From Chrysoperla carnea (Eukaryota > Arthropoda > Insecta > Neuroptera > Chrysopidae), in the NCBI RefSeq assembly GCF_905475395.1, contig NC_058338.1:2047001-2111000 (forward strand): DNA of 64,000 nucleotides, in the 5' to 3' direction. How positions within the stretch are numbered: the first letter of the stretch is position 1; each line of letters begins with the position of its first letter. The translations under genes were made by a program, and so were the position numbers. Below, in pieces: positions 1 to 64,000 of the stretch. The notes under the pieces are model-generated. The model ran no database searches. It worked only from the letters and a program-made list of their open reading frames with translations, and had not been told where the DNA came from.

Positions 1-22
1 AAGATTTATTAGCTTAAATTAT

Positions 23-370
23 ACAGGGATGTCCAAAAGTAGTGAACACCATAAAAATTATGGTTATAGATAAGTAATTCAAAGACAAAGTGTATTTGGC
101 ATCCTCAACGAGCTGCTACGACTTCATTTTTCTTCATTTTCTTTCGAGTAAACTTAATTTTCACAAGTTAATTTTCAAAAAATGTCATGAGGGTAAATTG
201 TAGTATATTTTATTTCCTATAACCTTACCTAATATTATTAAAGAATTTTGTGATTTTAAAAACGTTATTAACGTAACCGTAACTCGGTAACGGTAGCGGA
301 TTTTTTTATTTTTAGAATAACATCCCATATCCACCATTTTCTTACTACTCATTACTTTGGGACATCCTGT
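23..370. mobile_element. Foldback MITE with ACAGGGATGTCC ends
   Basis: The left end reads ACAGGGATGTCCAAAAGTAG and the right end is its near-complement, with TTTGGGACATCCTGT at 356-370. The interior has no coding capacity. The size (about 350 bp) and paired ends fit a non-autonomous DNA transposon of the same broad kind as the other ACAGGG-ended elements in this window. Confidence 0.6.
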
Positions 371-1309
371 AAACATATATAATTGAATTATAAAGATGGA
401 GGTTGTATCGTATGTTTCTTTTATGTTATCAAACATGCATCCTAAAAATTTAAGAGCACACAATTTAGCGTCCTTTAAACGGGTGTGACTTTGTTATGGC
501 GAACATGAAACTCTTTTATGTGAGAATATTTTCGAAAGTGTCTTTTAATATATTTTTGACTCATCGAAGCTACATGCGAAGTTTAAGCTTGTTCGTAAGT
601 AAATACTAATGAAAAGGACGCTATACTGTGAACTATAATCGTCATTAGGAAAAATTATTTCATACGGCATACTCAAAGATTTATCATTTTATTCAGAAAA
701 ACTAATTTCCCTCTGCCATCTAACTTTGAAATATACTCCATGTCCAAACTTCTCCATTAAAGATTCTATGAGGTCATGAAAAAAAGAAGCGTGCAGAAGA
801 AGTTTGGTAATAACAAATATAATAATTTATAAATAATGTAAACACAAATAATACAATTAACTTATCTATTGTGTACAATGTACATAGATGACACTTGATT
901 TCGTTTATCGACCTAGTTTAGACTTAATAGTCCTTCGAATATCTTGCTCTTGCTGTAAAATACTAAATTTTACGTGAAAATATGTCAGAAAATGGGATAC
1001 TCGAATCTCAATACTCGAATATATCGTATGAAAGAATCTTCCTCTAATGACTGGTCTAAATAAATAAATCGAATGCTTTTTAAAAGCATTTTCCACAACA
1101 ACAACAAAAAAATTCATAATTAATTTTTAAAATTAACCTAGCGCTAGCCTCAAATATGTACAGATTTTTTTTTTATATAATAGAATGTCAATTTTCTTTT
1201 AAGAATTTTTTTTTGTTTATTAATTTTTGAATTTACACGATCCTACGTCAAAATATAATAATTGCACATGATTTTATTTTTCAAAATTATAGAGGGAAAA
1301 TGCAAAGTG

Positions 1310-1620
1310 GAATTTACAAAATTTAAAAAACTCCCAAGACAAATTTTTCGGGTACGTTAAACTTGCACTTCAAACTAAAAGTTCTTGATAAACTATCTAA
1401 GAACACTTTTGTTTAAATAACCTTTTTTATTAACGCATTTTCCAAACTGAACCCTTTTTGAGGATCATCTTGAAACATAGCTAAGACCACTCTTCATTAA
1501 ATTAAATGAAAATCGGATCATCCATTTAGGCGCTACGATGCCACAGAGAGACAGGCAGGCACACACAGATAGCGGTCAAATACCCCTTTTTTTAGTTTTA
1601 CAAAAAGGGGGTCCGTGATA
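1310..1620 (+). repeat. Dispersed repeat family C, copy 1
   Basis: This copy carries the family's diagnostic blocks: a run like AATTTACAAAATTTAAAAAAC at the left, then 'acatagctaaga', then 'aggcgctacgatgccacag' with a CAGA-rich stretch, then 'ggtcaaa...cccctttttt'. Further copies lie at 17195-17352, 50140-50350 and 54956-55198 (same strand), with shorter reverse pieces at 20115-20345 and 30030-30130. No coding potential is visible. A decayed retroelement tail is my best guess. Confidence 0.55.
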
Positions 1621-3202
1621 TGGACCACGGATCTCCAAGGCCTACATAAGTTTAAAGATGACCCCTGTCTATTTTCATATAAAGCAAATGGAAATCTCAA
1701 TCTCTTATTCAAGCCAAAATCAATATACCTACTTTTCTACCCCCTCCGTGGTAGAAACAAGAAACTGAGTCACTTTCAAATATCATATCTTATCTATTTT
1801 GTAACATTGAGAATAAAATTACATCTCAACAATTTAGGGGTCCATTGATCCCTAGATAAAGATAATTTTCATAATTTTTTAGACGAAAAATTGACAAAAA
1901 AAAGTACTAATTATAATTTTATTGCTTGTTATTACATAATACATAATTTATAACGAAAGGAACATAGTTCCTACCGAGTGGCACGATATCTCTCGTTCTT
2001 TTTTTTTTAGTTAACCGGATTGTTTTTTTACTGTGACATTCTGTTATTAAAAAATCCTGATTGTTCCGTATTTTATAATATTTTCCTGTTCCCACTATTA
2101 TTTTGGAAATAAAATGCATGATTATTATCAGATAGGTCCGTGTCAATTCAAAAATATAATTTTAAAATTTGTTTATATATCTTACAATTTTTATTTAAAT
2201 TAGATTATTGTTTTTCCTAGGTTTTTCATCAACTTGAGAGCGAACATTTTTCTTTTATAAATAATGCCTCAAATAAGCATTTGTTTTTGTTTTTTTTTTT
2301 TTTATAAATTTTCATACCCTAAAAACGTATATTTTGTCCAAAACTATATTCAAATACTAAATATTTCAAATTACATCAGTAATTTTTTGTTTAAAAACAC
2401 GATTCAAACAGATGGAAAGATGGAAAGGAAAGGCATTTAAGGAAAATTAATCCAAAAAAATATAATTATTCAGTGTGTCTAGCTAAGCTGGCTACAAAGA
2501 AAAATAAGCAAGCTTTCGGTTGCACATACTCAACTTCTTGTATAAATACTTATGCACCCCGTGCACACTTTTAAAATTCATATCAAATTAATAAATAAAT
2601 TTTCTTAACGTTTCAGCCTTGCGCACAAAAAAATAAAAATAAATTATAAAAATGTTTCGAGATATTGATTCAAAATACTAGAATGTCCAAGCTATCGGAT
2701 CTGATATACTTCATTCCGATTCAATCATTTTTTGCCGAGATATATCTGTTTAAAATTTATAAGAATTTCTTTATCACTCTTAATATTGATTTTTGGAATT
2801 TATAGGAAAAATTATTGATTGTCTGGCGTGAAAATTATTACAAATAAATTTTTATAGAATGTTCAATTCTAAATTCTACTAAATTCTACATTTTTTGGTA
2901 AAAGTTATGAAGTAATAATGCTTCTTTAACAAATATTTTTTAAAAATCGTAATCATAATTCAAAATTACTGAAGAAATTTGAGAATATTAAAGCGCTATT
3001 TTATTGTATTTTTTTTTCTCGAATTTTCGAATTATACAACTACAAAAATTTCTGTTAAAAATATATAATTTTTATATTTTATTACTTTTTCAAATATATT
3101 TTTTTTCCTTAAAATTTATTTCTTTCATTTTTTTTTAAACTCTAAATATATTTATGAATATTTACATTATTTATTTTTGTCATTTATAGCATACAGTTAC
3201 AA

Positions 3203-4530
3203 ATACAGGGTGATTTATTATCAAAGTGATTAATTAGCAACTGTATTTAAATATGTATTATATTTTAATTATGTACTTATTTATTAGTGTTAAATACAAG
3301 GTGCTCTAAATAGCCTGATTATTTAAAAAATGATAAGGAGATACAAGATAGGATCAGGTCAGGCATCTATTTTGGCAAGATTTCGTTGGCTATTTTCATT
3401 TATATCAATAATTGACTGTAAATTTTTCGAAAGTTTATCATTGAATAGCATTCTTAGTAAACTGAATTTTTTGGATATTTTGAAAGCTGTAGGTTAACTT
3501 TTTAAATCTTACCAATATAACCGCCTTAGCCATGTACCACGCTTTAATTACCTCTAAAACTCAGTCTCGAAATAATGAGGCTATTTTGAGGACTCTATTG
3601 TTTAAAAATCAAAATATTAGCAGTAATAATAGGGTAGTTGACTACAAGATATTGCCTCAAATTATAAATGATATAATAAAGAGTTTTGAGAAATCAAAAA
3701 TTATATTAGGCGCGAAAAATAATTCATTAAATCGGTCCTGGTAAGAGGATATAATTGGTAATCTATCTTCTCATACCGTAGAAAATTTACTATCACTGTA
3801 TGAAGCGCGAAATTTATCAACATAGAGTAATTTTGGTGTCGACATCTTTTGTATCTTCCATCCAGGGCCATACATTTTAATTGAATTTTTCCTAAGAAGG
3901 AAAATTTTCTTGGCTAATAATAACAAATAATATTGTGAGTGAAATTTCGTTAAGCGACTAACTCTATGATGTATGTACTTTCAAGTATAACTTCAAAAAA
4001 CTACCCTATTACATAAAGCACGAGGAACCTTTTATAAATAAAATTTATTTATATAGCTTTTTATTTGTCATATAACTTGGTCCATTTTATGAAAGAGGGA
4101 AGGACTAAACGAGAGTGCACTGAGGTATTGACATCAATTGTATTAAATCACACGGTGCTTTATCAACTATTTTACATTCAGATATCGTCAAATTTTCAAC
4201 CGTTAAAACTGGACATTCTTTTACAGGAAATTACAAAGCGGAATAATATATTATTAGATTGTTTTAAAAGTTTTGTCCTGTGTTTTTGTAGCTCCATCGC
4301 ATTTCCTCCGAAACCTAATGATTTTCGAAAAAAAGTGGTTTCTGATGTTAGAATATGATGTCCCCTGATCAAACTCTGCAACTTTTGTTTAAGTTATTCT
4401 TTGATTGGTTAATGCAAGAATGTCCAATTGCTGATAAAATTCGACAAATCTGCCTCATGGCATATTTTTTTAAATAAACTATCTATCATAGAACAATAAC
4501 TGTCGTGTTTTTAAATAAATCACCCTGTAT
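3203..4530. mobile_element. 1.3-kb element with terminal inverted repeats
   Basis: The ends ATACAGGGTGATTTATT (3203-3219) and AATAAATCACCCTGTAT (4514-4530) are exact reverse complements over 17 bases. Inside, 4280-4410 ('catttcctccgaaacctaatgattttcg' region, then a 'cccctgatcaaactctg' region) is related to the smaller foldback element at 63184-63682, so the two belong to one family. The inner frames at 3532-3744 and 4065-4358 look like chance frames. No transposase motif is recognisable. Confidence 0.65.
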
Positions 4531-5401
4531 TCGTTTCAAGATTATAAATTTGATGTTGCTAAAATAGTTTTTTTATTTTTTTTTTTTCATTTTATCATTT
4601 CATTTATAAAAAATTAATAATTTTTTTAAGTAATAATTAAATATCTCTTTTTTAATTTTTATTTTTCTCGATTTTCTAAAATTTTTCTTTTGATAATCTC
4701 TATCTAGAATTAATTTTAATAAAATTTTGGAAAAGTATTGTAATTTTTATTTAAGAACAATACTTCGACATTTCTATCTAAGAAAAAACATTCAACAGAA
4801 AAAGTTCTTTATTTGGATAAAAATTTTTAATCGACTGTTCAAAGATAAGTTGATATTTTAATATATCACGATAATTTTATGTTAAAAATTATGTACGCGC
4901 GTAAGATGTTATACTTCTTTGATAATAATAAATATAATAATTTATAAGTAATGTAAACAAATATATATCTTAGGTTCTTAGGTTTTATTAAATGCCGTAC
5001 GGCCATTCTACTGATGAAATATTTCATCAAATCCTAGAAGAAATTATTCTGGGAAATGGTCGAACAACCTCTCCATCCACAACGATTGCCAGTTTGCGAA
5101 ATATTCGAAAATGTGATGAAACATTTAATCAAAAGAATGACCATATGCAAGAAGAACCACGGTGGATATTTGGCAGATATTGTGTTCCATTACTAATCTC
5201 AGAGTTTTGTACTTTGGATTTAAATAAAATTATCAGCTCTTTTCACAAAAATATTGTGATTTTTTTTTTTAAATTTTAAATTACACCTCTTCTTGAAAGA
5301 CCCTGTAGTTTACAATAATTTATGGAAAACTCAATTTTTAATAAATAAAAATGTTATTCCGAAACATGAAGCAAAAGAAAATTCCATTTAAATACGAAAT
5401 G

Positions 5402-5530
5402 TATATTAAGTTTAGTCCCAAGTTTGTAACGCTTCGAAATATTGATGCTGCAAACAAAATTTTGGTATAGGTGTTCATAAAATCACCTAATTAGTTCATT
5501 TTCATTTGTCCGTCTGCCTGTGTCTTGGAA
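5402..5530 (+). repeat. Fragment of dispersed repeat family A
   Basis: This is a truncated copy of the family seen full length at 29294, 33276, 43481 and 44186. It shares 'taagtttagtcccaagtttg', 'aatattgatgct' and 'gtgttcataaaatcaccta' followed by the CCGTC-rich stretch. The rest of the element is missing. Confidence 0.6.
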
Positions 5531-6095
5531 CTCAAGTTTAGTTTTTTTTTTTTAAATCGAGTTGTATGTACTTTCGGCTATAGGGAATTACACATTGGCT
5601 AGAAAAATAGAATATAATAGTAAGCGGAGGCACGAATATGAGAAGAAAACTCAAATTTATTTGTAATAAAATACAATAATAAATTCTATTGAGAGCGCAA
5701 TAAAAATAAAAATATCAACTTATCTTGTCTGTATAAATACAACCAAAAAAAAATAACCCAAAATCAGCTCCATTTGATGGTTTGATCGTTAAAATTTTTA
5801 AAATATAATTTATTAAGTTTTTTTTTTTATTTATTTATTTAACATCCATGCACAGACGACGATGGACGAGGGACGATGGATCCTTTTTAGTAGATTTTTA
5901 TTTTTACTCTGTGGCTTGCATCAAACATCACAAAAACAAATAAACAATTAAACTTTACATATGTAAATGTTTTCGTTTTGCGTTTCGTTTTTTTTATTTT
6001 TTGAATCAAATAAAAAAAAAAATAAAATATCACACACGTATTTATTTTAAAAATTAAAAATGTTTTTGTTTTTTTTCTCTATTTTCTGTTTTATT

Positions 6096-9000
6096 TTAGT
6101 AACTCGCTTCGTGTCCAGCTAATATATATAAATCATTTGATAATGTTCCAGTCTTAATCACGTGACTCTCTAACATCACAACTCTGTAACAAAACAAAAT
6201 TGCGATTATTATTTAGGGCTAATATTTGGTGGAGGTACTAAGGAAGGTCCAAGAAACCCCCCATATCATAATCTGACGCGTTCGATTTACTACTCAAATC
6301 CCCTCTTGGGCTCCCCTTCTACTAATTATCGCGTTGAAAACCGCAAAGATTAATTTTTGTTAATATTAAAGAGTTGTCTATAATGAACAATTTTAGACAC
6401 CCACATCCCCCTTTGTCTTAAATGGTCACCACAGCAGCAAAGACCACTCCCTCCCTCCTTAAGACCACTCCCTCCCTCCTGTATGAATAATAAATAATGA
6501 ATGACTTACTTGTCACTGCCTAACAGTCTATATGTTCTCGAGTAATCAGTAATTTCTTGAGTAATTTCACCATTTTTAAGTGATCTACCTTGCATACCAT
6601 TCTTATGAAATGCTAGCACACTATCTGGTAAACATACTAAAAACATAAAAACGTAAACAAACAAACATTATAAACTCTATAAACATTGTAAACTTAAATT
6701 TGTAAACCTACCTAGACTTAATATATCAAAATCAAATATTAATTCTGACACTAATTTTTTATTAAATTTTGGTTTCCCTTGTGGCGTTACAATTTTAACA
6801 ATATTCTGATAACAGACTAGAATTGAATCTTTATCAATTTGACTTGCACATATTACATTGATATTCTCACGTCGTGGTATCACCGTAGCAGATCCATCCA
6901 TTTCATCTAATTCATCCGAATGAAACCAATTTGCTCCTAAAAGAAAACAACACTCATTTTATTTTATTTTTTTTAAGAAATAAATGTATACTAATCACAC
7001 GCTGTCCCCACCAAAAATCTTATGCTTTTTTCTTTACGCCACAGTTTAAAAAATACGACTTATAAGCTGAATGCGGGTCTTCATTCGGAGAAAAATAAAG
7101 TATTTTTTTTTTATCAGGATGATAATGGCTACGACTCATCCATCTTGATTACTGGGACTTAGCGCAGGGCATACGACAGATCAAACTGTTTATAATCAAA
7201 TACAAACTTCTAAAATCTAATACAACTTCTCTCTTTTGCCATAAGTGTACGTGTAAGATTTTTGGTGGTGGTAATGGAAGCACCTGTTCAAAACATGTAC
7301 TTGATTAATTTACCTGTATTCATATTGATTAAATCCAATTTAAGTTTGTCAGAATGGTATTCCTGCTTGACCGATACACAAACCATTGGATACTCTTGTT
7401 CTGGTGTTATTATCATTTCGAATACATTTAAGGGAGACGGTAACATATATTCTGAATACTAAAAAAACCAAATAAACACATTTACATTCAATTCAATCAC
7501 AATATAGTAACTAACGGTTCTTTCTTTTAACACTTTGTTACGGAATCTTAAAATTACATTTATGGGTGGATGCGAGTTAAACTCGCTACGCCACTGCCAC
7601 AAGTCTAAACTTAAAAAGAAGTGTTTCGTTGCGTTGCACTTACCTTCAATAACATAAACTTATTAAGTGGATCGTACCATTGCATAAGAAAGATACCATT
7701 TTGCATTGCACCACATAAATATTTGTAACCGTTGTACGGATTCCTAGCTACACAACATTTTATACAACCTTTGGTATCAGGAACTTTTGTTGTTAATGCA
7801 AACTTTCTTGGTACTAATTTTTCTGGTATTTTATTCATATGTAAACTAAATCTATGTAATTGTTTATTTTGTAATGCTAATAAATCGTGACGATATAATT
7901 GTGGTGTTTTTCCTGCAAAAGAAAAACACATATTTATTTATTTATTTGTTATCAACAGTTATAATTCAATCATACAGGGTGTTTTATTTTTTAAGTTGAC
8001 ATATGCTTGAAACTCGATAACTAAGTTTTATCGATAAAAAAGCGGTGTGTAGGCGCACATCTTTGGCATACATTAAACTGTTTAAAGTTTTCAAGCAAAC
8101 TTAATGAAAAGTTCACTCTTATTGATTAAAAAAAGTAACACTTTTTGTTCGAAACATTTTTTCCGAAAACCATACAGTTTAGGCAAAAGCAGACTGAAGA
8201 TTCAAATTGAAACACAAGATCATTTTTGTTCAAGAAACATGCAAAAAGCTAGATTTTTGCTATCAATTTTTGTCTAAACTATGCGGCTAAGTAATCAGAT
8301 GGTCTAAATTGGAACTACTGAAAAAGCAGTTCACTTTCTGTGCAAGTGAATAAATGGATAAATGGATACATACCTGATAAACTCATAAGAACATCCTTAA
8401 TTACGTACATCCAAACAGTTCGTCTTGGATACATTTGATCAATTGCAGTTTCATGCAATTCATTTAAATTTAAATTATAAATACCCTCCTCTGCTCCAAT
8501 TAATATATGTTGATCACGTGTTTCTGGATGAATCCAGGATACTGTACAATGTATTCGTAGGGGTGAACCATTAAATACCTGTCACATAATGATTAAGTAA
8601 GAAACATTTAAAACGGTAGGATAATCTCTAGGAATCTCTATATATGATTATCTCGGCTTTAACAACTTCGGTTATAGTTACCTATATTCATATGAATTAT
8701 AAGCTAACTTATTAAGTATTTTATGAATAGCCTAAGGTTCAGCCAGCCAGTTCATTAATAAATGTTATATTAAACACTACGGCTGAATATTATATGGTTC
8801 ATTTCCCTAGTTGAATGGCGCCGTTTAGTAAAAAGGCTAGATTGTTAACTGAACGGCTGATTAAGCCAGTTGGCACTAAAACATTGGCACTCCTCTGAAA
8901 ATAAGCCGGACAATCGTAATATATTTTTAGAACGCAGTAAATCTTTGTGTGAGTCAAGTAAAAAATGATAGTCACCTTTGAAAAACATGCTCCCATATGA

Positions 9001-12000
9001 ACTTTAGGTGTAGGAGGTAGACCATTACTTATAGGCCGTGGGGGTGTATGTCTCCTACGGTGTTTTCTAGGTGGGACTACAGGACATGTTACTAAATCAG
9101 GTGGTGTGCCAGCTACCCCTGTCGTCGATACTGATGTTTTTTCATCACCATTAACTTCTTTCCGTCGTTCACTATCACTGAGTGATCGTTGACGTTGTCC
9201 ATTGATATTCAAAGAACTAATTAAGCCAAATATTTCATCAACAGATGAATGTCGTCTAGGTGAATTTTGTATAGCTCCTCCTGCTCCACTGGTGCTACTG
9301 TTCCCCGCACCAATCGTATCTAACGCCTTTGTTATTTGATTTAAATTTTTAGTATCGTCAACTGATTGTACATAAATATCTTTATGTATTATTGAATTTT
9401 TAATATCCGAATCGGCAGCCATTGGTAATGTTGCTCTGTTTTTATTAAAAATATAAAATATTTATTTAATTTTAATCAACATAAACATTATTTTTTTTAA
9501 ATCTACAAATCAATTCTCAAAATGTCTGGAAATTGTTGGATTAATGAAACTAGAATTAGAAAAAAATAGCCTAGTTTTGCCATATTCATGATTAAAACCC
9601 TTATTTATTAAAAAACTGGTCTAGAGACTTCGAACCCTAACCAAAATTATGGAATACCTTATATTTAGAAAAGAATACTAAGGTATTCCAAAATACGGTC
9701 ATTACTGGACACCTCGTATAACATATAGACGATATAAAGCAATATGAGTAGTTAAGTTTTAAAAAAATTAATTCTTTCATGATAAATTTTAAGTATGAAG
9801 CAATTAGCTTTAGTTTTGTAATTTGTTTTTAAACAGTAAAGTGTTAAAAACCGCCACAAAAAAAAAAAAAACACAAAACAAAAATATGCCGCCATTAAAA
9901 TTACATTCAAAAAGCAATTAGTAAACAAACAAAACAAATTTGAATATACAGAGGGGTACAAAAATAGGAAGGCATATATGGGCAGTTCGTATATACCAAT
10001 TTTTGGACCCGTTTGTATAAAAAGTGTGTGAAGTGAAAGTGAAAGAGAAAGATTGAATACTTACTGATGTGAATACGATTCAGCTGTTTGGTATCGTAAC
10101 GTTTCATTCCTATAATTTTATATAGAAAAGATAATTGAACTTACAAAATTTATTTTTATTTGGTGGCCAGATAACAGAACTAATAAGATGGGTCACTTCA
10201 TACTACAGTAAAGTAAAGGATAAAACGCGTCAACAAAACCAAAGTATTGAACTTTTTAGCAATTGGTAATTTAGTCCAGAAGCCAGAGCAAAAAATGTAC
10301 GTTCATAATGCCATTTTCTACAGAGGGAATTTCCAATTTTTCCGAAAAAACTAAAAAAAAGGAAGGTTTCGTAATCTAATTTAGTATCCTACTAACGTGC
10401 AGTCTCGAAAGTGTTGGGATTGCGATAATTAACGCTATATATACATTAATAAAACGATTTTTGGCTAATTTCTCGGAAACCATCAACTTTACGAAAAAAA
10501 TTGACGGATATTTTGCTACCTAAGAAAAATGTGAAATCAAAAATTGTGATATTTTCATTCTTTTCCTCGAAAATCGGGAAAAATATATCGGGATTTTATA
10601 ACAAATTTTTTCAAACAAAAGTTGTGTGAATAATTTCGATATCTTTAGCCGTTTTTAAAACGATCAATTTTATATATATTTTTTGTTCATCGAATTATTA
10701 TTATCCTCGAATTATGTGTAAATAGTCCTGAATTTTCTTACTCGAAGGATTTTGAGGTCGCTGATTATGAATATGATGATAAAAAGATCCAGATCGCATT
10801 TATGAATATATGAATTCTGAATTAATTTATGAATTGACCCATCATTGTAGTTCGATTATGGCCACACGATCGCTACATCTCAAAATATTTCGCCTATTAT
10901 CAAAAAAAAAACTAATTTTAATATTTAATAAAAAAAATACTGTGACAATTTTGAAATAATAATTTTACAAGCTAATTCTACAAAATATTTTGGTGAGTCA
11001 AATAAAATTTGGGATGAGTTTCTATAGTTGATAAAAAGGTACCTAATTTTCAAATACAAGGGTACTTTAAGCATTTCTTTGCAGGGGGGAAGAAATAACA
11101 GGTAATTCATTTATAATTATTTAAGTTGGATACCAAATCTTTTTATTTTATTATTTATCCTTCCATGATAGATGAGAAACTCACGGCACTCACATATCTT
11201 TATTTTCTAAATCGATGAATTGTTAGCGAATGGCTAGTTTTGAATCCAAGATAGCCACAAAACTTTGTAACTTTTAAATTTTATTTAAGTTGGAATTTAG
11301 TGATCACAATCCTTTAGAATCAAAATCAGCCATTTATTAACGATTAGACGTCTTTTAGCCACAAGTTCCTCACCTAATAATCTCCAAGTGTGTTTTATAG
11401 AAATATAAAGCGTAAATAAAAGTGAATTGCATTATTTGTGAGACGTCATAATCTCAGACTATGTTTTCAAATTGTTCGTTACTACAAAAACCACATCTGT
11501 CAAATGTTCTTCCTGCCAATCTAAGTTGTACTCGACAACATCCTTCCGAAGAATTCCTTCATTTTGAAGAGACCGTTTAACGTAACTGTGATCTTCTTGC
11601 ATTCATGTATATCAAAAATCAATCCGTGGATTCATTATGTGAAGACAGCCTCATATTTTTTGATTTCGGTTAAGTATCTTAAAAAATGTGACCCAATCAC
11701 CCTGTATGACTATGCAAAATTTCAAATTGATATTCCCAAAAATATCGAAAATATGAGTCTGTCTTCATCTTAAATGCGGACACATTGTATATTTGATAAG
11801 TGACATTATCTATCCCGAACATTTAAGGAGTAAGTAAATTAAATATACTATTCTTTCATATGAATTAATGTATTTTCACACGCAATAGCGTGAAATTTTC
11901 TCTCATCACAAGAATAATAATTGTGGTACGAAAGACAACTAGTCTGAAGGATTAAATAACACTAATGATTTTAATCCGATCATCAAATTATGACGTCATA

Positions 12001-15000
12001 AATAAAGCAAAATGTGTAAAGTTGAGAAGAAATTATTAAATTAAAAGATAAACATCCTGGCGTGTCTACATTTCAAGATAAGTCTCAAAATTTAAGCTAA
12101 TATATATTTAGACGCAGCCGCAGAAAAACCTATAGTGAAAGAAATTATAATTATTTAAAAAGAAAAACAACTGTGAATCGATGACCTGGACCCTTCACCT
12201 GTTCCATGTCTGTTTTTTATGTGGATTTTAGTTATAAAAAAAATAATACCTAAAGAGCATGCTGTTAGGAATCGTTTCGAGAAATGAATACTTTTATATT
12301 TTCATTAATTTAAGGTGAACGGTTGGGAAAACAGAAAAATGGAAGAAGATCCTTCAGAAGAGAATTGGAAAAAGATCACCAACGTACAAATTATCATTTG
12401 ACGTGACCTATAGTTTAGAGCGTCAAATTTAGTGTTAGCGTACTCAGCTACTTTTTTATTTCCTGTCCGACAATGCTTTTTTGCCAAAATTAAACTTCAT
12501 CGGCACAAATATCACAGAAATCATCGTTGAAAATTGAAGGTTCAAAAAGTTGAGCGAAAGAATCTCAAAATTTGTATTTTTTTTTTTTTTGGGGATAGAG
12601 ACAAGCAAGATTTGATAAAATATTGCAATAGTTCAAAATCGATGCTGTAAATGTGTCAGAAACAAATCGATGTACGGTATTTTATGACCCGGAAATAATC
12701 TCCAACTAAATCAGTCTGTGGAGCGTTGAGATTTCGCTCACGGTTTTGCAAATTTTACTGAAATCTTCTCCAGTAGTTTAACTTCCAAGCACACTTCCAA
12801 TCATCATGTTTTTATATTTAAAAACTACAGGAAATCAAGACTAGAATGTTTGACTTTGAAATCCAACGTGTTTGTGAGAAATCTCAACAGAGAATTTGTT
12901 ACAGAGTTCATGATTTAACTTGCGGAAAATGGATTACATTCACAAAGAACAAAACAGTCACAGGACGAAAAGGTTGTATTCATTTTCCACGGCAAAACCT
13001 GCATTTACCAAAATAATTGAATCCATTTGTAAAGTTCCCGTAACACTTTCTACCTATCATTTTAAATCTTTTTCAATTTTGACAAAACTTTTGAAGGATG
13101 CTTTCAAAATATCAGAAATCAAAATATAAAAACATTTCATTTTTCGAAACTGAAAACAAACAAAAAATTGGAAGTTATTTTAGCTAAAAGAAAAGCAGAG
13201 CTATGTTCAATTATTAGGCGAATCAAATAGAAGGAAAATTAATTGTGTTACAAGGATTAGTACTGGTTAGTTTTTCCAAAAGAGAGAGAAGAAAATCTCT
13301 AAATTAAAATTACCTTAAAATTAATTCTTCATCAATGTACTGCAATAAACTCCTATAAAAATAGTAAATAAATCAAAAATATAAATTTAATAGTTTACCA
13401 AAATCAAAATTAAAATAAATACGAAATACGTTAGGCGTTTTCTAACCACTTATCGTAACGATCGAGCTAAAACAACCAAAATTTTTCTCAGACATTTCTT
13501 ATTTGCTCCGTGCATGAGTTTTATTTCAGGCAGTTGCCATAGGAACGATACAATACTTAATTAATATAATTGTATAGACGGACATATAAATCTATGCATT
13601 GTATATATGTTAATTTATATTTAAAAAAATATTATTTTCACAATTTCTAATGCAGCAAGTTTAATTGTTATTTTTCAATAATTTTAATTTGACATTTACT
13701 ATATCATTTACATGTAAACAATTGAATGTTAGTTATAACAGATCATGATTACGAACGGAGTCAATACAGGGTAACCTATTTTAATCGATGGAACTAAATA
13801 TCTTCTAAAATACTTAACTTAACACGGATCTTCTTGAAATTTTGTATAGACGCATAATTGTTAATTGCGAGCAACTTTTCTTAGCAACATTTTGTCAACT
13901 TATAAAAAGGAAGGGTAGTTTACCCAAAAAGAAAAGTAGTGATTCCAAATTTAACGTTACCCTGTACATTATTTAGAAGTTTTAAATATGCCTAAATACT
14001 TTTCAGAATAAGCAAATTTTTTTATAAAGAATGACTTTTTATCTTTAAATGCAAAATAAGAAAATTTACAAGTATAATTACCTCTATCATGGGGCACACT
14101 GTATATCAGATCCGATAGCCTGTACTTTATAATAATTTTGCTATTCCTTAATATTTTACAGCTAAAAAAGCTTTTAAAAAATGTCTTTGGTAATTCAAAA
14201 CACGTAAGAAAAACTTTGATGTGGCTTTGAACTCCATCGGTTACGAAAAGTAATCTGACGCTTAATGTATAAAATAATTATTAATTAAATAAAAATTTAA
14301 AAATAAAATAAAAAAAAATCGTGCAAAGAGTAAAATTGAAATAAATCAGTTTGTGTTATTTAAGATTTGTTGGTTAAAAAAGAAAATATTGTTTTTAGTT
14401 TGGAAATCAAAATTATTATCAATTGTTCACATAGTTTATAGCAAATTTTCTGAAAGAAAAAGCTTCTGTTTTGACGAGATTTCGCGCTAAAATTTTCCCA
14501 AATGTTCATCGATCCTAATATCGATTTTTCCGAAAATGCTAAATATACGAAACAATCAAAATGTACAGATTGGAAATTTTATGCTTAGCAATTTTTATCG
14601 GAGGTATGCACAGTTTTTAAGAAAATATTTTAAAAAAACCAAAAGCAGCGAAAATTGTGCATTGGTGTAGATTTTTCAGAAAATATGAAAGACCAATAAC
14701 CTTCGACTAATATATTTTTTCTCTAGCTTGATGGCACTAATATTAAAGATAACTTTTTGTCTTGAATATGTAGCGAAGAAATAATTCCACCTCAAAAATA
14801 GGTAAAAATAAATAATAATTAACCCCCAATTAAATAAGAGAAATAAACCAAAGCTAGAAATTTTTTGTAGTAGAAATTAATCCGGAATTTTTGGCACACC
14901 ATGCACCAAAATCAAAAAAATTTGTTAATAGAAAGAAATATTGGGTGAGACATTTTAAAATTAAAACAATGATTAATATATTTTTCGATTTTGTACCTTC

Positions 15001-18000
15001 GAAGCAAATCGATTACTATAATCATTGTATAATTTAATGTCAAAAACATCCATACTTTGAACTGTTCCAAAAATTTTTGGTCCTGCAGCAAAATAAGAGT
15101 CAATGAACGACTTTTGAATTTTCAGAATGAATAGATAGAAAACTGTCAAATAAAAAGAGTTTCAGCCAAATTGACCGATTTGGTCTAGAAATATAAATTT
15201 TCTATTGGGAATATTAACTGAATTTTTATATACAGACTGTGTTCAAAAGCATTTCTAATAGAGAATCAACATTTAAGGATGTACGAACGCCAGGAGTCTA
15301 ATTTGGTTTTTGATCTGGCCAAAGTCAAAATCAATTCTGGAAATTTTAGGAGGGTTATTGTAGAATCAGAAAAATTCCTCTTTTACAGTGGTGAAGACCA
15401 AAACGACTTTTTCAAAAAGAAATAAAAAAAAATATATCGAGGTCTTTTAAATTTGACTCTTGAAAATTTTCCAAAAATTTTGGACGAGTTCATAAAATGG
15501 AAATAAATAAACAAAATTATTATAAATAAAAAAATAATAATAATAATTTTAAATAAAATTTTAAATTTGATTATTTCGATGTAAAATTTGTTTGTAAACT
15601 CAAAGACGAACTAACACTACCTTAAAGGCATATTTAGAATATCTTCTCCGGTTAATGCCGATTGTGAATTTCTATTGTAATTCCATCTAACGAGAAAAAA
15701 ATTATAATTAAATTGTCACAGTATATAAATGGTCCAAGAGCCAGCCAATTCTAGTCAACTCTCCTCGCATAACACTTCACTTCAATTCAATTCAAAGCTT
15801 AATAGGTCTAGGAGACAGTCGTACATTTTGACAGTCATTCCAAAACGACTAGAAATTTAAACGGCTGCTGTAAAGCATACGCTTAATTTTCTTTAATAAG
15901 GTATCAATCGAACTTTTATTTTGTAATGTGTTATATGAATAAATTTAGCTACTGACGATGGTTGCATTATAAATTTCTGTAATTATCGATATCTGAAAGA
16001 CCTTTAAAAGTGTTATTATTGGAGGGTTTACTATGATCAGCTTTGTTTACTATTTTAAATATAAAACGAGTAAATGGACAATTAACAAAAACAATTTTAA
16101 AGCTAGAAAATTCGAGAATAGAAATAAATTGAAAAATAAAATGATTGATAAACATACTTTTCTTGATCCATTGTATTGTAGGATCCACATGGTTGATGTT
16201 TCACGCATGAATGTGCCGTTTTAACATTATTCATAATATCCATAATATCCCATGCTCTGGATTCATCTTCATTTGTTGACTTTGAAATATCTGTAATTCA
16301 TCAAGAAAATCCATATTATACCGATAATTCCGACATACTCGCATAGACTTTAAGGGTTCCGTTGTCTGTATTTTGAATAAAAAGGATTTTACTACTGCAA
16401 TAAAAAGTTTCAAATAACTTTTACCCTCACGTAGGCCACACTTCGGATCCTTCAAGTAAAGACTTTGATCGAGGATAGTCTATGAATGCTTTGAGGAAGT
16501 GAACCGCCTGGCACAAAATAGCACGGTCAGACTGATCTGGGTACAAGGCCACTCTGGCGTTAAATGCCCCTTTCATCTGAGCCTGTCATTCCCATAGCAA
16601 GATGTTCCGTAACTTACCGAATCAAAGAATGGCTAAGAGAGAGGGATCGTTTAAAACATCTCTTTCACCGGAGTCTTTCTGAAAATCTCACTTGTAAGGC
16701 CTGTATGGAGGATGATAAAGCCTACATCCATCTTATTTGCGAGACCAGGACGTCAGGTTAAGAATGTTTGAGTCTGAAATCGTGGATCGATCAATCCTGA
16801 GAGAAATCCCAGCAAAAAAGCTGTGGACTATTCTAGCCTAAACAGAATCCTATACCTACAACTGCTTAAAATAGCATCCTATCCGAAGACATCTTGCCTT
16901 CGGGTGACCGATTGTTCTCTCATGCAAGGCAGAGAATTTTTTTTCAAATTTGATAGCTTATACATCACGAAATATTTAGCGTTCCCCCACTACGATTGAA
17001 ATACAAACCTGTTGTCGGTACTGATGGTATTTCTACATTTTCAATTCCTTCTAGATGACTATTTAATGGAATATTAGTTTTTGGTTTTGATTTGGCAGTC
17101 ATACGTGATGCAATCCTATGCGGAACATTTGGAATTGCCTGTAAAAAATAAATTTAGTATTGAAAAATGATTTTGTCACTCGAGTTCAATGACACTTCAA
17201 ACATAGCTAAGAACACTCTCCATTAAATTATCTTTGAAATGCAACAAAAAAAATCAAAATTGGTTCACCCGTTTAGGCGCTACACACACACACACACACA
17301 CACACACAAAACTTAGCGGTTAAACCTACAACATCCCTTTTTTGATTTGGGGGTTATAAAAAAGTCTTTATTGATAAATTTTAATTAGGTGGGTCAACTG
17401 TCTCAAGGTCATCTAAATTAAATTTACTAAATCGGCGGATAAATCGATAAATATATATTAACTTACCCCATCGTCATCTGGTTCCAGTTCCGTATACGAT
17501 TGTGGTGGATTATTAACTTTTAATAACAATTCCAAAGCTAATTGTTTGCTCATGTTAGTTTGAAAAAATTGATGCTGAAATAAAAATAATATATAAAGAT
17601 TTACGCCAACAAGATTCGACCCAAATTCTGAATTTTTTTTTAATTATTTACCTGTAATAATTTCTCTGCATTTGGTCGTTTCTTTGGGTTTTTGGTCAGG
17701 GCATACTTTAAAAAATTATGAAATGTTGGACTCCTATAGAAAAATAAAACAGGAAACAGAAATAATCAAGATAATCCTCAAGGATTTCCTCACACGAATC
17801 GACCGACTTAGTCATAAATATAAAAAGATTTACCATTTATCACGATCCTTTAACGTCGGTGGTTTAAAACCACTCTTCGACATTAAAAACAACGCTCGCA
17901 TCGGATGTAAATCAAACATTGGCGGTTGTAATTCAGCTAATTCAATAGCTGTTATACCGCATGCCCAAATATCACAGAGTTGATTGTAACCACCTTTACG

Positions 18001-21000
18001 TTCCACTGCAGCCACTTCAGGTGCCATCCAATATGGTGTACCAATAAATGATTTACGTTTATTTATTGTTGCTGTTATTTGTGCTGATACACCAAAATCA
18101 GCTAATTTTACATCACCACAATCGGTTAGTAAAATATTCGCTCCTTTAATATCTCTGTAAATCAATTACAATTAAGCATTACAAACTTGGGACTAAACCT
18201 AGTATACCTTGATATATTCCATATACATGGTAATAATATAGAAAAAATTTTACCTATGCATTTTACCCATACTATGAAGATATGCGAGTCCAACAAGCGT
18301 TTCTCGACACATGTACGCGATTTGATTTTCATTTAACGGTCCAGTAACTTGAAAGAAAAAAAAAATTCACATACACAATTATTAAACGCCACTTTTTTAT
18401 TACACTTTCAATTTTAAAAACAAACTTACTATGATAGATATCCTGTAAGGAACCCCCACCACAATATTCCATACAAATCCATAATTTATCACGTCGTAAA
18501 TAACTACCATAATATGCGATTATATTTGGATGTCGACAATCTCGCATCATTAAAATTTCTTGCTGAATTATTTGAAAATCATCGCCTGGCTCCAGTTTAA
18601 TTACTTTAATCGCAGCTAAATCATTGGATGACAATCGTTTGGCCTAAAAAAAAAAACAGAAATCATTCAAATTAAATCTATATTAACAAAATTTATGTAT
18701 TACGTGTTGAATCTTCAAAGATTCGGGAAATCGGGAATAATCCAGAAAGGAATGAGATAATAATAATAATAATAATACATAAGAGGAGTACAGCAAATGG
18801 GTCCCTAGCACAAAAACAAAAGGGTTCTCTGTGAGACGTCTCCGGATAAGAGATGTTATTTTAATCCTTTAAGATGAAGTTAAAGGATTCTATCGAGGTC
18901 AGACGCCACGCAGAAAGCCCACAACTTCTTCGCCAGAATTTCTCCCAGGTTTCAAACCCAAACATTCTAAACCTAACGTCCTGAAAGTTTCTGCAAGTAC
19001 AGAACATGTATGGAGGTCCATCAGAAATTCCTATGTTATGAAGATGGTAGTTCCATCGACAGTGTCCTATCAACAGTTCCACCACCCTTCTCTGTTTGTT
19101 ATACACTGTTTGGCATGCCGTATGCCCTTCGCAAAGTCCTAATAATCAAGATGGGTTTGTCTAACCATTCCTTGATTCGGTAAATTATGAAACATTCTGC
19201 AATGGGAATGACAAGCTCAGATGAAAGGGACGTTTGAGAATAGTGCGCTGTTTCGTTCCTTTTAACACCAGAATGATCCGGCACCCAGATATTTAGTGCC
19301 ATGTGATTCAATTCTTCGAAGCAAGTATATTTATTTACTAAACTCTTGATTATCTATTTATTTAACGACCAGGATCATTTTGAATCGATCAGAAGAGAAA
19401 AATTTTAAAAAAGTCATCTTCTGCGAAATCTAAAATGATTTTTATATAGAATTCCGATTTCGAAGATATTAATTGATCGCATAATTAAAGAATAAAAAGG
19501 TAAGGTGAAGTATATAAAGGTGGACAAGGTGTGCCAGTGGATTTATCCTGGCAGAAATATTTTTTGCTAGGATTTTTTACTGGTGTGACATATTTTGGTC
19601 AAGTTTTGAGTTGTCACACCGAGATACTGCGAAAGTAGAACACAAAACGAACAAATTAAAAAAAAAAACAAAAAAGAAAGTAATTCCGTGATTAAGATAA
19701 AATTTTATTGACTTTATAAATTAAAAATCGGTGTGGCAAACCTTTCTGCCACGATAAGAGCTGTCACACCAAATTTTCCGGGTGGCAAGCATGCTGAACG
19801 CTTAGGCCTGGCAGTGTATCACGACTACTACAGGAGCTGTCACAGTGATGACGAGGAGAAGACAATGTCTCATCTTCTCTGTCACTGCCCAGCTCTTGTC
19901 ATGAGGAGATGGACTTACTTAAGCCAGTCTCTCTTTGACGACCTCTCCGATCTAAAGTCAGTCGACGTCAAAGCCCTCCTGCTGTTCTTAAACAACTCCA
20001 AATGGTTCATGGAGTAGTGGCCGGAGATGGGCCAACCGATTTACGGTATCACAACGGACTCTATAGTCTAAGTGTGTCCCACCCCAGGACAATCATTCTA
20101 ACCTAACCTAACCTCGTTTGAAAGGTAATTTAATGGAGAGTGCTCTTAGCTACAATTAAAGTGCGAGTTTAGGATTCCGTACCCGGAACAAATAAAAAAT
20201 AGGCGATGATAATCAAAATTGGATTGGGTTGGCTTGAGGAATTTCAGTTTGGAGAAAACTCGAAGGCAAAAGGTAATTTAATGGAGAGTGTTCTTAGATA
20301 CGTTTTAAGTGCGAGTTTAGGGTTCCGTATCCTAAACAACTTGTTTCTTGTTAAAGCAATTTGATTAATTTGAACACTGAAGAAGTTCAAAATGAAGCAA
20401 CTATGTTAGGAATGTATTCTGGTGATTTAGAAAAGTGCTTTTTATGAACGTGATTTTATAGGTTCTAAGAAATGAAGAGCTTGAAACTAAGGATCCTAAA
20501 AATAAAGCTTTTGATAGTTTTTTATTACGAGAGGCGCTAATTTTTAAATAATATTTACATAATAAAACAAAAAAGGGGTACCTAGCACCTAGACCAAGAG
20601 TCTTCTATGTCCTCCTTGAGAACGATCTGTTACCCGAAGACGAGACGTTTTCGGGTAAAGGGCGCTATTAAAATCAGATCAAAAGGATTCTGTCGAGGCC
20701 GGACACCACACAGAAAGCCCACAACATCTCCGTAGCGATCTCTCCCAAGGTTTAACTGGATCCAAGGTTTTAGACCCGAACATTCTGGTCTTTAGGTGCA
20801 CATATAACATGTATTGAGGTTTCAGCCGAGGTTTCGTTATCCTCATATTATGAAGGTGACAGTTCAATCAACCAATGTCCTGTCAATTAGTCCCACCATC
20901 CTTCTCAACTGTGCTCTAGTAATTTTCAGACGAGCACAGTTGAATGGCCTAGCTGTGGTTGGTTATACACAGTTTGTCCTGTCGATATTTACATACAATC

Positions 21001-21207
21001 CGTCGTTATAAGCAATGTCACTATAACCGATTTTTAATTGGTATATATATTTAGTGCGAGAGATGAACAAAGATTTGATACAAATTAAATACAGGTTACC
21101 TTATAGACATCGCCATAGGTTCCACTTCCAATACGTTGAATTAACTCGTATTCATCTTGTGGATTTCGTCGTGAAATGTCAGAACTTAAAACTGCACCTT
21201 GGGCCAT
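6096..21207 (-). CDS. hppy: MAP4K3/5-type Ste20 kinase (happyhour-like), 18 exons, 952 aa
   Basis: Germinal-centre kinase-I family serine/threonine kinase; relatives act upstream of JNK and TORC1 in the cytosol. Exons: 21207-21100, 18643-18430, 18347-18254, 18154-17834, 17733-17652, 17574-17467, 17138-17009, 16290-16158, 15686-15621, 13352-13314, 10109-10065, 9435-8976, 8578-8374, 7912-7644, 7458-7314, 6936-6712, 6636-6510, 6183-6096. All phases join and the total is 2859 nt. Kinase domain about 20-275: P-loop G27-x-G29-x-x-G32, K49, HRD 138-140, DFG 158-160, activation loop [12 protein letters not shown]. Then an RxxS- and PP-rich linker and a C-terminal citron-homology (CNH) domain from about residue 590, with [16 protein letters not shown] and a [10 protein letters not shown] end as in MAP4K3/5. 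Exons 9-11 are the least certain; the 39-nt exon encodes [13 protein letters not shown], a family hallmark. MAP4K3 versus MAP4K5 cannot be separated in insects. Confidence 0.93.
6439..6480. repeat. Two-copy 20-bp tandem repeat
   Basis: The unit 'aagaccactccctccctcct' occurs twice back to back inside the last part of the MAP4K gene, between its final coding exons. It is a simple local duplication. Confidence 0.8.
7119..7190 (+). mobile_element. Short LINE (CCHC-tail family) fragment
   Basis: The stretch 'catcttgattactgggactt' followed by 'gcgcagggcatacgac' matches the same segment in the longer non-LTR fragment at 43085-43290 and, reversed, the one near 19100-19150. It lies in the MAP4K intron between the exons ending at 7314 and starting at 6936. 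Confidence 0.45.
7975..8180 (+). mobile_element. Half of an ACAGGGTG foldback element
   Basis: It begins ACAGGGTGTTTTATTTTTTA and continues 'gttgacatatgcttgaaactcgataac', matching the end sequences of the elements at 23311-23966 and 54238-54564. The opposite terminus was not found, so this is a truncated copy inside a MAP4K intron. Confidence 0.5.
16445..16900 (+). mobile_element. Decayed LINE 3' end (RNase H plus CCHC tail)
   Basis: Translated pieces read as a non-LTR ORF2 C-terminus: [11 protein letters not shown] (end of RNase H), then [16 protein letters not shown], then [17 protein letters not shown], the Cys-Cys-His-Cys tail. Frameshifts separate the blocks, so it is dead. It sits in the MAP4K intron between the exons starting at 17138 and 16290. 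Related pieces are at 18790-19330, 20570-21000, 43085-43290, 53345-53680, 55690-56020 and 57500-58110. Confidence 0.65.
17195..17352 (+). repeat. Dispersed repeat family C, copy 2, with (CA)n
   Basis: It has the family blocks 'acatagctaagaacactc', 'gtttaggcgctac' and 'agcggttaaacc...catccctttttt'. The CAGA-rich middle has become a pure (AC)n run at about 17282-17308. It is in the intron between MAP4K exons 6 and 7. Confidence 0.55.
18186..18237 (-). repeat. Small fragment of repeat family A
   Basis: The stretch 'aaacttgggactaaacctag' followed by 'ttccatatacatggtaat' is the reverse-oriented outer end of repeat family A. It lies in the 99-bp intron between MAP4K exons 3 and 4, so it must be short enough to leave splicing intact. 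Confidence 0.5.
18790..19330 (-). mobile_element. Decayed LINE 3' end (CCHC-tail family)
   Basis: On the minus strand two frames encode [15 protein letters not shown] (RNase H end), [10 protein letters not shown], then a tail [20 protein letters not shown] and [14 protein letters not shown]. The order matches non-LTR ORF2 C-termini, but frameshifts break it. The 3' flank has the conserved 'ctagcac' and 'aagggttctctgtgag' blocks shared with 20570-21000. It lies in MAP4K intron 1. Confidence 0.65.
19640..20117 (+). mobile_element. R1-like LINE 3' end, tail of TAACC repeats
   Basis: The frame 19733-20017 encodes the extreme C-terminus of a non-LTR ORF2, with [18 protein letters not shown] and an [10 protein letters not shown] end, then a stop. 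A 3' UTR follows and ends at about 20095-20115 in CTAACCTAACCTAACC. That tail is the complement of TTAGG, the usual insect telomere repeat. Related pieces are at 36064-36482, 38970-39690 and 56785-57090. It is in MAP4K intron 1. Confidence 0.65.
20118..20345 (-). repeat. Repeat family C, two tandem reverse pieces
   Basis: The block 'ggtaatttaatggagagtg' followed by 'tcttag' and 'gcgagtttagg..tccgta' occurs twice, at about 20124-20183 and 20271-20330. It is the reverse of the 'acactctccattaaattacc' block in the other family C copies. This suggests a small duplication after insertion. Confidence 0.5.
20570..21000 (-). mobile_element. Decayed LINE 3' end (CCHC-tail family)
   Basis: On the minus strand 20867-20679 encodes a broken tail with [25 protein letters not shown] and no intact zinc knuckle. 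The 3' flank 'gcacctagaccaagagtctt' and the 'gaagacgagacgttttcggg' block recur at 57990-58080 in the opposite orientation. It is the third LINE end in MAP4K intron 1. Confidence 0.6.
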
Positions 21208-21477
21208 TATTATTGAATTGTTATTGAAGGTGTTATAAAGACAATGATGTTGGCTAATTGATTTCCGTTGTATTTACATTCTAAATCAATATTTTGTTAA
21301 GATGTTTTGTTGATTGATTAAGTTTATATTTAAGTTTTAATTTTGTTTATAAATTTATTATTTGTAATACTTAAAATTGACAAGACATACGCCTTCAGTG
21401 ATTTTGGCATAGCGATGTATATTGGATTGGTATTAAATGTTCATAGAGTACATCATCACTCAACTTTTGACTTATAT

Positions 21478-21690
21478 CATGGAGGTTATAAAGAAGGAGA
21501 ACGATCGCTACGTGCTAAAGCATTAGCGCGTCTGTCCCTAAAAATTTGTATGATTTATAGTTCATTTTAGCGTACTACAGCCCGCATTTAATGAGACAAC
21601 TTAGCGATCACAAGCGCCTCACTTATTTTGTCCATATTTTGGGGACAATATTTTCTATTGCGATCGTTCTTCTTCTTTATAACCTCCATG
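21478..21690. repeat. Inverted repeat with 36-bp arms
   Basis: The arms CATGGAGGTTATAAAGAAGG (continuing AGAACGATCGC) at 21478 and its complement ending at 21690 differ by one base over about 31. The inner parts are much less alike. A short frame through the left arm is not a gene. Confidence 0.65.
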
Positions 21691-22029
21691 ACTTATATTA
21701 ATAGTTCATAGAGAACTATTACTATCAAAATATATTATATAAGGTGTTTACTGTTTAATTATCACAGGTCTGCGACGAAAAAAACTGCATAGGATTTTTT
21801 TACATTTTTTTCTTATAAATTTTGACCTCCCAAAAACAGGAAAACTATTCCAAACATTCTATGACAGGTTTTCATAGATATTTGTAACAACATAAACTAG
21901 TCTTAAAGTAGTATGATTGCTCAATGAAAAATTAGCTTCGCTTTCAATGCGGTTATTCTGTGCATATGGATGAAAACTAACTATAACAATTTGGCCATTA
22001 CCCTAGAAAGAAAATCAAATATCAGGACC

Positions 22030-22600
22030 ATTAATGGATGGTTTGTGGGGACTTCAAAATACTCACGATGCTTTTGGGTCAGAAGGCAGGCTGTATACTA
22101 AATACCCATGCTTCTTATGCTTATGGGATAGTAGAGCCAGAAAACAGCACTGGACTTAAAGTTATTGGCCACCCCGAGAAACTTTAAAACCTGGGGAGAA
22201 AAATGTTATCAATATTACTTTGGTGCCGCCAGAAAAAGTTTTGTTGCCACTTCTCCATATCAAATTGGGGTTAATGAAACAATTTTTAAAATCACTGCAA
22301 AAGGATGGAGACTGTTTTAAATATCTATGTACAACAAAATTCCCGAAGCTGTCAGAAACAAAGTTGAAAGAGGGAGTTTCATCAGAAGGCTTTTAACTGA
22401 CACTCTCTTTGTGGAAATTATGAATAAGAAAAAAGAAGCTTGGGTATCGTTCAAGAATGTAGTGCGAAAGTTTTTGGGAAATACTAAGAATCCTGACTAC
22501 AAAACCATTGTAGTATTGTGAATATTTTCCTGAAAACCTGGGAGCTTACAGTTATCGAGTGACAGTACCAAAGAAGGTGGGATGTCACTATGATTGCGGG
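22030..22600 (+). pseudogene. Decayed transposon-associated insect gene fragment
   Basis: Stitched across frames the plus strand reads KYPCFLCLWDSRARKQHW, then VLLPLLHIKLGLMKQFLKSL, then KKEAWVSFK and VVRKFLGNTKNPDYKTIV, then YFPENLGAYS. I recognise this order from a large, uncharacterised protein family that is multi-copy in many arthropod genomes and behaves like a mobile-element gene. Stops and frameshifts (for example after 'ggactt' at 22155 and near 22400) make it dead. The family's function is unknown to me, and the match is from memory, not a search. Confidence 0.6.
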
Positions 22601-23310
22601 CCACTGTATAATTTTTAATAAACGAGTGCTTTTCTCTAGCTGTCGTATGAAGTTTTACACAAAAAAGTGGGATCCGGTGATCCTTCTGCGACCACAGTGC
22701 CTTTAAGAAGATAAAAACGGCCCTACCCACTACACCAGGAACTATTTGGAAAATAGAAATTAATGTAAATCTTTTAATAATCACAAATTTATTTATTTTT
22801 TTTATTAAATATAATTACGTTTCAAATACATTTACAGGGGCGTATTTAAATCAATTTTAAACACAAGTCATTGGGAAAAAATACTTTTTTTATGTAGCGA
22901 ATCATTAACTTTGAACATGCAATTTCAAATCGCTGCATAAAAAATCGAGGCATGCTTTCAAATTATTATCGTATTCAGACCCGTGTGCACAGTAGGGTGT
23001 TTTAGGTGGCAACCCCCTCCCCTCCTACCCAAATTGAGAATATCTCCACATAAGTTTGAACTAACAATAAAATCTTATAAATGCGACCATTTATGAAACG
23101 CATTTCCACTGACTAGTTACCCGTTCAACCTATTTTGGCATTGATTTATTTTTTTAATGCATATTTTGAGCCCGGTACATTTTTTAAGTCGAGTTTAGAA
23201 AAAAGAGTTTCTTGGTTTTATTGACTTTATAAATCTAACATAATCAACGAAAGTTTGAACATCCCCCCCCCCCTTGAATGTGATTATTGTGCACGGGTCT
23301 GATCGGACTA

Positions 23311-23966
23311 TACAGGGTGTTAAGTTGACATATACGTGAAATACGAAAAATAAGTTTAATCGAGGAAAATGCTTCAAACGAAAAATGTTAGTTTCAAAGG
23401 TACACATCTTATACCAGCATCGAATTCGATCTAAGTATTCACGTTCAATTAAAATCTCACTCTGATTCATAACTGATAAACATTAGATGAACGCTTGAAA
23501 TTAGAAAGTTGTTCTTTATAAATATACAAACATTTTTTGGTTTTGTTTTGTAAATCATAACAAAAAATTTAGCTTTTTGTGCGTTTGTTCACCCAATTTG
23601 AATAAAAATGGTCTTTATTAGAAAAACAAACCACTTTTATTGGATTTATTGAAAATTGTTTTTCAAGCAGTGCCTAGATTTTGCAGAAACAATTATACGA
23701 AAAAACTATTCTGGGTAAAACTTATCAATCCGTTTTCGCTTAAACTGTACGGTTTTCGAAAAAAATGTTTTAAACGGAAAAATGGTACTTTATTCATCAA
23801 TAATAATTTTTCTTTTAGAGCTTTTCAATAATAATTTAGCTAGAAAATCTAAGTTAAATTTGATGTCTGCAAAAGATGTGCACCTACACACCCAATATTT
23901 TTTGCTTAAAGCAGTTTTATCTCGATAAAAGTTATTTTTCGAATTTCAAACATATGTCACCCTGTA
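23311..23966. mobile_element. ACAGGGTG foldback element, 0.66 kb
   Basis: The left end TACAGGGTGTTAAGTTGACA and the right end 'catatgtcaccctgta' are inverted copies over roughly 45 bases with a few changes. The family includes the complete copy at 54238-54564 and the half copy at 7975. The 63-aa and 91-aa frames inside are not supported as genes. Confidence 0.7.
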
Positions 23967-24191
23967 TAATCAAACAAAAAAATAACTAATTTTTTTTTCT
24001 TCACTTTTTTAAAAAGCAAATTAAAGTCTTATTATTTTTTTTTTTATTAATTTATATCAAAAATAGGAACAATCTGTGACAAAATTGCAAGACCTTCTTT
24101 TTTTTTTGTATTATGCCACAAATTTCCAAAAATGTTTGTAATCTTACAAAAGAATATTACATAAATAGATCATAATTATTCTATTAGCCTT

Positions 24192-24378
24192 GGAGCCCGT
24201 CACAGTAAAACTGCACTTACACCAATTTCGAATTTTCGCATATGAATCATAGGTACAATATGTACTAGGTGTGCCAGGATAAACCTAGTACATATTGTAC
24301 CCATCGTTAAATAGTATTAATTCATATGCGAACTTTCGAAATCCATGTTGTAAGTGCAGTTTTACTGTGACGGGCTCC
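24192..24378. mobile_element. Near-perfect 187-bp palindromic MITE
   Basis: The ends GGAGCCCGTCACAGTAAAAC and GTTTTACTGTGACGGGCTCC are perfect complements. The pairing continues through 'tgcacttaca' and 'aggtacaatatgtacta' almost to the centre at the 'ggtgtgccaggata' loop. Half copies are at 43330-43430 and 58916-58996. It lies about 100 bp past the IWS1 stop codon, in its likely 3' UTR. Confidence 0.75.
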
Positions 24379-24480
24379 CCGCTTATATCTCCATTATTTC
24401 TTTAAAAATAATATGTACAACAATTTATGTGACAATTGTCTGTCTTCCAAAAAAATAAAAAATAAAAACATTTTGTATGT

Positions 24481-27400
24481 TTAAAGCGCCATATTTCGTC
24501 CTTCAATTGATATTTCTACAGCTCGCTTTGATTGTTTCGCTCGTTTATTATCTATAAAATTCTTCATATGTTTTTCAAATCTATTTAATTGTTTTTTACT
24601 CGTCTGCAAAAGAAAATCATTCATTATTAATAAAAAGATGATACATCGAAATGTTTAGGATTTTTTGGAAAATGAAGGAACGCTACACGAAACTGTTGTC
24701 AGTACCTAATTAAAGTAAATTGGAAAGCAACAAGTATTAATTTTGGTTCCCGTGGTAAATTCATCAGTTTTTGTGCTGAATAAACTTTTCTTTTTTTCGT
24801 GAAAATGACTTTCAAAGTTTTTTCTACTACTTTTAAAAGTGTATGATATACTTTTTTCGAAAAACGTTAAATTTTTCAGTTATTTAACGTTAAATACTCG
24901 AATCAAAATATATAATCTTTCACTTAATCTAACCACTTTGCGACACTCGTACGAAAACTGCTTTTCGATGCCATTTTTCTAATGTGGCAGCGCAAGCGAC
25001 AAGAGAATACGAGGTTACAAATTGGAAATTTGAACAGAGCGCCTGAAAATCTATAAAATCACTCATTTTTAAAATTCCCGGAAAACTTTCCAGGTAAAAC
25101 TGGATCAGATGACTATTACTAAGTGGACCATAATGATAATTGAACTAAAAATTATACTTACTCGACTAATATCAGTTTCTACAACCCATTTAGGTCGTAC
25201 CACATACTCTTTATTCGATGGCATCGGTACTCTAGCTCTGCCAATCCATCCTTTATCACCAGGTCGTAATGCTTTATCCTCTTGTGTACCGAACGCTTTT
25301 GCTAATTCTTTTTTTGTTGGTTCACTTGATGCTAAAAAAGAAAAAATTTAATATCATTAACTAAAAACAAATATCGTTAGTGTGACAACAAACTTACATC
25401 CTTCGTCATTACGACGCCGTTTTGGCATTTGTTCAATATCACGTTGTAATCGTTCTTCACGACTTAATGCTTTAAAATCAGCGGATAAATTAAATATAGG
25501 ACGTGCCCATTCATTAATTAATCGTCCAGCCCGTTCACGATTCTCCTTTGTTTCTCGCGGATGTTTATATAAGTACATAACAGCTTTACCAATACCGGAA
25601 TGTTTTAATGTTGATTGATCAACTCTTGGAAACTGTAATTAAAGAAACGAATAAAGCAATGAACTGTCGATCTTGCTGCAAATAAGACAGATCGGGATGC
25701 AGTTTTTTGGATTCGATTCGTGAGGACGTCTATAAACTTCTATCTAATGAGGGAAAAGCTGCAAATTAAATTTGTAACTCGGGATTTTTTGAGATTTGGA
25801 ATTTTACGACAATAAGTAACAAAAATCCGCAATTATCTACAAAAAAAAATACCCCTTAAAGCTCAGTTGGACGATAAATACTTAGTTTGTCAACTTTTGA
25901 CCAAAAATGGCTCGATTTTCGGAAGAGGTGACAGAATCCGTATAATCTGATATCGGATTCGTAATCATCGACCAAAAATACTTACAGGAAGAGACAATTT
26001 TAAGCCAAAATAAGCATTTTCAAACAATTTTTTAGTCATCTCTTGGGTTGGGACAGTTTTTGGGGTACATATGCCCTTCGCTGGGGCCCTATACTCCCCT
26101 ATAACTAGGTTAAGTTGGCTGAATGTTCTTTGGGAGCCCATAAACACGTTACAAGAAATTTTTCCCTACATCTCGGCTTACATTAACTGTATTAATTATT
26201 ATACAGGGTGGGTCATTTTCTTCTCTCCCCCTTTACTCACCTGTAATAATAATTTTAATATATTTTCACGTATCAATAACGATGGCATCGATCGATCAGG
26301 CATCGGTGCTAACCAATCGGTAAGAACACTTAACACATTGTGCTCAATGAATGCCAATTGTAAATCATGTTTCTTTAATTGTGACATAACTTTTGGTAAC
26401 ATTGCTATTTTTTTCGTAGCCGGTTGCATCTGTTGATTTAATTTTCGATCCTCTTCAGCCGCTGTCCGCATATCTTGTAATAATTGTGCAATAATATCAT
26501 CGTTATCGTTGATAATATCAATGTCTTTTCGTTTACGACGTCGCGTTTGCTCTGAACGTTTCTTTGCCAACATTTTATCAAAATCGGATACGCCATCATT
26601 GCCTCTGTAACAAATAATCAATTGTTTAACGCGGAGGGTTAAGACTACAGAAAGGCGTTCTAGAATGTTTGCCACATTTTTTGAACAAAGGCAAGAGATC
26701 ATCTTCAATGCTCTTAAAAGATTTGCTTACGTTAAGCACAGGCCATGCCAGCCACCTATTTTAAGTGAAAGTAGTAATCAACACTTACTCTCTATCGTCA
26801 TTTCGAACACCGTCATCAGAATCATCTGATACATCTGGCAACACTCCACTAGCAGCTGCCGCGGCACCTTCTTCAGGTACATCATCCAATTTTTCAGCTG
26901 GTGTCCCTCCTTCGTCCGCTTCATTATCGGATCCAGACGCAGCTGTCGTTTGTTTCTTTGGTTGATCTTCTTCGCCTTCTGAATCTGAAAGTATTCGTTT
27001 GCGACCACGTGATACACCAACATCTGACCTAGATCCGGATCTAGATCTAGAACGTGATTTTGAACGATTTGAAGCACGCGATTTTGATTTAGATCTTGAA
27101 CGTGATCTTGATTTTCTTGAACCAGATCGTGATCTTGATTTTCTTGAACCTGATCGCGATCGTGATTTTCTTGAACCTGATCGTGATCGTGATTTTCTTG
27201 AACCAGACCTTGATCGTGATTTTCTTGAACCAGATCGAGATCGTGATTTTCTTGAACCAGAACGTGACCGTGATTTTCTTGAACCTGATCTTGATTTTCT
27301 TGAACCAGAGCGTGACCGTGATTTTCTTGAACCTGATGCAGAACGCCTTGAACCAGATCTAGATCGTTTTGATGCTCTTGAACCCGATCTGGATCGTCTT

Positions 27401-28783
27401 GAACCAGATCTAGATCGTTTTGATGCTCTTGAACCTGATCTGGATCGTCTTGAACCAGATCTAGATCGTTTTGATGCTCTTGAACCCGATCTGGATCGCC
27501 TTGAACCTGATCTAGACCTCCTTGATCCTGATCTTGAACGTGATCCTCGTGATGCTACAGAACCTTGTTGAAATAAATAATTTAAACTTAGTGTATAAAA
27601 TTAATTAATAGATGGCAACCAACCTGAACGTGATCTTCGAGATCCAGACCTTGATCGACGAGAACCTGATCTTGAACGTCTTGAACCTGAACGTGATCTC
27701 GATCGTTGAGAGCCTGATCTGGACCGAGCTGATCCAGATCTTCGTGATCCAGACCTTGAACGACGTGAGCCTGATCTAGATCGTCTAGAACCAGATCTAG
27801 AACGGGCAGAGCCTGAACGTGAACCAGATTTAGATCGCCTTGAGCCTGACCGTGAACGTTTTGAAACATTCGAACCTGACCGTGATCTTTTTGAAGCATT
27901 CGAACCAGATCGAGAACGCTTCGAAGCATTTGAACCAGATCGCTTAGACGTTCTAGATCCAGATCTCGATCGATTTGATGCTGCTGAACCGGATCTTGAT
28001 CTTGAACGTGCCGATACATTTGATGCCCTGGATCCTGATCGCGATCTTGATTTTCGTGATACATGACTACCGGCACGTGACCGTGGCGAACCAGATCGCT
28101 TTGACGTATCTGATTTATTCGAAGTGCGTGAATTTGATCTCGATGCAGCTTTTCGTGATCCTGATGGAGATCTTGAACCAGATCCAGATCTTGAACGAGA
28201 TCGTGATCTTGACACACCATTCTGTTTTAACGATCCATTACTTTTGTTTGATTCATGTGATGATGATCTTGATCGTGCCGCTGATGATGCAGAATTATTT
28301 CGAGAGCCATTTAGTTGTTTTGGTGAAACAGAGCGTGATCTTGATCGAGAATTTCGAGCTAAAAATAATTATTACAATCCTAAAAATACAGTTTAAAATA
28401 ACGACCTCAAACAACTTAAATTTGACGGGGGTTTTTTAAATTTTGTATTTGAGTTAAGACCCAGCAACGTCGTAATTCGCCATTAAAAGCGATCGGACTG
28501 AATTTATCTTATACAAAATGTATTGATTGTGTATCAAAAACATAATATTTTAGTGAATTTTCTCGAAAATCTAGATATGTTGAAATCGTTTAAAAAATTA
28601 AAACATACCAGAATCGCCAGCAGGACTAGCCGATGGTGATCCTTTGTGATTAACAAGTTCGTCAGATGTATTTAAAGGATCTAAAAACACATCATCGATC
28701 AAATCAAATCAAATAATTGTTTAAACTTATTTATTTAATATAAATCAAATATATTGTGGTTACCTACCTTCTTCATGCTCCAT
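24481..28783 (-). CDS. Iws1: IWS1/Spn1 transcription elongation factor, 8 exons, 829 aa
   Basis: Nuclear partner of Spt6 on elongating RNA polymerase II, linking transcription to mRNA processing and export. Exons: 28783-28768, 28680-28609, 28358-27624, 27563-26789, 26604-26241, 25632-25398, 25331-25162, 24603-24481; phases agree and the total is 2490 nt. Residues about 30-450 are an Arg/Ser/Gly repeat, 455-532 are acidic, and 533 onward is the conserved half: [17 protein letters not shown], then the TFIIS N-terminal (LW) fold with [29 protein letters not shown] and [10 protein letters not shown], then [21 protein letters not shown], and a basic C-terminus. The N-terminal repeat is unlike the acidic repeats of mammalian IWS1. 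Intron 3 (27564-27623) is only 60 nt and falls inside the repeat. The first 16-nt exon is the least certain. Confidence 0.93.
27036..28235 (-). repeat. Coding tandem repeat: [18 protein letters not shown] units of IWS1
   Basis: Read on the minus strand, units of 8-10 residues such as [17 protein letters not shown] and SKRSRSGSN recur across two exons and are interrupted only by the 60-nt intron. At the DNA level 'gatcttgaacc/gatcgtgattttcttgaacc' recurs on the plus strand. The plus strand stays open for 190 codons ([11 protein letters not shown] units) purely because the repeat has no TAA/TAG complements. The product resembles an SR-type domain. Confidence 0.9.
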
Positions 28784-29293
28784 ATTTTTATATTATTTGC
28801 ATAAAATTATGCAAATTTAATGCACAAATTATGAATTTTCTTAAACGAATAATGATTACATTCAAAGAAATCTAAATATTCCTTCAAACATTCAATAAAA
28901 AATGACACTTTTTATTTATTCACTTTTAAAATTCATTTACTTTCTTCCATCTTTTACTACAAAATATTACTATGCGATAAAAGCAAGTGTCTACTGTGAC
29001 ACTGTCTGTGATTATTTTATGAATTGTCTCGAATCGATTTATCCCGAGACTTCCATAATATTGTTGGGCCCTGGACGGCGTTATCCTTAAAAACGTGGTT
29101 TCTAACACATAAAGAACCCGTAATCATTTGGTTAAAAAAACAGGGGGTTACCTGAATAATTTTCCGGGAGCTTTGAAAATGGATGATTTTATAGATTTTG
29201 AGGTACTCTTTTCGAATTTCCACTTTGCTACCATTTTTTGACGATATCTACATTCCAAAAAATCTAGATACAAAATTATATTCATATCATTTT

Positions 29294-29880
29294 TATACCA
29301 TGTATATGAAATATACATAGTATATTAAGTTTAGTCCCAAGTTTGTAACGCTTAAAAATATTGATGCTACGAAGAAAATTTTGGTAAAGGTGTTCATAGA
29401 ATCACCTCATTAGTCCATTTCCGTATGTCTGCCTGTCTGTCGTCTGTCCGTTTGTCATCACGATTACTCAAAAACGAAAAGAGATATCAAGCTGATATTT
29501 TTATAGTGTGCTTAAGACGTAAAAAGTGAGCCGTAAATGAGCAACATAGGTCAAGATGGGTCCTACGGACCCATCTTGTAAACCGATAGAGATAGAACAA
29601 AAGTTTAAATGTAAAAAATGTTCTTTATAAAAAAAATAAAAAACTTTTGTTCAAAACATTTTTTGTAAACATCACTGTTTACCCACGAGGGCGCTTATTA
29701 GGTGAAAATTTGTAGTATGTATTAATATGGGAATATCAGTTATGTGTGTGGCTATTTAAGAGTGAAAATCTTTATTTATTTACGTGACGTCAAAAAACAA
29801 ACGATTGCGTCATCAAAACTGTCTTTACATGGTATTTCAACTGTTAACTCAGTCAATTGTTTGTTTTCACTTGTTTTTTA
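29294..29880 (+). repeat. Dispersed repeat family A, copy 1
   Basis: It begins TATACCATGTATATGAAATA, then 'taagtttagtcccaagtttg', a CTGTC/CCGTC-rich run, 'cacgattactcaaaaacgaa', 'acccatcttgtaaacc', 'gtttacccacgagggcg' and ends near 'gttttcacttgtttttt'. Other long copies are at 33276 (+), 43481 (-) and 44186 (+). No open frame spans it, so it is non-autonomous. The class is unclear. Confidence 0.75.
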
Positions 29881-30029
29881 TAAATTAAATAGTTTTAGTG
29901 TACGAGCGCTGAAAAGTCAATACACCCGAGTTATTAATTATTTAAATTCGAAGTATTTGACGTTAAATAACTTTAAAAAAATTTTGGGCGATTTTCTAAA
30001 TCGGCTCAGTTGGAAACGGCTAAAAAAAA

Positions 30030-30130
30030 GGACAATTTAATGAAGAGTGTTCTTAGATATGTTTCAAATGCAAGTTTAGGGTTCCGTAGCCGAAGAAATT
30101 GTCGGGGGTTTTTTAAATTTTGTAAATTGC
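30030..30130 (-). repeat. Family C fragment
   Basis: The stretch 'atttaatgaagagtgttctt', 'agtttagggttccgtagcc' and 'gtcgggggttttttaaattt' is the reverse of the start of family C copies. It lies about 380 bp upstream of the Sec13 start codon. Confidence 0.5.
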
Positions 30131-30508
30131 ACTTGTTTATATTAATTTTTACAAAACCTTTTACTTCTTGACAAATGTTATAAAATAAATCATGGAAGTA
30201 AAATAAAAATGTTGGCAAAACTGTAAGATTTTTGTTTTTTAACTTTCAAATTGTCAAACGATTAATCAAATATTATAAAAATTTATAAGTAAAATAAAAA
30301 TAAAATCGTAAAACTATTGAAATCTAATCACTTGATTAAGTTTTTAAGTGCTTTAAGTCGTATTCAAAACATAAATATCATAATAATTGAATTCGCCGGA
30401 TAAATTTATTTATACAATTTGACCAACTTAAATTCGATAGTTTGTGTGTATATGTCATTCACGCCACGTCCAAAAAGTTAAATTCGTGTGTTATTTCGAT
30501 AACGAAAA

Positions 30509-32231
30509 ATGATTACGGCATTAAATGCAATCGATACCGGCCATGAAGATATGATTCATGATGCCGAAATGGATTATTATGGATTACGATTAGCCACGTG
30601 TTCTTCCGACCATTCTGTAAAAATATACGATGTTAAAGGTGGTACACAATCGCTGGTGGCTGATTTGAAAGGGCATGTTGGTCCTGTTTGGCAAGTAGCA
30701 TGGGCCCATCCGAAATTTGGTAATATTCTGGCGTCATGTTCATACGATCGTAAAGTGATTATTTGGAAAGAGAATCGAGAATGGGTGAAATTATATGAAT
30801 ATTGTAATCATGATTCGTCCGTGAATTCCATTGCATGGGCTCCCATGGAATATGGTTTAATATTGGCGTGTGGCAGTTCAGATGGTTCCATTTCATTTGC
30901 AACATACAATTCAGAAACGGATTCGTGGGATTCGAAGAAAGTGTCAAATGCTCATACGGTTGGATGTAATGCGGTTAGTTGGTGTCCGGCAAATGGTTCC
31001 GAAACAGTTTTTGATAATTCACAACCGACAACGGTGAAACGTTTAGTTTCTGGTGGTTGTGATAATTTAGTGAAAATTTGGAAAGAAGATAACGATCGTT
31101 GGATTGAAGAAACTAAATTAGAAATGCATTCTGATTGGGTATGTATTCCTCCCCCTTCTAAAATCATAATCTCACTTATTTTCGACTAGAAAGTAACTAG
31201 AAGGGACTGGACGAAGAAACGAAGCACAAAATATGACCAAAGTTCGAAAAATTTGAGCAGTAAGTTGGATTTGAATGCATTTTTAGGCATTCGATTCGTT
31301 CGAGGGTCAGGAAATTTTGTATCCTAGTCTGACTTCTTGTTTTTGGGGTCGCTGAACACGAATTTCGTGATAAAATTGTTCTCAGAGGTATCTGGTGCTT
31401 AGGGTAAACGGTTTCTCGTCGTCTAATGGAGCTTTCGAGAAATTTTTTATATAATCGGTTCAAACTCGTTACACGAGGGCTTCTGGGGTCGTTGAACACG
31501 AATATCGTGTTAAAATGAGTCTCATAGGTACCTGGTGTTTAGAGTAAACGAATCCTCGCCGTCTAATGGAGTTTTCGGGAAATTTGTTATATATAATCGG
31601 TCCAAACTCGTTACACGAGGGTTTTGGGGTCAGTAAACACAAATATAGTGTTAGAATGGATCTCAGAGGTACCTGGTGTCGGGAAATTTGTTATATAAAC
31701 ACTCCAAAATCGCTACACGAATAATATCGTGACAGAATTGGTCTCAAAGGTACCTGGTGCATATAATCAGTTCAAACTCGTTGATCGGAGATTTTGGGGT
31801 CGATGAACAAGAATATTGTGACGGAATTGGTCTCAGAGGTTCCTCGTGCAACGGTATCCCCGTCTTTACATCTTGTAAAACCACGATGTGTTGTGATGAT
31901 GGTATGTTTTATTTATTTTTAGGTTCGTGATGTTGCTTGGGCACCGTCTATCGGTCCTAAAAACTCGATGATCGCAAGTTGTTCACAAGATCGTCGTGTA
32001 TTCATTTGGACGAGTAATGATAATGTCACTTGGTCGCCAACTGTGTTGCATACCTTCGACGATGTTGTATGGAATGTTAGTTGGTCGTTGATGGGTGGCA
32101 TTCTAGCTGTATCCGGTGGTGATAATAAAGTCAGTTTATGGAAAGAAAATTTGGATGGACATTGGCAGTGTATTAGTGAAGTTAGTAAAGGGCAAGGTCA
32201 AATGGCGGGCAGTGAGCAAAGGGCTTTGTAA
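30509..32231 (+). CDS. Sec13: Sec13 WD40 protein (COPII coat / nuclear pore / GATOR2), 312 aa
   Basis: Sec13 pairs with Sec31 in the COPII outer coat, with Nup proteins in the Y-complex, and sits in GATOR2. Exon 1 30509-31138 ends with TGG before GTATGT; exon 2 31923-32231 follows AG. Together they give 313 codons including the stop, close to the usual 320. WD blades are visible as [78 protein letters not shown] and [15 protein letters not shown], the six-blade open propeller of Sec13. The start [14 protein letters not shown] matches the family N-terminus. AATAAA is at 32325-32330. The 784-bp intron is packed with a degenerate tandem repeat. Codon use is normal and the gene looks intact. Confidence 0.95.
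31200..31870 (+). repeat. Degenerate ~140-bp tandem repeat in the Sec13 intron
   Basis: The marker 'ggggtc.ntgaacacgaat' followed by 'ctcagaggtacctggtg' and 'tctaatggag.tttcg.gaaatt' recurs at 31345, 31485, 31626 and 31797, with a broken unit near 31720. The spacing between the first three is 140-141 bp. The unit and its left flank (31200-31430) recur in reverse at about 60480-60820. Confidence 0.75.
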
Positions 32232-32787
32232 ATTTTGTAAAAAAAAATGAAATCTGAGCTATATGAGATGTTAATTCTTTTATTTTGTTTTTTTTTTTTT
32301 TTAATTAATAATAATTAGTACCTTAATAAATTTGTAAAATTTATCTACGATAATTATTTCTTCACCCTATTCGCTCCGTGCGTGAGTTTCGTTTCCATGG
32401 TAACGATACACTACTTTAATTATAGAATTGTATGGATGTATATATAATTGTATGGATTGCATTTAAGACTTACATTTAAAATTTAATATTATTGTCTCAC
32501 AAATTTAAATAAATAATTATGATAATTTACATTTGAAAAATAATATTTGTTCAATTTAATTTTTTATTTTCACAATTTTTAATGCATTAAGTTTAATTAA
32601 TTCGTGTTTTTCAATAATTTTAATTTGACATTTACTATAACATTAACATGTAAAGAATTGCAAATTAGTAATAACAGCCTCCTTTAACGCCAAAATTTTT
32701 CACTGGAAGCGCTGGCATCGATTTTATTGTCCATACCATGACTACGCACACAACGAATAGGCTAAAAGTTATATCACAAAAGTTTCT
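32232..32787. other. Convergent gap, Sec13 / zinc-finger gene
   Basis: This holds the Sec13 3' UTR with its AATAAA at 32325-32330, then AT-rich sequence without a gene. A part near 32365-32680 resembles 13490-13740 ('cgctccgtgcgtgagttt', 'aatgcattaagtttaattaa'), so a low-copy repeat is probably present. Confidence 0.5.
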
Positions 32788-33275
32788 TTACAATTTTTTC
32801 AAATTGAAAATGGTTTTTCTCCAATTATGAATTTGTTTATGTGTAACTAAATAACTTTCCTGATTAAATGTTTGATTACAAATATCACATGAAAATGGTT
32901 TTTCATTACTATGAACTACTCGTTGATGTCGAACTAAAGAATTTTTGTAAGTAAATGTTTTATTACAAATATCACATGGAAATGGTTTTTCACCGCTATG
33001 AATTAGTTTATGTTGCACTAAAGAACTTTTGTAAGTAAATGTTTTATTACAAATATCACATGAAAATAAATTTTCTCCGCTATGAATACGTTTGTGTGCA
33101 CTTAAAGTAAATTGCTGGGTAAATGTTTTATTACAAATATCACATGAAAACGGTTTTTCACCGCTATGAATTCGTTGATGTCGAACTATAGAACTTTGTA
33201 AAGCATATGTTTTTTTACAAATATCACATGAAAATGATTGTTCTCCTAAAACAGTTTGATCTAATTTTTCATTTT

Positions 33276-33832
33276 TATACCATGTATATATGAAATATAC
33301 ATAGTATTATAAGTTTAGTCCCAAGTTTGTAACGCCTAAAAATATTGATGCTACAAAAAAAAAATTGGTGTAGATGTTCATAAAATCACCTAATTAATCC
33401 ATTTCCGGTTGTCCGTCCGTCCGTCCGGCTGTCCGTCTGTGGTCACGATTACTCAAAAACGAAAAGAGATATCAAGCTGAAATTTTTACAGCGTGCTTAG
33501 GACGTAAAAAGTGAGGTCAAGTTCGTAAATGAGCAACAGGGGTCAATTGGGTCATGGGTCCGTAGTACCCATCTTGTAAACCGTTAGAGATAGAATAAAA
33601 GTTTAAATGTAAAAAATGTCCCTTATCAAAATTTAAACAACTTTTGTTTGAAACATTTTTTTGTAAACATCACTGTTTACCCACGAGGGCGTTAATTAGG
33701 TACAAATTTTATAGTATGTATTAATATAGGAATATCAAAGTGAATATCTTTTGTTATTTACATGACATAAATAACACGCCTATACATGGTATTTCAACAA
33801 TTAACTCAGTCAATTGTTTGTTTTCACTTGTT
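33276..33832 (+). repeat. Dispersed repeat family A, copy 2
   Basis: It starts TATACCATGTATATATGAAA directly at the edge of the zinc-finger coding sequence, with the family's 'tagtcccaagtttgtaacgc', CCGTCCGTC run, 'cccatcttgtaaaccg' and 'gttttcacttgtt' end. Part of the 'gtgacgtcaaaaaac' block is missing compared with copy 4. Confidence 0.75.
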
Positions 33833-33844
33833 AATAATAAGTTC

Positions 33845-35217
33845 AGTGTGTTTTTTTTTTATTTAATAGAGCCCTAGTAGAATGCTCATCGGTATTGTTT
33901 AATACTTGACGATCACTCAGGCTCTCCCAAAAATTATACAATCCTCTTCATAGGATTGTATGTAAGACTTTAGATAGAGGATATAATGTAATAGATGTTA
34001 CGTGCTTTAATATATACACATACATTCAACATACTTCTAGCGCGAGCTGACATAAAAGTTACATTTGTCTAGAACCTTATGTATCTTCCTGCGTGCTACC
34101 TCTATGTTTCACTTATTGAACCAATAATAATAATACAAGTTATCTACATTTACCAACCAAGCAATGTATACATTGCTTGAGTCTTTTGTAATGTGAAAAT
34201 ACTACTACTAGCACTTAATACTTTCACCAAAAAACTAAATTTTTTTTATATTTTTTATGTGGGATATTAATTAGCATCAAGAAAGGATGCAGAGCGGAGG
34301 AGAAAAGTACGGAAGCAAGTGTCTACCCACAAATATAAAACCAACTATTTCACTTTCAACAAGTGCACTTGTGACTTGTGGGACATTATGGAAACAAACC
34401 TTTTTGAAAATGTCAGTCGGTAATGACTATTCTTTAATTAGCCACTACCGAAACTGTCTGGAATTATTAATAATTGTATGTCCGGATTTAATGATAATAA
34501 TTAAATTTAATGATAATGTTTATAATTTGTCTTACGTAGTTAGTTAAAATTTTTATTAATATTATTTAAAAAATATAATGTTTTAATTAGCCTTTTTCCT
34601 ATGTTTTTATTTCCTGCCATCTATCGGATCTTTTAAGGAAAAAGGCTAATTAAAGCATTATAAACTAACTAACTAACTAACTACCTAAGACAAATTATAA
34701 CACTTAGTAGACACTTTTAAAAGAAGTTATGAATACATTCAGGCTTCCGTACTTTTCTCCTCCGCTCTGCATCCTTCCTTGATGCTAATTAATATCCCAC
34801 ATAAAAAAATTAAAAAAATTTAGTTTTTTGGTGAAAGTCTTAAGTGCTAGTAGTAGTATTTTCACATTACAAAAAACTCAAGCAATGTATACATTGCTTG
34901 GTTGGTAAATGTAGATAACTTGTATTATTATTATTGGTTCAATAAGTGAAACATAGAGGTAGCACGCAGGAAGATACATAAGGTTCTAGACAAATGTAAC
35001 TTTTATTTCAGCTCGCACTAGAAGTATGTTGAATGTATGTGTATATATTAAAGCACGTAATTGTATGTTACGATGATTTTATCTTGCAAGACATATTTGT
35101 AGTCAATCCAATGAAAAGGATTGCACAATTTTTGGAAGAGCCTGAGTGATCGTCAAGTATTAAACAATACCGATGAGCATTCTACTAGGGCTCTATTAAA
35201 TAAAACAAAAAACACAT
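33845..35217. mobile_element. 1.37-kb foldback element with ~460-bp arms
   Basis: The left arm 33845-34315 begins 'tgtgtttttttttttatttaa' and 'tagagccctagtagaatgct'. The right arm 34738-35217 is its inverted copy, with a few indels and one short divergent block (around 33960 and 35090). The loop holds a second inverted repeat: 34518-34600 against 34632-34701 ('taattagcctttttcct' and complement). The whole unit can fold into one long hairpin. There is no credible transposase; the 86-aa frame at 34287 is not recognised. Confidence 0.8.
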
Positions 35218-35420
35218 TCTGTATGTAAGTCATTTTCACGTTTAATATTTTCGTAACTAATTGTACACACTTGTATATCATTTTCATCAACAGATTCAAC
35301 TTTAACATTAATAACACAATCACTATCAATATTATTGTAACATTCTTCATTTTCTGGTATTTCATTTTTAATATGCCCATCTTCCATTTTGTCCACTACA
35401 ATGTCATTTAATGGTTCCAT

Positions 35421-35587
35421 TTTTAATAATTAATTCTGAATATACTCCATCTTGGAGATCACGATCAGTCTATACTCAATTTAATGTTTTCAAAGTCTGT
35501 GAACACAAATGACAAATGACGTCAAACAAATCATAAACATTTTGACAGATAAGAAAAACATAACCTCTTAACTAATTATTTTCATGG
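35421..35587. promoter_or_regulatory. 167-bp divergent promoter interval
   Basis: The start codons at 35420 (-) and 35588 (+) face away from each other across 167 bp, which must include both 5' UTRs and promoters. The interval is less repetitive than its surroundings and contains 'aatgacaaatgacgtcaaac', including a CRE-like TGACGTCA. Transcription starts are not visible from sequence. Confidence 0.5.
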
Positions 35588-38500
35588 ATGGGTAAAAAGG
35601 TAAAAGTAAAAAAAATGGAATTAAAAGTTGGCTTACAATTTGCAAGCTATGAAGAGCTTACAGATTTTATTCATTTGTACGAAGAGGAAACCAAACAAAA
35701 ATTATGGAAACGATCGAGTCGAACATTAAAAAGTACAAAGAGATTAAAAAAACAATTTAATGAAAGAATTCAATATTATGAGATTCAATACTCTTGCATT
35801 CATGGTGGTCAACGGACTCCGTCCAAAAGTAAAGGATTGAGAAGAGTTAGGTAAATTTAACAAGTTCTTGAAAATGTTTTACCAAGCGAAATTACTTTTG
35901 GACGTTTTTTTTTTTTTTATCTAGTACTCTACGAGTGGATTGTCCATTTAATATTAAATTACGAGCAAGTGTCGATGGACAGTTTTTAGAAATTCGAGGT
36001 TGCCACGATCAACATGAAAACCATTCAGATTACGTGGTAAGTCCTAATTTTTTTTCCAAAAAAAAAACAAACATGGAATGCCAGGCCTAAGCGTTCAGCA
36101 TGCTTGCCGCCCAACCAGTGTCCTGTGATAGCCGCAACAACTTTGCGAACAGAGGCCCTTGGAAATGATATGAGAACTTCGGAACGCCTGCGATTGTACA
36201 CAGACCATATCTGTCTTGTAGTACCACAAGTACGTTCTTTCCTCCATCTAAGATTGGCATTTTTCAGAATATCCTTTTTCAGGAGTAACTTGTAGTTCGC
36301 AAATGGAACTTCCGGGTATTTATTGATGCTTGTGCCGGCAGCATCACAATTTCCTGGATGTCCCTGTATCCCGGTACCCATACCAGGTCTACATTCATTT
36401 GTTCCGCCAGCTCATTTAAGGACAGTCCTGTGCCACCTTGGCAGTCCTGTGCCACCTTTGACAGCGCCTGCACTAACATTTATAACGAATTTTTCTTATT
36501 TGTGTGCACGGAATTTTGCTTATACAATTTAATTTATTTTTTTTTTTTTTAAGAAACCACAAAAAAGTGAAAAATCGAAAGAAGAGAATTCTTCAAAGAA
36601 AAAACTGAAAACACGACCATCGAAATTAGAAAAAAAATCAAAAGCACAAAATAATGAAAGTACGAAAGCGGATGAAGTGATTAGCGTGGAGATGCTGTGT
36701 CGTTTGTGTGGAAATCGAAGTGAACATTTAATATCGATCTACGAAGATGAAGGTTTGGAGTATCAACTACAAATGAAAATCAATCGACATTTACCATTCA
36801 GAGTGGAGCGAACAGATACAAACTTACCAAGTAGATGTTGTTATCAATGCGCGAGCACGCTACTCACTTGGCATGACCTGGCAGAGATTAGTATTGAGGC
36901 GGATCGACGATTAAAAACACTATTTGGTGCTGTTGTAAGTTTTAAAAACATATCAATCACCAGTTCTTAAACTTAAAAGTACTTCACCAGGTACTAGTTT
37001 TATATTAGGCTTCTAATTTTTAAATACGAAGGCGCCTTTTTTTGTAAAAATTTGGAATCTTGTGGGGGTACCCTTTTCATATAAATTTTGTGCCCGATAC
37101 TGCGCTTGAACCGTTTGAGAACTTGTGATATAATTGACTGACTAAGTTTTTGAGGGACCTAAGAATTTTATGTGTTTTTAGACAGGAAAAAAACATTTAG
37201 AAGAATCAACACACGAAAATGTTACGGAACAAATGGAATGGGAATATTTCGAAGAAGAAAAAAATGAGAAGAAGAATTCATATAATGCTTCCACGAATAC
37301 CAAACAAGAAAGGTACGTTTACATGTGTTGCCCGAATAGCTTCTTCGAGGGGATTTCCTCTAAGATTCATGGATTCAAGGTTTCGAATCCAAACAATCTA
37401 AACTTGACGCCTTGCAGGTGCAAATAATATGTATTAAAAATTTTTTTTCAGATCTGAAGCAATTGCTTTCGTCAGCTTTTCATCATTTCACAACGCACAG
37501 AAATCTTTGTTATCCAATCAAAATATCCAACCTGCATCAGCACAGCCTATGGAATGGATTAAAACTGAAGATCATAGTGATTCGGATGATGATAGAGGTG
37601 ATATTACAGCTTCACCTTTACCACCTAGTGAAGAAGAAAGTGTTCCTCAGAAAAAAGTTTATACTTGTGACACATGTCAAGAAACATTCAAAACTTTAAA
37701 AAATTTTAAAACACACTTGGCTGAAACGTTACATAAAACACAAAGTCTACCAAAAGGACGACCTACAAACGAACCCAGGTATTATTGTGAGATTTGTGAC
37801 TATGGATTTCCTGAACGGGATCTAATGGTAGAACATCGTGCGAAAGCTCATCAAACATCAAATGAAACGGTTAAGAATGAAAATCACGAGCAAGAATCAA
37901 AATCACTTGGAGTAGAAATTAAAACTGAGGAATCTGAACATGAAACAACTGTGCCAACAACACCATCTTCAGAGGACAAAGAATTATGTAACATTTGCAA
38001 CTCATTATTTGCAATTAAACACGATTTAAAACGTCACATTCGTATACGTCATCCAGAAATCACACCAACGTTTAGCTGTGATGTTTGTTCGAAAGAATTT
38101 CCTCGAAAATATCAAATGCAAAAACATCGTAAAGAATTACATTCTGATGTTCCAGAAAAGGAGACGCTCAAACGTGGTCGAACACAACAAAATTCTGATT
38201 TATTGGCTCGATGTAAAGTTGATTATGAAGGGAAACCTCATTATCAATGTGAACATTGTCCTCGGATCATTCATAAACCGTATCAATTCCTTCGTCATTT
38301 AACTGTTCACACGGGAGTGCGAGCTTTTTTCTGTCATTTATGTGGGAAAAGTTTTCGTTTACCCAGTGGTTTAACACGACACATTAAAGAGTTACATTAT
38401 GGTGTAAAAAAATATCCATGCGATATTTGTGGACGGTGTTTTGCATCGAAAAATACTCGAGACGATCATGTAAATATTCACACTGGAGCAAGACCGTTTG

Positions 38501-38946
38501 TTTGCGATTTATGTGGGAAATGTTATAAACAAAAGGCATCGTTAAATATCCATAAAACTTTCCATACCGATGCGAAACCTCATGTCTGTACACATGAGGC
38601 TTGTGGTAAACAATTTCGGCGTGCACACGAACTCAAAGTACACGGATGGGTTCACACTGGATACAAACCGTATGCGTGCACCATGTGTGACGTAACATTT
38701 AGATTATCCCGAGGTTTAAAACGACATTTACTAAAACGGCATGGAAGTGGTAAAGATGGTCAAACGACGAATGTAACGAAACCAAGTGTTGTGAAGAAAG
38801 AAAAAAAAAGTCACGTTGAAAGTCAGCCAAAGAAAGAGGGGTCAACAAATAATGTGGTTGTGATCGATGAAGGAAGTGGAACTAGTGATACGAATCAAAT
38901 GGCTAATGAATATTTTAATTTTACGAGGAATTATTGTGGACCTTGA
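35588..38946 (+). CDS. ZSWIM3-N-like / ZAD / 10x C2H2 zinc-finger protein, 793 aa
   Basis: A likely nuclear DNA-binding regulator. Exons: 35588-35850, 35925-36036, 36554-36934, 37182-37312, 37452-38946; the phases agree and the total is 2382 nt. Residues 10-125 resemble the N-terminal domain of ZSWIM3-type or FAR1-like proteins (FASYEELTDFIHLYEEETKQ, VDCPFNIKLRASVDG). After a basic linker comes a ZAD dimerisation domain at about 175-250 (CRLCGNRSEHLISIYED, then CCYQCASTL: two CxxC pairs). An acidic region follows, then ten C2H2 fingers, for example FFCHLCGKSFRLPSGLTRHI and FVCDLCGKCYKQKASLNIHK. The start follows an out-of-frame ATG by four bases. Intron 2 contains a LINE fragment. I do not recognise a named orthologue. 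Confidence 0.85.
36064..36482 (-). mobile_element. R1-like LINE fragment (RNase H end) in an intron
   Basis: Reading minus: LSKVAQDC, LNELAEQMNVDLVWVPGYRD, then TSINKYPEVPFANYKLLLKK, then LRWRKERTCGTTRQIWSVYN and [11 protein letters not shown], cut off at the left edge. The same protein order is seen in 56785-57090 and 39180-39690. It is frameshifted and 5'-truncated. It lies in intron 2 of the ZAD zinc-finger gene. Confidence 0.7.
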
Positions 38947-38969
38947 AGTTAAATCACATGAATTTGTCG

Positions 38970-39690
38970 TTAGGTTAGGTTAGATTAGAGTGACTGTCCT
39001 GGTGTTGGCCACATTTGGACCAAAAAGTTCGTTGTGATATCGAAAAAGGGTTCCTTCATCCTCTATGAATCATTTAGAGCGTATTTAATAGCAGGAGCTT
39101 TGTTGACAACGGACTTTATATCGAATATTTCGCCAAAGAAAAATTGGCTCAAGTGAGTCCATCTCATCATGGCAAGAGTTGGATAGTGACAAGATGAGAC
39201 ATGAACCATTTGGAGCTGTTTAAGAACAGCAAGAGGGCTTTGACGTCGACTGACTTTAAGTCGGAGAAGTCGCCAAAGAGAGGCTGGCTCAAGTAAGTCC
39301 ATGTCCTCATGACAAGAGCTGAGCAGTGACAGAGAAAATGAGACATTGTCTCCTCCTTGCCATCACTGTGACAGCTCTTGTCGTCCAGCCAGTGTCCTGT
39401 GATAGCCGCAACAACTTTGCGAACAGAGGCCCTTGGAAGTGTAGTATATCTCATATCTGTCTTGTAGTACCACAAGTACGTTCTTCCCCTCCCCCCCATC
39501 TAAGATTGGCCTTTTTCAGAATATCCTCTTTCAGGAGTAACTTGCAGTTCGCAAATGGAACTCCCAGGTATTTATTGATGCTTGTGTCCGGCAGCATTGT
39601 GCCATTTCTGACAAGCTCGCCGGCTTCACAATTTCCTGGAATGTCCCTGTGTCCCGGTACTCATACCAGGTAAATAAATAAAATGAAAAT
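38970..39690 (-). mobile_element. Two nested/duplicated R1-like LINE 3' ends
   Basis: Reading minus, 39690-39180 carries the RNase H end (GGRGRTYLWYYKTDMRYTTL, then [40 protein letters not shown]). 39180-39063 repeats the final block again (LVMRTWTYLSQ-like, then FFGEIFDIKSVVNKA). The 3' flank at 38973-38990 is TAACCTAACCTAAC-like on the minus strand. It lies immediately downstream of the ZAD zinc-finger stop codon. Confidence 0.65.
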
Positions 39691-41387
39691 CGATCGATAA
39701 TTAATAAATTTTATTAAGAAATTAAAATTTTATAATAAATTGTAAATTAAAAATAATTTTATTTATTTTAAATGAAAATTAAAACACGTTATTTTTTTTT
39801 TTTTTTTTTCATGTCTTTCAAATTATTTTAGTTTTTCCATCTAGGTCTAGGGCCCAACCGTAATATTTGACAATCGATTATCAACAACTTTTTAAAATAC
39901 GAAAATTTTCATAGCCATTGTAGTCCAGATCATTTATACATTAGAGCTTGCGCCAAAATCTTGTAGTTCTGGGTAAAATCCTGAATCAGGTTCAAAATTC
40001 ATTCAGAACGACAGCAGAATATTGTAAAAAATTGCGAAGTTCGAAACAATGAGAAAATTTAAAATGCCTTATTTCGGAAACTATTGGATCTACAATCAAA
40101 AAACTAGTCCTTTGGGTTATAATTGACAAAATCTGAAAAAGTGCCGAATATTTTACGGTTTATTTTTTCCATATTTGCATAATCAGAACTACCGGATTTG
40201 ACGCAAACTATCCCGTACTTTCTGAAAAGTTGTTCATATATTCTTCATTTTTTCCAAAAAATATCAATTTTAGGTTCGATGCACAATTGAAAATTTTCCG
40301 GGTCTTTTACAGCAATGAAACTTATTGGTAAATATAACCTGGACAACCTCAAATTTCGCGTTAGGCCCTGAACCCATTTTAATTTAAATATAATTCTTTC
40401 ACCTCCATATACAGACTACATAAAACAGAGGTATTGTTATTATTATTTTTTTTTTGTTTATTCTCAATATGAGAAATTTTTCACACTTTTTCTCCAATCA
40501 AAAATTTTTTTTCTCTAAATTAAGGAACCAACAAAATTAACGGATTTATTTATTTACAAAATAAAAGTTGAGGAAAACAAATTTGAAAATTAATTTTCAT
40601 ATATAGAATCAAAATTTTATTAAATTTCTAAATAAATAAGTCATCGAAGGAACAACATCGCAGATAAAAAAGTGGCGTACTTGGAAAAAATCCGAAATAT
40701 TCTCGAAATTACAAACAGGTTATTTTTCTGGGGAAAATGATTGGATTTGAGTGAAATAAATCAGATCCGATAGATAAAGTACAAGTTATCGGATCAAATA
40801 TATTTCATTCAGATCTAATCAATTTTCGCTAAAATATTTATAGCGTCACTTTTTTTGCGGGGCAGTTTATAAAGTGGGTTTGTTTTTGACACAGAGATAC
40901 CAAAATCACTTCTGGAAGTGTGTACAAAAATTTATCGCGTAACAAAATTATCGAGACAAAAGCTTTTATAAAGATTGCATCTTTTTTGAATTAGTTAACT
41001 CGTAATTTTTCAAGTTTTATTAACCAAGATTCGGAAATGGGGTTTTCATATTTTTTTATCATAAAAATATTTTTGGAGAAGAGTAATTTTTACGAAAACA
41101 GAACGTTTGTGATGTAAATAAAAAGTGAAAAGTTTCGTTTTAGAAATTCAATTATCTTAAATATATTTTTAAAAACTTAAATAGTGTCAAAAATAACACT
41201 TTCTCCTTTGACTCGCCTTAAAAATTTGAAATAAAAAATCGTTACTCTTTAAATAGTTCACTCATTCGAAAACTTTCTAGCTAGCGAGCAGAATAACTTT
41301 TACTTGGATCATTTTCTTAAATAAAAAACCGGGTTGTGAAACAAAGATTTAGGATTTTTTTTAAATGGAACACTGATGTATACAGTA

Positions 41388-41766
41388 TACAGAGTGTCCC
41401 CACGATGACCGCCCATTAGAAGTTTCTGCAGAACCAGACATAATAGAAATTTGAAAATTGGTATTCCACTATAACTGCTTGAGCATAACTGCTAAAATCG
41501 ATATTTCAAATGGAATGCCCTATTTATTTTTACATAACTCGCTTAATAAAATGACCCCCCCCTGAATCGTTAATATTTATTAGAAATTTTGCAGCAAACA
41601 TACGTGTTGTAAAGAGTCTCCGGTATATCCGGAAGTGTCACAAATCTGAAATTAATTTAAGGCCGATTTATTCCATGCAGTTATCGTGGCATACCAATTT
41701 TCAAATTTCTATTATGTCTGGTATTGCAGAAACTTTTAATAGGCGATCACCGGAGAACACCCTGTA
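41388..41766. mobile_element. Foldback MITE with ~100-bp arms
   Basis: The left arm 'tacagagtgtccccacgatg', 'aagtttctgcagaaccagac' and 'ataatagaaatttgaaaatt' is mirrored at the right by 'aattttcaaatttctattat', 'gtctggtattgcagaaactt' and 'gaacaccctgta'. The pairing is good over about 100 bases per side. Confidence 0.75.
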
Positions 41767-41932
41767 TAATTTTTTTCCAAACAAATCAAAGAAGAGAAAT
41801 TTAACATAACTTGTTTTGCTGTTTTCTTGTTAATTATAAAAATTTCTAATTAATAATTTTATATAATTAATTAAATGTACAATATTTATTTATAGTAAAT
41901 TAATTCAGGGGAGATTCTATAGCCTAGAATTT

Positions 41933-42162
41933 CCCTAGTGGAAAAAATATTTGAAGAAGGAATAAGACTTAATAAGTCTTAGAAACTCTGAAAAAGTTTT
42001 AGGAACTCTACTGGAACTTTTGGGCTGTGATAATTATAAGAGTTATCCAGACTTATTAAGTCTGAATTAGACAGTCCAAAAACGTCGGAACATTCACTGT
42101 TCCTAAGACTTTTTCAAAGTTTCTAAGACTTATTCTTTTTTCAAATAACTTTTCCATCAGGG
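41933..42162. mobile_element. Inverted-repeat element, 230 bp
   Basis: The arm 'ccctagtggaaaaaatattt', 'gaataagacttaataagtct' and 'tctgaaaaagttttaggaac' pairs with 'gttcctaagactttttcaaa', 'aagacttattcttttt' and 'ttttccatcaggg'. There is an inner small palindrome ('agacttaataagtct'). It is non-coding. Confidence 0.65.
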
Positions 42163-42986
42163 TCTGAATGGAATTGAACAGGGATGTCTACCAATAATGT
42201 AATGCGTTTTTTTTGCTACCATCGTAAATATTCGTACAAAAAACCACAGAAAAGGCATTCGACTGTGTTCGTCTGAAACTCACTAGAACACAGTTGAAAA
42301 GGGTGGCAGAATTCTTGACATGACACTATCGGTTGAATTACCACCTTCAAAACATGGAGAATCTCTCGTGATCCCACATTTAGGACCTGTACGGAGGCCC
42401 GTGCAAACGAGGAGGGGAGGCAGAAACTCAGAATCTTGGCGAGGTTATCAAACTGACTGCCACGAAACATATTTTGATTTAAAGAATAGGGTTAATCGCG
42501 GTGAAAGTTTCGGATAAATTTTCAAAATCGTTTGGGACTAGAAACTTCGAAAATCACATTGCAAATCAATTATTAAGGTCATTGAAACGTGTACTTAATG
42601 CGTAAAAACATAATGACGGCTGAAAAGAAAGCTTTCTTTGAGAGCAAAACGGCGGCCCCCGTAAAAAAGAGAGGGGTTTGAATATTTAAATAAAATGAAC
42701 ACACAATTGTAGGTGCCTCGAATGTTGTAAAACCCGGTTGAACTCTGATATTGTGAGAACTAGACTTGAATCCCCCCTTAATAATATTAATATAAAATTT
42801 AATATTTATATTAATATTAACGGTATTTATTTAAATTTTAATTGATATTTCGTTTAAAATAAAAATATTCAAGAAGAAAATTTGTTGTTTTTTTTTTATA
42901 AATTCAAAAATTTCTTTCATTTTTATGAATAAAAATAATTTTCTAAATTGAAAGTAATTATTATTATTAATAAATATCAAACAACG

Positions 42987-45900
42987 TCATTTCCGCTTTA
43001 ATCGACTCACTATCCATTCCAAGCCTTGATATAATCTGAAATAAAAAATTAAAATTAATCGAGGAACTGAATCGTATGGTACTGAATAACAAGGTCGGGC
43101 TGATCTGGGTACCGGGTCTCTTTGTACGTTAAAGAGAATGCAGCAGCGAATTCGTTGACATAAGATAGGTCGTCTCAACGCCCCTTTCATCTCAGCCTGT
43201 TATTCCCATACAAGATGCTCCTTAATTTATCCAACTTGATTATTGGGACTTTGCGTAGGGCATGCGACAAGTCGAACTATGCCCATAGCGAGACAACTAC
43301 CTTAATGTGTTAGTTTTGAACGCACAAACCCTGGCACACCTAGTCCATATTGTACCTATCGTTAAATATTATTGACTCATATGCGAAATTTCGAAATTCG
43401 TGTAAGTGCAGTTTTACTGCCACGGGCTCCCCGCTTAATAGAGATAATATGCGATAAAGATTATATCAAATTTATTTAATAACAAGTGAAAACAAACAAT
43501 TGACTGAGTTAATTGTTGAAATACCATGTATAGGCAGTGTTGATAACTCTGTCACATTTCACATACATACATATCTGACATATTTAACTGATATTCTCAT
43601 ATAATGCGCAAGTGTTGATGCGCAATCGTTTGTTTTTTTTGACGTCATGTAAATAACAAAAGATATTCACTTTGATATTCCTATATTAATACATACTATA
43701 AAATTTGTACCTAATTAACGCCCTCGTGGGTAAACAGTGATGTTTACAAAAAAATGTTTCAAACAAAAGTTGTTTATTTTTTTGTAAGGAACATTTTTTA
43801 CATTTAAACTTTTATTCTATCTCTAACGGTTTACAAGATGGGTACTACGGACCCATGACCCAATTGACCCATGTTGCTCATTTACGAACTTGACCTCACT
43901 TTTTACGTCCTAAGCACGCTGTAAAAATTTCAGCTTGATATCTCTTCGTTTTTGAGTAATCGTGACCACAGACGGACGGACGGACGGACAACCGGAAATG
44001 GATTAATTAGGTGATTTTATGAACACCTATACCAATTTTTTTTTTGTAGCATAAATATTTTTAGGCGTTACAAACTTGGGACTAAACTTATAATACCATG
44101 TATATTTCATATATACATGGTATAATATTAAAATTAAAAATAATTAGATTTGAATAATTAAAGTTAATTGGATTAATAATTTTATTATACCATGCATATA
44201 TGAAATATACATAGTATATTAAGTTTAGTCCCAAGTTTGTAACGCTTAAAAATAATGATGCTAGGAAAAAAATTTTGTCATAGCTGTTCATAAAATCACC
44301 TAATTAGTCCATTTCCGGCTGTCCGTCCGTCCGTCCGGCCGTCCGTCTGTGGTCACGATAACTCAAAAACGAAAAAAGATATCGAGCTGAAATTTTTACA
44401 GCGTACTCAGGACGTAAAAAGTGAGGTCAAGTTCGTAAATGAGCATCATAGGTCAATTGGGTCTTGGGTCCGTAGGACCCATCTTGTAAACCGTTAGAGA
44501 TAGAACAAAAGTTTAAATGTAAAAAATGTTCCTTATAAAAAAATAAATAACTTTTGTTTGAAACATTTTTTTGTAAACATCACTGTTTACCCACGAGGGC
44601 GTTAATTAGGTGCAAATTTTATAGTATGCATTAATATAAATGTATATCAGTGTGTATGTGTGTTTATTTAAAAGTGAATATCTTTTGTTATTTACGTGAC
44701 GTCAAAAAAAACAAACGACTGCGCATCAACACTGTATATACATTTTGGTATGTGTTATGTGATAAAGAAATCAACACTGACTATGCATGGTATTTCAACA
44801 ATTAACTAAGTCAATTGTTTCTTTTCACTTGTTTTTTAAATAAATTCAATATGGCTTCACTTATACATAAGCTGTTAATACGAGGCCCGTGCATACGGAA
44901 AAGGCGAGGCAGAAAACCAGAATCTTGGCGAGGTTATTTACAAGTTAAACAAATTAAACGATAGTTTAACGCAATGAACTTACCCTTCACCCGTCAGGGC
45001 ACAACACGATTGTATATGCCATTGTTGTTGTTTAATCGATGTTAAATCCAACTGTCTGGATATTTCAGCGGCTGTCATGGAACCTTTTAAATCCTGTCAC
45101 AAATTCAACAAAATATTAGGTTCTTTCTAGGGCTAGACAAAGTACAGGGATATTGGGATGATCAAATACTTACTTGTTTATTTGCATAAATTAAAACACT
45201 AGCTTTTGATAATTCTTCATGCGCTAACATACGATACAATTCTTCTCTGGTAACTGTTAAACGTTCTCGATCCGTTGAATCGATCACTAATATTACAAAC
45301 TGCAAATTTAAAAAAAAAAATAAAAACAATTTTTGAATTTTTAACTTTGAAATAGTTATGTTGAACAACAAAAATTTTGTACCATTTGTGGTTATAGTAA
45401 CACGGTGACTTACATACCACAAATATAATTACCATAAATAGATGAACATCAATAGTACGGAATCTTAAACTCACACTTGAAACGTATGTGAGAACTTTCG
45501 ATGGGCGAAGGGTTAAGGCATGTTTTTATACGTAAAAATTGCAAAATATTTTTTATTCAACAGCTAATTGTTTTGTTGCATTGACTTACTTCTGTATTCG
45601 TATAGTATGTACTCCAAGCTGCCCGTAATGATTGCTGACCACCTAAATCCCACATTATAAAATGTATATTCTTCCAAACGACTTCCTCCACATTGGATCC
45701 AATTGTTGGACTCGTGTGAACGACTTCATTCATTAAGAATTGATATAAGATTGTCGTTTTACCTGCATTGTCTAAGCCAACCATTACAATCTTATGTTCT
45801 ATTACAAATAGAATAAAATTATAAATTTGGTATTAGATATATTGTCTAGACTATTAAGTTACATAGACTGGGCGTCAAACAAGTTTAAGCTTGTCAAAAA

Positions 45901-46753
45901 TTGAGGTAATTGCTTAGGTCAAATCCATCATGGCGGAGATATAGAAATTACAAAGTGTTGTTGTCATACTTGTCATTGTAGATTCGAAAAAATATATAAT
46001 GAAACGTGATAAATATTTTTTTAAGTCAAAAAGTGAATAAGTTCAGTGGAATCACGGTGTTTTTATGTTTTTTTGATAAATGTCCCTGGCAGACCCAAGC
46101 AATTACCTCAGATGTTGGCACACCTCTCACTGTATGGAAAGATAGGCGATGTTCAGTCTACGTACTACAATGTCAATGGTATATTGATAAATGATAGCTG
46201 GTAAGTAGCCTGGCAATCTAAATTGGAACTACTCAAAAAGGGTCCAATTTCTGTTTTAATTATTACGAATTATTATCGCCAGGTTTTGTAGTTGTAACTC
46301 CCAGTTAATATAAATTTTAAGCACAAGTATTGTCATCTGGTAGTCTAAATTGGAACTACCCAAAACGAACCCGCTAGCTGTTTTGATTAGTACGAATTAA
46401 TATCACCAGTTGGCGGGATTAACTCCCAGTTATCAATAATGGGTTTAGAATCCTTAGCTCATTTATCAATATTAAAATAATTAAAGTATTTTAAGACTCA
46501 AATTAAAAAGGAGAACTAATAATACATTGGACTCCAAATTAAGTTTTTAAAATGTTAGTGTATCAGGTTTCCTGACTTTTTAGGCAAAACTAGATATTTT
46601 TGATCGAAATTTAATCAACATTTGCTATCCTAGCAATCAGAAATACAAAAATTGATTTTAAACCATCGACATTGAACTAAATATATTAATTTTTTTTACA
46701 AACATACCTTCATTACCAAATAAACTCCATAGTTTAGAAAATAAAAGACCCAT
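42987..46753 (-). CDS. Arl5: Arl5 small GTPase, 5 exons, 179 aa
   Basis: ARF-like GTPase of the trans-Golgi that recruits the GARP tethering complex. Exons: 46753-46708, 45798-45590, 45299-45174, 45093-44984, 43035-42987; total 540 nt, so 179 residues, exactly the usual ARL5 length. Seen: [15 protein letters not shown] with Gly2 for N-myristoylation, P-loop GLDNAGKT (23-30), switch region PTIGSNVEE with T47, WDLGGQQ (65-71) with Q70, NKQD 125-128 and [10 protein letters not shown] at the C-terminal guanine motif, ending [12 protein letters not shown]. The glutamate usual after GGQ is Gln here, a mild change away from catalysis. Intron 4 (43036-44983) holds a LINE piece and two opposed copies of repeat A. 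All splice sites are GT-AG and the gene looks functional. Confidence 0.95.
43085..43290 (+). mobile_element. CCHC-tail LINE fragment in Arl5 intron 4
   Basis: The stretch 'aggtcgggctgatctgggta' encodes the RLIWVPG block at the RNase H end. It is followed by 'aacgcccctttcatctcagc' and 'ttgattattgggactttgcg', all shared with 16445-16900 and 57500-58110. Confidence 0.55.
43330..43430. mobile_element. Half copy of the GGAGCCCGTCACAG palindrome
   Basis: It matches the right half of the element at 24192-24378: 'ggcacacctagtccatattg', 'acctatcgttaaatattatt', 'gtgcagttttactgccacgg' and the GGCTCC end. The left half is absent. Confidence 0.6.
43481..44124 (-). repeat. Dispersed repeat family A, copy 3
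   Basis: This is a full-length reverse-oriented copy, from 'aacaagtgaaaacaaacaat' to the end 'catatatacatggtata'. It forms an inverted pair with copy 4, 61 bp away. Confidence 0.8.
44186..44837 (+). repeat. Dispersed repeat family A, copy 4
   Basis: The most complete plus-strand copy, from TATACCATGCATATATGAAA to 'cttttcacttgtttttt'. It has the internal 'gtgacgtcaaaaaaaacaaa' block missing in copy 2. It is oriented head to head with copy 3. Confidence 0.8.
46205..46445. repeat. Two-copy ~130-bp tandem repeat in Arl5 intron 1
   Basis: The block 'tctaaattggaactac', 'gctgttttgattagtacgaa/tctgttttaattattacgaa' and 'taactcccagtta' occurs twice with a spacing of about 130 bp. A single related piece ('ggtctaaattggaactact') lies at 8305. 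Confidence 0.6.
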
Positions 46754-47731
46754 TCTGTTTGCACAACGAAATAAAAATTATAAATTATCAACACACGCAC
46801 AAAAAAAAATTGAATATAGAAAAAAATAAAAATTAAATCGAATTATTATATTAAAATGTGTATTCGATTACATCTAAGAATCATTGTAATTTATTTTTAC
46901 AAAAATTTACAGTAAACATGACGCCATATGGAGATCTCATGTCAATTCTTAACAGCTGTAATTGTATTTATTTTTTTTTTAAATCAAATTTATGCAAGTA
47001 ATTAATTTAGTTTCACTTTTAAATTAATCATCCGAAATTCACTAGAATTCACAGTTCAATTCTAAGTATAAATTTTTTTTTTATCTTGAAGATGTTATTA
47101 ATATTCAGATAATGGATTAAAGAAAAAAGATAAAAAATTGTCTGATTAAATATTAAAAACGATGAAATTATTAGATAAACATTTGTATTTTCAATGTCAC
47201 ACATACATAACTATCTTTATTTATTTAATATTCACGAATTTGAAGGTAGTTTTTTTTTTTTAAAAGTCTCTCAGCCTTGATTTTATTAAAAAAATAAATA
47301 AAATTTATTATTCTAATGTGGAAACATTACGAATGTGAAAACTCCTCTGAACTGTCATTTTTGGGTTGCGTTCATACTTGTTATTTTGTGTATTTGTTTT
47401 TGACGATTACACGCTTTTGTGAACATAAAATTTTTGGGGACAAAAAGGGCACACTTTGCTGTACATCAGACATATTTGGTTGTTGAAAAATACACATTAA
47501 TTAATGTGTGTTTTAATGCCACTAAATATATTTTGGGCTTCTTTCTCGCTTCGCATATCGCATCCACTTACAGGCTAGCGTTTGCTATCCTCATATCTCT
47601 ATGGTTTAGTTAGTAGTATTTATAAGAAATATATTGTGTTTAATAAGGAATTGTTCCAAAATTAACGCTATAAGTTCGAATTAGACGTTAATCTTGGTAC
47701 ACCCTATATTATTATTATTATTAAAAGTATA

Positions 47732-47954
47732 TCCCCTTCAGGACCCACAATAAAAATATTTAGCTAGATTATAAAATTATTATTAATTAGTCGCAGTGAT
47801 TTTATTTTATTTAATTTTTCGTATTTTGGTAATTTATTTTTAATTTTAAGAGGTTCAAGTAATGCTACAGAAGAGGATTGCCAAAGCCGGTCGAGCTAAT
47901 TAATAATAATTTTATAATCTAGCTAAATATTTTTATTGTGGGTCCTGAAGGGGA
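47732..47954. mobile_element. MITE with ~60-bp perfect arms
   Basis: The ends TCCCCTTCAGGACCCACAAT and ATTGTGGGTCCTGAAGGGGA are exact complements. The pairing continues through 'aaaaatatttagctagatta' and 'taaaattattattaattag'. The near-identity of the arms suggests a young insertion. Confidence 0.8.
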
Positions 47955-48269
47955 AATATTTTAACAAAATGAATAATACATTCCACATAATTATTTTGTA
48001 TAAAAACTTTAATGAGAAAAGAAGAATCTCTGATAATTTGTTTTATGAAAATGTACCTACAATATGATTTTTCATGAAAATTTAAAACATTTTTATTTTT
48101 ATTATTATTATTATTATTTTTGTTATAAATAAATAAAAATTGTTATATATATTTTAAATTTTGTTTTATTTTTGTCATTCCCAATCCTATTTTTTCTTTC
48201 AGAACAAAATTATAAATTAATTAATTATTTAGTAAAGGTAAGTAAGTATTAAGTTAATTCTATCATTCT

Positions 48270-48346
48270 GCATAAGTCAAGTGGCTGTGTGCTTAAAGCA
48301 CTTGCCTCTAATACAAAGGTACGTTGGTTCGAATCCTGGTGTGGTT
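48270..48346 (+). repeat. tRNA-like segment (possible SINE head)
   Basis: An A-box-like 'tggctgtgtgcttaaagc' and a canonical B box GGTTCGAATCC are spaced as in a tRNA gene. The end 'gttgac' pairs with an initial 'gtcaa'. The T stem and the upper acceptor stem do not pair well, so I regard it as a decayed tRNA-derived element, not a working tRNA. Confidence 0.35.
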
Positions 48347-48534
48347 GACATTTTTATTTTTAAATTAAATGAATTTTTCTTGATGTTAAAAACTTTCCAC
48401 TCTTTTTATAGTTTAAATTATTTATATACCCTGCCCACTTGTCATAAATAACGTCAGTTTACATATGTCATAAATCAATATTCTGTCAGAAGGTGGGAAT
48501 TTAAATAATCATAAATCAATCATTTAAAACCATG

Positions 48535-48920
48535 TTCTCCTGTTACAAAATATTAAAATTTGAAATTTTGTAACAGGAGAATATGTCATAGTTAATATCA
48601 ATCATATTCTCCTATTACAAAATATTAAAATTTTTATTTATAAAATTAAAAAATCGTGCGTTAAGACTAAAATTTGAATCTTTTTAATAGGAGAACATGT
48701 CATATAGTTAATATCAATCATATTCTCCTATTACAAAATATTAAAAAATTGCTTTTAAGATTAAAATTTGAAATTTTGTAACAGGAGAATATGTCATAGA
48801 GTTAATCTCACTCATATTCTCCTATTACAAAATATTAAAAAAATACTTATTTTGCTTGCTTTTTTCTTGTACATGCTAAAATTTACTTTATTATAAGATT
48901 TTGTAATAGGAGAACATGCT
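48535..48920. repeat. Array of short inverted repeats, TTCTCCTATTACAAAATATT
   Basis: The block TTCTCCTATTACAAAATATT (or the CTGTTAC form) alternates with its complement 'ttttgtaacaggagaata' followed by 'tgtcatagttaatatcaatc'. The pattern repeats four times at roughly 70-130 bp spacing, giving a row of potential hairpins. No coding sequence. Confidence 0.8.
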
Positions 48921-49099
48921 ATTTCACAAAAAAAAAATTATGTATGTCCCACTTTCCTACTTATGTCATAAATCACTCTTCGGTCAGGGGGTGGAAATTA
49001 AAATAACATAAAATATATCTCCTTCTTTTATTATTTATTTGTCACTTTTGGTTCTCATAACAAAAAAATTACATTATCTCGGCATTATAACTTATTTAA

Positions 49100-49190
49100 T
49101 TAAAAATTAATCGAGACCATGCTAGGTACGAACCGATATACTCCGTAATCAGAGCCGAATGTGCTAGCCACTACTCCAACTTTGACATAT
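49100..49190 (-). repeat. tRNA-like segment on the minus strand
   Basis: The reverse strand reads 'gttggagtagtggctagcac' (A-box-like) and later 'cggttcgtacc' (B-box-like). The anticodon arm does not pair well. It is probably another tRNA-derived fragment flanking the hairpin array. Confidence 0.35.
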
Positions 49191-49632
49191 TAAACTTATG
49201 AATAATGTAATATACTTATCTTTTACTCACCTTGTTTTCTAAAACTTAGTATTTATTTTTCTTACTGACCCTTTTTCATTCAACTTATTGAAATCAATGT
49301 AAAAGATAAAAGACAAAGTTAGGTAATAAATAAGTAAGAGTGAGTCACTTCGTCGAGGGTGGAACGTGAAATAAAAATAAGTAAAGTAAAGTTTATTACA
49401 TGAAACTTAAAAACATTTAATTATTATCATTTGATAAACTTTAAAAGAGAGAGAGAGAGAGTGATAGAACTAAGGGAGATAAATAAATTAATGATGAAGT
49501 ATTATTATAATAATAATTATTAATAAACATTAAAATTGATAAAATCAAATAGATTAATTAGGTACTTAATTAAATTGATGAATGAAACAATATATTTAGT
49601 GGATGGACTACGTTATCATTATCAATTCAAAC

Positions 49633-52600
49633 TTAACAATCACTATCACAAACTTGTCCATGACCACGATGGCCAGCTGTTAAATTCACAATATCATCTT
49701 GGAGTTCGATAATTTTTGTACGATATTTTGCAACATTACAACGACATTCTTCTCTAAAATTTAATATTTAAGTTAAATTTTGGTCTCAAAATTTAATTTT
49801 CACTTTAAATAAAAAAGTATAAAGGTGCATTTTCATGATGAAGCTTGAGTTTGAGCGTCAAATTAGGTCAGTCAAGTGGTCAATTTAGACCGTGCTACCA
49901 TCTTAATAAAAAAAGCTAAACAATGTTTAGCTTTTTACGATTTGACACTGCTGAAGCTTTTTTTACATCCAAATGGCAGCACGGTGTCTACTGATCACGT
50001 GACCTAATTTGACGCTCAAACTCGGCGTCAAGCGTCATCATGAAAATGTACCTTTACATGAGACCAGTTCTTTAATATTCCAGAAAGATTTAAAGTGAAT
50101 CAAAAACGTTTTGAAATATTTTAAAACGTTAAACAAGTGAAATTTACAAAATTTAAAAAACCCCCGACAAATGCGGTGTTTTTCTTGTAACATCTCATGA
50201 AACATAGAGAATAATCTCTATTAAATTACCTTTCAAACAAACAAACAAATCAAAATCGGTTCACTCGTTTAGGAGCTACGATGCCACAGACTGGCACACA
50301 TATAGAGGTCAAACTTGTAACATCTTTGTTTTTGCGTCGGGGGTTAAAATTGATCTAGAACATTGTACGCCTTTCAAATTTTCTTGAAAGTTTCGAAATG
50401 CTTAAGCGAACAAAACGGCGAATATAATAAAAAATTGAATTCGAACTTACAACTTGCATTGTAATCGATCGACAATTCTATTTAAATCGTTCACTTCATT
50501 TTGAAGTTCATCTTTAAGCATACGAGTATAATTATTTTCGTCACGTGCCTTACAAAGTTGATCTTCTAGTTGACAAATCTCATCCATTTTATCAGAAAAT
50601 TGCATTTTTAAATTATCATACTCTTGTTTACATCGCTTCAGTTCACACTCCCACTAAATTTTATTCATTATTTATTATTTCGGTCACAAAACAATTGTCA
50701 ACAGCCCCGCTGGGGGTTTCGTTTGAAGCATTTTCCTTTTTATGTATGTTCGATCCTTTGACACCAAACACGTGAACCGATTTTAATGATTATTATACAT
50801 TTATCGATTGATCTATTTAATAGCTATTCAATGATACCCCACTTGACATAGTTCGCCGACTTTCATTATTGCCATATCTTCAGTAGCACTCTCAAGATTA
50901 AGATAAATCGATTGACGTCTGAATAATCAATATCGACTCACGCGTTTTGTCTCAAGTGTGCAATATAGGAACACACATACATATATAGACTGAAAAACAC
51001 ATTACCACTCCTTTGCATTGATCAGTCGGGTAAAAAGACATCTTGTATATTGAATGGATATTAAGGAAAGGGAGGAACGAATAAAAACCAAAGGAATTTC
51101 GAAGAACGATCACAAACCAAACATTTAAAAAATAATAATTTATTTTAAAACATTAATTCACTGTTTTTTTTTTTTTTTTTGGATTTAGTTTAAAACTTAG
51201 CCAAATTTAATTTTGGTATATTTTTTGGCAGTATTTAATAATTGTATGCACGTCTACTAAATATATTAAGTCTCATTTAATCGTTATCGAAGAATAATTA
51301 GAAAAATATCGTTAAAAGTACTCAATTTATAAATCTTCTGTTTTAGTGTACCTGACTTTTTTGATCCTCTTTCTCAGCCAGCTCATTAATTAACTCATCA
51401 TTTTGTCGTTCTAATTTTGCACATAATTTTTCAGCATTGTCACGTTGTTGCGTTATTTGAGCAATCTCACATTCTAATCGTGCAACATTACTGGTTAACG
51501 TTTGTATCTGTTAAATCAATTCAAAAACTTTATATATACTCTCTTTCCTTCCGATTTTCTAAGATTTACCTGTTGACAATATGATTTAATTAAGCATTCA
51601 TTACGCTCCAGCGCATCTTTTAATTCACACAGTTTTTCATTTGCATTTTGTAGTTCATGTTTCACAACGCACGCTTCATTTTCTAAAGAACTATTATTAT
51701 TTTCTAATATGTTTGCTTCTGCACTCAATTGTCGAAAATCTGCTAACATTGAATCACGTTGTTTTTCCTAGAAGACAAATTTATCTTTAAATTCTAGAAG
51801 AGAGAGTTAAGATACACTTATAGCTTATTGAAGTTTACGTTTTTGCAACTTATCTTGCACACCTTTCGCTTTTTAGTAATGCGTGAACAAAGCATATATT
51901 GTTTGAAACTGACAATAAACTGATGAACACAATACACAGTGTAGTTGTAACCTACCGATACAGAATGTCTACATAACTACTCAGCCAACGTACATCGTAC
52001 ATCTTCAAGTTTTTTCGGGTTACCATATATAAATTATACTACATAGTGTCCACACTGTACAACACTTAAGGTGTACACTATGACACTTGCAATACTTTTT
52101 AACTTTGTACACCAAAATAATCCAGCCACCAGTTCAGCAATACTTACTTTTTGATCTAGAAGGTCTTCGATTCGACTCACTTCACAAATGTAACCTTGTA
52201 ATTGTTGTTTTAAATCTTCAATCTGTTGTTGTGCTAGTTCATAGTTTTTGTTCACACATTGTAAATCGCCAGTTATTTGTGATAATTCCGATTGTAATTG
52301 ACTAAAACAATAAAAATTCTGTATTCACGATTGATTTGAATGGATAAAAATGAATATGTACCGATTTTCAGCAAATAAACAATCTTTATTCTTTTCAGCT
52401 GCACTCGCGCTACATTTCAATTCATTGAGTTCGGTTTCCATGCACTTGATAAGACCTTGATTCGATTGTAATTGATCCAGAGTATCATTTAATTGTTCTT
52501 GTAAAACACGTTGTTGTCCTTCTAGTATTTGTAAACAATTGTCCTTCTTACGTAGCTGATCACGTAAACATTCAACTTCTTCCGTTTTATTATCTAACCG

Positions 52601-55600
52601 TTGCTAAACAAATCAAAATTAACGAAATTTAATTAAGAGAGAGCAGACCCGTGCGCATGGGAGGGGTTTTGGGGATTAAAACCCTCCCTTTGAGAATCTG
52701 TCCACATCCCCCATCCCAAATTAGACATACATACCATAAAACAATCGTTTTCTTCAGTTAGTTTACAAACTTTCGATTGTAAAGTTTGATTTTCCGTGGT
52801 TAAATTCATGATTTCCGTCTTTAAGCATTCAATATCCGTCTCCACATTTTTGATACGACATAGTGCTTCTTGATAGTTCTTTTCTAATTGACAATTTGTA
52901 CATTCGAGTTCACTTATACGAGATTCGGCTTGCTCACGTAACGCCCTAAATATGTGTACCGAATTAATTTCATAACTTTTATAACCCTGGGTCTAAATAA
53001 CTTACTTTTGTTGTGCATAGCATTGTTTCATGCGCATTAATTCACATTCCATCGCTTTATAATCGTTCTTATATTGGCATAATTTTTCTTCCAATTTTGA
53101 AATACATGCTCCACGTGTACCCGTTTCTAATACCATGTTATGTCGTTCATCTTCCAGTTGTCGTAATCGACATTCTAGATCACGTATCACTTCTTCGTAA
53201 CGTTTTGCGTCGGCTTGTTGTAAATCATGTGCCATCTGAAAATCAAAAAAAAAACAAATCGAAGCTAGCTCTACGTCTTTTTGTCTTTGTTTGATTTCGA
53301 AAAATCTAATCGTCGTCCATTCTTTATTTGTATTTTAATTTAGAGGGACTCTAGATTGGATAGTATTGATTTAACTACCACCTTCATAATTTGGATATTT
53401 CTGATAATCCCATTTGTAGAGCCTGTATGAAGGACGATGAAACCTTCATACATTTTTTGCACATGCACAAACCTACAGAGCGTTAGGTTGAGAATAGTTG
53501 GGTCCGAAACCTTGGATCCATCAATCCTGGGAAAAATCCCGGCGGAAATGTAAACTTTCTGCGACTTGCCTTGACAGAATGCTATAGCTTCATTTGCTTA
53601 AAATAGCACCTCTTACCTGAGACATACATCTCGCCTTCTGATGACAGGTTGTTCTCAGGGGTACAGGGGACCCATTGGTCGGATCGAAAACTATATGCGT
53701 AGTTTTTGATATCTCTGATTTCGAAGAAAAACTTTCCCATGCAAATAATTATATTATAGAATTAATAGCGAAAAAATTACCTGTAATCTACATCGAAGAT
53801 CATTTCGTTCTTCTTCTAATCTTCGGCAATCTCCCATTGCAATATCACGTTCTAATTCCAATTTTTTGATATCCTAAACAAACAAAATAAACATATTCTT
53901 TTTTTAGCTACAAAGCTCAATCATTAAGACAAAAATATTCTTAAAATAGAAAAACCCTTCCTACATTTTATTATTTTTTAAATTCTTCCTTTTAAACAAA
54001 AAAAAAACATAGTTAATTGGCGCAGCCGGTAGGCTATATTAAACTTACCGCTTTATTAATATTTTTAACGCGTCCCATCCAACGATCTGCATCCTTAATT
54101 TCATGTAACTGCATTTCTAAATTATGTTTGTTTCTTGATACATCTCGTAAATCTTCTTGTAACGATTGTATGGTTTGTTCTTTTTCATTTAATTTTCTTC
54201 GAATTTCTATTAACTGAATTGCTTTTATTTAAAATATATACAGGGAGTTTTTTTTAACTTGACATATACTTGAAACTCGAAAAATAACTTTTATCGATAA
54301 AAATGCTTCAAGCTTAAGTATTCGATTTACAAAAAAAAGTTTATATATTTATAAAGAACAACTTTCTAATTTAAAAAGTTCATCTAATATTTGTTAGTTA
54401 TGAATCAGAATGAGCTTTTAATTGAATCTAAAAACTTAGATCGAATCGATGCCGATATAAGATGTGTACCATTTTTCGTTTGTAGTATTTTCCTCGATTA
54501 AATTTATTTATCGAGTTTCAAACATATGTCAACTTCAAATAGAAGAAGAAGAAGACACCCTGTACATAAAAAAAAAGAAGATACAAAATAACGGAAAGAT
54601 ATAAAACGTTTAATTAAATAAAAAAATAAAAATACAAAATTAAAGAATAAAAAATAAATGTTATTTCTCCAGAAATCAGAATACAGGATTTTCATGCAGG
54701 AAAACAAAATGGTTCCTAATACATTTGATGACTTACATTCATTTCATTCGTTGAATTTTTTTCCCAATTAGAACGCATACGTTCATATTCACGCCAATAA
54801 TAATCACGTTCAGTTTGAAGACGATTTATTGTATGAAGACACTGTAGATAAGAATTTCACAAAATAGAAAAAATCGATCGAATTCAAAATAGGACCATAA
54901 GATCAAAACTGACAAGGGTGCCCCAATTTTATCGCTTCTGCCTAAGAAGAGAATGAACAAATGAAATTTACAAAATTTTAAAAAAAACCCGACTTGGTTT
55001 TTGCGTACGAAACACTAAACTCGCACTTGAACGTATTTAAGAACACTCTCCATTAAATTACCCTTTTCCTTAGATCTTTTGTGAATCGGTTCATCCGCTT
55101 AGGCGCTACGATGCCACAGACAGACACCCAGACAGGTAGACAGACAGATACACATAACGGCCAAACGTATAACACCCCTTTTTTGGTTCAGGGAATGAAA
55201 TGTATGATAGAATCAAGACAATGATTTTACAAGCGGCGAAAGAATTCAATTAAGGTTATAAAAAAAAAATCTGACACCAGTCAATTCGATCTCTTCGAAG
55301 GCAGAAGGGTGAAAATAGAGCAACCAGATTTTTCATCTATTCAGTCTATTACTCGAATTTTACCAACATTTTTAATAGATTCGCCGTCTTCAGTCTTACA
55401 ACGACATCCTGTACAACAATCGGTTTTCGATGATTGATCACAGCCTTTGTTCGGATCAAGACCGCATTGTTTTGGACTCGTTAATTTAGAATCACGATAA
55501 CAGAACTTTGGTATTGATGTTTTTTTACAACGTTCTGTTCGTATTGGGGATGTTTTAGAAATTTCTAATTGTGATTCTAAATTCTCAATTTGACGTTTCT

Positions 55601-58600
55601 GTTGAACCATTATTTTGGTTAAACGATCAACTTCAGCATTTAAATCGTATTCTAAAAAATAAATTATTTTTAAGTAAAAACTCTTGCATATTGATCAGGA
55701 GGAAAAAACTGGGTCTCTAGCACTTGGATCACGCAAACGGGTGCCTAGAACCTAGAACAAGGGAATCCTCTGTGTCCTTGAAAACAACCTGTCACTTCGA
55801 GTAAGAGATGCTATTTGAAGCAGTAATTCTGTCGAGGATATTAGTAACCAAGATGAGTTTCTGGTAGCCATTCCTTGTGTCGGTAAATTACGGATCATCT
55901 TGCCATGAGAATGACAAGATTCAGTTGAAAGGGGCGTGTAAGACGAACCCTTTTGTGCCAACGAATTCGTTGCTTTATTGTCTTTAACGCCAGAGTGGTC
56001 TAGTTTCCAGATCAATCAGTGGAAAAAATCGAAAAAAATCTTTATTTTGCCGAAAAAAATTTGGATCGATTTTTAACCCTTTTCCCGTTATCCAATCGAG
56101 CTGAAACTTTGCAGGCAACACCCTAGTTGAAAGTACGGTCTAATAATCGTTAAAATAAGAACCAAAATTGTCCTGGCGCTCGTTCTTAATACGTAGAAAG
56201 ATAACGACGGCTGCAAAGAACGATTTCCTCGAGGGTAGGCCACGGTCCACGTCGATCGCGAATCCGTTCAAATAAGGGGCCCATTCCTGAGCTATTTAAA
56301 TCTATAATGGGATAAATAAATAACAGAAGAATTAGAAAAGAAAAAAAAGAAAAACGAACCTATAACATCAAAGTGATTAATTTTCTCCAACATAGATTGT
56401 TTTTCATCTAATAAACATTGAATTTTATTTTCCATTTTCTTATGTTCCTTTTCATGGTTTTCATTTTGTTTCTCAAGCTCACGTATTTTATTTGTAGCAT
56501 CATTTAATTGCCGTTGTAAATTTAACATTTTTTCATTATTTTCCCGGACAGCTTTATTACAATCGGATTCAACAGCTAAAGCCATTCGATCAATTTCCAT
56601 TAATTCATTTTCCAATTGATGATTTTTCTCCGCTAAATTTACAGCATTTTTCATTGCATCATGTTGTTTCATGACTGCTTCTATCCTCCAAATATCAACA
56701 AATATTTCTTAAGATATTTTCATTTAAATTTAATAAAAAAAAATGAAATTAATCCAAAAAGAATTCCCTCTAAGTTAGGCTTCGTTTTCAGCTCAGTCTA
56801 CCTGACGTCAAAGGTAGCACAGGACTGCCGTACGTCCTTAAATGAGCTGGCGGAACGAATGAATGTAGACCTGATATGGGTACCGGGACACAGGGACTTT
56901 CCAAGAAATTGTGAAGCCGGCGAGCTTGCCAGAAATCGCACAATGCTGCCGGACACAAGCATCAATAAATACCCGGGAGTTCCATTTGCGAACTGCAAGT
57001 TACTCCTGAAAGAGGATATTCTGAAAAAGGCGAATCTTAGATGGAGGGAAGAACGTACTTGTGGTACTACAATTCCTGCACACGAGCCTTCGTCGAATCA
57101 AACACTTTTTCGATTAATTTCCCTTTTTATTTTTGCCAACTGAAAAACTAAAAATAAATAAATTTATTTAATTACCTGTTAATTTCAATTCCAATTGAAT
57201 TTTTTCATTTTCTAAATCGGTCACTTTTTTTGTTAACAATGAAATTTTTTCATCGACATCTTTATAACAACATTCCTTACTTAACGCCTGATATGGTCGT
57301 CCATTTTTTAAAAGTGTCATTAATCGTTCGATTTCATTATCTCGATTTCTTAACTAAAATGTTTAAATGTTTCGCAAATTTTTCTTTTTAAATTTAAGCG
57401 CCTTTAAAATCGCGTTGGATAAACATATTTTAATAAATTTAAAAATTGCTGAAGATATTTATGTTCGAGTTTACTTCGAGTTCTAGAGGAGTCGAGATTC
57501 CAATCGTGGATAGTCTATGAATGTTTAGAGAAACTTAATCGCATAGAACTGAATAACACAGTCAGACTGATCTGGGTACCGGGAATGAAGCAACGGATTC
57601 GAAAGAGGTCGTCTCAAACGCACCTTTTTGCCTGTCATTCCCAAGAATCAAGAAGTGCGACAAGCCAAACTATGTATAGCCACAGCTAGATCATCCGACT
57701 GTGCCTGAAAATCACTAGAGCATTGAAAGGGTGATGGAACTCTTGACTAAACTACCATCTTCATAACTTGGGGATCTCTCATAATCCCACTTGTAGGACG
57801 AATGAACCTCTATACATGTTATTTCCACCTGCAGAAAGTGCAGGGCATCAAATTTAGAATGTTTGGGTCCCGAATCTTGAATCCATCAATCCTGGGAAAA
57901 ATTCCGGCGGAGAAACAATGGAATTTCTGCTTAAAATAACATCTCTTACGCCTGGTCATGACAGAATCTTTTAGCTTCATCCGATTTTATTAGCGCTTCT
58001 TACCAGAAGACGCCTCGTCTTCGAGAGTCAGGTCGTTCTCAAGGAGGGCCCACAGAGGACTCTTCGCCTAGGTGCTAGGGACCCACTTGCGGTACCCCTC
58101 TTTTATCTTATTCTTATTATTATTACATCCTTACCGTCCGGAGGCAAAATGTCTCCAGGTAAGAGATGTTATTTTAACTGATTCACCCTGTATAATACAT
58201 TTAACTGATTTACCAAAAAAAAAAAAAAGTTTAATTAAAGTTTACTCTAAAAATTATTCAAGAAAAAAAGAAAGAAAGGAAGAATTCAAAAAAAATCGGA
58301 ATGAATATTGTGTTGTCTTAAAAAATACCTGCGCCTTAAACGATTCAATCATTTCCGATTGTAAACGATTATCGTCCTTGAGTTGAGTTACCTCAGTATT
58401 GAGATTCGCTATTTCCAATTCAGTTTGTTTGAGTAATTTCTCACATTGGCATGAGTAGTCGCGTGTACAATATTTCGTTTTCGTCATGTTACGACTTTGG
58501 CCGGACGACATATTTATAAATGCTGCTGTAAAAAAACACAAAATAACAAAATTTTTACCCGATCATTTGTGTGAAAACTGACACACTCGTGTGTCGATCG

Positions 58601-61398
58601 CCTGCTTTGTCTGACGTCTTCTGATCGCAACGTCTCACACGTGCTTTTTTTTTTGGCAAACAACAAATTAACGTCTTTTGTTTAGCACAATTTTTCTCAC
58701 ATACATTTTAGAATTTTTGGTGGGTGGGTGATGGATGGAGGATACGAACCGCTAATTTTTAAAAATCCATAAATAAGAATAATATTCAAAAAATACTCGA
58801 GCCGTACAGGAAAAACAAAATTGAAAAAAAAATACTGGTAAAGAGAATTTATAATAATGACATATTTACAAAGTTTGGCGAACGCCTACTTAATAATTTT
58901 ATTGTTCATAGTCCTGGAGCCTGTTACAGTAAAACTGCACTTACACGGATTTCGAAATTCCGTATATGCTATTTAACGATAGGTACAATATGGTCTAAAC
59001 CGTTTTAAGGAATGAATTTCGAAAAATCCTTTCTTATGCGACACCTAATGTATGAAATCAATATCTTCTCGAAATTTCAAACTTCTATCATTTGCGATTT
59101 AGACTGGGTGTCAATATATCAGTCGCGATATTGCCTATTCCTCCTCCAGGTTATTTCTCCCCTCTGAAATGTTTCTGATTTTAAATAATATACAATAAGA
59201 GTCATTTTGAAGAAAAAAAAATCATCAAAATCGGAGCTTTTATTGAGGACTCCCGAGTAAAAACCATTCTTTGATGCGACTATAAATTCAAAAGGTGATA
59301 CTTACATGTATTGGAAGTTTTTTTCATGTGACGTCTACTTAATTCACATTCTAATTTACAAACTTGTGATTTCGCTTTCGATAAATGTTGCTCTAATATT
59401 CGTATTTGATGTTTGAAATCTAGAAAAATCAAGAAAACAAATCTTTTAAAATCCATTCATTCATCATTTCACGTTGTTTCGAAACTCTATGGGACTTTAA
59501 TGCTAAAAAAAAGACTCTATCAACGATAGAAAAAAGGACTGTTAATGTTAGCTCGCCTTTTATCCGAATTTGTCTTGGGGGTCGTACATCCTTAAGTTGC
59601 CAAAAAAAAAAAATTTGAAAAAATCGCTTAAAAATAATAAATATTAAAAATGATCACTCTATGGGACTTTAATGCTAAAAAAAAACTCTATCTAGCGATA
59701 GAGAAAAGAACTATGTCTGTTAGCTCGCCTTTTATCCAAAATTGCCCTGGAGCTCATACATTCTTAAGTTGTCGAGAAATAATTTGAAAAAACCGCTTAA
59801 AAAAAATAAACATTAAAAATTATCACAGTAAGCTAGGTTTGTTATTTAAAGGAAACTCTGCAATTGAAACGAGCCTGGATCACAGTCCTGCCCCATTTTT
59901 CGAGCTAAATACTGGACTAAAAGACATGTTCAATCTTTTCGATAAATAAATGTAAAAATAAAAATACTTGCTTCTTTGAATTTGGTCATTTTGTTCAGTA
60001 GCTTTCATTAATTGTAAATTTAAGTTATTATTTTCATTTAATAATTTTGCATTATCACATTTATAGGGTTCCACGCCATATTGGAAGTCATTGTACTCCT
60101 AAAAAAATGTAAACAAATATAATTGTAATTGTGGTGTTATATGACATAAATACGGAAGCCTGAATGTCTCAATAGCTATTGACACATTCAGGCTTCCGTA
60201 TGATATATCACATAAATAAGTTAAAAATTTTATATTGCCTTAATTTAGGAGCCAGGTTACATCAAAAATGGAAAAATTATATACAGGGTGTTCTATTATT
60301 GATAGCAGAAAATTATACCAGTAAATTGAGCTTATCAAGACAAATGGAAAAGCTCTTTACCAAATTTCGATCTGAGGCCTAATTCGAGAGATGTGACTGT
60401 GGGAAAAATAAATCAAACTCAATAAACGAAGTACGTGTCACTTTAGAATATAGAGGGGATTATCATAAAACAATAGTTGATTGTAAATTGATGTCTAAAC
60501 GACGAGAAACCGTTTTCCCTGAGAACCAGGTACCTCTGAGACCAATTCTGTCACAATAATAGTGTTTAGCGACCTTAAAAACCCCCCGAGTAACAAATTT
60601 GGAATCATTTTCATCCCTATTAACGGTCAATTTAAAATGCAATTATAAAATGCATATTAATTATGATAATTGCATATTTTTAATTTCTTATAAATCAGAC
60701 GATCACAAAATTTCCTGACGCTCTAACAAATCGCATGCCGAAAACCGCATTCAAATCCGACTTAATGATCAAATTTTTCAAACTTTGATCATTTTTTGTG
60801 CTTCTTTTCTTCGTCTAAATAATTCATCAACCACGAAAGTAAAATTGCAAAATTCATGGAAACTATATCAGAATTGACGTGCTCAAAAAATTATGAGCCT
60901 CACTTCGTTGGACTTTATAGTTAAGTATTTATGAGGCCTAATGTTTATGAAAACAAGCTAATGATTTCCCACGCAGTCTACAAGGAAATTAAGTCCTACA
61001 TCAACGAAAATCATCGTATTAAATGCAAAAGGATCATGAAAAATTACAGGAAAAAACTTATTGTGCCATGAAAACCTTCTGGGAGCGGGGTGGGAGTAAC
61101 TTCATCTGATATATTATTTCATACATAACCCTAATTCTGAATTAGTTTACAACTTATAATTAAAAACTTGTATTTTCTACCGAAATTAATTATTACGTTA
61201 ATTTTGGAACAATCTTTATTGAATTTTTCGAACCTTTTCTAGTTGTTCACAAAGTTGTTTATAATGTTTTAAACTTTTGGTTGTATGAACTAAATCTGAT
61301 AAAATTTTATCAACTAATGGTACAGCGTCTCTTGGTAAATCTTGATTATATCCAAGACTTACTAAATGTTGTTTTAAAACACTTGTTTTATGATCCAT
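49633..61398 (-). CDS. Cep135: Cep135/Bld10 centriole protein, 18 exons, 1090 aa
   Basis: Coiled-coil scaffold of the centriole cartwheel and basal body. Exons: 61398-61234, 60098-59972, 59419-59306, 58525-58329, 57353-57176, 56674-56360, 55651-55353, 54841-54737, 54213-54049, 53873-53781, 53235-53006, 52945-52735, 52603-52362, 52301-52148, 51767-51570, 51507-51352, 50653-50451, 49753-49633; phases agree, total 3273 nt. Matches to the family: LGYNQDLPRDAVPLVDKILS with SDLVHTT, VEPYKCDNAKL, NEIERLMTLLKNGRPYQALS, NLAEKNHQLENELMEIDRMA and GYICEVSRIEDLLDQK. Length fits (human about 1140). Exon 2 seems to end at a GC donor. Exon 7 adds a cysteine-rich stretch. An in-frame ATG four codons upstream (61410) could be the start. 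Introns carry many LINE and MITE pieces. Confidence 0.92.
49821..50055. mobile_element. Foldback MITE in the last Cep135 intron
   Basis: The ends 'aaaggtgcattttcatgatg' and 'catcatgaaaatgtaccttt' are complements, and 'gagtttgagcgtcaaattag' pairs with 'ctaatttgacgctcaaactc'. An inner palindrome surrounds 'agctaaacaatgtttagct'. It sits 68 bp upstream, in transcription order, of the last coding exon. Confidence 0.75.
50140..50350 (+). repeat. Dispersed repeat family C, copy 3
   Basis: Blocks 'gaaatttacaaaatttaaaa', 'aaacccccgac', 'tctctattaaattacctttc', 'aggagctacgatgccacaga' and 'gtcgggggtt' match the other copies. It is in the last Cep135 intron, opposite to the gene. Confidence 0.6.
53345..53680 (+). 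mobile_element. CCHC-tail LINE fragment in a Cep135 intron
   Basis: Blocks such as 'cttcataatttggatatttc', 'ctgataatcccatttgtaga', 'atccatcaatcctgggaaaa' and 'catctcgccttctgatgaca' match 57730-58030 nearly in order. Coding frames are broken. Confidence 0.55.
54238..54564. mobile_element. ACAGGG foldback element in a Cep135 intron
   Basis: Left 'tacagggagttttttttaac' with 'ttgacatatacttgaaactc'; right 'gagtttcaaacatatgtcaa' and 'cacccgta'-type end CACCCTGTA. An (AGA)n run interrupts the right arm. It belongs to the family at 23311 and 7975. Confidence 0.65.
54956..55198 (+). repeat. Dispersed repeat family C, copy 4
   Basis: A near-complete copy: 'gaaatttacaaaattttaaa', 'cgtacgaaacactaaactcg', 'acactctccattaaattacc', 'taggcgctacgatgccacag' with CAGA units, and 'cccttttttggttcaggg'. 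It is in the intron between Cep135 exons 7 and 8. Confidence 0.6.
55690..56020 (-). mobile_element. CCHC-tail LINE fragment in a Cep135 intron
   Basis: Reading minus, WKLDHSGVKDNKATNSLAQK marks the RNase H end, followed by blocks shared with 18790-19330. It is broken by frameshifts. It lies just 5', in plus coordinates 3', of exon 7. Confidence 0.55.
56785..57090 (+). mobile_element. R1-like LINE RNase H fragment
   Basis: Frame SLNELAERMNVDLIWVPGHR, then NCEAGELARNRTMLPDTSIN, then NLRWREERTCGTT. This is the best preserved copy of the family at 36064 and 39180. WVPGHRD with the downstream GELARN is the RNase H active-site end. The fragment is truncated on both sides. It lies in the Cep135 intron between exons 5 and 6. 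Confidence 0.75.
57500..58110 (+). mobile_element. Longest CCHC-tail LINE 3' fragment
   Basis: It runs from 'caatcgtggatagtctatga' (start of the RNase H end), 'gactgatctgggtaccggga', through the tail region to 'ggtgctagggacccacttgc'. It gives the order of blocks that other fragments share, including a near-terminal 'gaagacgcctcgtcttcgag' hairpin. Coding frames are broken. Confidence 0.6.
58916..58996. mobile_element. Half copy of the GGAGCCCGTCACAG palindrome
   Basis: 'ggagcctgttacagtaaaac', 'tgcacttacacggatttcga' and 'aacgataggtacaatatggt' match the left half of 24192-24378. The right half is missing. Confidence 0.55.
59486..59825. repeat. Two-copy 170-bp tandem duplication in a Cep135 intron
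   Basis: 'ctctatgggactttaatgct' begins each copy (about 59486 and 59656). Both continue with 'tgttagctcgccttttatcc', a 'cttaagttg' block and a 'aaccgcttaaaa' end. The copies differ by scattered changes, so the duplication is not recent. Confidence 0.8.
60151..60200. repeat. Short perfect hairpin TACGGAAGCCTGAATGT
   Basis: Two 17-base arms that are exact complements flank a 16-base loop. The arm sequence also occurs at the inner edge of the giant foldback element ('cattcaggcttccgtac' at 34738). It may be a minimal remnant of that family. Confidence 0.75.
60480..60820 (-). repeat. Dispersed copy of the Sec13-intron repeat
   Basis: Reversed, it reads 'ggtcgctaaacactattatt', 'gtctcagaggtacctggttc' and 'aaacggtttctcgtcgttta', as in the Sec13 intron at 31345-31430. 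The flank 60700-60815 matches 31200-31320 ('gaagaaacgaagcacaaaat' region). It lies in the first intron of Cep135. Confidence 0.7.
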
Positions 61399-61991
61399 TA
61401 TTGCACACATTGGCACTCGAACGATTTATTGCTAAGTAAAATTACATTCTTAAAAAAGTTGCAAAAAAATATTTATTTATTTTGAATAGAAAACTTATTT
61501 GTTTACAAACATTTTTTATTTGAAAACTGTACAGAGAGATTAGGAAATAATGATGTGAGTACTAAAATAACATGGAGAATAAATAAATGAATAATATTTT
61601 GTCATGTTTTAAAATTTCAATCAGTTAATATCACTCAGTACTTAAACCGTTAATTAACAGCTGCTGTTTGGAAAAAATAATAATGGCTGATGTTTGACTA
61701 CAGACTTTAAATATATATAAAAATAGACTGATAATGTAGACTGCCATTTATGATGGAGAGAAAATAAATATTCCTTCTTTAAAAAGAAACGTGTGTTTGA
61801 ACCAAAGAATAATTTCAATTCTATTATCCGTTATTTTCAAATGGCAGGACGGCCTAAAACGACCACTTGACCTATTTGACATTTTGTTTTTTAAATTTTC
61901 TTCTAGGCTTCAAGTCCAGACCTTTTATATAAGCAAAACATAATTTATTCTTTATTTATAATAAATAATTTACACATTTAGAAATAGAAAT

Positions 61992-63102
61992 TTATTTTTT
62001 TCGAGATAAACATAATAAATCATTAAAACTACTGCAAGCCGAAATACTTCGAGGTCGTAAATGATCAATACTTTTATTGTGTTGGAGTAAACCAATGTTC
62101 GACGATGTACATGCGAAGCCACCAGAATCAGGACTTGATCCTAAATTTGATAAAGATTGAGTCGATGATGAACGATTTTTTTCTGCACTTTTTAATTCAT
62201 CGGCAATTTGCCGCAGTTCTTTACCTAAACAAGAAAGACTGGTCTTAATTCAATATCGACGTCAAACGCTGCCATTCATAATGCTAAAAATAAATGTCAT
62301 AGTATGTATCAGAGTTGGCAGCCATCAGTTCATACTGTCGTGAGAAGCTATAGTTATAGCTCGTCTAACTTGCTCGAGTAACTTGAGCGTTGAACCTGTC
62401 GTAACATTGTTTTTCACGAAAATCAAGAATAAAAATGACTTCATGTTTTGGCTAGACTTTCTTTATTATATCAATAATTGCCTGTCAATTTTTGGAAAGT
62501 CATTAAATAGCATTTTCTTCATAATAATCTTAACAATTCAAAAAAAAATGAAATGAATTTTACCTAATTGATGCCAATCAGTTGCTAAAGGTCCAATATC
62601 AGATGATCGTCGATTATAACGTGATGTATTTGAAAATTGTACTAACGATATTGAATGAAATTTTTCATTTTCTTCATCTTTTTCACTTAAATCGATGGAT
62701 TCACATGACGATGGCATTGTTTGAGTACCAATTGTTCGAGTTACAGCACATTTTAAAAGTTTACTTGTATTCGAATTTGAATAATTTGTATTTAAAACTG
62801 GTAAACTGCCTGTAAAAAAAATTACAGGGTGTATCACGTGATACTAAAATTTAGTTTACACTATCATTTCAATATTGCCATTGAATTTGTATCCTACGAC
62901 TTTTTAAGCTTTTATCACACTTACCTGATAAATTAGCTGAATTATGTAAACTTTTATGTTGCCATCGAATTGCTCTTGGTGGTCGACATGCTAAACGCGA
63001 TGTTATCATCGAATTATCAACGATCCATGGTGATAAACATTCATTTGATATTGGTTCACATCGTTCAGATTGTTGTAACTTTTGTGAAGAAGATGAAGCC
63101 AT
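61992..63102 (-). CDS. Unknown 218-aa protein with BH3 and LC8-docking motifs
   Basis: I do not recognise a named orthologue. Exons: 63102-62925, 62809-62564, 62224-61992; all GT-AG, phases agree, total 657 nt. The protein (start MASSSSQKLQQSERCEP) is Ser/Asn-rich and looks disordered, with no signal peptide or membrane segment; it ends FNDLLCLSRKK. Residues 84-92 read RTIGTQTMP, a TQT-type dynein light chain (LC8) site. Residues 137-154 read DWHQLGKELRQIADELKS, which fits the BH3 pattern at every position: L141, L145, I148, small A149, D150, E151, L152. The order (LC8 site, then BH3) is that of vertebrate BIM and BMF. The BH3 codons are joined by the second splice, within Gly142. Inference: a BH3-only-type regulator of Bcl-2 proteins at mitochondria. 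Alternative: a disordered scaffold in which the motif is chance. The exon structure is more certain than the function. It lies 594 bp upstream of the Cep135 start on the same strand. Confidence 0.75.
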
Positions 63103-63183
63103 CACTAACTATTTACATTTTACATAATAATTTTATAAATATGAAAAATAGTAAAAAACAAAAATATTTACTACATTCAAAAT

Positions 63184-63682
63184 ATACAGAGTGGATCATT
63201 TTAATTTATTATGGCTAATAACTTGTTCAGTAGCTAAACAATAAAAAAACAACTTGAGCAAAAGGTTGCTTTAATAGTCAATTAAGATCCTAGAAGGTAA
63301 GAGATAGAAGAACACTTTAAGTTAGAAAGTTGATCCACATAAAAAATCTAACATTTTTTTTCGAAAATCATTAGCTTTCGGAGGAAATGCGACTTAAAAA
63401 TTTGTCATTATGTTGCATTTAATCGAAAGAAAATACGTTAGCTATAGAAAATTGTTAGTTTTTTTATGAGTAACAACTTTTTAATTTAAAGTGTTCTTCT
63501 ATCTCTTACCTTTTAGGTTTTAAATTGACTGTTCACGTAATCGGGAGAACAAGATATTCAATCTAATGTCAGAACATGATATCCCCCATCAAATTTTATA
63601 ACTTTTGTTTAAGTTATTTTTGGATTTTTTAACTACAAAACGAATTATTAGCCATAATAGATTAAAATGGTCCACCCTGTAT
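63184..63682. mobile_element. 500-bp foldback MITE upstream of the BH3-motif gene
   Basis: The left 'tacagagtggatcattttaa', 'tttattatggctaata' pairs with the right 'tattagccataatagattaa' and 'aatggtccaccctgta'. The pairing continues inward ('gtaagagatagaagaacact' with 'agtgttcttctatctcttac'). It shares inner sequence with 3203-4530. Its nearer end is about 80 bp from the start codon of the unknown gene, so it may affect that promoter. Confidence 0.75.
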
Positions 63683-64000
63683 TCAAATATCGGTCAAGAG
63701 TGAATCAGATGCACGCATTCGAGGTCCAGTAACTCTATATTAAAATATAAACAAGTAGAAAATATGACTAAAAACATAACCGAAATGATAACCACTTTTT
63801 TTGATGAGTGAAAACACGGCCGGATTAACCCTAGACAGTAAAATTTTTCGAGCCCCTATTTGGAGGTTTGTTTGTATTTTTCTCTTTTATGCTGGGATAG
63901 GAGGAGAAGGGGAGAAAGTGGTATGATGTTGTTGAGATGATTAATTTAAACTTTTTCCTTGTCAAATGCAATCAAACAAATCCAACTAAATTTTCCTGCC
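63683..64000. other. Right edge, no feature seen
   Basis: I see no open frame, repeat end or conserved segment that I can name in this stretch. Confidence 0.5.

Follow-up and report, generated by a model that had tools for sequence, protein, structure and literature searches.

A three-exon gene next to Cep135 in Chrysoperla carnea is predicted to encode a 218-amino-acid protein whose BH3-like core compares well with the cores of real BH3 proteins, and we regard this gene as a good but unproven candidate for an insect BH3-only death protein. Our preferred reading, to which we give a probability of a little under one half (about 0.47), is that an amphipathic helix makes the protein a BH3-only-type regulator of the insect Bok-like Bcl-2 proteins, whose groove it would bind, and that the protein may be held on the dynein light chain LC8 through a second motif. 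The gene lies near one end of the window, by which we mean the whole stretch of 64,000 nucleotides that was analysed.

Results

The gene model, assembled from open reading frames and splice sites, occupies positions 63102-61992 of the minus strand. Exon 1 (62925..63102) opens with the start codon at 63102-63100 and carries codons 1-59 and the first base of codon 60; it is followed by a GT-AG intron of 115 nt (62810..62924) with the donor CAG/GTAAGT. Exon 2 (62564..62809) encodes a TQT motif and the part of the BH3-like stretch from residue 137 to residue 141, and the second GT-AG intron, of 339 nt (62225..62563), splits the Gly142 codon inside that stretch. Exon 3 (61992..62224) ends with the stop codon TAA (61994-61992). 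The BH3-like stretch is consequently encoded in two minus-strand parts, 62564..62579 (D137 to L141 and the first base of G142) and 62187..62224 (the remainder of G142 to S154), and the initial annotation was right that residues 137-154 are made by joining exons 2 and 3, both introns and the length of 218 residues being reproduced. In mammalian Bok, the BH3 is likewise split between two exons (PMC8998228). Both acceptors are preceded by T-rich tracts, and on a crude splice consensus score the one at 62224 ranks first. Two AATAAA polyadenylation-type signals (61944..61956, minus strand) stand 36 and 43 nt past the stop, and five more follow downstream to 61220, AATAAA being common in the local AT-rich DNA.

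A codon-usage score derived from 15 ORFs elsewhere in the window, and expressed in bits per codon, favors the proposed frame in each exon: 0.303 for exon 1, whose two alternative forward frames give -0.66 and -1.32, 0.238 for exon 2 and 0.244 for exon 3, both with negative values in their alternative forward frames. In ten-codon bins, the signal of exon 2 is +0.41 up to 62568 and falls to -0.24 past that point, which supports the donor at 62563; slightly negative bins occur once earlier in exon 2 (-0.06) and once in exon 3 (-0.05). That the model is wrong, with the exons not joined or the locus a pseudogene or noncoding, must be weighed, since the model comes from the sequence alone, since, of 143 control ORFs from the rest of the window, a set that may include true exons, 2 match or exceed the codon score of the spliced CDS, and since another donor, at 62704, outscores that at 62563 on the crude consensus. 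Moreover, the frame of exon 2 continued into intron 2 meets a stop after GKIHFIFF, so that an unspliced form would be devoid of the BH3-like motif. Against this reading, the three exons are in consistent phase and each scores best in its own frame among the forward frames, the coding signal ends at the proposed donor, and AATAAA signals lie shortly past the stop. We consider such an error very improbable; as predicted from its sequence, the three-exon minus-strand gene is a real protein-coding gene. The frame of exon 3 itself continues without a stop over eight codons of intron 2 (62225-62249), reading ...SCLG, and this frame alone contains L-G-K-E-L, a coincidence with the TTAG/GTAAA found at both splice sites.

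The neighboring gene was identified through its first coding exon (61225..61398, minus strand), which matches PDB 5fcm, 'Basal body protein' (E 6.7e-07), and 9qzc, 'Centrosomal protein, putative' (E 0.0034). We take 5fcm to be Bld10p, the Cep135 orthologue. About 590 nt separate the stop of the 218-residue gene from the beginning of Cep135/Bld10, which lies downstream on the same strand, and we considered that the three exons might be extra 5' exons of Cep135. This was dismissed: we read the two as separate genes because a stop codon closes exon 3 and the Cep135 frame opens with its own start at 61398. On the other side of the candidate, two nested pairs of inverted repeats at 63184-63682, with arms of 93 nt (84%) and 81 nt (83%), form a foldback or MITE-like element that could affect the promoter, since it begins upstream of the gene, 82 nt from the start codon.

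Residues 137-154 read DWHQLGKELRQIADELKS, with the core LGKELRQIADEL. As first noted, L141, L145, I148, L152, A149 and D150 all stand at BH3 positions, so the core has the four hydrophobic positions and the L-x3-[GAS]-D pattern, and it also has an acid right after the Asp. We scored it with a 12-column matrix made from 11 "classic" BH3 cores, our own choice from Table 1 of PMC9171138. The core reaches 20.7 bits, within the leave-one-out range of the 11 classic cores (13.0-24.5); BIM (24.5) and PUMA (21.9) stand above it and the other nine, from 20.6 to 13.0, below. The candidate is slightly favored here, because its matrix held 11 sequences and that of each known core held 10. A second 12-column matrix was made from 30 of the 35 BH3 sequences of the same table, leaving out CASP8, HEBP2, MOAP1 and TPT1, which do not have 12 residues, and BCLXS, which is identical to BCLXL; here the core scores 18.5 and 5 of the 30 known cores are higher. 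In the window itself, the core ranks first among 58,936 six-frame 12-mers (20.7 against 14.5 for the next best). No score as high was found in an E. coli decoy set of 174 long ORFs (58,368 aa, mostly real proteins, from four 50-kb stretches of K-12), the best being 13.8, and the tail counts of this set were 0.9-1.4 times the random ones at thresholds of 0-12. Judged on its sequence, the BH3 core is unusually good, as good as real BH3 cores.

BH3-like patterns arise by chance, as was cautioned at the outset. With the 11-core model, 1 of 39,999,560 random positions reaches 20.7, or 0.17 per proteome of 6.75 million residues, and with the 30-core model 6 in 40 million reach the score of the candidate, or about 1.0 per proteome of that size. 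Longer models, built from BH3 peptides, are less favorable: about 0.7 chance matches per 6.75-million-residue proteome are expected with 13 columns, about 4-5 with 17 and about 37-62 with 21. In the 21-column model, which comprises 11 peptides, 9 of the 11 known motifs outscore the candidate when each is left out in turn, and 28 of 20,000 shuffles of the 218-residue protein reach its score. Support for a BH3 falls as more flank is counted, the flanks being unlike those of vertebrate BH3s. In favor of a BH3, a HMMER profile of 11 BH3s gives E 5.9e-06 when searched against this single protein. The expected numbers of chance matches lend weight to the main rival explanation, namely, that the gene is real and its likeness to a BH3 is due to chance, the segment being a short amphipathic helix of a disordered scaffold or adaptor with another use, such as forming a weak coiled coil, nuclear export or binding another partner. 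As a short linear motif of degenerate sequence, the BH3 yields many false positives under permissive definitions (PMC9171138, PMC10107002), up to one equally good core per proteome is expected even without the flanks, and the motif was picked out of a scan of unknown size. On the other hand, the core outscores 9 of the 11 classic BH3s, and we think a chance likeness quite possible though not our first choice.

The flanks also decide the fate of the gap-free alignment with PUMA that had been put forward for W138 and G142. G142 is in register, but W138 is not: the Trp is three residues ahead of the first hydrophobic position in the candidate and four in PUMA (WAREIG versus DWHQLG), and phmmer inserts a one-residue gap. 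A 28-mer of the segment retrieved nine PDB sequences at E values up to 10, none of them significant. The best match is a designed coiled coil (E 0.44), as the chance explanation would have it, followed by the dF3 peptide (0.45), which we take to be a designed BH3-type ligand, and by two PUMA BH3 peptides (0.79 and 0.91); none of the other five is a BH3 peptide by name. With the whole protein as query, three PDB sequences matched (E 0.79-6.4); two are mitochondrial seryl-tRNA synthetase, and we dismissed all three as chance matches. In Pfam, the 218-residue protein has no domain and no match to the Bcl-2 family at E values up to 10, its sole match, to a WXG100-like model (E 0.3), being likewise dismissed. 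The BH3-only models (Bclx_interact, BMF and PUMA) match neither the whole protein nor a 31-residue piece, which gives weak matches to two unrelated models (E 0.047 and 0.06). However, these models are narrow and a weak test, because the peptide of BMF itself fails to match Bclx_interact.

Outside the core, the protein fits its earlier description as short, Ser-rich and otherwise unrecognized, with 43 Ser among 218 residues and no Pfam domain. It has several basophilic Ser sites and no hydrophobic tail or stretch of membrane-anchor grade, the most hydrophobic 19 residues averaging 0.47 on the Kyte-Doolittle scale. The helical hydrophobic moment, computed over 201 windows along the protein, peaks at residues 138-155. 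AlphaFold was given the contiguous exon 3 reading frame as a single sequence, with the 8 intron-coded residues in front, rather than the spliced protein. For this frame alone, it returned a mean pLDDT of 60, with 16 residues at pLDDT >= 90, and the sole confident helix (2-29) lies over the BH3-like segment; a helix at 75-83 and the remainder are of low confidence. This agreement between the segment and the one confident helix argues against a chance likeness, and the protein as a whole is probably largely disordered.

Upstream of the helix, residues 84-91 (62715..62738, minus strand) read RTIGTQTM, with TQT at 88-90, a sequence pattern of the LC8/DYNLL-docking type. TQT is the center of many such motifs (PMC3078936, PMC5746249), and here TQT is matched but position -3 is I rather than the classical K/R. 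In 100,000 shuffles of the protein, TQT occurred in 2.4%, the four-hydrophobic BH3 pattern in 0.45% and both in 0.009%. The rarity of the pair speaks against chance as the source of the BH3 likeness, although this figure overstates the weight of TQT because TQT was spotted after the fact.

A search for relatives of the 218-residue protein gave 58 pattern matches in bacterial and archaeal contigs and 2 in viral contigs, none of which was confirmed. A control with the conserved Sec13 exon of the window was also empty in the viral contigs (4 pattern matches, 0 confirmed), and the absence of relatives there consequently means nothing.

Several features elsewhere in the window deserve mention. Long SR-repeat ORFs with SRSGSR units (26788-28368, minus strand) lie upstream of a TFIIS-like ORF at 25360-25638 (Pfam Med26, E 5.6e-13), and together they look like a gene with an expanded repeat, presumably of the IWS1 type. 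At 36533-38943 (plus strand), a zf-AD ORF (E 1.8e-11) is followed by a 502-residue C2H2 zinc-finger ORF, possibly as one gene; the zf-AD domain is chiefly an arthropod one, and this gene content points to an insect. The ORF at 36028-36411 (minus strand) shares the peptide ANLRWR.ERTCGTT with that at 56637-57140 (plus strand), which has a weak RNase H match (E 0.0025), and shares PRASVRKVVAAITGHWL with that at 39170-39499 (minus strand); the three look like remnants of one family of non-LTR retroelements. Nothing was found when the window was scanned against Rfam and for tRNAs.

Discussion

In worms and vertebrates, BH3-only proteins act as the sensors through which stress triggers mitochondrial apoptosis. 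Insects had been believed almost to lack such proteins. Among the matches listed from open-licence full-text literature, the present gene is unreported and sayonara is the only insect BH3-only gene. The passages concerned in PMC8998228 state that some Ecdysozoa have BH3-only proteins and that none was identified in D. melanogaster, and a survey of the silkworm relates that no BH3-only protein was found in Bombyx or had been reported in insects by 2010 (PMC3091752); no insect BH3-only gene is named in the parts of PMC8336254 and PMC13303787 that were matched. Sayonara (CG14044) is described as a Drosophila BH3-only protein that interacts with Buffy and Debcl and belongs to the coiled-coil family PTHR21974, its motif, printed as LAYNLGVIGDARK, being inferred only in Muscomorpha flies (PMC10107002). 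It shares with the candidate an insect origin and a BH3-type motif, but the first 12 residues of its motif score 4.4 and 6.7, compared with 20.7 and 18.5 for the candidate core. We dismissed the candidate as a sayonara orthologue, since the motif and the described architecture, on which the comparison was made, both differ. Two coiled-coil domains as in sayonara/PTHR21974 are unlikely in a protein with 43 Ser among its 218 residues.

Further parallels to the candidate are found in BH3-only proteins of other animals. In Bim and Bmf, the LC8 motif is N-terminal of the BH3, and the sequence of the candidate has a TQT-type LC8 pattern N-terminal of its BH3 core as well. Bim shares 6 of the 12 core residues with the candidate and Bmf 4; PUMA (BBC3) shares 6 (IGAQLRRMADDL versus LGKELRQIADEL), as do BAX and BAD. 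The likeness to Bim and Bmf nevertheless falls short of demonstrating homology, the candidate having no match to the Bclx_interact or BMF models, no hydrophobic C-terminal segment and unlike flanks, and PUMA differs from it by the Trp that is one residue out of register and by a Pfam model without a match. The nematode BH3-only protein EGL-1 also has a BH3 motif, and its peptide is among the 11 of the 21-column model. LC8 is bound by two BH3-only proteins, Bim (BCL2L11) and Bmf (PMC3078936), and the BMF protein and its LC8 motif are reported not to be found beyond vertebrates in the section of PMC5746249 that deals with them.

We propose that residues 138-155 would form a BH3-type amphipathic helix that enters the hydrophobic groove of one or more insect Bok-like Bcl-2 proteins of the Buffy/Debcl type, with L141, L145, I148 and L152 facing the groove and D150 making the usual salt bridge. 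The protein may thereby regulate apoptosis, or the coupling of caspases and autophagy as reported for sayonara. The upstream TQT might dock on the LC8 dynein light chain, which, by analogy with Bim and Bmf, could tether the protein to the cytoskeleton, from which it would be freed under stress. The proposal of a BH3-only regulator inherited from the initial annotation is thus partly supported, by the quality of the core and by the shortness, Ser richness and lack of any other domain in the protein, and weakened by the flanks, including W138, and by the rate at which such cores occur by chance. The yield of such predictions also counts against it: in one study, 38% of predicted human BH3-like peptides on the last array gave a candidate array interaction, and of 34 peptides that were array-positive and exceeded the score cut-off, 22 bound with KD < 1 µM, with few strong signals when full-length proteins were used (PMC4072508).

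Alternatively, the helix would bind a Bcl-2 groove without the protein being a killer, and the protein might act in autophagy, trafficking or another pathway, like Beclin-1 or TCTP, perhaps as an LC8-bound cytoskeletal adaptor. Some proteins that act in processes other than apoptosis carry BH3 motifs (PMC9171138, Table 1), and the TQT motif, the several basophilic Ser sites and the lack of a stretch fit for a membrane anchor would agree with such a role; on the other side, nothing positive points to any other pathway, and Pfam recognizes no other domain. We hold this variant to be quite improbable, and we retain the BH3-only-type regulator as the preferred reading. A bolder extension of the preferred reading, which strikes us as unlikely but worth stating, is that the candidate would be a Bim/Bmf-type, LC8-tethered BH3-only protein in an insect, that arthropods would accordingly have kept, or evolved anew with the same layout of two motifs, a stress-sensing arm upstream in the Bcl-2 system that was believed lost, and that a protein of this type may be the target of "Bim" antibodies in lepidopteran cells. 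In Sf9 cells, Bim immunoblots and co-precipitation with Bax have been obtained with commercial antibodies, in passages of PMC4626866 that name no insect Bim gene.

If the preferred reading is true, this gene, with its textbook BH3 core, would give the insect Bcl-2 proteins an upstream ligand, and their debated role would become directly testable. It would also be the kind of gene to seek behind the Bim-like immunoreactivity reported for Sf9 cells (PMC4626866).
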